A stretch of 64,000 nt of DNA from an uncultured Paracoccaceae bacterium. Its GTDB lineage: Bacteria; Pseudomonadota; Alphaproteobacteria; Rhodobacterales; Rhodobacteraceae. The first letter of the stretch is position 1, and each line of letters starts with the position of its first letter. This document shows, piece after piece, positions 1 through 64,000 of this stretch. Under the pieces are notes generated by a model. It was not told where the DNA came from. It was given only the letters and a program-made list of their open reading frames with translations, and ran no database searches. The translations under genes and the position numbers were made by a program. The DNA is taken from positions 1 to 64,000 of the forward strand of contig CANLSM010000001.1 in NCBI GenBank assembly GCA_947493745.1, given 5' to 3'.

Positions 1-259
1 TAACTTCCTCTTGAAAATGGGCCTCATTTGTCGAAGCAGACCTTGGCGCAGACTGCAGCATTGGTCAAACTGGGCTCGAAGCCGACATCCAGTAACCTCA
101 CTCGATGCTACGACGCAGCTCGCCATAGAAGACATGCGCTGCGCTCCAATGCTCTTGTGGCAGTGAACATTGAATTGGGGGACAGATCTGCCCTTTTCAG
201 AAATTGCACGAATGAAGTATTCTTCACGAGTTACGCCGAATTGACTGGGAGGGTGCCAG
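1..259. other. Left edge without a supported gene
   Basis: No convincing coding region is seen. A 97-codon frame starting with TTG at 28 runs through this stretch, but it lacks a clear ribosome binding site, has unremarkable composition and overlaps the better-supported gene at 260. The segment is probably intergenic or degraded island DNA. The only useful signal is the GGGAGGGTG ribosome binding site near 248-254 that serves the next gene. Confidence 0.4.
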
Positions 260-844
260 ATGATGGAAGCTTGGATAGGACTTGCAGGCGTAATTGTCGG
301 GAGCTTCATAACAATCTCTAAAGACACATGGTTGTCTTGGATCGAACGACGGCGCAGCGGATCCTACGCAGCGATCCGGCTCACCTGCACTTTGGAAGAA
401 TATGCAGATAAATGTATCGATGTGGTACTTGATGATGGTACCGCCTATGGACAACCGGCTGGGCGAACCGACGACGGACAAGAGTATCATGCAGCTCAAG
501 CGGAGCTTCCTGCGCCCCCAGATTATCCAGACGATATTGACTGGCGAAGCCTCAATGAACCTTTGATGCACCGCGTATTGGCTCTGCCGAACATGGCTAG
601 GAGTACTGATCGCCACATCGACATCGCCGCTGAACATGCTTTCCCACCATACTACGAGGAGGCTTTCGAAGCTCGCCAGAAGGGTTACGCTCACCTCGGC
701 ATTGAAGCTTTGGAAACGGCGAAAGAGCTGCGCCAGCGATTCAAAATAAGTGCTAAAGGGCGAACTGATTTGAACGTCGATTGGGACGCGGAGGCCTTCC
801 TACGCGACAGGCTGGCCAGGTTGAAGGGTACGGTTCAATCATGA
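260..844 (+). CDS. Hypothetical protein with one N-terminal membrane segment
   Basis: A 194-residue protein of no recognised family. Residues 4-21 form a hydrophobic segment (LAGVIVGSFI), followed by a basic stretch (ERRRSG) that suggests a single membrane anchor with the rest in the cytoplasm. The remainder is soluble and rich in Glu, Asp and Arg, with a likely helical C-terminal half. The start ATG at 260, or the ATG at 263, follows a good GGGAGGGTG site. It lies in an A+T-richer region with an ATPase and an integrase, so it is probably island cargo. Its role cannot be inferred. Confidence 0.6.
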   Translation: MMEAWIGLAGVIVGSFITISKDTWLSWIERRRSGSYAAIRLTCTLEEYADKCIDVVLDDGTAYGQPAGRTDDGQEYHAAQAELPAPPDYPDDIDWRSLNEPLMHRVLALPNMARSTDRHIDIAAEHAFPPYYEEAFEARQKGYAHLGIEALETAKELRQRFKISAKGRTDLNVDWDAEAFLRDRLARLKGTVQS

Positions 845-1032
845 TCAGCCTGCTGGTCTACGACCCGGTTGCTTAGGACGGCCAAATGTGTGCTTACAAG
901 CGTTGGATCCGACGCTGCGGCGCAGCCCGATGAACTGGGCTTTCGCGGCCCGCGAGTTCCCGGAAGGGGTTTCAACTACAGCCTGAAGCGGGTAATTCTT
1001 GGCAGTGTTTCGTCGAATACGGGTGCTAATAC

Positions 1033-3063
1033 TTGATCAAGATAGATTTTCATATTCACACCAAACCGAGCATCCTCGATGCAGCATTCGAATTTTCCCA
1101 AGCAAGGCTGGACGAATATATTGCGAGTGCAGGCCTCGATTGCATTGCGATCACCAATCACAATCTGTTCGACAAGGAGCAGTATGTAACGATCAAAAAC
1201 GCCGTTTGTGTACCAGTCTTTCCGGGCATTGAAGTTGATCTTTGCAAGGCACAAATCCTTGTGTTTGCCGACGGGCAAGACCTCGATGGATTTGAGGCAA
1301 AGTGTAGTCGCGTCTCGGCTAGTTGTGCAGAAATAGGAGCCTCGGTCTCCATTGAAGAGTTCAAAGACATTTTTGGCGATTTGAACGAGTACATCTTGAT
1401 TCCTCACTATGACAAAAAGCCAGCCATAGATGAGGCCACGCTTTCCCAACTTGCCCCACATGTGACGTCAGGGGAGGTGAGCAGCGCAAAGAAGTTCATT
1501 TACTGCATGAACAGTACTGAGAGGTTAGTCCCGGTGTACTTTAGTGACTGTCGTGTACGGGACGATCTTGATCCATTGCCCACGCGACAAACCTACTTGG
1601 AATGCAGCGAACCGACTTTTAGAGCGATAAAGGAGTGCCTTCGCGACAAATCCAAGGTTGCGCTTTCAAGAGCAGACGGCAACCGATTGTTTCAAGTATT
1701 CGAGAACGGCCAACAACTTTCAACAGGTCTGAATGTCATCTTGGGAGACAGGTCATCCGGAAAGTCACATACACTAGAGTCGCTGAAGAAACGGTTTCCT
1801 GAGTCGTACCACATCCGGCAATTTGCTTTGGTCGCCAGAGATACAGAAGAAGATGAGAGGAAATTCAATTCGTACCTGACCCGCAAGCAGGGTCTCTTTT
1901 CGAAAGACTATCTCACTGCTCTACAACAGGTCATTGAGGATGTTATGAACATCGACCTAGAAGAGGATGAGCGTCAGGTCGAGGCGTATCTCTCTTCGCT
2001 GTTGGACTTTGCCCGTGAGCGGGAAAGACATGACGCTTTCTCAAAAGCCAAAATCTACAGTGAAGACCCATTTCCTGATCGGAACCTTAAGGGCCTCCAA
2101 GACCTGATCGCTTCGACGAAGAACCTTATCAGCAATGTTGAGTTCAAGGAGACCATTGCCAAGCATGTTGCTCGTGATAACCTTATCGCTCTCTATGTCG
2201 ACCTTATGCAGAAATATGCTAGCCAAGAAGAGCTGAGACTGAAAAGGGCTTGGGTCAACGACCTTGTCCAGAACATTAAGTCGAAGCTCCAACTGCGGTC
2301 GGCAGCCCCGAGGATATCCGACGTCGACTTGTATGATGTTGCTTTGAACAAGAGGAAGATCAGCAAATTTGAAGGCATATCAAAACTTGCGCAGACGCCA
2401 AAGACTCCGCTCCGCAAGAGTATGCGCGGTTTCTCCGTCGTGGCCGAAGTCGGGCCCTTCAGGGGTGCCCAAGAAATTTGGAACGTGCTCAGGCGACGCC
2501 AGGCGTCGTTCGCGAATGCATTCAAGGCATACGATGAACCCAACAAGTTTTTGCAAGAGTTGAAAGCAATTGGCGGAGATGTGAAACCCCCTGATTTCTC
2601 AAAGTACTTCGTTAAAATCGACTATCGCATCCTGAACAAGGATGGATTTGATGCGTCGGGTGGGGAAAGATCGGAGTTCTTCCTACTCGACGAGATTGAA
2701 GGTGCTGCGGAACACGAAATGCTGTTGATCGATGAACCTGAGTCGTCTTTTGACAACTCGTTCCTGAAAGACGACGTGAACGCACTCATCAAAGAAATGG
2801 CAAAGAAGATGCCTGTTGTGGTGGTGACGCATAATAACACTGTCGGCATGACTATTAAGCCAGACTATTTGCTGTTTACTCAGAAGACCATTGAAGAGGG
2901 TGAGGTCGTTTGGCGCACATACTCAGGCTATCCTACCAGCAAAAACCTGAAATCTCCGGACGGCAAGCAGGTAGATACTCTTGATATATTGCTTGGAAGT
3001 CTGGAAGCGGGTTCAGAAGCCTATGACGAAAGAAGGCGGAGCTATGAAAATCTTAAAGATTGA
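1033..3063 (+). CDS. PHP-domain/ABC-type ATPase fusion protein (candidate defence or conflict ATPase)
   Basis: A 676-residue protein with two parts. Residues 1-180 look like a PHP metal-dependent phosphoesterase domain: HIH at 7-9, NHN around 43, PGIE at 64-67 and a His in IPHYD near 125. The usual last motif (Asp-x-His) reads SDCR at 171-174, so one ligand looks replaced. From about 225 on is an SMC/RecF-like ABC ATPase: Walker A GDRSSGKS at 238-245, a long charged helical insertion, signature ASGGERS near 541, Walker B LLIDEPESSFD near 564, and H-loop VTHNN near 600. PHP-ABC fusions such as TrlF are described in bacterial conflict systems; whether this one acts on nucleic acid is inference. 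The start is TTG, directly after an in-frame stop at 1027. Base composition is A+T-richer than the flanking chromosome. Confidence 0.75.
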   Translation: MIKIDFHIHTKPSILDAAFEFSQARLDEYIASAGLDCIAITNHNLFDKEQYVTIKNAVCVPVFPGIEVDLCKAQILVFADGQDLDGFEAKCSRVSASCAEIGASVSIEEFKDIFGDLNEYILIPHYDKKPAIDEATLSQLAPHVTSGEVSSAKKFIYCMNSTERLVPVYFSDCRVRDDLDPLPTRQTYLECSEPTFRAIKECLRDKSKVALSRADGNRLFQVFENGQQLSTGLNVILGDRSSGKSHTLESLKKRFPESYHIRQFALVARDTEEDERKFNSYLTRKQGLFSKDYLTALQQVIEDVMNIDLEEDERQVEAYLSSLLDFARERERHDAFSKAKIYSEDPFPDRNLKGLQDLIASTKNLISNVEFKETIAKHVARDNLIALYVDLMQKYASQEELRLKRAWVNDLVQNIKSKLQLRSAAPRISDVDLYDVALNKRKISKFEGISKLAQTPKTPLRKSMRGFSVVAEVGPFRGAQEIWNVLRRRQASFANAFKAYDEPNKFLQELKAIGGDVKPPDFSKYFVKIDYRILNKDGFDASGGERSEFFLLDEIEGAAEHEMLLIDEPESSFDNSFLKDDVNALIKEMAKKMPVVVVTHNNTVGMTIKPDYLLFTQKTIEEGEVVWRTYSGYPTSKNLKSPDGKQVDTLDILLGSLEAGSEAYDERRRSYENLKD

Positions 3064-3340
3064 AAACGGAAATGGCTATTTTTACCTTCAGCATGACAGC
3101 GAGTGGCAGCCCATCGACGCGATTGACAAGACTGCATTGCTTAAGCTCTTGGACCTGTATTTGGAAAACGACGTGGAGATGGATTCCCCAGATGATCAGA
3201 GCGTGAGCAATCAGGCGCATGCTATCATTTATCGTGGCATCTTTGATAAGTTATCGCAGCTTACCGATGAAAAGAGCAGGTTTAAGGATGAGAGCGAAAC
3301 CCTCTACCTCGATGAGATGAAGAAATACGCTACCCAGTGA
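3044..3340 (+). CDS. Small acidic protein overlapping the PHP-ATPase gene
   Basis: A 98-residue soluble protein without a recognised domain, rich in Asp and Glu and predicted mainly helical, beginning MKILKIENG. The ATG at 3044 lies 20 bases inside the end of the ATPase gene and is preceded by AAGGCGGAG, so the two are almost certainly translationally coupled. A longer in-frame frame from 2981 exists but would lie wholly inside the ATPase gene. Fixed overlap with a large ATPase suggests a partner, adaptor or inhibitor subunit. Function is unknown. Confidence 0.65.
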   Translation: MKILKIENGNGYFYLQHDSEWQPIDAIDKTALLKLLDLYLENDVEMDSPDDQSVSNQAHAIIYRGIFDKLSQLTDEKSRFKDESETLYLDEMKKYATQ

Positions 3341-3429
3341 ACGGTCCACCGCAGCAGCCGCGCTCCACATTTTTTTCTGTTACTTGGATGAATGTCAGCT
3401 TTGGTATCTGCTCGACTTCGATTGGCACC

Positions 3430-3471
3430 GCAGCGAATGACGGCTTCCCGCCCGAACCAGACATTCGCAGC
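3430..3471. repeat. Palindromic repeat-like element
   Basis: The left arm GCAGCGAATG (3430-3439) and the right arm CATTCGCAGC (3462-3471) are inverted copies with one mismatch, separated by 22 bases that include GGCTTCCCGCCC. I recall intergenic palindromes of this form being common in alphaproteobacterial genomes, but no other copy is seen in this window. It sits in the 219-base gap between the ATPase pair and the convergent integrase gene. Confidence 0.45.
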
Positions 3472-3559
3472 ATTTTGTAGGAAGGTCTGCAATGCGTTTC
3501 TGGCCATACCCAATCTCTTGAACGAAGCTGTCCAACGACGTGACTGTCGCCACGCCGCG

Positions 3560-4741
3560 TCATGCTGAGGACAGAGTTACAACATTCGCCGCAATGTCAC
3601 GCGCATTCGCAACCGTCGCCCATGCCTCCATAAGTGTCCGTCGCTTGTCGAACAGGTCAGACCGCGCATAGGCGGCTTCTGCTTTGTCCTTAATTCCATG
3701 AGCTAACGCCGCTTCGATCACTTCGCGCGGAAAGCCGGTGGTTTCGCCCGCCCAATCGCGGAAGGTCGAACGGAAGCCATGAACAGTGATATCTTGGCGT
3801 TCCATGCGACGCAGAACGGCAGTCATGCTCATGTCGGAGATCGGCTTGTCGGGTTTTGCCTCACTTTCGAAGGTTAGCTTGTCGCCGCCTCGTTTGCCGC
3901 CAAGCAAAGCAAGCGCCGCCTCGGAAAGCGGCACGCGGTGCTCTCTACCAGCTTTCATGCGGTTTGCCGGGATCGTCCAAACCTTTGCTTCAAGGTCAAT
4001 CTCGGCCCATGTCGCGCCCCGCGTCTCGCCCGAGCGTGATGCCGTTAGAATCGTGAAGCCCAAGGCGCGCGCCGCCACACCTTCTCGGGTTTCCAATTGC
4101 GCCATGAAGTTTCCTATCTCGGCATGAGGCAAGGCGGGATGGTGTTTGACTGCCCGCACTTTCGTGGGCTTGGGCAAGAGGTGATCCAGATGCCCGCGCC
4201 AGCGGGCCGGATTGTCGCCCGTGCGGATGCCCAGAGCCGATGCATAATCTAGCACCGCTTCTATACGTTGTCGGACGCGGTTTGCGGTCTCGGGCTTGAC
4301 TGACCAGATCGGGGTCAGCGCGGCGATCACGTCGGCGGTCTCGATCTTGGCAACTTGAGCCTGTCCGATCTTTGGGAAAGCATAGGCTTCCAACGTGGAT
4401 GTCCATTGCGCCGCGTGTTTGGCGTTCTTCCAGCCGGGACGTTTGCTTTCGATCAGTTCGAGAGCTGCATACTTGAAGGTCTTGGGCTTTGCTTGTCGCT
4501 TCTTCGCAATCGGGTCTTCGCCCTCGGCGATGAGGCGACGCGCCTCAGATGCGCGGTCGCGGGCCATTGCTAGGCTCACGTCGGGATACGACCCGAGGCC
4601 CAGATCACGCCGCCGCCCTTTCACCTGATAGCGCAGAACCCATGACCGCGATCCTGATGGCTTGACATAGAGGAAAAGCCCACGCCCGTCACCATGACGC
4701 CCGGGGCCTGCCGTCTTCACTTTCTGCGCGCTTAAGATCAT
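3560..4741 (-). CDS. P4-type tyrosine recombinase (integrase)
   Basis: A 393-residue site-specific recombinase that would catalyse integration and excision of a genomic island. The N-terminus (residues 1-80) is the DUF4102 arm-binding domain typical of P4-like integrases, with the motifs DGRGLFLYV and LGLGSYPDVSLAMAR. The C-terminal catalytic domain shows the expected Arg (TASRSGETRG), the HGFRSTFRDW box (His-x-x-Arg), a later His (ALAHG) and the nucleophilic Tyr in AAYARSD. Length is normal for the family and no break is visible, so it may be active. No tRNA gene lies beside it in this window, so the attachment site is not identified. It marks the right end of the island at 1-4741. Confidence 0.93.
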   Translation of the reverse strand: MILSAQKVKTAGPGRHGDGRGLFLYVKPSGSRSWVLRYQVKGRRRDLGLGSYPDVSLAMARDRASEARRLIAEGEDPIAKKRQAKPKTFKYAALELIESKRPGWKNAKHAAQWTSTLEAYAFPKIGQAQVAKIETADVIAALTPIWSVKPETANRVRQRIEAVLDYASALGIRTGDNPARWRGHLDHLLPKPTKVRAVKHHPALPHAEIGNFMAQLETREGVAARALGFTILTASRSGETRGATWAEIDLEAKVWTIPANRMKAGREHRVPLSEAALALLGGKRGGDKLTFESEAKPDKPISDMSMTAVLRRMERQDITVHGFRSTFRDWAGETTGFPREVIEAALAHGIKDKAEAAYARSDLFDKRRTLMEAWATVANARDIAANVVTLSSA

Positions 4742-5041
4742 ACCGTTCCCACATTTGTTCCCACACTTTTTCTCGATTTAGGGTGGACGGGCACGAACTT
4801 CAATGGTCGAGAACGAATATATCTATATGACATATATTGTATATTCTTGTTTCAGACGAGTTCACGCGAACCGCAGAAAACACGGGTTATACGGACTTCG
4901 TCTCCGCCACCTGCCAATTCTGCTTGGTGCTGATAGCCCCCAATGGGTATGTTTGCGGGCCGCTTGGGGCGCGGAACTCCTGCACTGCGGAATGGGATCC
5001 GAGACATTTGTGTTTCGAGCCAGCCTCGACTGAGCCGCTCC
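4742..5041. other. Gap between the island integrase and the catabolic operon
   Basis: About 300 bases without a convincing gene. The part next to the integrase carries two direct repeats (listed separately) and an A+T-rich tract at 4810-4850 that could hold the integrase promoter. Short frames on the + strand (for example 4803-5033) have no family resemblance and are judged spurious. No tRNA or tmRNA end was recognised. Confidence 0.5.
4745..4765. repeat. Two direct repeats at the integrase start
   Basis: GTTCCCACA occurs at 4745-4753 and again at 4757-4765, separated by TTT, only 3 bases upstream of the integrase start codon at 4741. Short direct repeats at this place are plausible arm-type binding sites for the integrase, or an operator by which it limits its own expression. 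This assignment is inference. Confidence 0.5.
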
Positions 5042-5911
5042 CTAGGTCTCGGCGACGAGGGTCACGTCGAATTCCACGTGCAGGAAGGGATCTGTCACAT
5101 TGCCTGAAATCTCCATACCGTCCGGAAACTCCCCGGCGGGTCGCTCGACATATGTCATCACGAGATCGTTGCGGACGCCAAAGACAGTGTCCTGATCGAG
5201 ATAGGGGTCATCGTCGGGAAAGATTTCCGTGACCAGCGAGCGATATCCGGGTGCTGTCACAATGTAATGCAGGTGCGATGGTCGCCACGGATGCCGACCA
5301 CAGGCACGCAGGATGTCACCAACCGGTCCATCGGAGGGAACTGTGTATTCCACCGGCTTTACGGTCGTGAAGGCATAGCGTCCGTCCGCGCCGACCTTCA
5401 TCAGCCCGTGAAATGAGTACATGTCCTGTTCATCGTCCTGGCTCGCATAGAGCCCGTTGGGCGCGGTCTGCCAGATATCGAGCTCAGCCCCGGCAATGGG
5501 TTTGCCGTCCACGTCCTTGATCATGCCTTCGGCCAACAGGACGGGACCACCATAATGGCGCTTCATATCGCCTCCGATCGCCAGCGGCGGCGCGCCTGAG
5601 ACATGAAACGGACCGAGCACGGATGAACTCGTCGCCTCGGGGCTCGAATGCAGCATATCGACCAGTGAGGACATGCCAAGGACGTCGGAGGCCAGAACGA
5701 ACTCGTGCCGGTCCTTGGTCTCGACAGCGGCGCAGCCTTCCAGGAAGGCGATGCCCGCCCGCCATTCATCATGGGTCAGGTTGGTCTCGCGTGCGAAATC
5801 ATGAAGGTGCCTGACGAGCGCGCCCATGATCTCACGAATGCGCGGCTCGGTATCCTTGGCCAGATAGCTCATGAAGACATCGGTGATGTTGTCCTTCGTG
5901 ACCGTGCGCAT
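5042..5911 (-). CDS. Intradiol ring-cleavage dioxygenase (hydroxyquinol/catechol 1,2-dioxygenase family)
   Basis: A 289-residue non-haem Fe(III) enzyme expected to open an ortho-dihydroxylated aromatic ring to a muconate or maleylacetate product. Residues 1-95 are the helical N-terminal dimerisation domain. The catalytic part has LGPFHV, DIWQTAPNGLY (first Tyr ligand), KPVEYTVPSDGPVG (second Tyr) and HPWRPSHLHY (two His ligands). The length suits hydroxyquinol or catechol 1,2-dioxygenases, but the exact substrate is not fixed by the sequence. It is the last gene of a leftward operon with a TRAP transporter 11 bases upstream. No maleylacetate reductase or muconate cycloisomerase is nearby. Confidence 0.88.
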   Translation of the reverse strand: MRTVTKDNITDVFMSYLAKDTEPRIREIMGALVRHLHDFARETNLTHDEWRAGIAFLEGCAAVETKDRHEFVLASDVLGMSSLVDMLHSSPEATSSSVLGPFHVSGAPPLAIGGDMKRHYGGPVLLAEGMIKDVDGKPIAGAELDIWQTAPNGLYASQDDEQDMYSFHGLMKVGADGRYAFTTVKPVEYTVPSDGPVGDILRACGRHPWRPSHLHYIVTAPGYRSLVTEIFPDDDPYLDQDTVFGVRNDLVMTYVERPAGEFPDGMEISGNVTDPFLHVEFDVTLVAET

Positions 5912-5922
5912 CGGGTACCTCC

Positions 5923-7227
5923 TTAGATCAGGGCAAGGCTGAGGATCGGGAACTCGATCAATATGAAAAGAACGATCAGCATGACAAAGGCGAAGGGCAG
6001 CGCGCCCATGAAGACGTCTTTCAGCGATATGCGATCATCATTGATCGTGGACTTGATCACAAAGCAGGATATGCCAAGCGGTGGTGTAAGCAATCCTATT
6101 TCCGCGCCGACAACGGTGATGATACCGAACCAGATCAGCGACATATCAAGCGTCTCTACCAATGGCAGGAACAGCGGGACCACGATCAGGATGATCGATG
6201 CCGTATCCAGCAGCGTGCCCAGAAACAGCATCAGCAGGACGTAAAGCAACATGATGGACCAGAACGAGGCAGAGTTGCCGGCCAGCAGGTCCTGAAGCTG
6301 ATTTGGCAGTCCTGCCAGACCGAGCATGCGGCTGTAGATCGAGGCGGCCGTGATAAGAAAGAGGATGGCCGCGGTGATGTGGCCGGTCTCCAGCAAGGCA
6401 TCCCAGAAGGCCTTTGCCGACATTGATTTTCGGATCAACGCGATGACAAGTGCGACCAGTGCTCCGGCGGCGCCCGCCTCGACCGCCGTCAGCCAGCCGG
6501 TGTAGATGCCGCCAAGCACCACACCGATCAGGAAAAGGGTCGGCAATGTCTTGGATGCAACCTCGCGCGCCGACATCCATTCAGTCTCTGCAACCGCACG
6601 TCCACCGAGGAAGCCAGGTGTGAAGCGGCCCATGAACCAGATTGCACCGACATAGGCGATTGCGAGCATGATGCCCGGGATAACCCCGGCAAGAAACATG
6701 TCCCCGACCGATTGCTCCGCCACGAAGGAATAGATGATCAGCATGGCAGATGGCGGGATGATCATGCCCAGCACCGAGGAGCCCGCGACAACACCCACAG
6801 CAAAGCGCGGGTTGTAATCCTGCGCCATCATCTGCGGCACCGAGACCTTGGTGAAGACCGAAGCCGACGCGATGGAGGAGCCGGTGACGGCCGCAAAGAC
6901 GGCATTGGCACCCACCGTGGCCATCCCGATGCCTCCCTTCACCTTTCGGAAGCGCATCGTCATGACCTCGTAGATATCCCTGCCCAGCCCGGCCTTCGAG
7001 ACGATCAGCCCCATGAAAGTAAAGAGCGGAATGGTGGCGAAGCTGTACTCCATCGCGGTGTCGCCCACAGCCACCTTCATCAGGTTCAGCGCCAGGGTGA
7101 AATTGTCGCGCATCAGCCAGATGGAAATCAGCGACACGACGCCAAGCGCCACGGGAATGTAGACGCCGGAATAGATCAGAAAGATGATCGCTATGACCGA
7201 GATGAGGCCGATCTCAATCGGGGTCAT
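5923..7227 (-). CDS. dctM: TRAP transporter large permease, DctM type
   Basis: A 434-residue inner-membrane protein with about 12 hydrophobic helices, the ion-coupled translocation subunit of a tripartite ATP-independent periplasmic transporter. DctM hallmarks are seen: GLIVSKAGLGRDIYEVM, SIASASVFTKVSVPQM, IIPPSAMLIIYSF, and LLTPPLGISCFVIK near the C-terminus. Its start overlaps the stop of the small permease by 4 bases (ATGA). The operon context suggests uptake of an aromatic acid or a related carboxylate. Confidence 0.93.
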   Translation of the reverse strand: MTPIEIGLISVIAIIFLIYSGVYIPVALGVVSLISIWLMRDNFTLALNLMKVAVGDTAMEYSFATIPLFTFMGLIVSKAGLGRDIYEVMTMRFRKVKGGIGMATVGANAVFAAVTGSSIASASVFTKVSVPQMMAQDYNPRFAVGVVAGSSVLGMIIPPSAMLIIYSFVAEQSVGDMFLAGVIPGIMLAIAYVGAIWFMGRFTPGFLGGRAVAETEWMSAREVASKTLPTLFLIGVVLGGIYTGWLTAVEAGAAGALVALVIALIRKSMSAKAFWDALLETGHITAAILFLITAASIYSRMLGLAGLPNQLQDLLAGNSASFWSIMLLYVLLMLFLGTLLDTASIILIVVPLFLPLVETLDMSLIWFGIITVVGAEIGLLTPPLGISCFVIKSTINDDRISLKDVFMGALPFAFVMLIVLFILIEFPILSLALI

Positions 7228-7775
7228 TCGGGCGGCTCATCATGTTCCGGCGCACGGATCAACTGCGGGCGATCCTGTGCTGTGATGACCTTGAGGGTGA
7301 AGATCAGGCAGGCAAGCGCCGTTCCCGTCGCGATGACCAGTTTCACCGGCCACCATGGCAACGTGAACAGACCGGGGACGCCAAAATAATCCTGCGTGTC
7401 CCACATGTGCAGAAATTCAGGGAAGGTGATGTAGGCGATCAGCCCCATGAAGATTGCAGATATGGCATTGATGATGCGCCGCACGCCGGCGGTCAGGCCC
7501 GGGCGACGCGCGTGCATGAGGTTGAGAAACCCGTCGGATCTGGTCAACCGGTCCACCCGGACGACGTCTGCCAGTTGCAAAAAGACGATCAGCACCACGG
7601 AGAACTGGACCATCTCGTAGGTACCCCGCAGCGGCGCGGAAAACAGGCCGCGGGCGATCACGTCAACATTGAGGATGACCACCAACGCCAGCACCACAAG
7701 CGTGCCGAGGGCGTTGGCGGCAATTGCAAGGGCGTTGGCGATCCGCGAGAGGCCTGCAACAGCGGAGTTCAGCAT
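7224..7775 (-). CDS. dctQ: TRAP transporter small permease, DctQ type
   Basis: A 183-residue inner-membrane protein with four predicted helices. DctQ hallmarks are NVDVIARGLFSAPLRGTYE in the second helix region and FTLPWWPVKLV near the end. The ATG at 7775 is preferred over longer frames because it follows a GGGGGAAGGG ribosome site and because an extension would run into the coding region of the binding-protein gene. It is the small membrane partner of the DctM subunit downstream, with which it overlaps by 4 bases. Confidence 0.9.
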   Translation of the reverse strand: MLNSAVAGLSRIANALAIAANALGTLVVLALVVILNVDVIARGLFSAPLRGTYEMVQFSVVLIVFLQLADVVRVDRLTRSDGFLNLMHARRPGLTAGVRRIINAISAIFMGLIAYITFPEFLHMWDTQDYFGVPGLFTLPWWPVKLVIATGTALACLIFTLKVITAQDRPQLIRAPEHDEPPE

Positions 7776-7806
7776 GTCAGAGCCCTTCCCCCGGGTCGCC
7801 GGTCGG

Positions 7807-8880
7807 CTACTCCGCCGTCCAGTCACGCACTCCGGTGAACCCGGCGGATTGAAGTTTATCGAGATAGGCCGCCAGCATCTCGCTCCCTTGCTCGCCATTG
7901 CCGTTGAGTGTCGCGGCCCATTCCTGTGCCACATTGGGCATGGCATCTGCCCAGGCTGCCCGATCTTCGGCAGAAAGCTCGACAATCGTGCCACCGGCTT
8001 CGACATACGCATCCCTGGAGGCTGCGGCGCGGTCCATCGCGATCCCGGCGACGTGGTCGCGATAATCGATGGCCACGGCCTTGAGGACATCCTGAACCTC
8101 ACCGGGAAGCTTGGCCCAGTAATCGGCATTGACGGTGATGGTCTTGGAGTTCACCGCGCCCAGATCGGCGCGCAGCATGTAAGGCGCAACTTCGGCGATC
8201 TTGAAGGTCTTCGCCGCTTCGGGCCAGAGCATCCCGCAATCCACCAGCCCGGTTTGCAGCATGTTGTAGAAATCCGTCAGGCCGCCGCGCACGCCGGCTG
8301 CATCCTTGATGCCCTCCAGATAACGCAGGTTCAGTCCCGCCCCGGCGATCTTGCGGCCTTCGAGGTCCGCAACGGATGTCACGGTATCGCTGCAGAACAC
8401 CTGATAAGTGTCAAGAACAACGCCTGTTGCCAGGTAGACCTGGTTCTGGGCTGAAAACTCGTTTTGCATGGCTGGGTATTCGCGCGCGATCTCGTCTACC
8501 GCCTTGGCCACCGCGCGGGCATCGGATGCAACAAACGGAGTGGAGCCTGAGATACCCTGGCTCGGCAGTTTGGACGAGTGGAAGATGGTCGTGACGATAC
8601 CGATGTCACCCAAACCCAGCTGCACCCCTTCGAGAACGCCCTTGGGCTTCACGATGGAGCCGCCGTAATTCTCCTGCCAGTTCATCTTGTAGTTGCCGAC
8701 CTCGGCAAGGCGACGGTCAACTTCCGGAATGAAGAAATTCGTGAACTCCTTCACCCACAACGCACGGTCAGGATAGCCGTCGATCACGACAGCCGAGATG
8801 TTTTCCTGCGCGGCAGCGGGCAGCGCCATGGCGATCACAATGGCCGCGCCCATCAAACGGCCTTTGGTCCAGTTCTTCAT
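7807..8880 (-). CDS. dctP: TRAP transporter substrate-binding protein, DctP type
   Basis: A 357-residue periplasmic solute receptor. Residues 1-24 are a Sec signal peptide with cleavage likely after PAAA. The mature part has the DctP fold, including EGVQLGLGDIG, VADLEGRKIAGAG (the usual L-x-G-x-K-I-R region) and a ligand-contact region around QTGLVDCG. It delivers substrate to DctQM, encoded directly downstream. The ligand cannot be read from sequence, but the ring-cleavage dioxygenase in the operon points to an aromatic or dicarboxylic acid. Confidence 0.9.
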   Translation of the reverse strand: MKNWTKGRLMGAAIVIAMALPAAAQENISAVVIDGYPDRALWVKEFTNFFIPEVDRRLAEVGNYKMNWQENYGGSIVKPKGVLEGVQLGLGDIGIVTTIFHSSKLPSQGISGSTPFVASDARAVAKAVDEIAREYPAMQNEFSAQNQVYLATGVVLDTYQVFCSDTVTSVADLEGRKIAGAGLNLRYLEGIKDAAGVRGGLTDFYNMLQTGLVDCGMLWPEAAKTFKIAEVAPYMLRADLGAVNSKTITVNADYWAKLPGEVQDVLKAVAIDYRDHVAGIAMDRAAASRDAYVEAGGTIVELSAEDRAAWADAMPNVAQEWAATLNGNGEQGSEMLAAYLDKLQSAGFTGVRDWTAE

Positions 8881-8927
8881 TGTGTTTCCTCCCAGAAAGT
8901 CAGGCCTTGAGGCCTTGTCGATTTGTT

Positions 8928-9386
8928 TCAGTTGGTCTTGACCCAGTTGACCGTCAGGTCTGTCCCGGCCGCTTCAAAGAGCTTGGCGATGGCGCAGTAT
9001 TTCGCCGTTTCCACGCCTACGCGCGCCAGATCCTCCTGACTGGCGGACGTGTCGCAATTCACCGTGAGCGTGATTTCGGGAAATGGAACGTCGATCTCTT
9101 CCTCCATCAGAACGCCACGGCGGTCGAACCTGCAATCCGCGTCAATGGTGACCGTGCCAAGTTCGACACCCAGCCGATGCGCATTCTTGTGACCAATCAC
9201 GTTGGTGCAGGCAATGAGTGCCGTCATCGCGGCCTCTGTCGGCGAGGGCCCCAGATTTGTACCGCCCCGCTCGACGGGCTCGTCAATGACCACCCGAAGG
9301 TCGCGAACCGGGATTTCCGTGCGAGCATGGGTCGGACATTGTGCGGTGGCCCGGTAGGTCACGACGGTTTTCATTTTTACGGCCAC
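8928..9386 (-). CDS. OsmC family protein
   Basis: A 152-residue protein of the OsmC/Ohr fold, which includes Cys-dependent peroxidases. The family layout is clear: TNLGPSPTEAAMTALIACTNVIGH contains the first conserved Cys, and SAKYCA near residue 130 the second (KYCAIAKLF). Such proteins reduce organic hydroperoxides or act as accessory proteins in catabolic operons. It sits between the flavin reductase (13 bases upstream) and the TRAP receptor gene (47 bases downstream). A protective role during aromatic degradation is inference. Confidence 0.85.
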   Translation of the reverse strand: MAVKMKTVVTYRATAQCPTHARTEIPVRDLRVVIDEPVERGGTNLGPSPTEAAMTALIACTNVIGHKNAHRLGVELGTVTIDADCRFDRRGVLMEEEIDVPFPEITLTVNCDTSASQEDLARVGVETAKYCAIAKLFEAAGTDLTVNWVKTN

Positions 9387-9398
9387 GGCGTCACCTCC

Positions 9399-10064
9399 TC
9401 AGGCGTAGGTGCAAACTCGATTGAAGGAAAACCGGGGCAGCTTCTGGAACAGCGCCGTTTCATCCGCGTACCCGATATTGCAAAGAAAGTTGGATTTGAG
9501 GGTCGTGTCGGCAAAGAACTCCTCATCGACAATCCTGTTTGAAAAGCCGGACATGGCCCCGACGTCCAAACCGACCGCGCGCGCTGCGATCATGAGATAG
9601 GCGCCCTGCAGGGTGCCATTGCGATAGGCCGTATCGGCGACATAGTCCGCGTTGCCGTCAAACAGGTGGCGCCGGTCCTCGTGCGGGAACAGAAACGGCA
9701 ACTCCTTCCAGAAATCGAGGTCATGGGCGATGATCGCCGTGACCGGCGCGCCCATCATTTTAGGCACGTTCTGCGGTTTGAGCGACCTGGCAAGCCGTTC
9801 CTTGCCTTCAGGGCTTTTGACGAAGATGAAGCGTGCGGGCAGCGTGTTCATGCTTGTCGCCCCGTTGACCGCAATCTCGTAGACCTCTTCGAGCAACCCG
9901 TCGGGGACAGGCTTGTCGGTCCAGGCATAGTGCGACCGCGCTTCGCGCAGGATCAGGTCGATGGCATCATCCGAAAGACGCCCGATACGGCGACGCAAAT
10001 CGCGATGATCCTGTTGTGCCTGTGCGCGCCGCGCGCTCAGCTCCGTTCCAGTGGGGGCATTCAT
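9399..10064 (-). CDS. Nitroreductase-family flavoprotein, RutE-like
   Basis: A 221-residue FMN-dependent oxidoreductase resembling RutE and related malonic-semialdehyde reductases. Visible features are the N-terminal helix LILREARSHYAWTDKPV, the FMN-binding region NGATSMNTLPARFIFV, and the C-terminal GLDVGAMSGF and NFLCNIGY. It overlaps the upstream FAH-family gene by 4 bases (ATGA), so both are co-translated. Reduction of a semialdehyde or enoate made in this pathway is plausible. The malonyl-CoA synthetase encoded divergently nearby would fit a malonate-related product, but this link is inference. Confidence 0.82.
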   Translation of the reverse strand: MNAPTGTELSARRAQAQQDHRDLRRRIGRLSDDAIDLILREARSHYAWTDKPVPDGLLEEVYEIAVNGATSMNTLPARFIFVKSPEGKERLARSLKPQNVPKMMGAPVTAIIAHDLDFWKELPFLFPHEDRRHLFDGNADYVADTAYRNGTLQGAYLMIAARAVGLDVGAMSGFSNRIVDEEFFADTTLKSNFLCNIGYADETALFQKLPRFSFNRVCTYA

Positions 10065-10945
10065 TCCGCCGCTACCCTCCTGGTTGCATCTTTCTCATCA
10101 ATGACCGGGCTTGCGCAGATGCCGATGCCCTCGATCTCGATCTCGATGGTTTCGCCGGGCTTGAGCCAGCGCGGATCGGGCTTCTTGGCATGGCCGACAC
10201 CCGGCGGCGTCCCCATTGCAATCAGATCCCCCGGCTCCAATGTCGTATATTCTGAGATGGTCGCGATGACCTTGCGGACGTCCCAGATCATATTCGCAGT
10301 GTTGGAGCTTTGCAGGATCTCCGTGCCGACGCGGCTTTCAATCCTGAGCCCCGCCGCACCTTCCGGCACTTCGTCCGGCGTAACCGTGAAGGGTCCGATG
10401 GCGCCTGTGTCATCAAAGTTCTTCCCAGGCGTCCATTGATGGGTCTTGCGCTGATAGTCCCGCACCGAACCATCATTGAACACGGTATATCCAAACACAT
10501 GGTCGAGCGCGTTCTCTTCCGAGATATGCCGCCCGCCGGTTCCCACAATCAGCATCAACTCGGCCTCGTAGTCGAGCTTTTCGGAACAGGAGGGTCGCAC
10601 CATCGGCTGGCCCGCCGCCATTATCGAGTTCCTGCCGCGCATGAAGAGCGCTGGATATTCGGGAATGTCGTAACCGCCCTCCTTGATGTGATCGGTATAG
10701 TTGAGCCCCATGCAGATGATCGTGCCCGGGGTCGCAATGGGCAGTGCCGGTGTGATCGACGAGACCGGGACACTCGCGGCCCCCGCAATCTGGTCGGTCA
10801 GAGAGGCCGCGAGATCAGGTCGGGCGATCAGCCCCATCAGATCGGGGCCAACGGTAGCGTTCAGGGCGGTAATATTGACGGCACTTTCGCCGTTTACGAC
10901 AAAGACGGCCGTGCCTTCCGCAGTTTCACCCACCAGGTATTTCAT
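10061..10945 (-). CDS. Fumarylacetoacetate hydrolase (FAH) family protein
   Basis: A 294-residue enzyme of the FAH superfamily, which hydrolyses or decarboxylates acylpyruvate-type intermediates in aromatic catabolism. Visible features are IICMGLNYTDH at the domain start, the metal-binding LDYEAELMLIVG (Glu-x-Glu), GYTVFNDGSVRDYQ, KNFDDTGAIGP and MGTPPGVG. The ATG at 10945 has AAGG 9 bases upstream; the in-frame ATG at 10954 has no usable spacing. It is the first gene of the leftward operon ending with the dioxygenase. It probably acts on the ring-opened product; the substrate is not determined. Confidence 0.88.
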   Translation of the reverse strand: MKYLVGETAEGTAVFVVNGESAVNITALNATVGPDLMGLIARPDLAASLTDQIAGAASVPVSSITPALPIATPGTIICMGLNYTDHIKEGGYDIPEYPALFMRGRNSIMAAGQPMVRPSCSEKLDYEAELMLIVGTGGRHISEENALDHVFGYTVFNDGSVRDYQRKTHQWTPGKNFDDTGAIGPFTVTPDEVPEGAAGLRIESRVGTEILQSSNTANMIWDVRKVIATISEYTTLEPGDLIAMGTPPGVGHAKKPDPRWLKPGETIEIEIEGIGICASPVIDEKDATRRVAAE

Positions 10946-10956
10946 GCTTGCCATCC

Positions 10957-11002
10957 TTGTCAGTTCACTCAATTTCTGCCTACAATACGCTACTATGTCA
11001 AA
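10957..11002. promoter_or_regulatory. Divergent promoter region with an operator-like repeat
   Basis: On the + strand a sigma-70-like promoter is visible: TTGTCA at 10957-10962, an 18-base spacer, and TACAAT at 10981-10986. On the - strand TTGACA at 11001-10996 could be the -35 of the FAH operon. The 10-mer AATACGCTAC at 10984-10993 overlaps the -10 and occurs again at 11402-11411, just upstream of the GntR gene. It is therefore a candidate operator for that regulator. Confidence 0.5.
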
Positions 11003-11029
11003 TAATATCGATATTTCTTGGGGGCGTTG

Positions 11030-11416
11030 ATGGTTGCCTGGGCAGACTACAAGGCAGAGGCGCAGAAGCGGGGCGCGCTGGCACTGGAGCTTTATGTGGC
11101 ACACAGCACGCCGGCCAGGGCACCCGAAGATGTGAAGGCGTCGCTGCCCGATCACCTCGCCTATCAGGCCGAGCTTGAGCGCACCGGTCAGTTGGCCTTC
11201 GCAGGTCCGATGTCCGACGAGACAGGCGAGCACATGCAGGGCATGGGACTGATCGTCTATCGTGCAGCCGGTTTGGAAGCGGCGCGAAAGCTGGCGGAGG
11301 AAGACCCGATGCACAAAAGCGGCGCCCGTTCCTTTGTCCTGCGCCGCTGGATGATCAACGAAGGATCGCTCACCCTTTCAGTCGGGCTTTCGACAGGTGT
11401 AAATACGCTACGTTGA
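11030..11416 (+). CDS. YciI family protein
   Basis: A 128-residue protein of the YciI/muconolactone-isomerase-like ferredoxin fold. The visible core is ALALELYVAHSTPARA, then RAPEDVKASLPDHLAYQ, LAFAGPMSDETGEHMQGMGLIVYRA and AEEDPMHKSGARSF, where His and Asp residues form the family's presumed active site. The ATG at 11030 follows TTGGGGGCG. It is the first gene of the rightward group and shares a divergent promoter with the FAH operon. Members next to dioxygenases often isomerise ring-cleavage lactones, which would fit here but is inferred. Confidence 0.82.
   Translation: MVAWADYKAEAQKRGALALELYVAHSTPARAPEDVKASLPDHLAYQAELERTGQLAFAGPMSDETGEHMQGMGLIVYRAAGLEAARKLAEEDPMHKSGARSFVLRRWMINEGSLTLSVGLSTGVNTLR
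11402..11411. promoter_or_regulatory. Second copy of the AATACGCTAC operator-like motif
   Basis: The same 10-mer as at 10984-10993, here spanning the last codons of the YciI gene and lying 49 bases upstream of the GntR start. With its 5' flank it reads GTA-N7-TAC, a hyphenated inverted repeat of the general type bound by FCD-subfamily GntR proteins. Autoregulation is inferred. Confidence 0.42.
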
Positions 11417-11459
11417 CCAGAACACCGACCAGGCTCATCCGCATCGGGGACAGACGATC

Positions 11460-12125
11460 ATGAACGTCATGCTTGATACCGACGGCAAGGAAACATCGGC
11501 GACCCATGGGGCCTACCTCAAACTGCGGGAGATGATCCTGACAGGTGCCCTACCTCCGGGTGAAAAACTGAAGATCGAGCAGTTGCGCGGATTGCTGAGC
11601 ACCGGGGCAAGTCCGGTGCGTGAGGCGCTGAGCCTCCTGACATCTGACATGCTGGTGGAACGGATCGATCAGCGCGGGTTCCGGGCAGCGCCGGTTGGCA
11701 AGGCGAATTTCGAAGAGATCCTTTTGCTGCGCTGCACCCTCGAAGAAACGGCATTGCGTGCCTCTATCCGCAACGCGGATGCCGCGTGGGAAGATCGCCT
11801 TGTATTGCGCCATCATCACATGAAGAAGGCCAGTCAGCGAGATGCGCCCGACTTTGAGATCGCACACAAGGCGTTTCATATGGGATTGCTCGACAATGCG
11901 CACCTTCCGATGCTCAAGCGTTATTGCTCCCAGCTTTATGACCTCAATATCCGCTACAGATATCTTGCTGCGGGCGGACCCAGCTACCAAAAGCGCAGCA
12001 TCGCGGCCGAGCATCAGGAGATCCTTGACGCCGCTCTCGATCGCGACGCGGACGTTACAACAAAGCTCCTGATCGACCACTACCGCCGGACCGGCGAGTA
12101 TCTGAGCAGCCAGATGGAAGCCTGA
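11460..12125 (+). CDS. GntR family transcriptional regulator (FCD subfamily)
   Basis: A 221-residue DNA-binding regulator. Residues 12-75 form the winged helix-turn-helix (AYLKLREMILTGALPPGEKL, STGASPVREALSLL, RIDQRGFRAAPV). The rest is the helical FCD ligand-binding domain with LEETALRASI and metal-binding His-rich positions (AHKAFHMGLL, AEHQEILDAAL). FCD regulators usually repress catabolic genes until an acid substrate binds. Placement between the two divergent gene groups, together with the repeated AATACGCTAC motif, makes it the likely local regulator. Confidence 0.92.
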   Translation: MNVMLDTDGKETSATHGAYLKLREMILTGALPPGEKLKIEQLRGLLSTGASPVREALSLLTSDMLVERIDQRGFRAAPVGKANFEEILLLRCTLEETALRASIRNADAAWEDRLVLRHHHMKKASQRDAPDFEIAHKAFHMGLLDNAHLPMLKRYCSQLYDLNIRYRYLAAGGPSYQKRSIAAEHQEILDAALDRDADVTTKLLIDHYRRTGEYLSSQMEA

Positions 12126-12263
12126 CATGCAACGCAACCGATTTCTGGGCGATCTGCTAACGCAGCTGTTTGACCGGTATCGCACTGCAGGCAATGACAA
12201 AGTGCTCGACTTTTTCCTCTGCCTCAACAGGTTACTTGAAACCAAATGCAGGGAAAAATCAGC

Positions 12264-13763
12264 GTGACCAATATCCTCTACGACGCTTTGATTGCCCCAC
12301 ATGAGGAAAGTACAGCGTCGTTTCTCCACTGTGATGACGGCTCAACGCTGACCTACGGCGCTTTCGTGAGACGTGCCGCACAGATCGCACATGTGTTAAG
12401 AGACGCAGGCATCAGGCCCGGCGATCGTGTCGTCGTTCAGGCCCCGAAGCTGAGCGATACGATCGCGCTCTATGCCGCCGCGTTGCAGTCCGGCGCCATC
12501 TATCTGCCGCTCAATACGGCCTATACCCAGTCCGAGGTGGGCTATTTCATTTCAGATGCGCAGCCCACGGTGATCGTGTGCGACAGCACGGATGAGGCTC
12601 AGATCAGAATAATCGCCGGGGATGCTGGCGCGCGCGTCTTCACCCTCGGCGGTCGGTCAGGAGGCCTGAGCCGGGCGGCCGACGACAAGCCAGAAATCTT
12701 CCCGACCGTGGATCGTGGGCCGGATGATCTTGCAGCGCTGCTTTATACGTCGGGCACCACCGGAAGATCCAAGGGCGCAATGCTCAGCCACAACAACCTG
12801 CTGTCGAACGCCGGGGCTCTGGTTGATCTTTGGGAAATCACGCGGGAAGACCGGCTGATCCACGCCTTGCCGGTTTTTCACACGCACGGACTGTTCGTCG
12901 CGCTGAACACATCGCTTCTGGCAGGCGCACAGGTGCGGCTGATGCAGACATTCGATCTGGATGCGATCCTGAACGCGCTCCCCGGTTCGACGCTGCTGAT
13001 GGGCGTGCCGACATTTTACACCCGGTTGCTGGCGGATGATCGCTTCACCAAGGCGCTGACAGGGAACATGCGCCTGTTCGTTTCAGGGTCTGCGCCCCTT
13101 TTGGCCGATACGCATAAGGAGTTCGAGACACGCACCGGTCACCGCATCCTCGAACGCTACGGCATGACGGAGACCAACATGATCACGTCGAACCCGCTCC
13201 ACGGCGAACGCATTGCCGGCACGGTCGGCTACCCGTTGCCCGGCACGCAAGTCAGGATCACCAACCCCGAGACCGGTGAGCACTTGCCCGCAGGCGAGAT
13301 CGGAATGATCGAGGTGCGTGGTGACAACGTGTTCCGGGGCTATTGGAACATGCCCAAGAAAACCGCGGAGGAGCTGCGTGAGACAGGCTTCTTCCTGACC
13401 GGCGATTTGGGAATACAGACCGAGGATGGTCGCATCACCATCGTCGGACGCGCCAAGGACCTCATCATCTCCGGCGGATACAACATCTACCCCAAGGAGA
13501 TCGAGGACATCCTTAATGAGATCGAGGGTGTCGACGAAAGCGCGGTCTTTGGCATACCCCATCCGGACTTCGGTGAAAGTGTCGTGGCCGCAATCGTGCC
13601 GGAGCCAGGCCACTCACCGGATATGGCTGCCATCAAAGGCATCCTTGAGGCACAGCTTGCGCGGTTCAAACACCCGCGCGACTACATTCTTCTGGAAGAA
13701 TTGCCGCGCAACACGATGGGCAAAGTACAGAAGAATGTCCTCAGACAAAGCTACGCCGACTGA
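12264..13763 (+). CDS. matB: Malonyl-CoA synthetase (acyl-CoA ligase, MatB-like)
   Basis: A 499-residue adenylate-forming enzyme expected to make malonyl-CoA from malonate, ATP and CoA. The P-loop-like motif is YTSGTTGRSKGAMLSHNNL, followed by HTHGLFVALN, the A5 motif ERYGMTETNMITSNP and the A8 region TGDLGIQTEDGRITIVGRAKDLIISGG. The catalytic Lys is in PRNTMGKVQK. The pattern is closest to MatB proteins, though another short dicarboxylate or acyl substrate is possible. GTG at 12264 is chosen because AGGGA lies 9 bases upstream and the start VTNILYDAL matches the family; ATG at 12246 is the alternative. It follows gntR after 138 bases. Confidence 0.85.
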   Translation: MTNILYDALIAPHEESTASFLHCDDGSTLTYGAFVRRAAQIAHVLRDAGIRPGDRVVVQAPKLSDTIALYAAALQSGAIYLPLNTAYTQSEVGYFISDAQPTVIVCDSTDEAQIRIIAGDAGARVFTLGGRSGGLSRAADDKPEIFPTVDRGPDDLAALLYTSGTTGRSKGAMLSHNNLLSNAGALVDLWEITREDRLIHALPVFHTHGLFVALNTSLLAGAQVRLMQTFDLDAILNALPGSTLLMGVPTFYTRLLADDRFTKALTGNMRLFVSGSAPLLADTHKEFETRTGHRILERYGMTETNMITSNPLHGERIAGTVGYPLPGTQVRITNPETGEHLPAGEIGMIEVRGDNVFRGYWNMPKKTAEELRETGFFLTGDLGIQTEDGRITIVGRAKDLIISGGYNIYPKEIEDILNEIEGVDESAVFGIPHPDFGESVVAAIVPEPGHSPDMAAIKGILEAQLARFKHPRDYILLEELPRNTMGKVQKNVLRQSYAD

Positions 13764-14006
13764 GCAAACATCCCGCAGATGTCTCTGAGCGGAATACGGG
13801 CCCACCAATTCAGGTGATCCCAACCGGAGCGCCTGCGGGTCAAGCCACCCCTAGACAGGTACGGTCTGCTGAATGGTCCTGGCGTCTGCATTCGGGGCAA
13901 GCAAGATGCTCTCGTCTCCCCCCGGTTGCGATCGCCTGCATTTTACACCCTTGCTATTGTTGGAAAAACCGTTGATCCTTCGTGTCGTTGAGGGTGAGGA
14001 AACGGT
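13764..14006. other. Intergenic stretch before the glycan genes
   Basis: About 240 bases without a supported gene. Frames on either strand show no family resemblance. The right end carries AGGGTGAGGA (13991-14000), which could be the ribosome site for the GTG at 14007. No terminator with a T tract was seen after the malonyl-CoA synthetase gene. Confidence 0.4.
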
Positions 14007-14921
14007 GTGCTCTTTTCCTTGGGGGACGAAGACGGTGCTGAGGAGCACGGTCTTCGTCGTGAACTGTCTAGGGGGTCTGATCGATTTGGCATAGGCCGCA
14101 TCGAACCAATCAGCTCGAATCGGTCTCTTCCGATTTCCGCTTTTATTATCTGCAAGAACGAAGCCTCGGCTATTCGGGGATGTGTCGAAAGTCTGCGCGA
14201 CTTTCAGGAGATTGTCGTCGTGGACTCGGGTTCGACCGACGCGACGCTGGACATCCTCTCGGACCTTATCGATGAAGGCCACCCCATCAACCTGATGCAT
14301 CTGGACTGGTCGGGGTATGCAGCACAGAAACAATTTGCGCTGGAGCAATGCCGACTCGAATGGTGTTTCAGCATTGATGCCGACGAGCGGCCCGATCGCG
14401 ACCTGATCGCCTCCATAAAAAGGCTCGTGGCATCCAAGGACAACGCGGTCGGGTGGCGCATTGCGCGTCGCCCCTATCTTCTCGGTCATGGATACAGCCC
14501 GGCGAAATCGAAGGAGCGGAAAAACCTCCGGCTCATCAGACGCGGTTTCGGGGCTTTCGATCTGTCCAAGACCGTCCATGAAGGGATTGTCCCAAAGGGA
14601 CGGGTTGCGGATTGCTCGGCTGGATCGCTTCTGCATTTCACACCACATCAGATCAACGATCAGATCGCGAAGGAGATGACCTATGCGGATCTCAAGTCCG
14701 ACATGATCGTTGCGAGCGGAGAGGGCCGGACGCCCTGGCGCATGGTGTTCAACCCGCTGCTCTACTTCCTGCGGCTTTACCTTCGAAACGGTCTCTGGCG
14801 CTGTGGTTTCGCGGGCTTCATTCAGGCAACAAAGGGGTCGATCTACTCCTTTCTGACCGAGGCGAATGTCTACCAGAAGCGCAAGATGCTGACGACGCAA
14901 ACCGAGGATCGCGAACCGTAA
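14007..14921 (+). CDS. Glycosyltransferase family 2 (WaaE/KdtX-like)
   Basis: A 304-residue cytoplasmic glycosyltransferase of GT-A fold. The recognisable domain begins at about residue 42: ISAFIICKNEASAIRGCVESL, then EIVVVDSGSTDAT, and the metal-binding SIDADERPD. The later VHEGIVPKG and HQINDQIAKEMTYADLKS match WaaE-type transferases that decorate LPS core. The first 40 residues are not family-like and span a strong DNA hairpin (14025-14058). The GTG start at 14007 has a good ribosome site, but no ATG, GTG or TTG lies between the hairpin and the domain. The start is therefore uncertain. The GT4 gene follows after one base. Confidence 0.82.
   Translation: MLFSLGDEDGAEEHGLRRELSRGSDRFGIGRIEPISSNRSLPISAFIICKNEASAIRGCVESLRDFQEIVVVDSGSTDATLDILSDLIDEGHPINLMHLDWSGYAAQKQFALEQCRLEWCFSIDADERPDRDLIASIKRLVASKDNAVGWRIARRPYLLGHGYSPAKSKERKNLRLIRRGFGAFDLSKTVHEGIVPKGRVADCSAGSLLHFTPHQINDQIAKEMTYADLKSDMIVASGEGRTPWRMVFNPLLYFLRLYLRNGLWRCGFAGFIQATKGSIYSFLTEANVYQKRKMLTTQTEDREP
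14025..14058. other. Long stem-loop at the start of the GT2 gene
   Basis: GACGAAGAC (14025-14033) pairs with GTCTTCGTC (14050-14058). A single G/G mismatch follows, then GTGCT (14035-14039) pairs with AGCAC (14044-14048) around the loop GAGG. There is no T tract after it, so it is not a typical terminator. It falls inside the first codons of the GT2 frame, shortly after the proposed start, where it could occlude translation or serve as a regulator site. Confidence 0.6.
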
Positions 14922-14922
14922 T

Positions 14923-15969
14923 ATGACAGATCCTTTGAAGGTGCTGCATCTCCATTTCGGTCGTGATGGCGGGGCAGAGCGGTTTTTTGTGAACCTTGTA
15001 AACGGGCTTGCGCGGCGGGGTGTCGAACAGAAAACGGTCATGCGTCCGGACCGGGTCTGGCGCCCGATGATCGACGGATCGACGGAGATCATGGAGAGCC
15101 ATTTCCGCAATCTGTCCCTCGACAGATTGCTGCTTCCCGGCAAGGTCCGGCGATTGTCAGCCAGATGGCAACCCGACGCGATGCTGGCCTGGACCCCAAA
15201 GGGATGCCGGTTGATGACGCCGCGCGCGGGATGCGTTCTGGCCGCCAGACTTGGGGACTATCCACATGCGCTCAAGCGATTTCTGGGCGTGGATGTGCTG
15301 GTCGCCAACACGCCCGATATCATTGAGCGCATGAAAAAGCTTGGCTGGTCAAAGCGAACCGAGGTCATCTCCAACTTCACATCTCTGGAGCCGGTTGCAC
15401 CTGTTTCCCGAGAGGCACTTGGCATTGATGCCGGTGCGCATCTGATCGTCTCAATCGGGCGATTTGTGAAGCGCAAAGGGTTCGACACGCTTCTGCGCGC
15501 TGTTCAAAAGATGCCTGACGCTCATCTGGTACTCGTGGGCAGTGGTGAGGAGCAAGAGGCACTGCAGGCCCTCGCAATCGAGCTCGATATTGCAGAGCGT
15601 GTTCAAATGACCGGTTGGAAGTCCGACCCGCGCCCCTATATCGCCGCCTGCGATACCTTCGTGCTTCCCTCCCGGCACGAGCCACTGGGGAACGCAGTTC
15701 TGGAGGCATGGGCGCAGGGCAAGCCCGTCGTCGCCACGCGAAGCGAAGGCCCCTCATGGTTCATGGAGGACGGGCGCGACGGTCTTCTGGTGGAAATAGG
15801 AAACGACATGCAGATGGCCGAGGCCTGTGCATCTCTGCGTCGCAATTCCGATCTCCGCAGAACGGTGATCGAGGGCGGATACAAGACGCTCCGCCACACT
15901 TTCTCCGAAGACGCCATCCTCGATCAGTACATAGCCCTTATCGGATCGGGCAGGCGAGCGGCGGGCTGA
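14923..15969 (+). CDS. Glycosyltransferase family 4
   Basis: A 348-residue GT-B glycosyltransferase. The N-terminal half has the acceptor-side motif LHLHFGRDGGAERFFVNL. The C-terminal half has the donor-binding signature IVSIGRFVKRKGFDTLLRA, and LPSRHEPLGNAVLEAWAQGKPVVAT, which contains the Glu-x7-Glu motif of GT4 retaining enzymes. It starts one base after the GT2 gene, so the two are an operon. It probably adds a sugar during LPS core or another surface glycan's synthesis. It converges on the epimerase gene at 15987. Confidence 0.88.
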   Translation: MTDPLKVLHLHFGRDGGAERFFVNLVNGLARRGVEQKTVMRPDRVWRPMIDGSTEIMESHFRNLSLDRLLLPGKVRRLSARWQPDAMLAWTPKGCRLMTPRAGCVLAARLGDYPHALKRFLGVDVLVANTPDIIERMKKLGWSKRTEVISNFTSLEPVAPVSREALGIDAGAHLIVSIGRFVKRKGFDTLLRAVQKMPDAHLVLVGSGEEQEALQALAIELDIAERVQMTGWKSDPRPYIAACDTFVLPSRHEPLGNAVLEAWAQGKPVVATRSEGPSWFMEDGRDGLLVEIGNDMQMAEACASLRRNSDLRRTVIEGGYKTLRHTFSEDAILDQYIALIGSGRRAAG

Positions 15970-15986
15970 GACGCCCGCCCACTACA

Positions 15987-17027
15987 TCAGTCCCCCAGAA
16001 GTTCGACCAGGCGGGTCTTGTTCTGAACGAAGTACTGCATGGACCGCAGAACGGTTTCCTCCAACCCGTATTTCGGCTCCCATCCGATGGACCGAAGCTT
16101 CGAGATATCGGGCAGACGCCGGTCACAGTCCTCATATCCCTTCCCGTAGAAATCATTCGACGCAACCGACTGGATCACAGGTGCTGCGGACGAATCAAAG
16201 TTCCTGACGTAGAGGTCGGACATCAGCTTCGCAAAATCGGCAATCGAGGATTCGTTGGCCGGGTTACCGACATTGACGATCTGCCGGTTCATCTCGTCCG
16301 GGTGATCCACAATTGCCTCCATCGCGCTTACCGCGTCGTCGATGTAAGTGAAGCAGCGCCGGTTCATGCCTCCGTCGACCAGTTGCAGCGGTCGGTTGTA
16401 GACGAGCGATGACATGAAGTTCGCAAAGACGCGGGGATTGTCTTCTCGATCCCATTTCTTTGCGAAGCGATCCATCAGAGGGCCGACAAAGTTGAAGGGC
16501 CGGATCAGGGTGTAGTTCAGCCCATGCTCGACGCCATACGCATAGATCATCCGGTCAAGAAGCTGCTTTGCGCAGGAGTAGATCCAGCGCTGGTTCTGGA
16601 TCGGTCCCAGAATAAGGTCGGTCTGGTCCTCCTTGAACGGCTCGCTGGAGCCGCCGGTCTTTCCATAGACCTCGGATGTCGAGAAGTGGATCAGCCTCGT
16701 GTTATGCCGGACACAGGACTGGATCACGTTCAGACAATCGAAGAAATTCAGCTTCACGACGTCCAGAGGATTGGAAATGAACATGGCAGGATGCACATAG
16801 GCTGCCAGATCGAAGACCAGATCCGAGGTTCTGACGATTTCGTCCACGCGATCCTTGTCGGTGGAGATATCAACCTTCTCATATTTGAAGGACGCGTTTT
16901 CAAACCGCAGCCTGAGCTTCTTGTCCTCCACGTCGCACAGATGCACGTCATGCTTGCCATCTTCACTCAGTTTGAGCGCCAGATTGCTGCCGATGAAGCC
17001 GGACGCCCCAAAAAGACTAATTTTCAC
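15987..17027 (-). CDS. NAD-dependent epimerase/decarboxylase, ArnA-dehydrogenase-like
   Basis: A 346-residue extended short-chain dehydrogenase. The Rossmann motif is GASGFIGSNL, the catalytic Ser is in HFSTSEVYG, and the Tyr-x3-Lys is in WIYSCAKQLLDRM. The stretch around it (IYSCAKQLLDRMIYAYG, RPFNFVGPLMD, DGGMNRRCFTYIDD) is close to the UDP-glucuronate oxidative decarboxylase half of ArnA and to bacterial UDP-xylose synthases. The likely product is a UDP-pentose or UDP-4-keto-pentose. GTG at 17027 is chosen because it follows AGAGGGGAAA and places the Rossmann motif at the N-terminus. The upstream GT61 gene overlaps it by 11 bases. Confidence 0.85.
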   Translation of the reverse strand: MKISLFGASGFIGSNLALKLSEDGKHDVHLCDVEDKKLRLRFENASFKYEKVDISTDKDRVDEIVRTSDLVFDLAAYVHPAMFISNPLDVVKLNFFDCLNVIQSCVRHNTRLIHFSTSEVYGKTGGSSEPFKEDQTDLILGPIQNQRWIYSCAKQLLDRMIYAYGVEHGLNYTLIRPFNFVGPLMDRFAKKWDREDNPRVFANFMSSLVYNRPLQLVDGGMNRRCFTYIDDAVSAMEAIVDHPDEMNRQIVNVGNPANESSIADFAKLMSDLYVRNFDSSAAPVIQSVASNDFYGKGYEDCDRRLPDISKLRSIGWEPKYGLEETVLRSMQYFVQNKTRLVELLGD

Positions 17028-18216
17028 TGCTTTCCCCTCTGGTTCCCTTTGCACACTCCAGAATTCGCGCCTTGGATTGCCCACCCAGCACGGCACGAAC
17101 CCCGTCTCCGTCAGGCTCGGAATGCAAAATGTGCGAGCGATGGGTAAACCCGTATGCCTTGCACATTGCCTGAAAAGTGGATGTCGTCCGCCGCGACGGT
17201 ATGAGCGCGTCGATCTCCAGCGGACCGTTCTGGCGGTGGACAATGTTTGTAAAGGCCGACCCGTTTTCCCCGACAATGTGCTCGGCACGCGAAAAGACCC
17301 ATTTCTGCTGAGGGATGGTCAGGGTTGCAGGGTCCAACGCGCTATACCCTTCGCGAACCAGAGCGTCGATCAGATCGGGCATGCCATCACAGGTTCGGCT
17401 TTCATGGGTCTTCTGATCCCGGATCAACACCAGACGCGGACCTATCTCAACGGGCGGTTTCTCTTCCGGAAAGGCGTTTGCCACAACCTCCAGAAGCCGA
17501 CGGCAGAACTGTGGTGTGCGCAGCCAGTAGAGCCGCTTGCAGACCAGAACCTCATCAAGTTTCTGGAAAATGACCTTGCGCCCGGCAAAGAGGTCAGTGT
17601 CCACGAAGTGACGCCCGTAATGCCCGGTCGCCCATTTCTCGGAGACAACAATGGGTATGTCCCTGTCGATGCCAAGCTCATCGGCCCAGGCGATCTTCGA
17701 CAGAAGGTCGTGATATGTATGAAAATAGATGTGCCCCAGCGTATGTCGCACAAGCAGGACCTCGTCGAGCTCGATACGCTTCGCAAACCGTCGCCGGTGC
17801 AATTCCACCAACCGCTTGTAGGTGGTGTGATAGGGTGGAGGTTTCTCGGCCGTGCTTGGCTGAAACAGACGGCCATTGATATACACAAACCCCCGTTTGC
17901 CACTGACCGAGATATCGCCCTCGACCTTGTAGGCCCGTTCCCAGATCGGGGCATCGAGGCGGGTCTGGATGGCTTTGTCAAAGGCAGGATCGTCTGATGT
18001 CGGAACCGGGCCTTCCAGCGCGCTGAGCGGCGGACCAAACTTTTCATGAAACAGAAACTGCCGCTCTTCTTCCTCGGACAATGTGTGGTTGCGCACGGGC
18101 AACCGGTAGGTCTTTGCCGGCAGAGCCTCGCCGTATAGCCGGTACCGGTCGTTTCCACGGACCCTGAGGGGGCCAAACTGGTCGGATATCTCCACCGGCG
18201 CGATCATGCTGTTCAT
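17017..18216 (-). CDS. Glycosyltransferase family 61 protein
   Basis: A 399-residue protein with the DUF563/GT61 domain at residues ~130-370. Recognisable parts are LFAGRKVIFQKLDEVLVCKRLYWLRTPQ, RLVLIRDQKTHESRTC, and SRAEHIVGENGSAFTNIVH, the last matching the conserved GT61 'GxHGA-x-L-x-N' region with Asn instead of His. The ATG at 18216 is chosen over the GTG at 18249 because GAGG lies upstream of it. It overlaps the next gene, which makes a UDP-pentose-type donor. Pentosyl transfer is known in this family, so this pairing is suggestive. Confidence 0.78.
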   Translation of the reverse strand: MNSMIAPVEISDQFGPLRVRGNDRYRLYGEALPAKTYRLPVRNHTLSEEEERQFLFHEKFGPPLSALEGPVPTSDDPAFDKAIQTRLDAPIWERAYKVEGDISVSGKRGFVYINGRLFQPSTAEKPPPYHTTYKRLVELHRRRFAKRIELDEVLLVRHTLGHIYFHTYHDLLSKIAWADELGIDRDIPIVVSEKWATGHYGRHFVDTDLFAGRKVIFQKLDEVLVCKRLYWLRTPQFCRRLLEVVANAFPEEKPPVEIGPRLVLIRDQKTHESRTCDGMPDLIDALVREGYSALDPATLTIPQQKWVFSRAEHIVGENGSAFTNIVHRQNGPLEIDALIPSRRTTSTFQAMCKAYGFTHRSHILHSEPDGDGVRAVLGGQSKARILECAKGTRGESSEN

Positions 18217-18457
18217 GTCCGCACGGGCCTCACAATTGAGCCGCAACACCGGAGCTGCATCATTTCGTTACGCACATGGTGCAGCAATCGCGGCCTACCC
18301 ATTGAGCTGTGAAGAACCAAAGAACCATTGGATTTGATGAATTTACGGTACTGGCCCAGCCAGTGTCCAGCGCCGTTTTCCGCCCAGGGTGTGTTGCACG
18401 CGGTGAAACGAAATCGTTGGCCACGCGCACCATAACTCTCCTGTTCCGACAAGAGCT

Positions 18458-19465
18458 TCACAGCTTGTAGTACTCCCGATACCAGGCAACAAACTTGGCG
18501 ACCCCGTCCGCGACATTGGTCCGGGCTTCAAACCCGGTCAGTTGTTTGAGAAGCGCTACATCGGCCCATGTCGCAGGAACGTCCCCGGGCTGCGCGCCCA
18601 GCATTTTCTTTTGCGCCTGTCGTCCGGTGGCCCGCTCAATCGCCTCGATGAAATCCATCAATTTCACCGGCTCGGAGTGACCGATATTCACAATCCGGTA
18701 AGGCGCGACGGGACTCAAATTGTCCGACGGAGCGCATTCGCCTTCGGGGGGCCTTGCTGTCAGCAACATGATGGCACGCACAAGGTCATCCACATAGGTG
18801 AAATCGCGGCTCATCTCACCGCGTCCATAGACCTCGATGGGCTGGTCATTGAGAATGCGGGACGTAAATTTTGACAGGGCCATATCCGGTCTCCCCCACG
18901 GGCCGTAGACCGTGAAGAACCGAAAGATGGTCGTCGGCAGGCGGTAGAGATGTGCGTAGGAATGTGCCATGGCTTCCATGGCCTTCTTGGTGGCCGCATA
19001 GAAAGACATCGGCAAATCAGCTTTCTCGCTCTCCGCATATGGCAGCGAGGCATTTCCGCCATAGACGCTCGAACTCGACGCGAGAAGCAGATGGCGAGGC
19101 GGCACGGCACGTGCCGCTTCAAGAAGACTGAAGGTCCCAGTGATATTCGCATCGAGATAGGATTTTGGCGCCTCGATGGAGTGGCGTATCCCTGCCTGCG
19201 CAGCAAGATGCACGACGACGTCAGGGCGATGATGCTCGAAAATCCGCAAAATCGCTTCATCGTTCTCAAGCCGCTCCGGAATGAACGTGTAGTTTGAGAA
19301 CTGCAAAAGGATCTCGTTGCGGTCCTGCTTGAGGCGGACATCGTAGTAGTCGGTCATCGCGTCCAGCCCGATGACCTCGAACCCCTCCTTGAGCAGCGCT
19401 TCAGACAGATGAAATCCGATGAAACCGGCTGACCCGGTCACAAGAACACGCTGTCCGTTTGTCAT
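18458..19465 (-). CDS. UDP-glucuronate 4-epimerase
   Basis: A 335-residue NAD-dependent epimerase that would interconvert UDP-glucuronate and UDP-galacturonate. The family signature MTDYYDVRLKQDR follows the Rossmann motif GSAGFIGFHL. HLAAQAGIRHSIEAP, the SSSSVYGG motif, the catalytic YAATKKAMEAMAHSYAH and FRFFTVYGPWGRPDMAL are all typical of this enzyme (Cap1J/LspL type). The start ATG is at 19465. It faces the same strand as the GT61 and ArnA-like genes after a 241-base gap. The set could supply galacturonate and pentose donors for one surface polymer. Confidence 0.92.
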   Translation of the reverse strand: MTNGQRVLVTGSAGFIGFHLSEALLKEGFEVIGLDAMTDYYDVRLKQDRNEILLQFSNYTFIPERLENDEAILRIFEHHRPDVVVHLAAQAGIRHSIEAPKSYLDANITGTFSLLEAARAVPPRHLLLASSSSVYGGNASLPYAESEKADLPMSFYAATKKAMEAMAHSYAHLYRLPTTIFRFFTVYGPWGRPDMALSKFTSRILNDQPIEVYGRGEMSRDFTYVDDLVRAIMLLTARPPEGECAPSDNLSPVAPYRIVNIGHSEPVKLMDFIEAIERATGRQAQKKMLGAQPGDVPATWADVALLKQLTGFEARTNVADGVAKFVAWYREYYKL

Positions 19466-19609
19466 TGGTAAACCACCCGAAGCCCAACATTTGCCCCAGG
19501 GGCACCATGCCCTATCCCATAGTACATCAGGGCTACATGGTCCATCGGGAGATCGACGGGATCGGGTCCGCTGCTCATGCTTTTTAAAACGGGGCGACGT
19601 GGTTTGCGA

Positions 19610-19630
19610 TTGAGACGGTCGGCGTCTCAA
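19610..19630. promoter_or_regulatory. Perfect inverted repeat, possible operator or hairpin
   Basis: TTGAGACG (19610-19617) and CGTCTCAA (19623-19630) are perfect inverted copies around GTCGG. The element lies in the 244-base gap between the UDP-glucuronate 4-epimerase start and the end of the tetR-type gene. No T tract follows. It could be an operator for the glycan genes or a weak terminator for tetR. A second, shorter dyad TGCCCC-A-GGGGCA lies at 19492-19504. Confidence 0.45.
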
Positions 19631-19709
19631 CCTGTCCCAGGGAGCCAGCAGCAGGTTCGTGCCCGATGGGTATGACCGGTGATCCACCCAGATCACCCGG
19701 CCTTCTCAA

Positions 19710-20294
19710 TCAGCTATTTTGGCACGGGTTCAGCCAGGCATTCAGGTAGGTTTTGAGACGGGCCTGCATGGTTTCGCCGCTGTGGATGGCACAGAAATGC
19801 AGCGCCATGCTCTGCACGGCAAAGGCCTGCACTCCGTCTGCCAGAAGCTCGGCGGAGACGTCCTTACGGAACGGGCCATCAGACAGCCAACCGGCCATCA
19901 CCTCGATCTGCCGCCCGAAGGTTTGCGCGATCGGTCCGACCTCTTCTCTCGCCGCGGCGCCGGAGTGCCGGAGGATCACGTCGAAGACATATCGCTCACT
20001 TGTCATGAAATGCAGAAGCGGCAGGAGGTGACTGACCATGTCATCCAGATCCCAAGGTGGAGGAAGCCGCTCAATCTCGTCCAGATGAGCGTCAATTCTG
20101 GCGCCAATGATGACATCCATCAAAGCGTCCTTGTCTGGAAAATGCGCAAAGAACGTCCCCTTGGCAACGCCGGCCTCCCTCACGACTTCTTCAACGCGCA
20201 TTGCGCCAAAGCCTTTCGAGGAGATGGCGTTCCGCGCCGCATCGAGCAGCTTGGCGCGTGTGACAAGGGTGCGTTTCTGTATCGGCTTGTTCAT
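19710..20294 (-). CDS. TetR family transcriptional regulator
   Basis: A 194-residue regulator. Residues 10-58 are the TetR helix-turn-helix: RAKLLDAARNAISSKGFGAMRVEEVVREAGVAKGTFFAHFPDKDAL, shown here by its parts VEEVVREAGVAKGTFFAHF and PDKDALM. The remainder is a ligand-binding domain of unknown specificity. The ATG at 20294 gives the normal short N-terminus. It is divergent from the quinone reductase gene, and the gap holds three dyad sites, so it most likely represses that gene and itself. Confidence 0.92.
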   Translation of the reverse strand: MNKPIQKRTLVTRAKLLDAARNAISSKGFGAMRVEEVVREAGVAKGTFFAHFPDKDALMDVIIGARIDAHLDEIERLPPPWDLDDMVSHLLPLLHFMTSERYVFDVILRHSGAAAREEVGPIAQTFGRQIEVMAGWLSDGPFRKDVSAELLADGVQAFAVQSMALHFCAIHSGETMQARLKTYLNAWLNPCQNS

Positions 20295-20316
20295 GCAGGG
20301 TTGATAACGACTTTCC

Positions 20317-20374
20317 TGACCATGGTCAAAATTTAAGTTGACCTCGGTGAATTTTATTAATATGACCACGGTCA
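20317..20374. promoter_or_regulatory. Three operator-like dyads between tetR and the quinone reductase gene
   Basis: TGACCATGGTCA at 20317-20328 is a perfect 12-base palindrome. TGACCACGGTCA at 20363-20374 differs from a perfect palindrome by one central base pair. TGACCTCGGTGA at 20339-20350 is a weaker copy between them. Start-to-start spacing is 22 and 24 bases, about two helical turns, so bound dimers could sit on one DNA face. These are the likely TetR-family operators controlling both divergent genes. Confidence 0.65.
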
Positions 20375-20402
20375 ATAAAATCCTTGAACGTCAGGAAACA
20401 CC

Positions 20403-20993
20403 ATGCTCACCAAACGCATCTTTGTTCTGAACGGCCATCCGGCTGAAACATCACTCTCCCGGTCATTCGCCGAAACCTACGCGAAGGCGGCACGGGCAGC
20501 AGGACATGAGGTGCGTCTCATGCATCTGCATGATCTCAGTTTCGACATGGACTACGGCTTTGCGGGATATGCGAACCCAAAGCCGCTGGAGCCGATGCTG
20601 GCATCCTTTCAGGCGGATGTGGACTGGGCACAGCACATTGTCCTGACAACACCGATGTGGTGGGGCGGATTGCCCGCAAAACTGAAGGGTCTGATTGATC
20701 GCACATTCCTGCCGGGATGGGCCTTTGACACGCGCAACCAAAGGATGGGTATGCCGCTGCCATTGAAGGTTGGGCGTACCGCACGGGCGATTGTCACCTC
20801 TGACACGCCGGGGCCTTTCTTCTGGCTGCTCTACCGCAAGGCCTTGCTCAAACAGATCAAGGGGCAGATTTTTCACTTCATCGGATTGAAACCGGCGCGG
20901 ATCACACATTTTGCACAGGCCAGCGACGCCGGGGCTGACAAGGTGCGGCCGTGGCTGAGGCAGGTCGAACGCCTGGGGACAGGCGGCCTCTAG
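20403..20993 (+). CDS. NAD(P)H dehydrogenase (quinone), flavodoxin-like fold
   Basis: A 196-residue flavoprotein of the MdaB/KefF-like NAD(P)H:quinone oxidoreductase family. The N-terminus KRIFVLNGHPAETSLSRSFAE binds the flavin phosphate, followed by HIVLTTPMWWGGLPAKLKGLIDRTFLPGWAF, a family signature seen here as TPMWWGGLPAKLKGLIDR. Two-electron reduction of quinones would limit redox stress. It is divergent from the tetR-type regulator with the shared operators between, so induction by a quinone or electrophile is plausible. It converges with a LysR gene 15 bases downstream. Confidence 0.88.
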   Translation: MLTKRIFVLNGHPAETSLSRSFAETYAKAARAAGHEVRLMHLHDLSFDMDYGFAGYANPKPLEPMLASFQADVDWAQHIVLTTPMWWGGLPAKLKGLIDRTFLPGWAFDTRNQRMGMPLPLKVGRTARAIVTSDTPGPFFWLLYRKALLKQIKGQIFHFIGLKPARITHFAQASDAGADKVRPWLRQVERLGTGGL

Positions 20994-21008
20994 ACCCGTC
21001 TGCGCCTG

Positions 21009-21920
21009 CTACCCCTCATTTCCGCCTTGGAGATGCAGACGTTCCTCACAAACCTGTTTCATCACCGCCTCAAACGCGGCAGCGGCAGCGTGCGGTCGGC
21101 CCGCGTTTTCCATGATGCACCCGAACTCGATACGAACGGATGGCGCGAGCGGAACCAGAGCGACCCTTCCGGCCAGTTCCGGGTCGAGCGCTATCGGATC
21201 AGCCAGGGTGAACCCAAGACCCATCTCAACCAACCTGTAGGCCGCAGCCCCTGCGGAAACCTCATGGGCAATTGTCATCGTAAGGCCCTGCCGCGCGAGT
21301 TCCTGATCCACAAAACGACGCAGAACGGTGCTTTGATCAAGAGCGATGTAAGGCTCATCCAGAAGGTCGTGGAACGACAGTTTCCCACAGGTCGCCAGCG
21401 GATGGCCCCGCTTCAGGGCAACATGCAGACGGGTCGAAGCGAGAACACGCGGCTCGACCCCTTCGACCGGCAATGGCAGGGCCGAGACACAGATATCGAA
21501 CAGGCCGTTCATTGTTCTGCGTGCGAGACCCCGGCGCGGGTGGATATCGAGCCTCATACGCAGATCGGGCTGCTCGGTCGCCAATCGCTTCATCGCTGGC
21601 AGGACCAGCCCGTTAACAACACGAGTGTGGCATATGATCCGCATGGGAAGTGCTGTTTGCGTTTTGATCCGGCCGACCATGGTCGGGATGTCTTCGATCT
21701 GGGAGAGGATCCGCACGGCCTCGGGATAAAACTGCTCCCCGTCGGATGTCGGGATCAGCCGTTTCTTGTCGCGGTGAAAGAGCTGGATGTCGAACTCTTC
21801 CTCCAGCAGGGTCAGCAGGCGGCTGGCAGCAGACGGGCTGAGGTTCAGGCGCGCCGACGCACCCGCAAGCGAGCCTTCTTCCATGACCAGTGTGAAAACC
21901 TTGAGACTCTTGAGGTTCAT
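21009..21920 (-). CDS. LysR family transcriptional regulator
   Basis: A 303-residue regulator. Residues 3-60 are the LysR winged helix (MNLKSLKVFTLVMEEGSL, ARLNLSPSAASRLLTLLEEEFDIQLFHRDKKR). The rest is the periplasmic-binding-protein-like effector domain. It is divergent from tctC, and the gap contains the A+T-rich dyad TATTCCAATA at 21941-21950, of the T-N(n)-A type that LysR proteins bind. It probably activates the tctCBA and CoA-transferase operon in response to the transported acid. Confidence 0.92.
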   Translation of the reverse strand: MNLKSLKVFTLVMEEGSLAGASARLNLSPSAASRLLTLLEEEFDIQLFHRDKKRLIPTSDGEQFYPEAVRILSQIEDIPTMVGRIKTQTALPMRIICHTRVVNGLVLPAMKRLATEQPDLRMRLDIHPRRGLARRTMNGLFDICVSALPLPVEGVEPRVLASTRLHVALKRGHPLATCGKLSFHDLLDEPYIALDQSTVLRRFVDQELARQGLTMTIAHEVSAGAAAYRLVEMGLGFTLADPIALDPELAGRVALVPLAPSVRIEFGCIMENAGRPHAAAAAFEAVMKQVCEERLHLQGGNEG

Positions 21921-21940
21921 CTTCTTTTTTTTCGAACTGA

Positions 21941-21950
21941 TATTCCAATA
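21941..21950. promoter_or_regulatory. LysR-box-like dyad
   Basis: TATT-CC-AATA is a small inverted repeat in the 124-base divergent gap, 21 bases upstream of the LysR gene start. The sequence around it is A+T rich. It is a candidate LysR site only by position and composition. Confidence 0.3.
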
Positions 21951-22044
21951 ATTGAGTTTTTCAGAGGTTACGGGATTGGGTAGCGTGATGCCAGTGGAAG
22001 CTTGGCCAGAAACGAGCCAGGCTCCCGATCAAGGGAGGAAATAC

Positions 22045-23013
22045 ATGAAACGCAGGGAGTTTCTGCAAGGCTGTGTCACTGGCGCGACCTTCACGCTCGT
22101 CTCGGGGTCCGCCGCACTGGCTGAATGGAAGCCGCGCCGCCCGATCAACGCGATCTTGCCCTATTCGGCCGGGGGCGGAACGGATGCGCTGGCACGGGCT
22201 GCGGCGGCCTCGGCGGACGGCATTCTGCCGGTGCCGCTGGTCATCGTGAACAAACCCGGCTCGTCGGGGATCACCGGCGCGACAGAGGCTGCCGCAGCGC
22301 GCCCCGATGGCAACACCGTCATGGTAACCTCTGCCGGGTCGTTCCTGCTGACCTCGATGTTGCGCGATACCGAAATCAACCCTTTTGAGAGCTTTGAGTT
22401 CATCGCCCAGATCGGCAATCTCACACCCGCCATCATCGTCCCTGCAAACAGCCCGTTCCAATCCGTTCAGGATCTGGTGGAGGCTGCAAGGACTGATCCG
22501 GGCGGGCTGAGATGGGCCCATAATGGTCGCGGCGGATTTCATCAGGTCTCCGGGCAGAGTTTTCTCAACAGCAACGGGCTACAGGCCCAGGATGTCCCGT
22601 TCAAGGGTGGCGGACCGACGCGCGCCGCCGTGATCGGCGAACAGGTCGACTTTGCATTCGTGGGTATCCAACAGGCCGCCGGGTTCGAAAACGAGTTGCG
22701 GGTCCTCGCGCTCGCAGCCCCCGAACGGGATGCGATCCGGGATGATGTGCCCACACTCGCGGAATTGGGGTTTGACTTTGTCGCCGTGTCATCGCCGATT
22801 GTCTTCTTCGCGCCCAAGGGCACCGACCCGGAAATCATCTCAGGCATGGAGGCGGCATTGAAGGCGATCACCGAAACACAGCAGTTCGCAGATCTGATGC
22901 GCGAGCGCGGCAATGTCCCGGCATTCCTGAGCGGGGCCGACACCGCAGCCCGCCTGCGCCGGATGCAGGTCGAGACCCAGCCGGTGATCGACGCGCTGAT
23001 GCAAGAAGGCTAG
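22045..23013 (+). CDS. tctC: Tripartite tricarboxylate transporter substrate-binding protein
   Basis: A 322-residue periplasmic receptor of the Bug/TctC family. The signal peptide carries a twin-arginine motif (RREFLQG) and ends near ALAEW, suggesting Tat export, which is less usual for this family. The mature part has PYSAGGGTDALARAAA, the NKPGSSGITGATEAAAARPDG ligand loop (seen as NKPGSSGITG) and FKGGGPTRAAVIGEQVD. The ATG at 22045 follows AAGGGAGGA. It starts the transporter operon divergent from LysR. Ligand is probably a di- or tricarboxylate. Confidence 0.9.
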   Translation: MKRREFLQGCVTGATFTLVSGSAALAEWKPRRPINAILPYSAGGGTDALARAAAASADGILPVPLVIVNKPGSSGITGATEAAAARPDGNTVMVTSAGSFLLTSMLRDTEINPFESFEFIAQIGNLTPAIIVPANSPFQSVQDLVEAARTDPGGLRWAHNGRGGFHQVSGQSFLNSNGLQAQDVPFKGGGPTRAAVIGEQVDFAFVGIQQAAGFENELRVLALAAPERDAIRDDVPTLAELGFDFVAVSSPIVFFAPKGTDPEIISGMEAALKAITETQQFADLMRERGNVPAFLSGADTAARLRRMQVETQPVIDALMQEG

Positions 23014-23016
23014 AGC

Positions 23017-23493
23017 GTGGCGCAGACCACCCCCCCTGCGCCTATGGCTGTCGGTTATGCGCTGATCCTGCTTGGGATCGGCGCCTCTGCCGCATCGCTC
23101 AACATCTCGCTTGATCAATACGGACGTTGGGGCGCCCGGGTGTTTCCGCTCGCTTGTTCCCTTGCTCTCGTTCTGCTGGGCCTGATGGAGTTGCGCTCTG
23201 CCAATGCGGGGAGCCGTTCTGAAAGAATGCCCCAGAGCCCCGTTGCCGTTCTCACCTTGCTCTGCCTGTCCATCGGCTACGTCGCTGTCATGGCCAAGTT
23301 TGGCTATCTGATCAGCACGGCAATAGCCGCCCCCGCCGCGCTTTGGATATTTGGCGTGAGAAGGCGCGCAGGTCTGCTTCTTGCCGCGATACTCTGCCCG
23401 CTGGTTTATCATCTGGTGTTCTTCGTCGGTCTCGGTGTGTTCCCGCCCTATGGCGACTGGTTCGACCTTCTCGACCTCTTGCAGGCGGACTGA
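23017..23493 (+). CDS. tctB: Tripartite tricarboxylate transporter small membrane protein
   Basis: A 158-residue membrane protein with four hydrophobic helices, fitting TctB. It begins with GTG at 23017, three bases after the tctC stop. The C-terminal helix ends VFFVGLGVFPPYGDWF, similar to TctB proteins, where a Pro-rich end is common. It works with TctA in the inner membrane. The tctA start overlaps nothing but follows within 2 bases. Confidence 0.85.
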   Translation: MAQTTPPAPMAVGYALILLGIGASAASLNISLDQYGRWGARVFPLACSLALVLLGLMELRSANAGSRSERMPQSPVAVLTLLCLSIGYVAVMAKFGYLISTAIAAPAALWIFGVRRRAGLLLAAILCPLVYHLVFFVGLGVFPPYGDWFDLLDLLQAD

Positions 23494-23495
23494 GG

Positions 23496-25004
23496 GTGGA
23501 GATATTCGCAGCGCTCGCCACGGTTCTGACCGATCCGGTCCTGCTGGGATGGGTGTTTCTGGCCGCCATTGTGGGCATAGTCGTCGGCGCGATCCCTGGA
23601 CTGACCGCATCCGCGGCCATCGCGATGTTGCTGCCGCTGACCTTCTACATGGATCCCCTGTCGGCGCTCGCCTTTCTCTATGTCATTGGCAAATCGGGAC
23701 GGTATGGCGGCTCGATCGCGGCCATACTGTTCAACACGCCGGGGACCGCTGCCTCCGCCGCGACGCAAATCGACGGCTATCCGCTTGCCCGCAAGGGGAT
23801 GGCGTCCAAGGCCATGAAGGTCGCCACGGTCTCGTCGGTGATCGGTGATTTCATCGGAGAGATCCTGCTGATCGCAGGCATCGTATGGATCGCCTCCATC
23901 GCACTGAAACTTGGCCCACCCGAGCTTTTCGCCGTCTATTTCGCGGCCTTTGTGGTGATCGGTTCGGTCATAGGCAAGTCGATCACACGTGGTCTTGCCT
24001 CGGCCGCTCTGGGGGTTCTGGTCAACATGATCGGACTGGATCCCATCAGTTCAACCGAGCGGTTCACCTTCGGTGTCTTCCAGCTCAGCAACGGGATTTC
24101 GCTGGTTCCCCTGATGATCGGCGTCTTCGTCCTTGGGGAGGTCTTTGCGCAGATCGACGCACGCGGAAAACCCTCGGGAATGCTGAACACGGCATCCATG
24201 GACCCGGATCGCAACCGCTTGACCTGGGCGGATTACCGGCCCTGCATGCCCCATGTGATCCGGTCATCCTTCATCGGTGCATTTATCGGCATGCTGCCGG
24301 GACTGGGCTCCGCCATTGCCGCTTTCGTGGCGTATGGCGAGGGCAAGCGCCGCGCAAGCAACCCAGAGGGCTGGGGGCGAGGCGCGCTGGAGGGCATCGC
24401 CGCACCCGAGGCTGCCAACAATGCCGTCAGCGGCCCATCCATGGCGCCCCTTCTGACACTGGGGATACCCGGATCAACCATCGGCGCGATCCTGATCGGC
24501 GTGTTTCTGATCCACGGGATCCAGATTGGTCCGACACTGTTCCTGACCAATGGCGATCTGGTCTACGCACTGTTTGCATGCGGCCTGATCGGGATCGTCA
24601 TGTACGGTCTGATCGGCTACTACGGTGCGGCATTCGTCGGGCGGTTCATCACCCGCATTCCGACATCGGTGCTCTACCCGATGATTTTCCTGACCTCGTT
24701 TGTCGCAGCCTACACATCGCGAGGCAGCCTGTTCGACATCTATGTGATGATCGGGGCGGGCTTTCTGGGCTGGGGCATGCGGAAGCTGGACTTCAACCCG
24801 GCCGCCTTCGTCATCTCCTTCGTGCTGGCCGGGGGCGCGGAGGAAACCTTCCGGCAATCGCTCCTGCTTTCCGACACCGGGGCTGCGATCTTCGTGACCC
24901 GACCGGTGGCCCTGCTCTTTATTCTGCTCGGGTTTGGCGCATTGTTCATGAGGGCGCGCAGCCTGCGTCGGCAGTCACGGGCAACCGCCCTGCGGGATAC
25001 CTGA
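23496..25004 (+). CDS. tctA: Tripartite tricarboxylate transporter large permease
   Basis: A 502-residue inner-membrane permease with 10-12 helices. Family motifs are GAIPGLTASAAIAMLLPLTF, YGGSIAAILFNTPGTAASAAT (N-terminal substrate loop), and the C-terminal-half repeat MLPGLGSAIAAFVAYGEGKR with APEAANNA and LTLGIPGSTIGAILIG. GTG at 23496 is chosen since it places the first helix at the N-terminus; the longer frame from 23343 would overlap tctB. Together with TctC and TctB it forms a secondary, ion-driven importer. Confidence 0.92.
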   Translation: MEIFAALATVLTDPVLLGWVFLAAIVGIVVGAIPGLTASAAIAMLLPLTFYMDPLSALAFLYVIGKSGRYGGSIAAILFNTPGTAASAATQIDGYPLARKGMASKAMKVATVSSVIGDFIGEILLIAGIVWIASIALKLGPPELFAVYFAAFVVIGSVIGKSITRGLASAALGVLVNMIGLDPISSTERFTFGVFQLSNGISLVPLMIGVFVLGEVFAQIDARGKPSGMLNTASMDPDRNRLTWADYRPCMPHVIRSSFIGAFIGMLPGLGSAIAAFVAYGEGKRRASNPEGWGRGALEGIAAPEAANNAVSGPSMAPLLTLGIPGSTIGAILIGVFLIHGIQIGPTLFLTNGDLVYALFACGLIGIVMYGLIGYYGAAFVGRFITRIPTSVLYPMIFLTSFVAAYTSRGSLFDIYVMIGAGFLGWGMRKLDFNPAAFVISFVLAGGAEETFRQSLLLSDTGAAIFVTRPVALLFILLGFGALFMRARSLRRQSRATALRDT

Positions 25005-25005
25005 G

Positions 25006-26238
25006 ATGTCACGTCCATTGTCCGGCCTTCGTGTCATCGATTTCACCCATGTTCTTGCGGGGCCCGCATGCTCCTACTTTCTGGGGCTGATGGGCGCGGA
25101 GGTCATCAAGGTGGAATCCGTCGCGAAAGGCGATGCAATGCGGCATCGGGGCGGAACAGATCAGGATGCCGCCGCCGCAGGCATGAGCACGGCCTATCAG
25201 ACCCAGGGCGCGGGGAAGTCGTCGATCGCGGTGGATCTGGAAACGGCGACCGGGCTGGAGGTGATGGAGCGGTTGCTCAGATCCGCCGATGTATTCGTCG
25301 AGAACCACCTGCCCCGGACACTGGACCGACTGCACCTGCGCGAAGATCGCACGCGTCGGCTGAACCCGCGCCTGATCCATTGCGCCATGACCGGCTACGG
25401 TCGGGGCGGCGACCGGGAAAACATGCCCGCCTATGACGTCAACATTCAGGCGGCCAGCGGGCTGATGTCCCTGACCGGCACCAGAGCAAGCGGGCCGACG
25501 CGCACCGGTGCTCCGGTCATGGATTACAGCGTCGCCTTGGCGGCAGGCTTTGCGATCTGTGCGGCCCTCAATGACCGTCATCGCACCGGGCGTGGCAGCT
25601 TCATCGATGTCTCCATGCTGGAAACCGCATTCACCCTTATGAGTTCGACCATCACCGATTTCATGGCCACCGGAAACACCCCGACCCAACGCGGAAATGC
25701 CGCCAACAGCCGCAGTCCGGCGGCAGGCAGCTTCCCCTGCAAGACCGGGCTGCTGAGCCTTGGGGTCAACGAAGAGCCGCAGTTCGACGCGTTGGCCGAG
25801 GTCCTCGACAGGCCCGAATGGAAGAGCGATCACCGTTTTGCCACGCCAGCCTCGCGCAAGGCATATTCGACCGAGTTGGAGGCGGAGCTTCTCGATGCTC
25901 TCTCCGCTCGGTCTGCCGAGGACTGGGAGAGGCTCATGTCAGCCGCAGGTGTTCCCGCAGCCATGGTTCGCACTCTCCCCGAAAGCCTCGGTCTGAACCA
26001 GGTGGCAGAGCGGGGATACCTGCGGATGCTGCCAGACACAGACAGGCGTGTCCCGACTTTGCCCTTCCGGTTTGATGGCGAGGACATTCCGCAACTGTCA
26101 TCCGGAGCACCGGCCCTCGGACAGCACACTCTTGAGACGCTTGGCACGTTGGGGTTCAGCGCGGACGAAATACAGCATCTTCTGGCAGAAGGTGTGGTCG
26201 GGTCACCTCGACACATCGGATCGGAGACCGATTTGTGA
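25006..26238 (+). CDS. CaiB/BaiF family (family III) CoA-transferase
   Basis: A 410-residue CoA-transferase. The opening LSGLRVIDFTHVLAGPACSYFLGLMGAEVIKVE is typical (core GLRVIDFTHVLAGP), followed by DLETATGLEVMERLL, the catalytic Asp probably in GAPVMDYSVALAAG, and the C-terminal LGQHTLETLGTLGFS. The gene starts two bases after tctA. Such a neighbour suggests that the imported acid is activated as its CoA thioester directly after uptake, for example an itaconate-, citramalate- or succinate-like acid. The identity is unknown. Confidence 0.88.
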   Translation: MSRPLSGLRVIDFTHVLAGPACSYFLGLMGAEVIKVESVAKGDAMRHRGGTDQDAAAAGMSTAYQTQGAGKSSIAVDLETATGLEVMERLLRSADVFVENHLPRTLDRLHLREDRTRRLNPRLIHCAMTGYGRGGDRENMPAYDVNIQAASGLMSLTGTRASGPTRTGAPVMDYSVALAAGFAICAALNDRHRTGRGSFIDVSMLETAFTLMSSTITDFMATGNTPTQRGNAANSRSPAAGSFPCKTGLLSLGVNEEPQFDALAEVLDRPEWKSDHRFATPASRKAYSTELEAELLDALSARSAEDWERLMSAAGVPAAMVRTLPESLGLNQVAERGYLRMLPDTDRRVPTLPFRFDGEDIPQLSSGAPALGQHTLETLGTLGFSADEIQHLLAEGVVGSPRHIGSETDL

Positions 26239-26328
26239 GGATTCGCATATCGGACACAATCCGGCAGCGATATCCTCCTTCTGCATTTATTTAAGCAATT
26301 GTTTCAAAAAGATATTGGAGGGGGTGAT

Positions 26329-27231
26329 ATGAACACTCTGCTCAGTGTGGGTTCGCGCGGGCCGGATGTGGCTGCGGCTCAGGAAGGACTGAACAACGCA
26401 GGACACAGCCTGCATCCACCACTCAAGACTGACGGGATATTCGGCGGGAAGACCCGTGCACGCACGCAGGAATTCCAACGCAGCAACAGCCTTGTCGCAG
26501 ACGGTGTCATTGGCCCCATGACGCTGAACATCCTGCAGCAGTTCATGGATCTCGTGGGGCTTGCCAAACCCTTGGGAACCGGCGCGGAGGCTGCCGCGCG
26601 TCAGCGTGTTGTCGATATGGCGCGGAAATACCACCTCAACCATGGCTGGCGCGCGACCGACAAACTGGGGGCGGACCACCTGCGCATTGCGGCCAATCTC
26701 TGCTTCGACCAGCAGACCCGCGCCCGTCAGGGCGGCGTTCCTCTGGCTGGCATATGGCAGCTTGCGGCCCCACCGAAACCGCCCGCAATGGCCTGTGTCA
26801 CCATTTCCAAAACCGCCGAGCGGAACTACGCGCAGGGTGCACCGGGGCGAAACAACTGGGATCTGCCGTCCTGGTGCGGGATCTTCGCGCTTGCGGTTTA
26901 CAAATCAGCCGGTCTGAAGCTGTCGTCCTGGCCGCTGCGCATCAAGGGCCTGTCAAAGCATCCCGCCGAGTTTCGGCCGGTGATGAAGAAGGCTGATCTC
27001 AAGGTGGGCGATCTGGGGATCTTCGATTTCGCACCGAACCACGTGAACCATCATTTTCTGGTGGTCAAGATCGACGGCGACAACATCACCTCCATCGACG
27101 GGAACATCACCGATACAATCGGCGGCACAAAGGTTCAGACGATCGCGCAGCGAAACCGGTTCACCGTGAGCGGGATTTTCAATCACAAGTTCAGCGCATT
27201 CGTCTCCCCGATCTGGGGTTCGGTTCTTTAG
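26329..27231 (+). CDS. Peptidoglycan-binding/CHAP-like cysteine amidase candidate
   Basis: A 300-residue protein. Residues 5-70 form a PG_binding_1 domain (GSRGPDVAAAQEGLN, TDGIFGGKTRARTQEFQ, VADGVIGPMTLNIL). Residues ~175-300 resemble a CHAP/NlpC-type amidase: Cys in SWCGIFALAVYKS, KVGDLGIFDF, His in VNHHFLVV and an Asn/Asp in SIDGNITD. No signal peptide or membrane segment is visible, so export by Sec is not indicated. It stands alone after the CoA-transferase gene, with a strong GGAGGGGGTGAT ribosome site before the ATG at 26329. A role in cell-wall turnover, or as an effector-type hydrolase, is inferred. Confidence 0.7.
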   Translation: MNTLLSVGSRGPDVAAAQEGLNNAGHSLHPPLKTDGIFGGKTRARTQEFQRSNSLVADGVIGPMTLNILQQFMDLVGLAKPLGTGAEAAARQRVVDMARKYHLNHGWRATDKLGADHLRIAANLCFDQQTRARQGGVPLAGIWQLAAPPKPPAMACVTISKTAERNYAQGAPGRNNWDLPSWCGIFALAVYKSAGLKLSSWPLRIKGLSKHPAEFRPVMKKADLKVGDLGIFDFAPNHVNHHFLVVKIDGDNITSIDGNITDTIGGTKVQTIAQRNRFTVSGIFNHKFSAFVSPIWGSVL

Positions 27232-27272
27232 ACGAACAGGCCCGGCAAAGAGTTGGTCCGAACGCGTGACCG

Positions 27273-27288
27273 CAAGCCGACAGGCTTG
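27273..27288. terminator. Hairpin between convergent genes
   Basis: CAAGCC (27273-27278) pairs with GGCTTG (27283-27288) around GACA. It lies in the 88-base gap between the ends of the amidase-like gene and the RibD-like gene. No T tract follows on either strand, so it is only a weak candidate for a bidirectional terminator. Confidence 0.35.
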
Positions 27289-27319
27289 GGGATATGGCGA
27301 TGAGACGTCTTTGTCAGCA

Positions 27320-27862
27320 TCAGGATGCTGGCAAAACCTCATATCGTGTCGTGACCAGACCCGATGGAAACGATCTTGATCCGGTCAGCCTCAGGTCGAC
27401 ATCCGCGTTCAGCGCGCCGAACATCCGTTTGCCCGATCCGATAAGGATTGGCGCGACCGTGACGGTCATATCCGAAATGAGCCCTTCCCGGAGAAAGCTC
27501 TGAATCACCTTTCCCCCGTCGATGTAGGCGCGTTTCCAGCCCTGCCCTGACAGGGTCCCCATGAGGTCCTGCGGCGTCTGCGCGGAAATGCGGACCTTGT
27601 CGCGAAGCTCTTTCGGAACGTCGTCCGTTTCCAGTTTATGGCTCAAAATAACGACAGGTTTTTCATAGGGCCACGCATCGAAGCTCAGCAAGGTTCGGAA
27701 CGAACCGCTGCCCATCACAAGACCATCCTTGTCGGCCATGAAATCGTCATAGCCATGATCCTCGCCATCGGTTTTCTGCTTCATAAGCCAGTCGAGGCTG
27801 AAATCATCGCGCGCCACGTATCCGTCAAGGCTCATTGCCATGAAGATATGTCCGGTCGGCAT
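27320..27862 (-). CDS. Dihydrofolate reductase family protein (RibD C-terminal type)
   Basis: A 180-residue NADPH-dependent reductase fold. The N-terminus HIFMAMSLDGYVARDD, the middle VMGSGSFRTLL and the C-terminal GWKRAYIDGGKVIQSFL, IGSGKRMFG match the YyaP/RibD_C group. The ATG at 27862 follows CCGGAGAACAG. The substrate is unknown; members are often single genes of uncertain role. It is transcribed leftwards and ends facing the amidase-like gene. Confidence 0.85.
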   Translation of the reverse strand: MPTGHIFMAMSLDGYVARDDFSLDWLMKQKTDGEDHGYDDFMADKDGLVMGSGSFRTLLSFDAWPYEKPVVILSHKLETDDVPKELRDKVRISAQTPQDLMGTLSGQGWKRAYIDGGKVIQSFLREGLISDMTVTVAPILIGSGKRMFGALNADVDLRLTGSRSFPSGLVTTRYEVLPAS

Positions 27863-27999
27863 GTTCTGTTCTCCGGATATCTGCATCGGGAAGATCACTT
27901 TGCTATCACAGGACATCCGCAGCATGAAACGGCACATAAGCTTCTTGTTGCTGGCGCGACCTGATCAGAATTCGCAGAAGCCGTGTCAGCTGGACGGTC

Positions 28000-28734
28000 T
28001 CACTTCAGCTCATAGCTCGGCAAATGCATCAGCGCGGACCGCAACGCATCTCCCCAGCCTTGGGAGATCGCCTGATAATATGCGTCATCGCCTTCGATGC
28101 GGGGCTGGTTTCTGGCCTCGAAACTGTCCTTCGCGTAGGTTTGCAGATCGAGCGGCAGACCTACCGAGAGGTTCGCCTTGATCGTCGAATCGAAGGACAC
28201 CATCAGCAGTTTGATGGCATCCTCGAAACTCATATCTGCCTCATAGGCCCTGACCAGAATCGGTTTGCCGTATTTTGTCTCACCGATCTGAAAGAACGGC
28301 GTGTCATCGGTGACTTCGATGAAATTGCCTTCCGGGTAGATCATGAAAAGGGTTGGTGAGCCACCTTTGATCTGGCCGCCGACAATGACCGACGCCTTGA
28401 ACTTCGCGCTGGCTGTCTGGCCGTCCGGGCCGCTGCTCTCGATCACCTCTTTCAGGGTTTCACCGACAACGCGCGCGACCTGAAACATCGTGGGCTGTTC
28501 GAGAATGGTCGGGCTGCGCTCGGACGGGGTCTTGGAGCGCTCTTCCAACAGGCTGATGAGCGCCTGTGTTGTCGCCAGATTGCCAGCCGTCATAAGGGTG
28601 ATGACGCGCTCACCCGGCGTCTCGAATGTGAACATCTTCTTGGTCACGGAAAAATTGTCCACGCCCGCATTGGTACGCGTGTCAGACATGAAGACGAGGC
28701 CGGTGTTGAGACGAAGGCCGACGCAGTAGGTCAC
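28000..28734 (-). CDS. Anbu (ancestral beta-subunit) proteasome-type peptidase
   Basis: A 244-residue N-terminal-nucleophile hydrolase. After removal of the initiator residue the chain starts with Thr (TYCVGLRLNTGLVFMSD), as in proteasome beta subunits and HslV. SDTRTNAGVDNFS and VTKKMFTF, with Lys in the expected place, follow the Anbu pattern. Residues near SVIVGGQIKG correspond to the core strand pair. The start is GTG at 28734. Its neighbours (two transglutaminases, an alpha-E protein and an ATP-grasp protein) are the established Anbu neighbourhood. Its substrate remains unknown; the linked genes suggest a peptide made and trimmed within the cell. Confidence 0.9.
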   Translation of the reverse strand: MTYCVGLRLNTGLVFMSDTRTNAGVDNFSVTKKMFTFETPGERVITLMTAGNLATTQALISLLEERSKTPSERSPTILEQPTMFQVARVVGETLKEVIESSGPDGQTASAKFKASVIVGGQIKGGSPTLFMIYPEGNFIEVTDDTPFFQIGETKYGKPILVRAYEADMSFEDAIKLLMVSFDSTIKANLSVGLPLDLQTYAKDSFEARNQPRIEGDDAYYQAISQGWGDALRSALMHLPSYELK

Positions 28735-28785
28735 TTTGGGAATCCGGTACTAGAGTTCAGGCGACAAATTCAATCGCCCATGTGT

Positions 28786-29583
28786 CTATTGCTGAATCTG
28801 CAGCGACACAATCATCGATTCCTCTGCATTCCCGACGCGCATGCCCGAAATCGGTGCCGCATCGCGCGAATCCAGTCCCGTTGCAACCCGGACATACCGC
28901 TCATCGGGTGATATCCCGTTCGACACGTCGAAACCGACCCAGCCCAGACCGTCGACATGAGCCTCGGCCCAGGCGTGACTGGCATCCTGGTCGATCCGGT
29001 CGTCTATCATCAGATATCCGCTGACATAGCGCGCAGGAACGCCGGCATTTCGGGCAGCCGAGATGAAGATCTGCGCGTGATCCTGGCACACGCCGCCGCC
29101 TGCCTGCAACGCTTCTTCAGCGGTCGTCCGGGCGGAGGTCTCGGCCTGACCATAAGGAACCGCGTCAAGGATTGTCTTTGACAGCTCGTGCAGGTTTCCC
29201 AGAACATCCCCCTTGCCGCGGACAATCTTCGACAGCTTCCTGACACCCGCTCCGGGTGCGGTGCGTTCGGTGCTCTGGGTGAAATGCCACAAGGGGGCCT
29301 TGCCGTAGACCTTGCCGAATACCCCGTCGGAGGAATGTGTTTCCACCTCTCCCGAGACGGTGAGCTTGATGCCGGTTGCACCCGGCTCTGCCTGCACCAG
29401 CGTCGTGTGGTTCTGGTACTGATCGACGAAGGACAATTCCTGTGCGCCGCCTGCAACATTGATATGCCAGTTGAGGATGGTCTGCTGTTGAGAGCTTGCA
29501 GGCGTCAGGCGGACCTGCTGCAGCGCATAGATCACCGGCGCATCATAGAGGTACTCGGTCGTATGCGTAATGCTGAGCTTCAT
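28786..29583 (-). CDS. Transglutaminase-like cysteine protease (Anbu cluster)
   Basis: A 265-residue protein with a bacterial N-terminal beta domain (residues 1-90, MKLSITHTTEYLYDAPV) and a transglutaminase-like core. The catalytic triad is visible: Cys in GGGVCQDHAQIF, His in DASHAWAEAHVDG, and Asp in WVGFDVSNG. No signal peptide is seen. The ATG at 29583 is preferred to the GTG at 29595 by its spacing from GGATAGG. Members of this group act as peptidases or amide-bond-forming enzymes. It lies between the alpha-E gene and Anbu, on the same strand. Confidence 0.9.
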   Translation of the reverse strand: MKLSITHTTEYLYDAPVIYALQQVRLTPASSQQQTILNWHINVAGGAQELSFVDQYQNHTTLVQAEPGATGIKLTVSGEVETHSSDGVFGKVYGKAPLWHFTQSTERTAPGAGVRKLSKIVRGKGDVLGNLHELSKTILDAVPYGQAETSARTTAEEALQAGGGVCQDHAQIFISAARNAGVPARYVSGYLMIDDRIDQDASHAWAEAHVDGLGWVGFDVSNGISPDERYVRVATGLDSRDAAPISGMRVGNAEESMIVSLQIQQ

Positions 29584-29595
29584 GATATCGCGCAC

Positions 29596-30537
29596 CTATC
29601 CATTGAACTGGTAGTCCCGTTCGATCTGCTGGCCGATCGCGTTGTTGTCTCGGATGAAATCGGTGATGAACTGATGCAAACCCTCGTCAAAGATCGACGC
29701 AATGGTGTGCTTTCGCAACTTCTCCCGCTGAGCATCTATCAGGTCGTGGCAGGGCCTGCGCTGGCCATAATCCTTTGCCAGGAACTCCAGCTTTTCCTCG
29801 ATCAGGCGGCTTGAGAACGACAGTGACCTTGGAAAACGCGCATCGAGAATAAGAAACTCGGCGATGGTCGCGGACGTCATGTCATCCTCGTTGAGCCACC
29901 GGAACGACCGATGTGCCGAAACCGACCTCAGGATGGTTTCCCATTGCACGTTGTCGAGCGGAGAGCCAACAAAACTCGCCGATGGCAGGAGCGTGAAATA
30001 CTTCACGTCAATGATCCGCGCCGTGTTGTCGGCACGCTCCACCGCGATCCCCATCTGGGCAAAATCGAAGATATCGTTGCGCAGCATCGTTCCATGCAGC
30101 GCGCCACGCACAAGCGCGCTCTGACGTCTGATCTGACCCAGAATTGCGGGCAGGTCGGTCTCTTTGACAGGGCGTTTCAGCGCGTCCTTCAGGGTCATCC
30201 AGTTCTCGTTCACGGCCTCCCAGACCTCGGTGGTGAGCGCCGTGCGAACCATACGGGCATTTGTGCGGGCCTTCTCCGCTGCCGAGATCACGCTTGACGG
30301 ATTTGCAGGATCGCGCAGCAGGTAATCGACCACGCTGCCGGCGCTGTAGCCGTCATACTTCTCATCATAGCCAGCCCGAGCACCGGCGGTCGTGACAACC
30401 GATTTCCATTCGGACGTGGCATCATGTGACCGGGTCAGCGCAATTCTGAATCCGGCCTCGACCAGTCGCGCGGTATTTTCGCTGCGCTCCAGAAACCGGA
30501 ACATCCAGTAGAGGCCGCCTGCGGTTTTTCCAAGCAT
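29596..30537 (-). CDS. Alpha-E domain protein
   Basis: A 313-residue all-helical protein of the alpha-E family (formerly DUF403). The N-terminus MLGKTAGGLYWMFRFLERSENTARLVEAG (seen by its parts GGLYWMFRFLERSENTARL) is highly typical, as are NARMVRTALTTEVWEAVN and ERADNTARIIDVKYF. The biochemical role is not established; it is nearly always linked to a circularly permuted ATP-grasp protein, from which only 4 bases separate it here. It is probably a partner subunit of the ATP-grasp enzyme. Confidence 0.92.
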   Translation of the reverse strand: MLGKTAGGLYWMFRFLERSENTARLVEAGFRIALTRSHDATSEWKSVVTTAGARAGYDEKYDGYSAGSVVDYLLRDPANPSSVISAAEKARTNARMVRTALTTEVWEAVNENWMTLKDALKRPVKETDLPAILGQIRRQSALVRGALHGTMLRNDIFDFAQMGIAVERADNTARIIDVKYFTLLPSASFVGSPLDNVQWETILRSVSAHRSFRWLNEDDMTSATIAEFLILDARFPRSLSFSSRLIEEKLEFLAKDYGQRRPCHDLIDAQREKLRKHTIASIFDEGLHQFITDFIRDNNAIGQQIERDYQFNG

Positions 30538-30541
30538 ACCG

Positions 30542-31969
30542 CTAGTCCTCCAGAACCCAGGTGTCTTTCGTGCCGCCGCCCTGGCTGGAATTCACGACCA
30601 GCGAACCCTCCTTCAACGCAACGCGGGTCAGCCCGCCGGGCGTGATGTTCATGCCGGTGGGCGACACCAGCACGAAGGGCCGCAGATCCACATGCCGCGG
30701 CGACAAACCCTTCTTCACGAAGATCGGAACCGTCGAGAGCGACAATGTCGGTTGCGCGATGTAGTTACCGGGGCTTCGTTTCAGCTTCGCGGCGAAACGC
30801 GCGATCTCCTTCTTGCTGGCAGCGGGTCCGACCAGCATCCCGTATCCGCCGGATCCGTGAACCTCTTTCACGACAAGCTCGGACAGATTGTCCAGCACGT
30901 AAGCCAGCGTGTCGGGTTCCGAACAGCGCCAGGTCTGCACGTTCTTCAGGATGGCCTTCTCGCCGGTGTAGAATTCCACGATCTCGGGCATGTAGGAATA
31001 GATCGCCTTGTCATCGGCGATGCCGGTCCCGGGCGCATTGGCAATCGTGATGTTGCCGGCCCGATAGACATCCATGATCCCCGGCACACCCAGCATCGAG
31101 TCGCGGCGGAAATTCAGCGGATCCAGATAGTCATCGTCCACGCGGCGGTAGAGCACATCGATCACCTGGTAGCCCTGGGTCGTGCGCATCGCGATGTGAC
31201 CATCGACGACGCGAAGATCATGACCCTCGACCAATTCCGCGCCCATCTGATCGGCGAGAAACGAATGCTCGAAATAGGCCGAGTTGTGGATCCCCGGCGT
31301 CAGGACCGCAACCGTCGGCTTGCCCGCGCAGTTTGCGGGCGCAGAGGCCGCCAGCGACCGTCGCAGGTTCTTGGGATAGTTGCTGACCGGCTGAACCTTG
31401 TTCTGGCTGAAAAGCTCGGGGAACATCTGCAGCATCGTCTCGCGGTTTTCCAGCATGTAGGAGACGCCCGACGGCGTGCGTGCATTGTCCTCAAGAACGA
31501 AGAAGTCATTCTCGCCGGTGCGGACAATGTCGGTGCCCACGATATGCGTGTAGACATTGCCCGGCGGGGTGAACCCGATCATCTGGGGCAGAAACGCCTC
31601 GTTGCGGGCAATCAGGTCGACCGGGATAACACCGGCGCGCAATATCTCCTGCCGGTTATAGACATCGTGCAGGAAGGCATTGATTGCCCGCACGCGCTGC
31701 TCGATGCCTTTGGACAACCGGGTCCATTCCCGGTTCGAGATGATCCGCGGGATCAGATCGAAGGGGATCAGACGTTCCTGCGCGGCGGCCTGACCATAGA
31801 CGTTGAAGGTTATGCCCGTGCGCCGGAAAAAGGCCTCGGCCTCTTTCGACTTCTTGATCAGGCGGGACGGATCCTCGTTCGAGAACCACTTCTGGTATTC
31901 CCGATAGGGTGCACGAACACCATCCGGTCCCAGAAGCATCTCGTCAAAGTGGTTTTGGTCTTGCTCCAT
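30542..31969 (-). CDS. Circularly permuted ATP-grasp type 2 protein
   Basis: A 475-residue protein of the CP_ATPgrasp_2 family. Recognisable are the N-terminal FDEMLLGPDGVRAPYREYQKWF (shown as DGVRAPYREYQ), IISNREWTRLSKGIEQRVRA, FVLEDNARTPSGVSYMLENR, and the nucleotide-binding KEVHGSGGYGMLVGP. The C-terminus ends with SSQGGGTKDTWVLED, a family hallmark (core QGGGTKDTWVLED). ATP-grasp enzymes usually ligate a carboxylate to an amine, so peptide or amide formation is expected. It starts the core of the Anbu cluster with the alpha-E gene after it. Confidence 0.92.
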   Translation of the reverse strand: MEQDQNHFDEMLLGPDGVRAPYREYQKWFSNEDPSRLIKKSKEAEAFFRRTGITFNVYGQAAAQERLIPFDLIPRIISNREWTRLSKGIEQRVRAINAFLHDVYNRQEILRAGVIPVDLIARNEAFLPQMIGFTPPGNVYTHIVGTDIVRTGENDFFVLEDNARTPSGVSYMLENRETMLQMFPELFSQNKVQPVSNYPKNLRRSLAASAPANCAGKPTVAVLTPGIHNSAYFEHSFLADQMGAELVEGHDLRVVDGHIAMRTTQGYQVIDVLYRRVDDDYLDPLNFRRDSMLGVPGIMDVYRAGNITIANAPGTGIADDKAIYSYMPEIVEFYTGEKAILKNVQTWRCSEPDTLAYVLDNLSELVVKEVHGSGGYGMLVGPAASKKEIARFAAKLKRSPGNYIAQPTLSLSTVPIFVKKGLSPRHVDLRPFVLVSPTGMNITPGGLTRVALKEGSLVVNSSQGGGTKDTWVLED

Positions 31970-32026
31970 CAGGCCAACGTAGAGGAATTCCTGTGATCTA
32001 CAAAGTACTTGTGGGATGAAATCAGT

Positions 32027-32806
32027 CTACGCGACCCTCAGCACTTCGACTGACTGTTTTTTGAGCTCCATCCAGCCGTAGGATGTCATGAAAGACACAT
32101 CCGCTGCGTCGCGCCCGACACCGATACGGATGATCTCTGGCGGTCGGGACATGCCTGTCGGATCGACCAGATGCCAGGAACCGCTCAGGTAGACCTCCAC
32201 TACCGCATGAAAGTCCTGCGGTGTGACCTCGGGCGCGTAGGCGCTGACGAAGCGTGCAGGGATGCCGGCGGCGCGCACCATCGCAATCAGCACATGTGCA
32301 TAGTCGCGACAGACACCAGCCCGGCTCGCGAAGCTCTCCGTTGCGGTGGTCGCAGCGTCGCTTGCCCCATTGTCATACGTGAAGTTCGTCCTGATCCAGT
32401 CGCTCATGGCGGACACCTGAGATCCGCCCGACAGATGGCCGAACTGCGCCGGGACCAACTCGAAAAAGGCCTCCGGGTGGCAATAGCGTGACGGCATCAG
32501 GTACTTCGTCACATCGTTCGGGCTCTGCCAGGTTGCCGACGCGACAAGCTGGTCGAGTTCCGAGGCTGGTCTTGAGATGTTCACCACGGCCTCATACCGG
32601 CAGTCAAAGACAGGGCCTGCCTGCAGCCATCTGCGCGTACCGACCCCGTCTTCGCCGTCAATCCCGCGTTGAGAGACGTCAGGTGTGAAGACGATCTCCG
32701 ACTGACGGCATTCCTGCGCAGCGTCCGATGCGGCCTCGATCTGCAAAAGCACATCGCAGGGCCTCTCCGTGGTATATGAAAGGTGTGTTCGAACCGAGAA
32801 GAGCAT
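32027..32806 (-). CDS. Second transglutaminase-like protein (Anbu cluster)
   Basis: A 259-residue protein with the same layout as the first transglutaminase but clearly different in sequence. The triad appears as Cys in SRAGVCRDYAHVLIAM, His in TPQDFHAVVEVYL and Asp in WHLVDPTGMS. The N-terminal beta region begins LFSVRTHLSYTTE. The start is uncertain: ATG 32806 is chosen because the family domain starts there, while ATGs at 32830 and 32863 add residues without similarity. It precedes the ATP-grasp gene by 57 bases and is probably the first gene of the cluster. Confidence 0.82.
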   Translation of the reverse strand: MLFSVRTHLSYTTERPCDVLLQIEAASDAAQECRQSEIVFTPDVSQRGIDGEDGVGTRRWLQAGPVFDCRYEAVVNISRPASELDQLVASATWQSPNDVTKYLMPSRYCHPEAFFELVPAQFGHLSGGSQVSAMSDWIRTNFTYDNGASDAATTATESFASRAGVCRDYAHVLIAMVRAAGIPARFVSAYAPEVTPQDFHAVVEVYLSGSWHLVDPTGMSRPPEIIRIGVGRDAADVSFMTSYGWMELKKQSVEVLRVA

Positions 32807-32859
32807 TGATTGTCCAAAGCCGGAGTGCATGTCGGAATGTCGACCCGAGCGGGTATCGC

Positions 32860-33630
32860 TCAAACCGACCGTATCGCCCCGCCATCGATCCGTATACGTG
32901 AACCGGTTATATAGGAGGCACGCTCTGACGCCAGAAAGACAACGACACTGGCGAATTCCGAAGGCTGCCCGTATCGACCGACCGGAATTGCAGCCGCCGA
33001 GGCACGGGCGACCTCTGCCACGTCCTTGCCGGTTCTCCCGGCTGCAGCGGCATCGAGTTCATCCACTCTTTGGGTGTGAATTCGACCGGGCATGACCACA
33101 TTTACCGTGACACCATCGGCGGCGACCTCACCTGCCAGCGTCTTCGACCATCCGACAACCGCAGAGCGGATACCGTTCGACAGCGCCAGATTGGGGATCG
33201 GCTGCTCCACCCCCGATGAGGTAATGGAAATGATCCGCCCCCACCCCCGCGTCTTCATCGATGGCAGAAGCCGTCCGTTCATATGGAAGAGATTGGCCGC
33301 CATGGCCTCGAAATGCGCAACCCACTGCCCGCGCTCCGCCGCCTGTGCGGTACCCGGTGGCGGGCCTCCGCCATTATTGACGATGATATCCACGCCGCCT
33401 TCTGCCAGAAGCGTATCCGTGACGGCGTCCACCTCGCCTATATCCGACAGATCCAGTTTCACGGGTCGTACCTGCTTCTGACCATCCGCCCACTCCGCGA
33501 TCTTGTCGACCGAACGGGCGGCAGCGACCACATCAGCCCCTTCTGCGGCCAGTCCCTTTGCGATGGCCATCCCGAGGCCCCGGCTGGCGCCTAGCACCAG
33601 TGCACGTTTGCCGTTCAGTCCCAGATCCAT
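32860..33630 (-). CDS. SDR family oxidoreductase
   Basis: A 256-residue classical short-chain dehydrogenase. The coenzyme motif is VLGASRGLGMAIAKGL, the structural motif VNNGGG (usual NNAG), and the catalytic region shows SITSSGVEQPIPN with Ser. The expected Tyr-x3-Lys is replaced by LALSNGIRSAVVGWSK, where only Lys-like positions remain; this atypical subgroup is common in catabolic operons. The substrate is unknown. Its start overlaps the stop of the DapA-type gene by one base, so they are co-transcribed. Confidence 0.85.
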   Translation of the reverse strand: MDLGLNGKRALVLGASRGLGMAIAKGLAAEGADVVAAARSVDKIAEWADGQKQVRPVKLDLSDIGEVDAVTDTLLAEGGVDIIVNNGGGPPPGTAQAAERGQWVAHFEAMAANLFHMNGRLLPSMKTRGWGRIISITSSGVEQPIPNLALSNGIRSAVVGWSKTLAGEVAADGVTVNVVMPGRIHTQRVDELDAAAAGRTGKDVAEVARASAAAIPVGRYGQPSEFASVVVFLASERASYITGSRIRIDGGAIRSV

Positions 33631-34553
33631 CAGTTCAACTCCTCCAGTCTCTTTTCCTGCCGCCCGATCAGACGGTCCACCTCTGCCCGGGATGCGGCCG
33701 AGAGCGGCACACCGGGGCGCCGCAAGGCCGGGTCAGCGATGATCCCTCTTTTGGCGAGAACGTATTTGCGCACCGCCAGACCAAGCCCCGGTTGCTGCTC
33801 GAACCGCGCCAGAGGCAGATAGGCATCAAAGATGTCCTGCGCGCGATCCATCGCGCCGCTGGCATGGTGCTGAACGACGCTGACCATCATTTCGGGATAG
33901 GCGAAACCGGTCATCGCCCCATCCGCACCACGGGCCATCTCTTCCGGCAGAAACAGGCCGCCATTGCCGCAAAGGATCGATATGTGCCGATCCAGAAACC
34001 CGTCCGAACGCAGGGTCGAGATCTTTTCCAGACCGGGCCAGTCCTCATGCTTGAGACAGACACAACCCGGCAGGTCCCGCACGATCCGGGCGATCACCCT
34101 GGGCGCAATCTGAACACCGGTCGCAAGCGGAAAGTCCTGCAGGACGAAAGGGGCCTCACCGATCACCTCGGCTGCCTGCGTGTAGTAGGTGACAATCTGA
34201 TCATCCGTCCTGAGCGATCCCGGCGGCGCAATCATGACCGCCGAAGCTCCATCATCCATCACCATGGCCGCAAGGGTCTCGATCTGGGCAAACCCGGCTG
34301 CGGAGACCCCCACGACCACCGGCACACGGCCCGCGACACGTGCGAGAATACGGCGCACGACTGCCTGCGACTCCTCGACCGTCAGCTTTGGCGCCTCCCC
34401 CATCATGCCGAGTACCGTCAACCCGGTCGCACCCGCATCGAGGTAGAAATCGACCATCCGGTCGCAGCTTTCCATGTCGATCGAACCGTCTCGATGAAAT
34501 GGCGTGACAGCGATGACGAAAACCCCTTTCGCCGCTTCGGTCAAATGGCCCAT
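33630..34553 (-). CDS. Dihydrodipicolinate synthase family protein (DapA/NAL-type lyase)
   Basis: A 307-residue (beta/alpha)8 aldolase or lyase forming a Schiff base. The active-site Lys is in CVCLKHEDWPG. The phosphate/carboxylate loop GMMGEAPKLTVEE corresponds to the usual GTTGE with Met in place of one Thr. The position of the catalytic Tyr (normally YN-x-P) reads LQDFPLATG, so that Tyr is replaced, as in some catabolic subgroups. A retro-aldol or hydrolytic step on a 2-oxo-acid is plausible. It lies between the SDR and the hydantoin-racemase-like gene. Confidence 0.85.
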   Translation of the reverse strand: MGHLTEAAKGVFVIAVTPFHRDGSIDMESCDRMVDFYLDAGATGLTVLGMMGEAPKLTVEESQAVVRRILARVAGRVPVVVGVSAAGFAQIETLAAMVMDDGASAVMIAPPGSLRTDDQIVTYYTQAAEVIGEAPFVLQDFPLATGVQIAPRVIARIVRDLPGCVCLKHEDWPGLEKISTLRSDGFLDRHISILCGNGGLFLPEEMARGADGAMTGFAYPEMMVSVVQHHASGAMDRAQDIFDAYLPLARFEQQPGLGLAVRKYVLAKRGIIADPALRRPGVPLSAASRAEVDRLIGRQEKRLEELN

Positions 34554-34563
34554 TCTCTCTCCC

Positions 34564-35223
34564 TCAATGTATCGTTTGCAGAGCGACCCGACCGACCGCC
34601 ATCGCGGTGGCCGCCTGACAGGGCTCGATCACCGGAATGCCCAGATGCGCCTCAAGATCAGCGCGGAAGGCCGTCATTCCGGCACATCCCAGGATCAGGA
34701 CATCCGCCGCCCGGTCGTCCCGCAGGACCCCGCCGACGGCTTTCAGACGAGCGAAGGTCCGATCCCGGTCGGCAAGCTCGGCCACACCGAGTTCCAGCGG
34801 CATATCGCCAGCGAGCCGGTCCATCACCCCCATCGCCCCAAGATAACGCATATGCCGCGGAATGGATTGAGACAGGATCGAGATGATCCCGAACCGCTGA
34901 CCCATCGTCATAGCCGTCAGAACAGCGCTCTCGGCGATGCCCAGAACCGGGTGCGCCGACTGTTCCCTAAGGGCAGCAAGTCCGGGATCCGAGAAGCAGG
35001 CAATCACAAAGGCGCTCGCGTCGGTCTCAAGCTCGGCACAATGGCTCAGCAAGGGGCCGACGATCCCGTCAACATGTGCCTGCGTTTCGATCCCCGGCGG
35101 CCCCTCGGCAAGGGTTCGCACCTCGATCCCGACCGGGCTCACCGCGCGGATCGGATCAATTGCGCGATCAATGCCATCACTCACATGCTGGCTGCTGTTG
35201 GGATTGATGACGAATATGGTCAA
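34564..35223 (-). CDS. Asp/Glu/hydantoin racemase family protein
   Basis: A 219-residue cofactor-independent racemase. The start TIFVINPNSSQHVSDGID and the two catalytic Cys regions (FVIACFSDPGLAAL and LILGCAGMTAF) are those of hydantoin and related racemases. It would equilibrate enantiomers of a hydantoin-like or allantoin-like compound. It is 10 bases upstream of the DapA-type gene. The hydantoinase encoded divergently at 35759 strongly supports a hydantoin-type substrate. Confidence 0.88.
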   Translation of the reverse strand: MTIFVINPNSSQHVSDGIDRAIDPIRAVSPVGIEVRTLAEGPPGIETQAHVDGIVGPLLSHCAELETDASAFVIACFSDPGLAALREQSAHPVLGIAESAVLTAMTMGQRFGIISILSQSIPRHMRYLGAMGVMDRLAGDMPLELGVAELADRDRTFARLKAVGGVLRDDRAADVLILGCAGMTAFRADLEAHLGIPVIEPCQAATAMAVGRVALQTIH

Positions 35224-35273
35224 GCGGTGTCTCCGGTTTCGTGCACTCTGGCAGTGTTTGAGAGCTTTGAAAA

Positions 35274-35672
35274 TCAGTGACCGGGTTTCGCGGTCTGTAT
35301 CTCGATCTGATAGCCCTCAGGGTCGAGGAACGTGAAGGCCCGGATCCCCAGTTCTTCATTCTCGCGCAGCGCACTCAGGCCCTCCGGCCCTTCATGACAG
35401 ATCCATGCGTACCATTCGTCAACATCGGAAACCCGCATGCAGAACTGGCTCGTCTTTGCCTCGGCCCAGTTCTGCATGCCACGGGCCTCGTCGACCAGAC
35501 CGATATGAGATCGCCCGTCAACAAGATAGATTTTCGACCAGCCCTGATCGATCGCCAGCGTGAACCCCATGACATGCTCATAGAATGCCATCGCAGCGGG
35601 AAGGTCGCGATAATACTGGAAGGTCACGGTCAGAACTGCCCCGCCTTCCGGTCGTCTGACGCTGCCGGTCAT
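35274..35672 (-). CDS. VOC superfamily (glyoxalase-like) protein
   Basis: A 132-residue protein with the beta-alpha-beta-beta-beta module of the vicinal-oxygen-chelate fold. YYRDLPAAMAFYEHVMGFTLAIDQGWSKIY is the typical opening (core DLPAAMAFYEHVMGF), and FTFLDPEGYQIEIQT the end, with the usual metal Glu. The exact reaction, isomerase or dioxygenase-like, cannot be told. It is the first gene of the leftward group (VOC, racemase, DapA-type, SDR) and shares the gap with the divergent hydantoinase gene. Confidence 0.85.
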   Translation of the reverse strand: MTGSVRRPEGGAVLTVTFQYYRDLPAAMAFYEHVMGFTLAIDQGWSKIYLVDGRSHIGLVDEARGMQNWAEAKTSQFCMRVSDVDEWYAWICHEGPEGLSALRENEELGIRAFTFLDPEGYQIEIQTAKPGH

Positions 35673-35705
35673 GTCACCTCGCCCAACTGAAGAACTGGTT
35701 TGCAG

Positions 35706-35716
35706 ATTGTATACAT
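35706..35716. promoter_or_regulatory. Palindrome in the VOC/hydantoinase divergent gap
   Basis: TGTATACA at 35708-35715 is a perfect 8-base palindrome, placed about midway in the 86-base divergent gap. GntR-FCD regulators often bind TTGTATACAA-like sites in related bacteria. No regulator gene is beside this locus in the window, so the binding protein is unknown. Confidence 0.4.
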
Positions 35717-35758
35717 CCGGTATGGTGAAGCGCGAAACGCAAATGATGGAGCATGTCG

Positions 35759-37141
35759 ATGACCCAGAAGGCAGACCTCGTCATCCGGGCCGGCGAGGTC
35801 GTCTCGGACGGCGTGCTCCGCAAGGCCGACATTGCGATAACGGACGACAGGATAACAAGGGTCGGCCCTGATCTTCCCGGGGGTCTGGAGGAGATCGACG
35901 CCACCGGGCATCTCGTCCTGCCCGGCGGCGTCGACACACATTGCCATATCGAGCAGGTATCTGGTGCAGGGCTTCTGAACGCTGATACGTTCGAGAGTGC
36001 CACGCGTTCGGCCATCTTCGGGGGCACGACCACGGTGGTTTCCTTTGCCGCGCAACATCCCGGTCAGCGCATTCGTGATGTTGTCGCCGACTATGCCCAT
36101 CTCGCCCGGCGGGGTGCGCTGGTCGATTATGCGTTCCATATGATCGTCGCAGATATCAGCGGTGAAAACCTTGCGCGCGATATCCCCGATCTGATTGCGA
36201 AAGGGCATCGTTCCATCAAGATTTTCACAACCTATGACAAGGTCCGTCTTGATGATCATGCCATACTCGATGTGCTGACCAAGGCGAGAGAGGCTGGCGC
36301 TCTGGTTTGCTTTCATGCCGAGAATGATGGCCTGATCCGGCATATGACCGCCCGGCTTCTGGCGGACGGCAAGACCGCGCCGCGCTATCACGCACAATCC
36401 CATCCCCGGGAGGCAGAGATCGAGGCCATCGCGCGAATGTGCCGTTTCGCAGAGTTCACGGGTGCAGCGATCATGATTTTCCACGTCTCGACCCGCGAAG
36501 GGGCAGAGGTGATCCGGGCCGCTCGAAGGCGCGGCATTTCCGTGCAGGCAGAGACATGCCCGCATTACCTGTTCATGACCGGGGATATTCTCGGTCAGGA
36601 TCGCGCTGCGCGGTTCATGTGCTCACCCCCGCAGCGCGAACCGGACGACCAGAATGCGCTATGGGAGGCAATCGAGGACCGCACCATAGGGCTTGTGACC
36701 TCCGATCATGCGCCTTACCGGATGGACGGCGACGGGAAATTCGCCAACGGAAAGGACGCGCCTTTCAACCGGATCGCCAACGGAATGCCGGGCCTGGAAA
36801 CCCGCCTTCCGCTGATGTTCAACGCCATGGTCACAACGGGACGTCTTGGTCTGGAAAAGTTCGTCGAGCTTACCGCCACTGCCCCTGCCCGCGCCTTCGG
36901 CCTGACGTGCAAGGGCGAAATTGCCGAGGGGTTCGATGCGGATATCGCGATCTGGGACCCCGAGGCGGTCTACACCTATGGAGACAACGACCTGCATGAC
37001 AATGTCGGCTACAATCCGTTCGCCGGTACGACGGTGAAGGGGATGCCGGTGCAGGTCATCTCGCAAGGTGTCGTGGTCTTGCGTGACGGTGAGATGCTGG
37101 GCGCACCCGGAAGGGGCCGACATATCGCGATGAACCGATGA
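35759..37141 (+). CDS. Dihydropyrimidinase/hydantoinase family cyclic amidohydrolase
   Basis: A 460-residue metal-dependent amidohydrolase that opens cyclic diamides. The metal motif is DTHCHIE, the carboxylated Lys lies in SIKIFTTYDK, further ligands are in VCFHAEN and MIFHVSTREG, and the last Asp in LVTSDHAPYRMDG. CPHYLFM and TATAPARAFGL are typical of D-hydantoinases and dihydropyrimidinases. ATG at 35759 is preferred to 35753 because GGAG then has normal spacing. The divergent racemase, lyase and SDR genes suggest a hydantoin-like substrate rather than pyrimidines. No carbamoylase gene is seen here. Confidence 0.9.
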   Translation: MTQKADLVIRAGEVVSDGVLRKADIAITDDRITRVGPDLPGGLEEIDATGHLVLPGGVDTHCHIEQVSGAGLLNADTFESATRSAIFGGTTTVVSFAAQHPGQRIRDVVADYAHLARRGALVDYAFHMIVADISGENLARDIPDLIAKGHRSIKIFTTYDKVRLDDHAILDVLTKAREAGALVCFHAENDGLIRHMTARLLADGKTAPRYHAQSHPREAEIEAIARMCRFAEFTGAAIMIFHVSTREGAEVIRAARRRGISVQAETCPHYLFMTGDILGQDRAARFMCSPPQREPDDQNALWEAIEDRTIGLVTSDHAPYRMDGDGKFANGKDAPFNRIANGMPGLETRLPLMFNAMVTTGRLGLEKFVELTATAPARAFGLTCKGEIAEGFDADIAIWDPEAVYTYGDNDLHDNVGYNPFAGTTVKGMPVQVISQGVVVLRDGEMLGAPGRGRHIAMNR

Positions 37142-37211
37142 AACCATCTGATGCGCGAATGATCCGGTTGGGGAGTGGTGATTTTCTCTCCCCGCACCTA
37201 TCTTGCCCTGC

Positions 37212-37667
37212 ATGACAAGGATTTTCATTGATGCGGACGCCTGTCCGGTGAAGGACGAGACCTTCCGTATTGCAGACCGGCACAAGCTGCAGGTTTACGT
37301 GGTCTCCAACGGCGGGATCCGGCCCAATCCGCACCCGCTGGTTCAGACCGTGGTCGTGGATGACGGCCCCGATGTCGCGGATATGTGGATTGCCGAGCGG
37401 GTCGGTTCCGGCGACATCTGCGTAACGGGAGACATCCCGCTGGCCGCAAAAGTGCTGGAAGCCGGTGCGGATGCCATCCGTCATTCGGGCGAGGTGTTTA
37501 CGACCGCAAATATCGGCAACCAGCTTGCGATGCGCGATCTGATGGCGGATCTGCGGGCGGCCAATCCGCTCAATCAGGGTGGAGGCGGCAGGCCGTTTTC
37601 CAAGGCGGACCGGTCACGCTTTCTCAATGCGCTGGAAACGCTCGTGCGCAAGGCCAGACAGGTGTGA
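37212..37667 (+). CDS. DUF188 (YaiI/YqxD) family protein
   Basis: A 151-residue protein of the UPF0178 family. Typical motifs are RIFIDADACPVKDE, VDDGPDVADMWIAERV, CVTGDIPLAAKVLEAGA and NQGGGGRPFSKADRSRF. The acidic residues in DADACPVKDE and the TGDIPLA segment fit a PIN-like, metal-binding fold, but activity is not established. ATG at 37212 is the family start. It converges with selO, with one base between the stops. Confidence 0.9.
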   Translation: MTRIFIDADACPVKDETFRIADRHKLQVYVVSNGGIRPNPHPLVQTVVVDDGPDVADMWIAERVGSGDICVTGDIPLAAKVLEAGADAIRHSGEVFTTANIGNQLAMRDLMADLRAANPLNQGGGGRPFSKADRSRFLNALETLVRKARQV

Positions 37668-37668
37668 C

Positions 37669-39069
37669 TCAGGTGCCGCAGAAGGTTTGAAGCACCTCTT
37701 CTTCGGGCTCGGGCGGCTGCCGGTAGGACAGGTCCGCATCCCCGTCAAAGGGCGTGGCGAGTGCATCGGTCAACGCCTCGAAGACAGCGAAGTCCCCTGA
37801 GACGCCCGCATCAATCGCCCGCTGCACCTGATGGTTTCGGGCGATGATCTGCGGGTTGACCGGCTCCGTCTCCGGCTCCCGCGCGCGACGGGTATGCCAT
37901 GCCTCCAACCAGTCGGTCAGAGGGGCCAGCGTGGCATCCGCCGTGCCGAGGGCCGCAAAGGTATTGGTGAAATCCATCTTCTCCGCCGCCATCCGGTCCA
38001 GCAGATCCATGGCCAGAGGAATATCGTCCTCCTCCTCGGTACTCAGACCGAGCTTGACGCGGAAAGCCTTTGCCCAGGCGGCCTGGTAAAGCGCCGGGAA
38101 TCCGTCGAGCGCGCCCGTCGCAAGCTCAATCGCGCGATCCTTGTCCGCATCAATCAGAGGCACCAGAGAGCTGGCCAGCTGCGCGAGGTTCCAGTGCGCC
38201 AGCGTCGGCTGGTTCTTGTAGGCATACCGGCCCTGCTGGTCGATGGAACTGAAGACCGTGTCAGGATGATAGATGTCCATGAACGCGCATGGCCCGTAGT
38301 CGATGGTCTCGCCCGCGACCGACATGTTGTCAGTGTTCATCACCCCGTGGATGAAGCCGACGCTCATCCAGTCGGCGATCAGCTTTGCCTGCCGTGCGAT
38401 CACAGCCTCCAACAGGGCGAGCGCGGGGCGGTCGGCCTCCAACCCCTCCGGGTAGTGACGCGCAAGGGCGTGATCGGAGAGGGTCTGCAGCGCGTCAACA
38501 TCCTGTCGGGCGACGAAATACTGGAAAGTGCCGACGCGGATATGGCTGGAGGCGACGCGGGTCAGCACCGCACCGGGCAGCGGTGTCTCGCGCAGGACGA
38601 TATCGCCGGTGGTCACGGCGGCCAGCGCGCGTGTGGTCGGGATACCGAGGGCAAACATGGCCTCGGAGACGATGTATTCGCGCAGAACCGGCCCCAGCCA
38701 AGCCCGCCCGTCCCCCATCCGCGAAAACGGCGTCGGGCCGGAACCCTTGAGCTGAATGTCCCGCCTGCCGTTTTGGCCCTCGACCTCGCCCAGAAGGATC
38801 GCCCGACCGTCACCAAGCTGTGGTGACCAGCCGCCGAACTGATGTCCGGCATAGGCCTGTGCCAACGGCTCCGCACCCTCGGGCACATGGTTCCCGGCCA
38901 TGGTCGCCACGCCGTCCTCACTCGTCAGAAATTCCAGGTCCAGTCCAAGTTCCAAGGCCAGTTGCCGGTTCAGCCGGATCAGCCCCGGGTTCGAAACGGG
39001 CGTCGGGTTGAGCCGCGTGTAAAACCGCTCGGGCAGTCGGGAATAGCTGTTGTCAAATGGAATGTGCAT
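37669..39069 (-). CDS. selO: Protein adenylyltransferase SelO (YdiU)
   Basis: A 466-residue pseudokinase-fold enzyme that transfers AMP from ATP to protein hydroxyls. Family features are [19 protein letters not shown] at the start, [40 protein letters not shown], and [25 protein letters not shown], with the ATP-binding Asp. The C-terminus ends in FCGT, keeping the Cys that can form the regulatory disulphide. Proposed role: redox-linked control of metabolic enzymes. ATG at 39069 follows GGGAGAGG. It precedes the DUF4396 gene by 27 bases on the map, though that gene is upstream in transcription. Confidence 0.93.
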
Positions 39070-39096
39070 GGGCGACCTCTCCCCCAAGAGGTAGGT

Positions 39097-39543
39097 CTAG
39101 TGACAGGCTTTGCCAAGCGCCTTCAGCCGCCAGTAGTTGTACGGCAGGGGCGTGATGAAGCCGGCGAGCAGCATGATCGGCACGACCCACCATGTCAGCT
39201 TGGCGCCACCGGTCAGCAGCACGTCGACAACATTCATCGCCACCTCCATCGAAACCATGGAGATCATCGACATGCCGATGGCCGTCGTGAACGCCGCCTT
39301 CAACGCCATCTGTCGCGAGAGGATCACCGTCTCGAGTGCAATTGAGGTAAGCAGTCCGTTGATGATGGCCAGGGTCATGATGGCCAGTGTAGGCCAGGGG
39401 ATACCGGAGACCTGAAAAAACAGGATCGTTCCGAAATCCCCGATGGAACAGCCCAGCAGACACCAGAGCGTGTTCACACTCGCCGTGCGCCACGTGTGTT
39501 TGCAGCGCCAGTTGAGTCCGGTGATTTGCGCAATCTCTGCCAT
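39097..39543 (-). CDS. DUF4396 membrane protein
   Basis: A 148-residue membrane protein with about four helices. The segment HTWRTASVNTLWCLLGCSIGDFGTILFFQ (key core NTLWCLLGCSIGDFG) and the C-terminal TPLPYNYWRLKALGKACH fit the DUF4396 family. The conserved Cys and Asp within the membrane region, and the terminal Cys-His, could bind a metal or haem; that is inference. It lies on the same strand upstream of selO and next to the photosynthesis cluster boundary. Function is unknown. Confidence 0.8.
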   Translation of the reverse strand: MAEIAQITGLNWRCKHTWRTASVNTLWCLLGCSIGDFGTILFFQVSGIPWPTLAIMTLAIINGLLTSIALETVILSRQMALKAAFTTAIGMSMISMVSMEVAMNVVDVLLTGGAKLTWWVVPIMLLAGFITPLPYNYWRLKALGKACH

Positions 39544-39593
39544 AAACCTAGCTGACCACGCAACGCCTAAGGGTCAATGGCTCAAGTTGTCGC

Positions 39594-40808
39594 TCAGGCC
39601 ACCGCCCGGCTGAGGGCGCACTGGCTCCAGAGGGCGCTCAACGCTCCAACCAGATGGTCGATATCTGCATCCGTGTGCAGCGGTCCGGGCGTGAAGCGCA
39701 GGCGCTCAGTTCCCTTTGGTACCGTGGGATAATTGATCGGCTGCACATAGATGCCGTAGTCATCCATCAGGATGTCAGCGATCTGGCGGCACTTCACGGG
39801 ATCCTTGATCATTACCGGGATGATATGGCTCGGGTTCATCAGATGCGGGATGCCATGGGCGTCCAGTTTGGCGCGCAATTGCGCCACCTGACGGCGCTGC
39901 TGCGCGCGTTCCAGATCGCTTTGCTTGAGATGCTTGATCGAGACCGTGGCACCAGCCGCCACGGCAGGCGGAAGCGCGGTCGTGAAGATGAAACCGGACG
40001 CAAACGAGCGCACGAAATCGCAAAGTTCGGCAGAGCCGGTGATGTAACCGCCCACCACTCCAAAGGCCTTGCCAAGCGTGCCTTCGATGAGGGTGACGCG
40101 ATCCGCGACACCTTCCTGCTCGGACACACCACCGCCATGGGGTCCGTACATGCCCACGGCGTGAACCTCGTCGAGATAGGTCATCGCACCATGCGCCTCG
40201 GCGACATCGCAAATCTCCGCGATCGGAGCGATGTCGCCATCCATGGAATAGACGCTCTCGAAGGCGACAATCTTGGGCGCATCGGGATCACACTCCGCGA
40301 GCTTGCGGTCGAGATCCTCGACATCGTTATGCGCCCAGATTTTCTTCTGCGCCCGCGAATGGCGGATGCCTTCGATCATGGATGCGTGGTTGAGCGCGTC
40401 CGACAGGATTACCGCCCCCGGCAGACGGGAACCAAGGGTGGAAAGTGCCGCCCAGTTCGACACATAGCCCGAGGTGAACAGCAAAGCCGCCTCCTTGGCA
40501 TGCAGATCCGCCAGTTCCTGCTCCAGCAGCAGGTGATAGTGATTGGTGCCCGAGATGTTCCGGGTTCCACCTGCCCCTGCACCGCAATGGTCAATGGCGT
40601 CTTTCATCGCCTGCATGACGCTGGGTTTCTGCCCCATGCCGAGATAGTCGTTCGAGCACCAGACCGTGACCTCGCGCGCGCCGCCCTCGTGGTAGTTCTG
40701 GGCCCGCGGGAACGACCCGCAGCGGCGCTCCAGATCTGCAAAGATACGGTAGTTGCCTTCCTCACGAAGGGCGTCGAGCTGATTGGCAAAGAGCTTATCG
40801 TAATCCAT
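39594..40808 (-). CDS. hemA: 5-aminolevulinate synthase
   Basis: A 404-residue PLP enzyme condensing glycine and succinyl-CoA to 5-aminolevulinate, the first step to haem and bacteriochlorophyll in alphaproteobacteria. Features include [49 protein letters not shown], and the PLP Lys in [15 protein letters not shown]. Length is normal. It is the last gene of the leftward bchF-to-hemA operon and overlaps puhE by 14 bases. Its inclusion places precursor supply under the same control as the pigment genes. Confidence 0.96.
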
Positions 40809-41619
40809 GTGCGTCCTCGGTCAGATAGGCGGTTTTTGTCGGGTCGTTCGGGTCCTGATCAGGCAGAAGCCAGCGCCAGAGCTTCGCGTCGGGGATGGGC
40901 AGAACCATCACCCAATGCTCAACCATCGCCAGGCCGGTCAGCGCCGCAAGCAGGGCGAAGCCAACACCGGTCGTGGCATCGGGCGCCGAGATCAGCCGCT
41001 CCAGAAAGCACCCCAGCGCGAAGCAAAGCGCCGTGATAGAAACCGGAAACACCCAGTTCATGCGCGCGCGCCGGAAATGGCTGGGCAGATGGGCAAGCGG
41101 TTTGGGCAGAAACTCCACATTGATGTTCGGCACTCCGAAAAAGAGGTTCAGCTTGGCGCTGATCCGGGCGAAAAAGAGGATCAGAAAGGTCCACATTCCA
41201 AACGTATTGTCCGCCTGCCAGCAGAGAACCATGATCCAGATCAAACTGGCCGCCAGCAGCATCTCGGAATAGGCGAGCGTCCCCCAAGCCCGGATGAACC
41301 GTTCCCATTCCGGCGTGTCTTCGGGACATGGGGCCGGGTTGGGGCCGGTGATGAGGCCGGTCAGGAAGGCCAGCTCGATCCAGCCCCAGATCGCCAGCGC
41401 CGAGAGGAAGGCGAGATAGACCCCCGCCACATCATCCATACCGCGCGTCAGGTAAATCCCGGCGATGCCCGCGCCAAGAACCGGCAGTGCGGCGAGCGTG
41501 AGCATCTTATGCGCTCGGCGCCCATGTCGATCTGCACGCCGCACCGCCACAAGGATCGCGCCGGTGGAAAACCACCAGACGAAAAGCGCAAACGCGCCCG
41601 CGATCCAGGCAGACCCCAT
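40795..41619 (-). CDS. puhE: Photosynthetic complex assembly protein PuhE
   Basis: A 274-residue membrane protein of DUF3623 with about seven helices. The central [24 protein letters not shown] (key core [12 protein letters not shown]) is characteristic. PuhE affects the amount of the reaction centre and light-harvesting complex in Rhodobacter. Its start touches the stop of acsF by one base (41619) and its end overlaps hemA. Known relatives always lie in puh operons, so the assignment is firm even though the mechanism is not. Confidence 0.93.
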
Positions 41620-42713
41620 CAGTAGCTCGGCACCAGTCGTGAAGACACGGGCGGCGTGTTGGACTTCACAGGAATGGTGTAGAGCCGCAGGAAGGCAAAC
41701 CCCGCACGTGCCGTGGCCAGCTTATGCCCGAAAAAACCGGACACACCGCCCTTGCGTTTGGCGGCTTCCATATCGGCAAACGCCGCACGCATGGCCGCCA
41801 GACCCTTGGCCCAGCGCGGGTGATCAAGGTCGATCTCGATGGGGAAGACCTGCCGGGAGATCTCGGACGTCACTTGCATCACCCGGTGATCATACTCGTC
41901 AATATCCACGCCAAGCGCCTCGTGGAACGCGGGCCGCGCATGGTCGCGCACATTCATCACCGAGAAGACAGCGACCAGAAAGAACCGGATCCAGAGCTTG
42001 TTGAGCCCGCTGGTCAGTTTCGGATCGGTGCGCATCAGCAGCGCGAAAGCCTCACCATGGCTGAACTCGTCATTGCACCATTCCTCAAACCATTTGAAGA
42101 TCGGGTGGAAGCGCTTTTCAGGGTGTTTTTCGAGATGCCGGAAGATCGTGATATAGCGGGCATAACCGATCTTCTCGGACAGATAGGTCGCGTAGTAGAT
42201 GAACTTCGGCTTGAAGTAGGTGTACTTCTTGGCCTTGGTCAGAAAGCCCAGATTAACCCCGATCCCGGCCTCTTTCAGCGCATCGTTGATGAACCCGGCA
42301 TGGCGGGCCTCGTCGCGGGACATATAGCTGAACAGCTCGCAGATATCCGCGTTCGTACCGCGCCGCTTCATCTCCTTGTAGAGCACGCAGCCCGAAAACT
42401 CAGCCGTCAGGGATGAGACCAGAAAGTCGATCAGCTCCTTGCGCAGCTGCGGATCGAGCGCGTCGAAGTCGATCTCGTCCCATTCATCGGTCTTCTTGAA
42501 ATGCCTGCGGTTCGGGTCGGATTTCATCTGCGCGATCAGCACATCCCATTCATCGCGCACCGGGGAGACGTCGATCTTGTCCATCTCGTCGAAATCGGTG
42601 GTGTAGAAGCGGGGATCGAGCAGCGTGGTCTCCGCAGCCATTTCTGTGGTTTCAGACACATGCTTCTTGGCAGCCTTAAGCTCGTCCTGGGAAATCTCTG
42701 CGCGCGCATTCAT
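41619..42713 (-). CDS. acsF: Mg-protoporphyrin IX monomethyl ester oxidative cyclase
   Basis: A 364-residue di-iron oxygenase that forms the fifth ring of bacteriochlorophyll using O2. The ferritin-like iron ligands are seen as Glu in [30 protein letters not shown] (Glu-x-x-His), [15 protein letters not shown] and a later Glu region. [22 protein letters not shown] is also typical (core [14 protein letters not shown]). Presence of AcsF in the operon indicates pigment synthesis under oxic conditions. It overlaps the small gene upstream by 4 bases (ATGA). No anaerobic cyclase gene bchE is seen in the window. Confidence 0.96.
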
Positions 42714-43006
42714 AGCCGTATCTCCTCTGAGAAGGAAAATTCACAAAGCTCGATAAACTCCAGATCACCGGTCAGGCGGGTCCAGACCCGCTCGGCCCAT
42801 GTGGCCCGTGTGATGGTTGCCGTTCGGTCCTCGGTGATGACCTCGCCGTAAGCGGCCAGAACGGGCTCGCCATGCACCAGCACCTCGTCACCGGGATGCA
42901 CGACCGCACCATTGTTGAAGCGCACATGCGCGTGCAAACTCTCAAATGTGTGGGAGACCTCAACGGTACAGGGGGCCTCCTCCTTTCTCTTCGCAAAAAT
43001 AGCCAT
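42710..43006 (-). CDS. Small conserved protein of the puh operon
   Basis: A 98-residue soluble protein between puhC and acsF. It has no membrane segment or signal peptide. The centre [22 protein letters not shown] looks like a small beta-barrel (core [13 protein letters not shown]), and the end [15 protein letters not shown] is acidic. ATG at 43006 is chosen since AGGA lies 8 bases upstream; the ATG at 43015 has no spacing. It overlaps acsF by 4 bases, pointing to coupled synthesis. Homologues in this position are known as unnamed open reading frames of roseobacter photosynthesis clusters. A role with the cyclase is an inference from position. Confidence 0.75.
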
Positions 43007-43007
43007 G

Positions 43008-43472
43008 TTACCCATCCTTTTTTTGTAAGAGCCGCTCAAAGGCAGCTTTGTTGTCGGCCCCGAAGCCGACGAGCTCGGTGCTCCAGCCGGTCAGATCATC
43101 CCTGAGACCAAGGTGACCGTCCGAAAACCGAACAAGGCGCAGAGGCGCGGACGTCTCTATGCCGAATTTCTGACGCTCGCGGTTGAGCGTGAGCCAGATG
43201 ATCGAGACAAACCCGCTTTCACCTGACTTGAGGTCAGCGATGACAGCACCGGTGGTGTCATCAATCACCGTGACCGCCCCGTCACGGGTGCCGTGCAGTT
43301 GCAGAACCCTTTCTTCCAGCACCGGCAAATCGGGCGGAACCCCGACCAGCGGGCGATCCGTCAGGCGGGCATAGCCGGCAATCACGAGGCTGGTTACAAC
43401 AAGCGCTGCAACAGCAATCAGAAGGCCCGTGGGGACCATTTCCTTGTTGCGATCAACCTCGGTACCAGCCAT
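43008..43472 (-). CDS. puhC: Photosynthetic complex assembly protein PuhC
   Basis: A 154-residue protein with a single N-terminal membrane helix (residues ~13-33, TGLLIAVAALVVTSLVIAGYA) and a periplasmic domain. The latter includes VLQLHGTRDGAVTVIDDTTGAVIADLKSGESGFV (key part DGAVTVIDDTTGAVIADL). PuhC is needed for normal assembly of the light-harvesting 1 and reaction-centre complex in Rhodobacter. It lies between puhB (12 bases upstream) and the small 98-residue gene. Confidence 0.9.
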   Translation of the reverse strand: MAGTEVDRNKEMVPTGLLIAVAALVVTSLVIAGYARLTDRPLVGVPPDLPVLEERVLQLHGTRDGAVTVIDDTTGAVIADLKSGESGFVSIIWLTLNRERQKFGIETSAPLRLVRFSDGHLGLRDDLTGWSTELVGFGADNKAAFERLLQKKDG

Positions 43473-43484
43473 CGTTTCTGTCCC

Positions 43485-44111
43485 TTACTCCGCCGCAACC
43501 ATGTTGGGCTCGATCTTTTCAAGCGTGACCTCGTTCAACCGCGTCTCGGCCGCGTCCGCCAGAAGCTCGGCCACCGCCGCGGCACCGGGGATGCAGCGGA
43601 GCGCCGGTTGTGCAGGGTTGAACGTCCAGGGGCGCGTGTGCGGCCAGCAGACCAGGAAGGAGAACCGGTTGCCCTCCTTCAGGCGCATTGCAATCGTGCC
43701 GGTACCGCGCCTTTTCAGGTCCAGCCCTGCCGTTTCCATCTGCTTGAACGGGATGTTGAGTGTGACCGTCAGGGCTGCGCCGATGCGCATGGCCACCCGG
43801 CGGTTGGTGATCGTGTAGATCGTGGCGCGTGCCATGATCCAAGCCATGCCCGCGATGATCGCGCAGGCCAGAAAACCCATGACGATGAAGGGCGTCGCGG
43901 CCTTCATGGCAAGCGCCAGGCCACCCTCGGGGAAGATCGTGACCCCTCGCCAGATGGCAAGAAGCACAAAATATCCCGCCACCCAGTTCACATTGAGCGC
44001 CTCCCGCGCGAGCGCCTTCCAGTCCGGGGCACCCTGCCAGAGGATCTGTTCCTCGGGCGGGGGCGCTTCGGGAAGGCCCTTCACCGGCTCGGTCTGGAAA
44101 TCGTCATGCAT
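43485..44111 (-). CDS. puhB: Photosynthetic complex assembly protein PuhB
   Basis: A 208-residue membrane protein with a bacterial-PH-like domain. PEEQILWQGAPDWKALAREALNVNWVAGYF is the typical start (core ILWQGAPDWKALA). Two to three helices follow, then ATIYTITNRRVAMRIGAALTVTLNIPFKQME (core YTITNRRVAMR). PuhB assists reaction-centre assembly, and dimer formation has been described for the Rhodobacter protein. It lies 12 bases downstream of puhA in transcription order. Confidence 0.93.
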   Translation of the reverse strand: MHDDFQTEPVKGLPEAPPPEEQILWQGAPDWKALAREALNVNWVAGYFVLLAIWRGVTIFPEGGLALAMKAATPFIVMGFLACAIIAGMAWIMARATIYTITNRRVAMRIGAALTVTLNIPFKQMETAGLDLKRRGTGTIAMRLKEGNRFSFLVCWPHTRPWTFNPAQPALRCIPGAAAVAELLADAAETRLNEVTLEKIEPNMVAAE

Positions 44112-44123
44112 TGGCTCGCCCCC

Positions 44124-44882
44124 TCATCCCAGCTTCGGACCAAACCGCTGGGGTGAGGCATAGAGCGTGCCACCGCCATAGTAGGCACAGATCTTCTCCT
44201 CCTCCAGCATGGTCACCTGATTGGGGGACTTGATGCGCGGAACATTGGCGAAGTGATGCCCGAAGATGGAGCGGACCCGGATGCCGTCCCGCTTGATCCG
44301 GGCCATCGGCATCGGCACGAGGCAGGAGCCGCCACTGTCGAGATCAGCTTCGAGATAGCGGACCATCTGCTCCGCTTCGTCCACCCACATATCCGAGATG
44401 GTTCCGACCGAAGCCCCGTCGCCTGCGATCACCGGCAGACCGCGCGGATCAAGCCCGGTCGCGACCCGGAACCCCTCGGACATGCGCATCGGCACCAGCT
44501 TGGGATGACCGTGGCCGTCAAGCTCAGGCACATCGCGGCGCGGAGCCCATGAGGCTGGGCCAACACCGTCGATCATCGGATCTCCCTCGGGCTCGAATGG
44601 CGAACCGGCGGTCGGGCTGCTCTGCACCAACGCCACATCGCGCCCTTCAGAGGCCATGTCCGGCACCGTTACTTCGCCCCGGCCATGGGACAGCTTGAAC
44701 GTCTTGGGTTTGGGCAGCGGGAACGGTCCCTGATTGCCCGCCTGCGTCCCGTCATCGTTCTCCAGCGGGTAGCCTTCGCGCATGTTCTCGGTCTGCAGGT
44801 AGTAGATCAGCCCTGCAAAGAAGATCCAGAACAGGTAGAGCGCCAGTTGCGCCAGGTCGAAATTCCCGAAGAATGGTTCCAT
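44124..44882 (-). CDS. puhA: Photosynthetic reaction centre subunit H
   Basis: A 252-residue protein with one N-terminal transmembrane helix (residues ~12-31, ALYLFWIFFAGLIYYLQ) and a large cytoplasmic domain that caps the L and M subunits. The link RREGYPLE appears as NMREGYPLENDDG, and DMWVDEAEQMVRYLEADL and VPMPMARIKRDGIRV are conserved; the latter group lines the proton path to the QB quinone. The ATG at 44882 is chosen because the longer frame adds residues without similarity. The gene follows lhaA after 19 bases. Confidence 0.96.
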   Translation of the reverse strand: MEPFFGNFDLAQLALYLFWIFFAGLIYYLQTENMREGYPLENDDGTQAGNQGPFPLPKPKTFKLSHGRGEVTVPDMASEGRDVALVQSSPTAGSPFEPEGDPMIDGVGPASWAPRRDVPELDGHGHPKLVPMRMSEGFRVATGLDPRGLPVIAGDGASVGTISDMWVDEAEQMVRYLEADLDSGGSCLVPMPMARIKRDGIRVRSIFGHHFANVPRIKSPNQVTMLEEEKICAYYGGGTLYASPQRFGPKLG

Positions 44883-44901
44883 TATAGCCTCCTGCTGCGG
44901 G

Positions 44902-46338
44902 TCAAGTTGGGAACTCCTCCAGGCCAAAGCGCATGGGGTCCCGATGTTTTTGGTCGCGGGCCACGGTGGCAACCAGCGGACCGATGAAAACGAGTGTCAG
45001 GAACAAGAGCCCGATCTCGGTGTGATAGACGAAGGAGTATCCGGCGGCGGGGGTGTTCATGACCTCGCCCCAGGCACCCGACTGCGCGTAATGCCCGACT
45101 GTGTCGCGGATCAGCCCGCCGAGCGCGTAGCTGAGGCCAGCCGCGGTTGCCTGCGCCGCACCCCAGGCACCAAGCGCAAGACCACGCCCGGCCTCGCCGG
45201 AGGTCGGCATCTGCATCGCGGCCATCAGCGTCGCCACGGCAAAGAGCCCGACACCGAGGCCGATCAGGGCCGCACCGGCAAAGAACAGTTCCGCCGATTG
45301 CATGGGCGAGGCGAGGATCACGCAGGAAAACGCGATGATACCCACCAGAATGCCACGCGCGGCCATCCGGTAGGGATTGATACCGGCGGCGAGCCATTTC
45401 GCGGCGAGTGCAAAGCCTGCGAGCGCACCGGCCGCCCAGATCGCGGTCAGAAGGGTCGTGGCGGCAACGCTGAGACCCAGAATTTCGCCACCATAGGGTT
45501 CCAGAAGGACATCCTGCATGGAAAACGCCATCGTCCCTAACATCACCACCATGAGCAGGCGTCCCGCCTGTCCCCCGGCGGTGAAATCGGCCCATGCATC
45601 GGAGAATTTGGGGCGCGGTATGGCCCGCTCCGCCCGGCTCATCGGTTTGACTTTCTCCTGCTTCCAGAGCGCCAGAAGGTTCAACAGCAGCGTCACGACG
45701 GCAGTCCCCTGCACCACCTGAATGAGCCTCAGTTGAGAGAAATCCGCCAGAAGTGCGCCAACGACCACAGCCGAGATCGCCATCCCGACAAGGAACATGA
45801 CGTAAAGCAGTGCGACCACGCGGGGTCGTGTCTCATCCGTCGCGCGATCCGAGGCGAGCGCGAGACCGGCGGTCTGGGTCATGTGAAGGCCCAGTCCGGT
45901 CATCAGGAAGGCAAGGGCTGCCAACGCCTCACCAGCCCAGGTCGGTCCAAGCGTCTGATCGCCCGACAGCACCAGCAACGAGAATGGCATGATCGCCAGT
46001 CCGCCGAACTGCCAGAGCGAGCCGAACCAGATATAGGGCACCCGTTTCCAGCCCAGTGCCGACCGATAGGTGTCCGACCGGAACCCCAGAAGCGCCCTGA
46101 AGGGCGCCACCAGCACCGGCAGCGCAATCATCACGGCGACGACGCTGGCCGCCACGCCGAGTTCCACGATCATCACGCGGTTGAGGGTGCCAAGCAGCAT
46201 CACGCTCGCCATCCCGACGCTCACCTGAAAAAGCGACAGCCGCAGTAGTTGCGCCAGGGGCAACCCGTCGCTGGCAGCATCCGCAAACGGCAGATAGCGC
46301 TGTCCCAGTTGAGCCACCATGGAGCGTGGAATGAACAT
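44902..46338 (-). CDS. lhaA: Light-harvesting 1 assembly protein LhaA (PucC-like MFS)
   Basis: A 478-residue membrane protein with 12 helices, of the PucC/LhaA branch of the major facilitator superfamily. Features are LLGTLNRVMIVELGV, APFRALLGFRSDTYRSALGWKRVPYIW (core GFRSDTYRSALGWKR), QDVLLEPYGGEILGLSVAATT and GLALGAWGAAQATAAG. Location between bchM and puhA distinguishes LhaA from PucC. It is thought to deliver bacteriochlorophyll during LH1 insertion. The start overlaps the bchM stop by one base (TGATG arrangement). Confidence 0.95.
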   Translation of the reverse strand: MFIPRSMVAQLGQRYLPFADAASDGLPLAQLLRLSLFQVSVGMASVMLLGTLNRVMIVELGVAASVVAVMIALPVLVAPFRALLGFRSDTYRSALGWKRVPYIWFGSLWQFGGLAIMPFSLLVLSGDQTLGPTWAGEALAALAFLMTGLGLHMTQTAGLALASDRATDETRPRVVALLYVMFLVGMAISAVVVGALLADFSQLRLIQVVQGTAVVTLLLNLLALWKQEKVKPMSRAERAIPRPKFSDAWADFTAGGQAGRLLMVVMLGTMAFSMQDVLLEPYGGEILGLSVAATTLLTAIWAAGALAGFALAAKWLAAGINPYRMAARGILVGIIAFSCVILASPMQSAELFFAGAALIGLGVGLFAVATLMAAMQMPTSGEAGRGLALGAWGAAQATAAGLSYALGGLIRDTVGHYAQSGAWGEVMNTPAAGYSFVYHTEIGLLFLTLVFIGPLVATVARDQKHRDPMRFGLEEFPT

Positions 46339-47029
46339 CAGGTACCCACCTCCATCGCTTCGGAGATGTAGAAACCCGTGGAAACCCGCGTCACCGTCCG
46401 CATGTCGCGGCCCGAAAGCGCATCCTTGCCTGCCGCATCCCGGATCAGCCGCTGCCCGCTGACAGGGACAATCGCCGGTGATCTGTCGGCACGCGGGAAA
46501 AGCTTGCCGACCTTATGCATCGCGCTGAGCAGCAGCGTCTTGGGGGCAATTGTGAAGACGACGGACCGACCGCATCGCATGGCCAAGGCCTCAAGCGCCC
46601 GCAGGATGTCAGCTTGGGAATAGTGGATCAGGCTGTCCATCGCGACGATATGATCGAACGCGCCGTGTTTGGGGTCGAGCATGTCGCCGACGCTGAACTC
46701 GATCCGGTCCCGCAAGGCATCGGGTGTGCGTTTCCACGCAACTTCCAGCAGGTTTGGCGCGATATCAATCGCCACCACATCAGCTCCGCGCTTGGCAAGC
46801 TCGATCGACATCTGCCCGGCTCCGCAGCCGGCATCGAGCACCCGCGCTCCGCTCAGATCCTCGGGTAACGCACCCAGCATCGCCGCCCGCATCCGGTCAC
46901 GCCCCTCGCGCACGGTCTGCCGGATGCCCGAGACCGGCGCATCCGAGGTCAGCCGTGCCCATGTCGCCGCCGCTGTACGGTCGAAATAGGTTTCAAGCCG
47001 GGCCCGTGTCTGATCGTAGGTATCGCTCA

Positions 47030-47030
<1 letters not shown>
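46338..47030 (-). CDS. bchM: Mg-protoporphyrin IX O-methyltransferase
   Basis: A 230-residue S-adenosylmethionine-dependent methyltransferase producing the monomethyl ester that AcsF cyclises. Motif I is VLDAGCGAGQMSIELAKRGADVVAIDI (core DAGCGAGQM), followed by FDHIVAMDSLIHY and the C-terminal STGFYISEAMEV, a BchM hallmark. The ATG at 47030 overlaps the stop of bchL by one base; a longer frame would run far into bchL and is rejected. Confidence 0.95.
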
Positions 47031-47941
<911 letters not shown>

Positions 47942-47954
47942 TCAAATGGCGCGG

Positions 47955-50900
47955 TCATTCTGCCGCCACCGAGATACCTTCAAGCCGGTCTTCCAGTTCA
48001 TCCGCACCCTGTTGCAGTGCTTCGAGCATCGCATCGTCGGGCTGCCAGTAGTTGCGCTCATGCGCTTCAAGCAGGCGGTTCGCCATGCGCGCAGACGCCG
48101 TCGGGTTCAGCTCCGCCATGCGGCGACGCATCTCCTCATCGAGAACGAACGTCTCGGTCAGTCGCGTGTAGACCCAGGGATCAACCTGACCCGTTGTCGC
48201 CGACCAGCCGAGCGTGTTGGTCACATGCGCCTCGATATGGCGAACGCCCTCATGGCCATGTTTCAGCATGCCCTCGAACCATTTCGGGTTGAGCGCACGC
48301 GATCGCGTCTCAAGGGCCACCTGATCGGTGAGGGTCCGCACCTTGCCATCGCCCCGCGTCTGATCCCCGATATAGACCGGCGTCTCGGTCCCACGCGCCC
48401 GTTTGACCGCCCGGGAGATACCGCCCAGCGTATCGAAATAGTGGTCCACCGAGGTCACACCGAGTTCCACGCTTTCGAGGTTCTGATAGGTCAGTTCCAC
48501 ATCGCTGAGCGCCGTCTGGAGAAGCGCGGGATTGTGATTGGACTTGCCGTTGCGCCCGTAGGCGAATGACTTGCGGGCCTCATAGGTGTCAGCAAGGTCG
48601 TCCTCCGCATCCCAGGCACCGCTGTCGATCAGATGATTGACATTGGAGCCGTAGGCGCCTTCCGCATTGGAGAAGACGCGCAGGGCCGCGGTTTCCAGAT
48701 CAACGTCCATCTTCTCGGCATAGGCCAGAGCATGCGCACGGATGAAGTTCTGCTCCAGAGGCTCATCAGCGGACGCGGCGAGCCATGCGGCCTCCGCCAG
48801 CAGCTTGGTTTGCAAGGGCAGCAGATCGCGGAAAATACCAGAAAGGGTCATGACCACGTCGATCCGCGGACGACCCAGTTCGGATAGCGGGATCAGGTCC
48901 GCGCCTGAAAGCCGTCCGAAACTGTCGAACCGGGGGGTGGCTCCCATCAGGGCCAGCGCCTGCGCAATCGGCCCGCCATCGGTCTTGATATTGTCCGATC
49001 CCCAGAGGACCAGAGCAACGGACCGGGGAAGAGCGGCATGGGTATCGAGCAGCAATTGCGCCTGTTTCGCACCGTCACGCATGGCAAAGGCGGTCGGCAT
49101 GCGGAACGGATCGAAGGCATGCATGTTGCGGCCCGTGGGCAGGATTTCCGGGCTGCGGATCAGATCGCCACCTGGCACGGGGCGGATGAAATGCCCGCCC
49201 AGCGCACGCAGGAGCGCGGGCGTCTCGTGATCCTCCTGTAGAAGCACATCGACCCGCCGTGCGGTCTCGGCTTCATGGGGAAGCGCGGCGAGATGCTCGG
49301 CGCGGGCGTCGTCGCTCATCGGTGCGCCCACGACATGCAGGCCGTCAGGGATGAGGGCAGCCTCGGTGTCGAGAAGTTTCAGCCAGAGCGCATCCGGTTC
49401 GGTATCGCCCAGATCCAGAGCGTCGGCCTGATCACCGATCAGTTGGGCAAGCTCGCCCCGTTCATTCGCCTCCGGCGCCAGCGCGCGCCAGCGGCTGAGA
49501 CTGTCCTTCAGTTCCACCAGACCCTTGTAGAGCCCGGCCTGTGCAAGCGGCGGCGTCATATGCGTGACAATCACAGCACCCGAGCGGCGCTTGGCAAGCG
49601 TTCCCTCGGACGGGTTGTTCGCGGCATAGAGATAGATATTCGGCAGATCGCCGATCAGACGGTCGGGCCAGCATTCCGCGCCCAGCCCGGCCTGTTTGCC
49701 CGGCATGAACTCCAGCGCGCCATGCATCCCGAAATGGAGAAGGGTGTCCGCGGCGAAATCCTGCCGCATATAGCGGTAGAAAGCGCTGAAGGCATGGGTC
49801 GGCGCAAAGCCCTTCTCGAAGAGCAGCCGCATAGGGTCGCCCTCATAACCGAACACAGGCTGCACACCGACGAAAACGTTTCCGAACTCAGCGCCCAACA
49901 CGAAGATGCCGGACCCGTCGCTCTGCTGCTTGCCCGGTGCCGGACCCCATTGCGCCTCGATCTCGCGCAGATGGGGTTCTTCGGCGACCAGCTGGTCGGC
50001 CGGGATACGGGCATGGACATTCGCAGGCTGACCGTATTGCTGCGCATTTCCGCCAAGGATCATCTCGCGAAGCTCTGCCACTGTCGCGGGAGGCTCAACG
50101 GTGTAGCCCTCAGCCTGCATGGCACGAAGCGTGTTGTGCAGACTCTCGAATACGGACAGATGCGCCGCCGTGCCGACGGCACCGGCGTTCGGCGGGAAGC
50201 CATAGAGAACGATCCCAACCCGGCGCTCCGCCACTTTCGAGCGACGGAGGGCTGCGAGTTTCAGGGCGCGATTGGCAAGTTGCTCCACCCGGTCGATGGC
50301 CGGTGCCATCTCTTTGATGGCCCCTTCAGCCGCATCATGGCGCCCGCCGAAGATGATCGGGTTGGTAGCACCGTCAATCTCGGGGATTGCGACAAGCATC
50401 GTGGTCTCGACCGGGCCGAGGCCGCCGTCGCTGGCCTCCCACTGTTCAAGGGTCTGAAACTCAAGCGGCAGGGCGGAAATGTAGGGCACATCCAGTTCGG
50501 CCAGTGCATCCGCGGCAGAAGAACTGTCGTTGTAGGCAGGACCACCGACAAGGCTGAACCCGGTCAGCGAAATCAGCGTGTCCACGGCCCCGCGATGATA
50601 GGCTTCCATCGCCGGGCGACCGTCGAGACCGGCGGCAAAGGCAGGCAGGACCCGCAGGCCGCGCGCCTCCAGAGCACGGATAACGGCATCGTAATGCGCC
50701 GTATCGCCCGCCAGAACGTAGGAGCGCATCAGCAGCAGACCGACCGTGGCGACAGGTTTTTCCGGCGCAGGCAGATCGCTTGCGTCGGTGGTAATCCGTT
50801 CGGCGAGGTCGGGGTGGTAGAGGCCGGTTTCGGGATATTCCACCGGAGCTTCCGCCCTGCCCCCGCGCCAGTTCTCGTCTGACGCGTATCGCGAGATGAG

Positions 50901-51465
50901 AAAGCGGATCATGGCCTCGACATTGTCATCCGAGCCGCCGAGCCAGTACTGCATCGACAAGAAGAACGCCCGAAGGTCCTGAGCCTTGCCGGGGATGAAC
51001 CGCAGGATGCGCGGCAGGCGTCGCAGCATCGCCATCTGGCGCTTGCCCGAGGACGCAGAACGCTCTTTCGAACCTTTCAGCCGCTTGAGAAGCTTCATCA
51101 CACCGGAAGCGGGCTTGGCCATGTCCAGCGCACCCAGACGGGTCTGGGTGACAATTTCTGTCGCCGAGATGGTGCCGACGACCGCGTCGCAATGATCACG
51201 ACGTGCGGCGATAATCGGCTGGATGACGCGGACATGTTCTTCGAGGAAGAGGAGATTGGCGATGATGATATCCGCCCGCGCCACATCGGCCTGAGCTCTG
51301 GCCAGAGCGCCTGGATCCTCACCCCATTCGGCGGCTGCATGAACACTGATCCGGATGCCGGGAAAATCCTTTGCGAGCCGCTCTTCGACCCGGGACGCAG
51401 GGCCAGCCGCATGACGGTCGAGCGTCACGATCACCACCCTGTAAGGGGCGGGTTTGATATCCCGC

Positions 51466-51476
<11 letters not shown>
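47955..51476 (-). CDS. bchH: Magnesium chelatase subunit H
   Basis: A 1173-residue porphyrin-binding subunit inserting Mg into protoporphyrin IX together with BchI and BchD, which are outside this window. Typical parts are the N-terminal [68 protein letters not shown] (core [16 protein letters not shown]) and [13 protein letters not shown]. The length is normal. The ATG at 51476 lies 11 bases inside the end of bchB; upstream extensions would overlap bchB further and lack similarity. Confidence 0.95.
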
Positions 51477-54733
<3,257 letters not shown>

Positions 54734-54787
54734 TGCGCGACTCTCCCATGTCGTTCTGTTCAAAGCCTATCGGTGCGGGGTCAATTG

Positions 54788-54805
54788 TGTCAACTTTTAC
54801 TTACA
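54788..54805. promoter_or_regulatory. PpsR/CrtJ binding site 1 (bchF side)
   Basis: A perfect TGT-N12-ACA sequence (TGT at 54788-54790, ACA at 54803-54805). On the - strand it contains TTGACA (54793-54788), a likely -35 hexamer for bchF, followed at 16-17 bases by GATAGG. A repressor bound here would cover the promoter. The match to the consensus is seen directly; binding is inferred from the PpsR gene encoded next door. Confidence 0.8.
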
Positions 54806-54896
54806 CTTGAAAAATTGACACTCGGGCGCCTGATTCGCAGGAATTGCGCCTTTTGCGGGCATAAACTGGTTTATTCGAGGCAGCTTAGCCGAAAGT

Positions 54897-54914
54897 TGTC
54901 AGTTTATTTTGACA
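54897..54914. promoter_or_regulatory. PpsR/CrtJ binding site 2 (ppaA side)
   Basis: A second perfect TGT-N12-ACA (54897-54899 and 54912-54914), 97 bases upstream of the ppaA start and 109 bases from site 1. Its core is A+T rich and contains TTGACA on the + strand. Pairs of such sites allow cooperative PpsR binding across a divergent promoter in Rhodobacter, so bchF and ppaA may be co-regulated. Confidence 0.78.
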
Positions 54915-54966
54915 ACGTGCCGACTCTGGCGCACGCTAGAGTAGAGACCCTTTGCCGTTTTTGACC

Positions 54967-54976
54967 GGGTATACCC
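54967..54976. promoter_or_regulatory. GGGTATACCC palindrome before ppaA
   Basis: A perfect 10-base palindrome 34 bases upstream of the ppaA start codon. It is not a PpsR-type site. It may be an operator for another factor or part of the core promoter. The ppaA ribosome site GGGAGGGA follows at about 54999-55006. Confidence 0.35.
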
Positions 54977-55010
54977 TCGCTTCAAACAGAACAAAGGGCG
55001 GGAGGGACTT

Positions 55011-55802
55011 ATGACCAAGCCCATTGGATTTAAGCCTGACAGTACCTCTAATTTGCTCGATCAGGGCATCGTCGCTTCGGTTGCGAGCCGTGCGTTGGCG
55101 ATGTTGGCATCAGAGGTTGGAGGAACTGCAGAAGGTAAGTCTGGTATGGAGTTGGAGAGTTTTTGTGAAGCATTGATCGCCAGTGATGAGAACGCACGCC
55201 ACGAGGCCACTGCACGTCTCATAGCCCGGGGGGTCAAATCGGAGCGTATCCTGGATGAATACATTCCCCATGCGGCGCGCCTGCTGGGGCAATGGTGGGT
55301 CGAAGACCGGATCCGTTTCTATGACGTGACAATCGGCAGCGCGCGACTTCAGGAGATGAGCCGTTCGCTGGGATCGCGCGTGGGGGCCGTTGGCACGATC
55401 ATACCGCTGGGGCACCGTGTCCTGATGGTCGTCCCAGAGTCAGAGGATCACTGTCTCGGTGCCTTTACGGCGGCCTCGCAACTGCGCCGCTACGGGCTCT
55501 GGGTCCACATGGCACTCAACATGACCGATGAGGAGGTTGCGTATCAGGTGAGCCAGACAAAGTTCTGCATGATCGGCCTTTCAGGTACGGGAGCGCGGTC
55601 TGTCAGGAACCTCACCTCGCTGGTCAGCCACATCAGAGCAGTTGACGAGACAGTGCCCATTGTAATCGGTGGGAATGTTGTCAATCTGGATGTGGACCTT
55701 AAAAAGGCCACAAAAGCCGACTTAATCACTTCAAATCCGCGCGAGGCTGTGGATTTCTGCGATCTCACCGTTATGACTGAGCCTCAACTGCTACAACCTT
55801 GA
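55011..55802 (+). CDS. ppaA: PpaA/AerR family cobalamin-binding regulator
   Basis: A 263-residue antirepressor-type protein. Residues ~75-125 are a helical B12-binding cap with LGQWWVEDRIRFYDVTIGSARLQ (Trp pair WW at 95-96), and residues ~136-255 the Rossmann-like B12 domain. The cobalamin-ligating His is probably His147 in PESEDHCLG. IGLSGTGARSVRNL and IVIGGNVV follow. AerR/PpaA proteins modulate PpsR/CrtJ repression in response to light and redox. It lies just upstream of ppsR in the same direction, with a 40-base gap. Confidence 0.92.
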   Translation: MTKPIGFKPDSTSNLLDQGIVASVASRALAMLASEVGGTAEGKSGMELESFCEALIASDENARHEATARLIARGVKSERILDEYIPHAARLLGQWWVEDRIRFYDVTIGSARLQEMSRSLGSRVGAVGTIIPLGHRVLMVVPESEDHCLGAFTAASQLRRYGLWVHMALNMTDEEVAYQVSQTKFCMIGLSGTGARSVRNLTSLVSHIRAVDETVPIVIGGNVVNLDVDLKKATKADLITSNPREAVDFCDLTVMTEPQLLQP

Positions 55803-55842
55803 GTGTTTCGTACCGTTTATCTGTCAGCATCAGGACGTCAGA

Positions 55843-57258
55843 GTGAAAAACACAAAAACAGATTTCGATGAGGTCGAAAGTGTTCACTCGGTCTCCGAAG
55901 ACAGACTGACCGACCTGCTGGCATGCGTAAGTGATATCTCGATCACCCTGGACAGGGACGGCCTGATCGCGGCCATTTCGGTCAATCCGGGCAATCGCTC
56001 CCTGGGATGTCTGGATCATTGGCAGGGGCGCGATATACGCTCGTTCCTGACGATTGAGAGCATCCCGAAGCTCGACAATCATCTTGAAGCGCTGAGAGGA
56101 AGCGACGATCTGTTCCGTCAGCGCATTGAGCTCAACCATGTCGACAACGCCAGTTGGGAATTCCCAATTCGCTATACGCTTTTCAAGTCGGGCGTCGATG
56201 ACCGGATCATCATGATCGGCCAGGACCAGCGCGAAGTCGCGGAAATGCAGCAACAACTGGTCCGCACCCAGGTTGCGCTGGAGCGCGACTATGAGAAGTT
56301 CCGGTATTTCGACACACGGTTCCGCGCCTTGATGGAAGCCTCCAGCGAGGCCTTCGTGTTCGTGGATGCCGAACAGGGGCGGATTGCCGACATCAACAGG
56401 GCTGCTGCCGAGTTGCTGGGCTCGAACATCGAAGCCTTGACGGGGAGCTACTTTGTCAGCGAGTTCGACAATGGTCAGAAATCCGGGCTGCTCGACACAT
56501 TGACGACAGCCAAACGGTCCTCGCCGCCGATCACGCTTCTGACCAAGCGGAACCGAAAGCAACTGACCATCAACCCGACCTATTTCCGTGCAGCAGGTGA
56601 AATGCTGCTCCTGTGCCGGCTGGAGCTTGCCGAACAGTCCGAACCGGTGGTCGCCGACCTCAACATCTCGCTCAACAGCATCTATGACAGCGGAACGGAT
56701 GCGATCGTCTTCACTGATCATCGCGGCGTCATCCTGCACGCCAATGAAGGTTTCATGAGCATCTGCGATGCAACCCAGATCGCGGATGTCGAGAACCAGT
56801 CGCTGGGTGAGTATCTGGCGCGTGGCGGTGTCGATCTGAAAGTGCTGCTGGAGAACGCGGCCCGAACCGGGCGGATGCGGGTCTATGCAACCAAGGTTGT
56901 CAGCGCCTTCGGCGGTCAGACAGCGGTCGAGATTTCAGCCACCCGGCTCGGAAAGGACGCCGAGGCCGGCTTTGGCTTCGTGATCCGTGACATTTCCCGC
57001 ATGGACGGCCTGCGAGAGGCCGCAAGCCCGGTCACCGATCAGACAGTCAAGGATGTCATGGAGCTTGTGGGCTCGGCCCCGCTGAAAGACATTGTCGCCG
57101 CGACAACGGACGTGGTGGAGAAGATGTGCATCGAAACCGCGGTGGACCTGACCCACAACAACCGCGTCGCCGCCGCCGAAATGCTGGGTCTGAGCCGTCA
57201 GAGCCTTTATGTGAAGTTGCGCAAGTACAACCTTAAAAACAAGAACGAAGCGGACTGA
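55843..57258 (+). CDS. ppsR: Photosynthesis repressor PpsR/CrtJ
   Basis: A 471-residue redox- and light-linked repressor. It has an N-terminal domain (1-135), two PAS domains (~155-265 and ~280-385), and a FIS-type helix-turn-helix at the end (RVAAAEMLGLSRQSLYVKLRKY). Two Cys match the known redox pair: Cys258 (MLLLCRLEL) and Cys429 (KMCIETAVD), the latter just before the DNA-binding helices. It should bind the TGT-N12-ACA sites found at 54788, 54897 and 57302. The start is GTG at 55843 with AGGA upstream. Confidence 0.96.
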   Translation: MKNTKTDFDEVESVHSVSEDRLTDLLACVSDISITLDRDGLIAAISVNPGNRSLGCLDHWQGRDIRSFLTIESIPKLDNHLEALRGSDDLFRQRIELNHVDNASWEFPIRYTLFKSGVDDRIIMIGQDQREVAEMQQQLVRTQVALERDYEKFRYFDTRFRALMEASSEAFVFVDAEQGRIADINRAAAELLGSNIEALTGSYFVSEFDNGQKSGLLDTLTTAKRSSPPITLLTKRNRKQLTINPTYFRAAGEMLLLCRLELAEQSEPVVADLNISLNSIYDSGTDAIVFTDHRGVILHANEGFMSICDATQIADVENQSLGEYLARGGVDLKVLLENAARTGRMRVYATKVVSAFGGQTAVEISATRLGKDAEAGFGFVIRDISRMDGLREAASPVTDQTVKDVMELVGSAPLKDIVAATTDVVEKMCIETAVDLTHNNRVAAAEMLGLSRQSLYVKLRKYNLKNKNEAD

Positions 57259-57301
57259 TTTCACCGCTTCAAACCCCGAAATTCCTTGACCGGACTCGGT
57301 A

Positions 57302-57319
57302 TGTCAAGTTTAGTTGACA
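57302..57319. promoter_or_regulatory. PpsR/CrtJ binding site 3 (bchG start)
   Basis: A perfect TGT-N12-ACA (57302-57304, 57317-57319) with a near-palindromic core. It ends only 2 bases before the likely bchG start at 57322 and lies 44 bases after the ppsR stop. If bchG starts at the ATG at 57301 instead, the site is inside the coding region. Repression of a bchG-orf428-bchP-idi transcript is likely. Confidence 0.7.
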
Positions 57320-57321
57320 GT

Positions 57322-58224
57322 ATGAGTGTCACCGAAATCAATCAGCTCCGACGTTACCCCGATCCGGCCTCGGCGCTGGAACTGATCAAGCCGATCACAT
57401 GGTTTCCGCCGATGTGGGCCTATCTCTGCGGGGTGGTTGCTTCAGGCGTCTCGCCCATGGGCTCCTTGGGGCTGGTTGTGCTGGGGATCCTGCTGGCAGG
57501 TCCGATTGTCTGCGGCATGAGCCAGGCCGCCAATGACTGGTGCGACCGCCATGTCGATGCCATCAACGAGCCGCATCGCCCAATCCCGTCCGGTCGCGTG
57601 CCGGGCCGCTGGGGCCTCTGGATTGCGCTTTGCATGACCGCGATTGCCCTGCTGGTCGGCTCTGCACTCGGCCCGTGGGGGTTCGGCGCTACGATCCTTG
57701 GCGTCATCGCCGCCTGGGCCTATTCGGCGGAACCCGTCCGCCTGAAGAAATCCGGCTGGTGGGGACCGGGCCTTGTCGGGCTTTGCTATGAAGGCCTGCC
57801 CTGGTTCACTGGTGCCGCCGTTCTGTCCGCTGGTGCGCCGTCCTGGCAGATCGTGCTGATCGCTGGTCTCTACGCGCTTGGGGCGCATGGGATCATGACA
57901 CTCAACGACTTCAAGGCGCTCGACGGGGACCGGCAGACCGGTGTGAACTCCCTGCCCGTCACTCTCGGACCAGCGCGCGCTGCACGAGTTGCCTGCTGGG
58001 TGATGGCGGTGCCGCAAGTGGTGGTCATCAGCCTGCTTGCAAGCTGGGATAAACCTGTTCACGCAGTCCTGATTGCAGGCCTTCTGGCAGTCCAGTTCTG
58101 GGCCATGACCGTGCTCTTGAGCAACCCCAAGTGTCGCGCGCCATGGTACAATGGCACCGGTGTCGGACCCTATGTGCTCGGCATGATGGTGGCTGCTTTC
58201 GCGCTCCGCTCCGTGGGAGGATAG
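57322..58224 (+). CDS. bchG: Bacteriochlorophyll synthase (geranylgeranyl/phytyl transferase)
   Basis: A 300-residue UbiA-type membrane prenyltransferase that attaches the C20 tail to bacteriochlorophyllide. LELIKPITWFPPMWAYLCGVV (core KPITWFPPMWAYLCG) is a BchG hallmark. The two Asp-rich motifs are NDWCDRHVDAINEPHRPIPSG and LNDFKALDGDRQTGVNSLP (cores NDWCDRHVDAIN and NDFKALDGD). About eight helices are predicted. The start is uncertain: ATG 57322 fits the family, while ATG 57301 and TTG 57286 are upstream alternatives, none with a strong ribosome site. Confidence 0.93.
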   Translation: MSVTEINQLRRYPDPASALELIKPITWFPPMWAYLCGVVASGVSPMGSLGLVVLGILLAGPIVCGMSQAANDWCDRHVDAINEPHRPIPSGRVPGRWGLWIALCMTAIALLVGSALGPWGFGATILGVIAAWAYSAEPVRLKKSGWWGPGLVGLCYEGLPWFTGAAVLSAGAPSWQIVLIAGLYALGAHGIMTLNDFKALDGDRQTGVNSLPVTLGPARAARVACWVMAVPQVVVISLLASWDKPVHAVLIAGLLAVQFWAMTVLLSNPKCRAPWYNGTGVGPYVLGMMVAAFALRSVGG

Positions 58225-58226
58225 GT

Positions 58227-59525
58227 ATGACCCTCTCATGGCTCTCAATTCTGCGTCTTGGTCTTGTCCAGATGGCGCTTGGCTCGGTCGTCGTGCTGAC
58301 CACCGCAACGATGAACCGGGTGATGGTGGTGGAACTTGCCTTTCCGGCCATGCTCCCCGGTATTCTGGTCGGCATCTACTATGCCACCCAATTCCTGCGC
58401 CCGCGCTTCGGCCACGGGGCCGATCAGGGACAGCGGCGGACATCGTGGATCGTCGGGGGGATCGTGCTGTTGGCCATCGGCGGAAGCTGCGCGTCGCTTT
58501 CGGTCGCGCTCATGGGGCAAAGCGGCTGGCTTGGAATTGCCGCGGCCATCCCATCCTTCGTTCTGATCGGTCTGGGAATAGGCGCAGCCGGAACCAACCT
58601 GCTGGCATTGCTGGCAGCCCGTGTCGCGCCGGAACGCAAGGCTGCCGCCGGATCGGCGGTCTGGATCATGATGGTGGCGGGTCTCGCCACCACGGGGATC
58701 ACCGTTGGCCAATTGCTTGATCCGTATACGCCTGCCAGGCTTGTCACGATCACTGTCGTGGTTGGCCTGATTGCCATCACGCTCAGCCTGATCGGTGTCT
58801 GGGGGATCGAACGAGAGCCTGCCGCCGCACAACGGCCAACATCCAAGATCGCGTTTCGCGATGCCCTGACAGAGGTCTGGAGCGATCCGGCCGCACGCGG
58901 GTTTGCCATTTTCGTCTTCGCCTCGATGTTCGCCTACAACACACAGGATCTGATCCTGGAGCCCTATGCGGGCCATGTGTTTGCCATGACGCCGGGTGAA
59001 AGCACGGCACTTGGCGGGCAGCATCATGCGGGCGCGCTGATGGGAATGCTGGCGGTGCTGGTCAGCGCGACGGCCCTGCGGCGCTGGATCAGCATCCCGG
59101 TCAGAGCCTGGATCATCGGCGGGTGCCTGGCATCCGGGGCCGCACTGATCGCACTCGGGATCGGCGGGCAGAACCCGGATACCTGGCCTATCGCGCTCAA
59201 CGTTTTCCTGCTCGGCTTTTCCAATGGCAGCTTTGCGGTCGCCGCCATCGGCGCAATGATGGGGCTGGCATCCGAGGGACGCTGCCCGCAGGAGGGTGTC
59301 CGCATGGGGCTCTTCGGGGCGGCGCAGGCGATTGCCTTCGGACTCGGCTCGCTGACCGGCACCATTCTAGTCGATATCACACGGGCCCTGATGAGCACCG
59401 ATGCTGGCGCCTACGGTGCCGTCTTCATGATGGAGGGGCTGCTTTTCGTGGCCTCGGCCATCTTCGCCTTCCGACTGAGCTTTCGCGAGAAACCGGCGCA
59501 TGTCGCCATGGTCCCAGGGGAATGA
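58227..59525 (+). CDS. PucC-family transporter of the bchG-bchP interval (Orf428 type)
   Basis: A 432-residue, 12-helix membrane protein of the LhaA/PucC branch of the MFS, known in this position as Orf428 or Bch2. TATMNRVMVVELAFPAMLPGIL (core NRVMVVEL) and QDLILEPYAGHVFAMTPGESTAL (core DLILEPYAGHVF) parallel LhaA. The ATG at 58227 follows GGGAGGATAGGT. It is two bases after bchG and overlaps bchP by 4 bases. It probably has a role in pigment delivery or antenna assembly, but the exact function is not settled. Confidence 0.9.
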   Translation: MTLSWLSILRLGLVQMALGSVVVLTTATMNRVMVVELAFPAMLPGILVGIYYATQFLRPRFGHGADQGQRRTSWIVGGIVLLAIGGSCASLSVALMGQSGWLGIAAAIPSFVLIGLGIGAAGTNLLALLAARVAPERKAAAGSAVWIMMVAGLATTGITVGQLLDPYTPARLVTITVVVGLIAITLSLIGVWGIEREPAAAQRPTSKIAFRDALTEVWSDPAARGFAIFVFASMFAYNTQDLILEPYAGHVFAMTPGESTALGGQHHAGALMGMLAVLVSATALRRWISIPVRAWIIGGCLASGAALIALGIGGQNPDTWPIALNVFLLGFSNGSFAVAAIGAMMGLASEGRCPQEGVRMGLFGAAQAIAFGLGSLTGTILVDITRALMSTDAGAYGAVFMMEGLLFVASAIFAFRLSFREKPAHVAMVPGE

Positions 59526-60706
59526 ACATGACCTATGATGTTGTCGTTGTTGGTGGCGGCCCTTCGGGGGCCACAGCAGCCGAGGACCTTGCGCGGTCGG
59601 GCGCGAAGGTCGCGCTTCTGGACCGGGCCGGACGGATCAAGCCTTGCGGTGGGGCCATCCCGCCGCGTCTGATTGCAGACTTTGACATTCCCGATGGCCA
59701 GATCGTCGCGCGCATCAAAACGGCCCGGATGATCTCTCCCACCGCGCGCAAGGTCGATATCCCGATCGAGAACGGTTTTGTCGGCATGGTCGACAGGGAG
59801 CATTTCGACCCGTTTCTGAGAAACCGCGCAGCGCTTGCTGGCGCAGATCGCTTCACCGGGACCTTCCAGAAGATCGAGAGGGATGCACACGGCACCCATG
59901 TTCTTTACCGCGAAAAGGAGACCGGAGCGACGGCTCGCCTGAGCACCAGACTGGTGATCGGGGCCGATGGTGCCCGCTCCAATGTCGCCAAGGCCGAGGT
60001 GCCGGGTGGCGACATCATTCCCTATGTCATTGCCTATCACGAGATCATCTCAGCCCCTCAGGGCGGTGAATACGACCCGGACCGCTGCGACGTGATCTAT
60101 GACGGCGCGATCTCGCCCGATTTCTACGGCTGGGTGTTCCCGCACGGATCACAGGCCAGCGTCGGGATGGGCACAGGGTTGCAGAACACGGATCTGAAAG
60201 CAGCCACCAAGGCATTGCGGCTGGCCAACGGGCTGGAGCATTGCGAGACGATAAGGCGCGAGGGCGCTCCGATCCCACTCAAACCCCTGAAACGCTGGGA
60301 CAATGGTCTCGACGTGGTGCTGGCCGGTGACGCAGCCGGTGTCGTGGCGCCGTCCTCGGGCGAGGGTATCTACTATGCGATGGTCGGCGGGCGGGTTGCC
60401 GCAACGGCTGCCATGGCGACACTTTCATCCGGTCGGGCCCGCGATTTGCAACTGGCCCGCAAACTCTTTATGCGCGAGCACAAGACGGTTTTCAGGGTAT
60501 TGGGTGCGATGCAGGACGCCTACTACAAATCCGACGAGCGGCGGGAACGCTTCGTCTCGCTCTGCCATGATGTCGATGTGCAGCGCCTGACTTTCGAGGC
60601 CTACATGAACAAGAAACTGGTCAGGGCCCGTCCCATGGCGCATCTGAAAATCATGGCCAAGAACATCGCCCACCTGACGCGGCTGATCCCGGCTGCCAGC
60701 ACCTGA
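59522..60706 (+). CDS. bchP: Geranylgeranyl reductase
   Basis: A 394-residue FAD-dependent reductase that saturates the geranylgeranyl tail to phytyl. The FAD motif is VVVGGGPSGATAAEDLARSG, RIKPCGGAIPPRLI is typical, and the second FAD motif is VLAGDAAGVVAPSSGEGIYYAMVGG (core GDAAGVVAPSSGEG). The N-terminus MNMTYDVVVV suits both ATGs at 59522 and 59528. The gene overlaps Orf428 by 4 bases and idi by one base. Confidence 0.95.
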   Translation: MNMTYDVVVVGGGPSGATAAEDLARSGAKVALLDRAGRIKPCGGAIPPRLIADFDIPDGQIVARIKTARMISPTARKVDIPIENGFVGMVDREHFDPFLRNRAALAGADRFTGTFQKIERDAHGTHVLYREKETGATARLSTRLVIGADGARSNVAKAEVPGGDIIPYVIAYHEIISAPQGGEYDPDRCDVIYDGAISPDFYGWVFPHGSQASVGMGTGLQNTDLKAATKALRLANGLEHCETIRREGAPIPLKPLKRWDNGLDVVLAGDAAGVVAPSSGEGIYYAMVGGRVAATAAMATLSSGRARDLQLARKLFMREHKTVFRVLGAMQDAYYKSDERRERFVSLCHDVDVQRLTFEAYMNKKLVRARPMAHLKIMAKNIAHLTRLIPAAST

Positions 60707-61233
60707 TGGACCTGATCCCGGCCTGGGAAAAAGGCAAGCTGAAGGCGCTGGAAAAGCTCTCGGTCCACCAGAAGGGGCTGAAGCACAAGGCCGTCTCGGT
60801 CTTTGTGATGAAGGGCAACAAGGTGCTTTTGCAGCGCCGGGCGCTTGGCAAATACCACACGCCAGGCCTTTGGGCGAATACATGCTGCACGCATCCACAC
60901 TGGATGGAGCATCCCCGCGACTGTGCCCTGCGCAGGCTGGAGCAGGAACTTGGCATCACCGGACTTGATCCGCAGTTTCGCGACCATGTGGAATACCGGG
61001 CGGATGTGGGCAATGGTCTGATCGAGCACGAACTGGTCGATATCTTCGTCGCGGACGCGCCCGATGATCTGCGGATCTTCCTCAACCCCGATGAGGTGAT
61101 GGAGATCGACTGGATGAGCCTCGATCAGTTGAGTGGTGATCTGAAGGAGCGCACGGATCGCTACACACCATGGCTGGCCATCTACATGGACCAGTTCGCG
61201 GACCGGATATTCGGAACCGCATCAGCCATCTGA
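60706..61233 (+). CDS. idi: Isopentenyl-diphosphate delta-isomerase (type I)
   Basis: A 175-residue Nudix-fold enzyme interconverting IPP and DMAPP, giving precursors for the pigment tail and carotenoids. The catalytic Cys is in NTCCTHPHW, the Nudix-like Glu set in ALRRLEQELGI, and a further catalytic Glu lies in ELVDIFVAD/NPDEVMEIDWM. It overlaps bchP by one base (TGATG). It ends 143 bases before the convergent puf operon end. Confidence 0.93.
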   Translation: MDLIPAWEKGKLKALEKLSVHQKGLKHKAVSVFVMKGNKVLLQRRALGKYHTPGLWANTCCTHPHWMEHPRDCALRRLEQELGITGLDPQFRDHVEYRADVGNGLIEHELVDIFVADAPDDLRIFLNPDEVMEIDWMSLDQLSGDLKERTDRYTPWLAIYMDQFADRIFGTASAI

Positions 61234-61234
61234 T

Positions 61235-61264
61235 AAAAAAGCCGCGAGGACGAAGCCCCGCGGC
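61235..61264 (-). terminator. Rho-independent terminator of the puf operon
   Basis: Read on the - strand, GCCGCG (61264-61259) pairs with CGCGGC (61246-61241). An inner GGG/TCC pairing encloses CTTCG, and six T residues follow (61240-61235). The T tract is only on this strand, so it terminates leftward puf transcripts. Rightward idi transcripts see the stem without T residues. Confidence 0.8.
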
Positions 61265-61272
61265 GTAAGGTT

Positions 61273-61322
61273 CCTGCCTTATGGCAGGGAGGGTAACCCT
61301 CTTTGAAAAGGCGGTTCGCCTT
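61273..61322. other. Array of three hairpins after the PufX-like gene
   Basis: Between the PufX-like stop and the terminator lie CCTGCC-TTAT-GGCAGG (61273-61288), AGGGT-A-ACCCT (61290-61300) and AAGGCG-GTT-CGCCTT (61308-61322). On the - strand the last is followed by TTTTC, so it may be an upstream weak terminator. Tandem stems here could also shield the puf mRNA from 3' exonucleases. Confidence 0.55.
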
Positions 61323-61375
61323 CCTTTGGTGTTGCCGACGCGTTACCGAGCCGGATGAAGGTCAGAAGGGTCTGG

Positions 61376-61528
61376 TCAGCCTGTCGGCAGGACAGTGCTG
61401 ATGAGGTAGAGGACAAAAATGAAGCCCCCGGTGACCCCCAGAACCAGCCCGGCCCAGATCGCGCCCTGCACCATCAGGCCGAGGATCTCGACCGAGGAGG
61501 TTGGAACCTTGGGTGTTTGATCGCTCAT
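61376..61528 (-). CDS. pufX: PufX-like core-complex polypeptide
   Basis: A 50-residue protein with one membrane helix (residues ~17-46). It follows pufM, the place of pufX in Rhodobacter, or of pufC in many other phototrophs. The stretch MVQGAIWAGLVLG then ending VLPTG matches the Rhodobacter PufX pattern M-x-GA-x-WAG-x-V-x-x-G ... LP, and Gly-rich GLVLGVTGG resembles the helix-packing region. It is shorter than the 78-82-residue Rhodobacter forms, mainly at the C-terminus. The ribosome site AGGAGG before ATG 61528 is excellent. Expected role: opening a quinone gate in the LH1 ring. Homology is inferred from short sequence. Confidence 0.72.
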   Translation of the reverse strand: MSDQTPKVPTSSVEILGLMVQGAIWAGLVLGVTGGFIFVLYLISTVLPTG

Positions 61529-61544
61529 TTCTCGCCTCCTAGTG

Positions 61545-62468
61545 TCAGTTGAGCGGCGCGAAGCCATGGATTTGCGCCCAGGTGAACCAGTCATCCACGA
61601 CCGTTCCGGTCAGAAGGATGCCGATGCCGCCGGTGATCGGGCAGAGGATGGCAAACCACCAGGCCCAACGGTGAATCCCTTCCATCGTGGCATTGAAGCC
61701 CATGGTCCAGCGCCAGAAAAGCGCTGCACGCTCGGACGCCGTGCCGCGATCCACGATCTGTTCCAGTTCCCGGTCGCCACCGAAGCGGGTCACCGAGAGG
61801 ATCGTCGCCCCGTGCATCGCGAACAGAAGCGCCGAGCCATAGAGGAACGCAATCGAGAGCGCATGGAACGGGTTGTAGAAGAGGTTGCCATAGGTGATGG
61901 AGAAATAGTTGGTCCAGTCGAGATGCGGGAAGATGCCGTATGGCACCGCCTCCGACCACGATCCCATCAGCACCGGCCGGATCAGACCCAGCACAAGGAA
62001 AAGCCAGATGGCCGCGGCAAAAGCCCAGCAGACATGCTTGCCCATTCCCAGCTCCTCAGCGCGCAGATAGGAGCGAACCCACCAGGACAGCACCGAGATC
62101 AGCAGGAAGAAGGAGGCGATGACCCACCAGCCGCCCTCATTCAGCGGTGGCATCGAAAGGCCGTATTCCGGTGCAGGTGGTTCCAGCGCCAGCCAGAACA
62201 GCTCCCGCCCGAAAACCGCGATGTTGAAATCCACCGAGATCAGCATGTTGAAGCCTACGATGAAGAACCACAGCAGGCCCGTCGCAATCGAGGTAAGCCC
62301 GAACCAGCCCAGATAGATCGGCCCGAGCTGTGCGTTGCCAAGCTTGCCGATCAGCGTGTTGTAGCTGGCGGACCTGGTGCGGAACTCGGTCGCGACGTCG
62401 CCGGTCATGCCCATCTCGGGGGCACCCTGAACCTGCACCTGGGTGAAAATATTCTGATATTCAGCCAT
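61545..62468 (-). CDS. pufM: Photosynthetic reaction centre subunit M
   Basis: A 307-residue protein with five transmembrane helices. [18 protein letters not shown] is the typical N-terminus. The chlorophyll and iron ligands are in [26 protein letters not shown] (core [17 protein letters not shown]), and [20 protein letters not shown] (core [13 protein letters not shown]) holds the iron-site Glu and His. It pairs with PufL in the reaction-centre core. It follows pufL after 12 bases and precedes the PufX-like gene by 16 bases. Confidence 0.97.
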
Positions 62469-62480
62469 GATATCTTCTCC

Positions 62481-63311
62481 TCAAATGTCGGCCCAGAAGG
62501 GCAGGAACAGCCACCAGTCCCACCAGGTCGACCAGGCGTCGAACCAGATGGTGCCGGAGATCACGATGCAGACCGCGCTCCAGAACCCGGCATTGAGCGC
62601 GAGCAGCAGGCCGAGCCGGTGAATGCCCAGCGTGCCGACCGAATAACCGATGAAATCCCGGAAGAAGGTGTCCTCATGCTCGGGTGATTTCATCTCCTCG
62701 CCCTTCTTGGGATTGGCCGCAGAAAGGATCAGCCCGCCATGCAGGGAGAGCGCCAGACAGGTGGTGAAAAAGAAGCTCACAGCCAGCATGTGCGCGGGGT
62801 TGTAGTGGAAGTTGCCATAGGCATAGCCGGTGTTGGAAACCCAATCGAGATGGCTGAAAATGCCGTATGGGAAACCATGACCCCAGGCGCCCATCAGAAC
62901 CGGTCGGATCACCACCAGCGTGACATAGGCGAAGATCGCAACCCCGAAAGCGAACGGCACGTGATAGCCGATGCCAAGCTTGCGGCAGATCTCCACCTCG
63001 CGGAACATCCAGCTTACAAAGGCCCCGATCGCACAGATCGTGATGATCTGCCAGAGCCCGCCTTCGGCAAGTGGAGCCAGTGCGAGGCCGTATTCAAGCG
63101 GCGGTGGATCGATGGAGATAAGCCACGGGTTCCAGGTGTCCCCCAATGCCGCTCCCCACAGGATCAGAATGGTGCCGAGGGCTGCGAAAAAGATCGTCGC
63201 GACCCCGAAAAAACCGACATAGAACGGCCCGACCCAGAAATCGAACAGGTCACCGCCGATCAGCGTACCTCCGCGTACGCGATATTTTCTCTCGAAGCTG
63301 AGCAAGGCCAT
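62481..63311 (-). CDS. pufL: Photosynthetic reaction centre subunit L
   Basis: A 276-residue protein with five transmembrane helices. The start [35 protein letters not shown] (core [18 protein letters not shown] type) is typical. [28 protein letters not shown] (core [16 protein letters not shown]) contains the special-pair and iron His residues, and [16 protein letters not shown] another His ligand. The ATG at 63311 follows CGGAGATATG. A strong stem-loop separates it from pufA, as in Rhodobacter. Confidence 0.97.
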
Positions 63312-63379
63312 ACTTCATATCTCCGCGTTTGGCGGCCCGCCGGATCATCGCCGATCTCAAAGCCGTCTATTGGTGTCAT

Positions 63380-63413
63380 GTTGCGGGCGAAAGTGGGCAC
63401 CACCGCCCGCAAC
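63380..63413 (-). promoter_or_regulatory. pufA-pufL intercistronic stem-loop
   Basis: GTTGCGGGCG (63413-63404 on the - strand) pairs perfectly with CGCCCGCAAC (63389-63380), and an inner GTGG/CCAC adds four pairs with a small bulge. It lies in the 146-base pufA-pufL gap. In Rhodobacter capsulatus a stem-loop in this place blocks 3' decay and keeps pufBA mRNA more abundant than pufLM. The same role is expected here. Confidence 0.75.
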
Positions 63414-63457
63414 TGTTGGTGTCTGGAACGAAACCCGGCCCCAGAGAGCAGGAAGCG

Positions 63458-63619
63458 TCAGCCTCCGGCCTTCTGTGCAGCCAGTTCGAACCAGTTGTAG
63501 TGATCCGTGCTGAGCAGGACGAGATGGATCATCGCCGCCAGCAGGAAGAGGAAAACGCCTTGTGCTACAAACACGCGGCGCGGGTCGAAAATCAGCCAGA
63601 TCTTGTAGAACTTTGCCAT
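63458..63619 (-). CDS. pufA: Light-harvesting 1 alpha polypeptide
   Basis: A 53-residue antenna subunit with one transmembrane helix. The N-terminus [20 protein letters not shown] (20 residues, charged and amphipathic) is typical of LH1 alpha. The bacteriochlorophyll-ligating His is in [12 protein letters not shown], followed by a C-terminal YNWFELAA. It lies 14 bases after pufB with GGAGGGATTG before its start. Confidence 0.95.
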
Positions 63620-63633
63620 ATCTCAATCCCTCC

Positions 63634-63783
63634 TCAGAACCACGGACGCCAGAGAAGCACAGCCAGATGAGCAACACCTGCAACGGCTACGAAAAGCCAC
63701 AGACCGCTCATATAGACAGAGTGCAATTCCTGCGCCTGGTCATCGGTTAGACCTGTGAAGGACAGGTCGGTATTGTCAGCCAT
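63634..63783 (-). CDS. pufB: Light-harvesting 1 beta polypeptide
   Basis: A 49-residue antenna subunit. The N-terminus [20 protein letters not shown] is acidic and typical of LH1 beta. The His ligand is in [16 protein letters not shown], with the usual C-terminal WRPWF. The first His (ELHSVY) corresponds to the conserved stromal-side His. The start at 63783 follows CCGGAGGATTG. It is the first complete gene of the puf operon in this window. Confidence 0.95.
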
Positions 63784-63811
63784 AAACAATCCTCCGGATA
63801 GCTAGACTGAT

Positions 63812-63883
63812 GCCACAGGACCCTGTGGCTCGGGCGCTCGGTCGGGCGAACCCTTCCAAGCGATCCATCCGCGGAAACGCGGA
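63812..63883. other. Two stem-loops between pufQ and pufB
   Basis: GCCACAGG-AC-CCTGTGGC spans 63812-63829 with an 8-base perfect stem. TCCGCG-GAAA-CGCGGA spans 63868-63883. Both lie in the 120-base pufQ-pufB gap. No T tract follows on the - strand. They may affect processing or stability at the 5' side of pufBA mRNA. A smaller dyad (CCCTGT-C-ACAGGG, 63899-63911) covers the pufQ stop. Confidence 0.6.
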
Positions 63884-63903
63884 ATGAATTGCGGGCTCCC
63901 CTG

Positions 63904-64000
63904 TCACAGGGAGAAAATTCTCGGCGTGATCACCTGCGCCTGATCCCAGGCGCGTCCGATCATGCCCTTGTTGGGCTCAGGCCGCGTCAGCCCGATCAGC
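63904..64000 (-). CDS. pufQ: PufQ, C-terminal part (cut by the window end)
   Basis: The last 31 residues and stop of a gene running in from beyond 64000. The sequence GRAWDQAQVITPRIFSL matches the PufQ C-terminal pattern (xARAW-x-EA-x-x-ITP-x-IF). PufQ is a small membrane protein that stimulates bacteriochlorophyll synthesis and is the first gene of puf operons in this group. A BchZ end was considered, but the motif and the position directly before pufB favour PufQ. Confidence 0.75.
   Translation of the reverse strand, partial: LIGLTRPEPNKGMIGRAWDQAQVITPRIFSL

Follow-up and report, generated by a model that had tools for sequence, protein, structure and literature searches.

By profile comparison, two overlapping genes near the start of the window (the whole 64,000-nt stretch of DNA analysed here) are PDC-M49, a candidate defense system already catalogued in PADLOC. 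The pair is ordinary in kind as a catalogued candidate, yet it is well preserved and clearly mobile, and it would be simple to test. It probably forms a mobile immunity module, in which a PHP nuclease is fused to a Rad50-like ABC ATPase (protein A) and a small acidic protein (B) acts as a control or sensing partner. What is new here is the constancy of B after A, the overlap statistics, the borders and mobility of the cassette, the EndoQ-like character of the PHP part and a ligand swap that separates two clades; the catalogued candidate thereby gains a testable anatomy, with a constant pair, residues to mutate, a minimal cassette and natural broken copies.

A constant, overlapping gene pair

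Gene A (PDC-M49A; positions 1033–3063, + strand) starts at TTG and encodes a PHP-ABC ATPase of 676 residues, and gene B (PDC-M49B; 3044–3340, + strand) starts at ATG and encodes the acidic partner of 98 residues. In PADLOC-DB 2.0.0, A matched the PDC-M49A profile (PDLC04680) at E = 3.2e-271 over profile positions 1–674 of 674, and the adjoining B matched PDC-M49B (PDLC04682) at E = 2.2e-34 over positions 1–95 of 97. The window pair is thus like the catalogued system in both proteins, nearly over their full lengths, and in their adjacency, and no difference was found. The first-pass annotation had suspected an undescribed system with a small acidic protein of no known family; the acidity holds (net charge −9), the lack of a family gives way to the PDC-M49B match, and a “categorically new” system was rejected because PADLOC already has both profiles. 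PDC stands for phage defense candidate in the available part of PMC11514479, and the term is absent from the accessible text of the PADLOC server paper (PMC9252829). The name “PDC-M49” was not found in the main texts of the open-licence papers searched, and hence no published functional test was found.

The first 20 nt of B are the end of A (3044–3063, + strand), as the first pass had it, and B's purine-rich, ribosome-binding-site-like stretch lies inside A. Of 16 aligned loci, 13 have an overlap of exactly 20 nt and the other three have overlaps of 23, 26 and 47 nt; such a stretch precedes B's ATG in all 16. In L036 the overlap was measured from B's inner ATG, the database record starting B at an upstream ATG. 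This set, which also serves for the ABC motifs and metal ligands below, comprises loci with intact genes. Left out of it were L007 (A shortened by 130 residues at its N-terminus), L011 (contig ending inside A), L034, L035 and L039 (broken A), and L082.

Both genes are under purifying selection. Among the window and L002–L005, dN/dS of A was 0.04–0.15 in all ten pairs and that of B 0.04–0.09 in seven of ten, with dS saturated in three. Because both proteins match PADLOC profiles over their full lengths and dN/dS is low, chance can be excluded and the pair is taken, on this comparative evidence, to be real. Pairwise distances of A and B were closely correlated over the 16 loci (r = 0.977, with none of 2000 label permutations as high), a correlation that reflects mainly co-inheritance. 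An RNA-family scan of the window gave no match.

In each locus read in which A is followed by any sequence, B comes directly next, which agrees with the fixed small partner that had been predicted; homologues mostly without the small gene, the outcome named in advance as speaking against it, were not encountered among the loci read. Scanning genome contigs at the protein level yielded ten loci (L002–L011), with B following A in nine and L011 ending inside A. B also follows A in the eight plasmid loci first read (L032–L039), in both IMG/VR phage contigs (L040, L041), in an E. faecalis plasmid (L084) and in a proteobacterial genome (G899). In L038–L041, B was identified not by a profile but by position and alignment, or by position and annotation in L039; the B proteins of L038, L040 and L041 are 19–33% identical to that of the window by alignment.

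The pair is rare in genomes. A search with B in the order matched 5 of 380 genomes, three with A directly upstream (in one of them, G198, A is divided between two contigs) and two with decayed remnants that retain no complete copy of either gene (L052 in G330, L053 in G075). In the class, 1 of 385 genomes matched, the window's own, and in the phylum intact B was found in 2 of 398, both with A; these genome samples overlap. Scanning the order with the A profile, which scored at most two candidates per genome and may miss copies, found A, complete or split, in 3 of 390 genomes. The other 241 of the 244 matching genomes were rejected as cross-hits with best E-values of 5.7e-8 or weaker, which among the matches listed were partial PHP or ABC matches. 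One of the two decayed remnants lies near a tRNA-Arg; the other is, by eye, beside an IS3-type transposase and AbiE-like genes.

Among plasmids, 57 of 72,556 records matched A at E up to 1e-5 (45 from Enterococcus, 9 from Staphylococcus and 3 others; 27 mobilisable, 21 conjugative and 9 non-mobilisable), and 32 matched B at E up to 0.01. The B search does not reach the divergent B proteins of staphylococci and of some enterococci; the four plasmid loci of this type that were read (L036–L039) all have B. No match was found in 50,697 phage records. In IMG/VR, neither A alone nor the L010 protein gave a match; the A profile gave two loci, and the L041 protein found only its own contig again.

A broken or truncated A stands beside an intact B in L034, L035, L039, L083 and G198, and no intact A without B was found among the loci read. 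In G198 (L014, L054), A breaks off after about residue 611, and its remainder stands beside B on a second contig; further on past B in L054 lies a C5-/cytosine-methyltransferase-like gene (by eye). In L083, an E. faecium plasmid, A is without its N-terminal 300 or so residues, the PHP part included, and B is intact.

Architecture and relatives of the two proteins

Fold matches assign about the first 226 residues of A (1033–1710, + strand) to a PHP domain, a putative metal-dependent nuclease or phosphoesterase, and Foldseek, a profile search of the PDB and invariant motifs point to a Rad50/SMC/RecN-like ABC ATPase (1717–3060, + strand) whose Walker A and signature are separated by a helical insertion. 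The AF2 model of A, built with 13 sequences, has moderate whole-chain confidence (pLDDT 81.1, pTM 0.60), and each ten-residue block up to residue 210 averages at least 85 pLDDT. Pfam gave PHP and AAA/SMC signals on A, all sub-threshold (PHP at E = 0.004, under the gathering threshold). Ribosomal-protein matches of A from the database search were not significant.

The ABC motifs, described in the first pass as intact from Walker A to the H-loop, are indeed unbroken in the window and shared without change by all 16 aligned A proteins: Walker A (G238-x5-K244), Q263, the signature SGG (542–544), D567-E568, D574 and H600. VIA-align placed the ABC part near UvrA, ABCE1, SMC3 and many ABC transporter subunits at about Z 12, and Foldseek found RecN (4ad8, E = 3.7e-6) as best match and SMC heads as well. 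In the PDB profile search with A, the ABC transporter subunit 4yms ranked first (1.2e-7), followed by SMC (1e69, 3.2e-7) and Rad50 (3qku, 1.4e-6).

For the PHP part, the top VIA-align match was endonuclease Q (EndoQ, 7k30_A; Z 15.9, 217 residues aligned, rmsd 3.5), followed by PHP phosphoesterases at Z 14.7 (2anu) and 14.6 and then by PolC and Pol III; RNase AM scored Z 11.8. The top PHP match in Foldseek was 2anu (E = 5.6e-5). Nine positions of A correspond to what we take to be the usual metal-ligand positions of PHP enzymes. The presumed ligands H7, H9, H43, E67 and D172 are invariant in all 16 proteins, position 16 holds D except in L040 (E), and position 74 holds H except in the window and L002–L006 (Q). 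Positions 125 and 174 change together, with H125 and R174 in 13 proteins and E125 and H174 in the other three (L010, L037, L038). Window A therefore has presumed ligands at seven of the nine positions, with Q74 and R174 where histidine is usual, and since two positions are altered its catalysis is uncertain. Taken together, the alignment describes a presumed metal site that is conserved but re-wired, with PHP activity likely, not certain.

Protein B carries net negative charge in 15 of the 16 loci. Its AF2 model (pLDDT 89.2) has a beta-hairpin, a helix and a further helix of 40 residues. A fold search with this model gave no match with E up to 0.001, either in the PDB or against viral models, and a second structural comparison reached a best Z of 3.5. 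At E up to 1, Pfam gave no match to B and neither Pfam nor PADLOC linked it to a nuclease family; a sequence search of the PDB gave nothing informative, and a ferredoxin match in NCBIfam (E = 0.015) was not significant. As modelled, B is thus without a detectable known fold.

The nearest relatives of A lie among PHP-ATPases. Ppl was reportedly first described by Gao et al. 2020, and a classification of ABC ATPases was reportedly given by Krishnan et al. 2020. The available part of PMC12904381 presents Ppl as a single-gene system whose PHP part is a 3'-5' ssDNA exonuclease held by NTPs. Like Ppl, A has PHP and then ABC/NTPase fused in one chain; it differs in being paired with B and in length (676 residues against the 894 positions of the Ppl profile, PDLC02208). 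A did not match that profile at E up to 1, and the divergent relative L010 matched it only at 1.3e-4 at the ABC end, with the Ppl-like L015 protein as a control at 1.5e-17. A Ppl search in the window's own genome gave no match, and control genomes gave none either.

Three TrlF/Ppl-like proteins encoded in genomes of the window's bacterial family, L015 among them, gave E = 3.9e-14 in a profile comparison with 13 A proteins, colinear over PHP, linker and Walker A; no B-like gene was seen 3' of these three (frames of at least 60 aa, by eye). A also matched the TrlF family AAA-like ATPase (NCBIfam NF045780) at E = 1.2e-27, best over residues 3–427, sharing PHP plus ATPase with it but scoring 97.1 bits, far below the curated cut-off of 350. 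TrlF is probably named after the Photorhabdus trlR-trlF-trlG operon, for which the available part of PMC7554251 gives no mutations in trlF and leaves its role open.

Filing A under Ppl or TrlF was rejected because both profile tests failed. From these comparisons we regard A as a compact relative of TrlF/Ppl-type PHP-ATPases, and by analogy it plausibly works like Ppl, though it is no Ppl member by profile or gene number. If it does, the pair would show how the PHP-ATPase strategy can be shortened and given a second subunit, and what the small companion contributes.

With PARIS, Septu and Gabija, A has in common an OLD/Rad50-like ABC ATPase, reflected in weak PADLOC matches to AriA, PtuA and GajA. 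It differs from them in its nuclease-like part, a PHP domain N-terminal to the ATPase, and in the lack of a nuclease-family match for B. More than two strands are required for a Toprim fold; the B model has only two of at least three residues and, as noted, Pfam gave nothing for B at E up to 1, which gives no sign of the Toprim nuclease partner of PARIS.

Mobility and genomic surroundings

Sequence similarity between loci indicates that the pair moves as a cassette of 2.3–3.4 kb among islands, plasmids and two phage contigs, in line with the expectation that the unit lies on mobile elements. By blastn, window positions 71–3453 are 93.9% identical to a Roseovarius contig (L002), including PDC-S67, a candidate defense gene (260–844, + strand; PADLOC PDLC05063, E = 2.4e-55; PHROG 33426, E = 9.2e-18) that belongs to this longer cassette form. 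In three further loci the borders are 952–3407 (L003), 966–3452 (L004) and 1033–3355 (L005); these have A, B and short flanks in common with the window, and similarity stops short of PDC-S67. The core common to L003 and L004 thus falls within 952–3453, extended to position 71 in L002. Several plasmid copies lie beside transposase, resolvase or recombinase genes.

The island around the window copy carries a tyrosine integrase (3560–4741, − strand) with three Pfam domains (Arm-DNA-bind_3, Phage_int_M and Phage_integrase), the intact integrase that had been described next to the pair. The A+T-richer DNA reported there is also evident, with G+C of 0.477–0.485 over 1001–3000 against 0.547–0.647 per kilobase beyond 4 kb. 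Cassette and integrase are separate in relatives. The Roseovarius locus has no match to the window's integrase, and in G390, a genome of the window's genus, an 85% identical integrase sits in a region whose DNA shows no similarity to A or B. That region (L076, L078; G390:C2 73387–84976) is an 11.6-kb island with other cargo, flanked on either side by a copy of a 14-nt sequence; the 3' end of tRNA-Ser(GCT) carries one of these copies.

In the window, a probable attachment-site copy of 15 nt (4896–4910, + strand) is identical to the tRNA-Ser(GCT) 3'-end sequence. Because it sits right behind the integrase, where similarity to the G390 island stops, the sequence comparison supports an element integrated via tRNA-Ser(GCT). 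On contig C27, the window genome has its tRNA-Ser(GCT) with the matching end, followed by another recombinase-like gene (by eye). The window begins at base 1 of contig C1, and the island's left end therefore lies off the contig; a search for repeats within 1–9000 found no island ends, and no clean empty site was found in the region right of the island in relatives. The integrated island of the first-pass annotation is mostly right, but has its left end off the contig and a cassette that does not travel with this integrase in relatives. To the right of the island (5042–9386) lie dioxygenase-like and TRAP-type transporter genes, apparently ordinary catabolic ones (by eye).

Several copies adjoin defense genes, a point that the first pass had put forward for checking: an annotated or profile-supported defense gene is present in 9 of 20 neighborhoods and none was found in 11, a count set against no background. 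The nine are the window (PDC-S67), L002 (SoFic, PDC-S67), L004 (type I restriction-modification), L010 (Eco57I-type methylase), L032 (AbiH), L034 (abortive infection protein), L039 (AlwI restriction-modification, TIR) and the phage contigs L040 (type I restriction enzyme) and L041 (AbiD). Among the other 11, L003 has a STAND-like protein just under the Pfam cut-off, and L054 has the C5-methyltransferase-like gene recognised by eye. The 20 neighborhoods are the window, L002–L006, L008, L010, L032–L041, L054 and L082, and include related ones (window and L002; L034 and L035; L038 and L039); L007, L009 and L011 are on short contigs, and L083 and L084 are plasmids related to L034, and these five were not counted. 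Outside the window the profile scan covered 14 distinct flanking proteins only. This company is suggestive, not a measured enrichment.

Proposed function and alternatives

The occurrence of the pair on plasmids of enterococci and staphylococci, on islands of marine alphaproteobacteria and in phages suggests that it takes part in conflicts among mobile elements. For the mobile immunity module that we favor, we infer the nuclease activity, dimerisation, target, trigger, A–B complex and direction of B's effect. A would combine a PHP-type metal-dependent nuclease and a Rad50-like ABC ATPase in one chain and dimerise via the ATPase, which would gate the nuclease by nucleotide state and a nucleic-acid signal, as described for Ppl; candidate signals are ends, structures or nucleotide depletion during infection. 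Because B is translated from inside the 3' end of A, the two proteins would be made together. B would most likely bind the ABC/helical part of A and either hold the nuclease off or complete a sensing complex, and the module would target phages or plasmids.

A more specific version is a tentative proposal: a distinct two-subunit form of immunity, in which a compact PHP-ABC nuclease is tied by the 20-nt overlap to a small acidic licensing or inhibitory subunit of undescribed fold, with a metal site re-wired in two ways (H125/R174 or E125/H174).

The plasmid copies also bring to mind a toxin-antitoxin or plasmid-stabilising module, with A as a growth-arresting nuclease, B as its antitoxin, and phage resistance secondary or absent. 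We consider this unlikely. The 57 plasmid records and the prevailing negative charge of B would fit it, as would the five loci with decayed A and intact B (L034, L035, L039, L083, G198) set beside the finding that intact A never occurs without B in the loci read; that asymmetry is weak evidence, however, because A is seven times longer than B and random decay hits A first. Copies also exist on chromosomes and phages, some of them beside defense genes. To our knowledge, an ABC sensor of A's size would be unusual for an addiction toxin.

Quite doubtful is a variant in which the PHP part of A acts on RNA or nucleotides, not DNA, and, by degrading RNA of the host or a nucleotide signal, brings about abortive infection. 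PHP folds do include RNase AM and predicted phosphoesterases, and the changed ligands Q74 and R174 could agree with another substrate, but the closest PHP structure is a DNA endonuclease, EndoQ, and the ABC part resembles the DNA-acting Rad50, SMC, RecN and UvrA, with transporter subunits matching about equally. Finally, accessory DNA-repair or recombination proteins without an immune role are highly improbable: the ABC part is similar to RecN, Rad50 and UvrA and one chromosomal copy adjoins UmuDC-like genes (by eye), but the pair is very patchy (3 of 390 genomes of the order for whole or split A, 2 of 398 of the phylum for intact B) and its copies are mobile and decaying.
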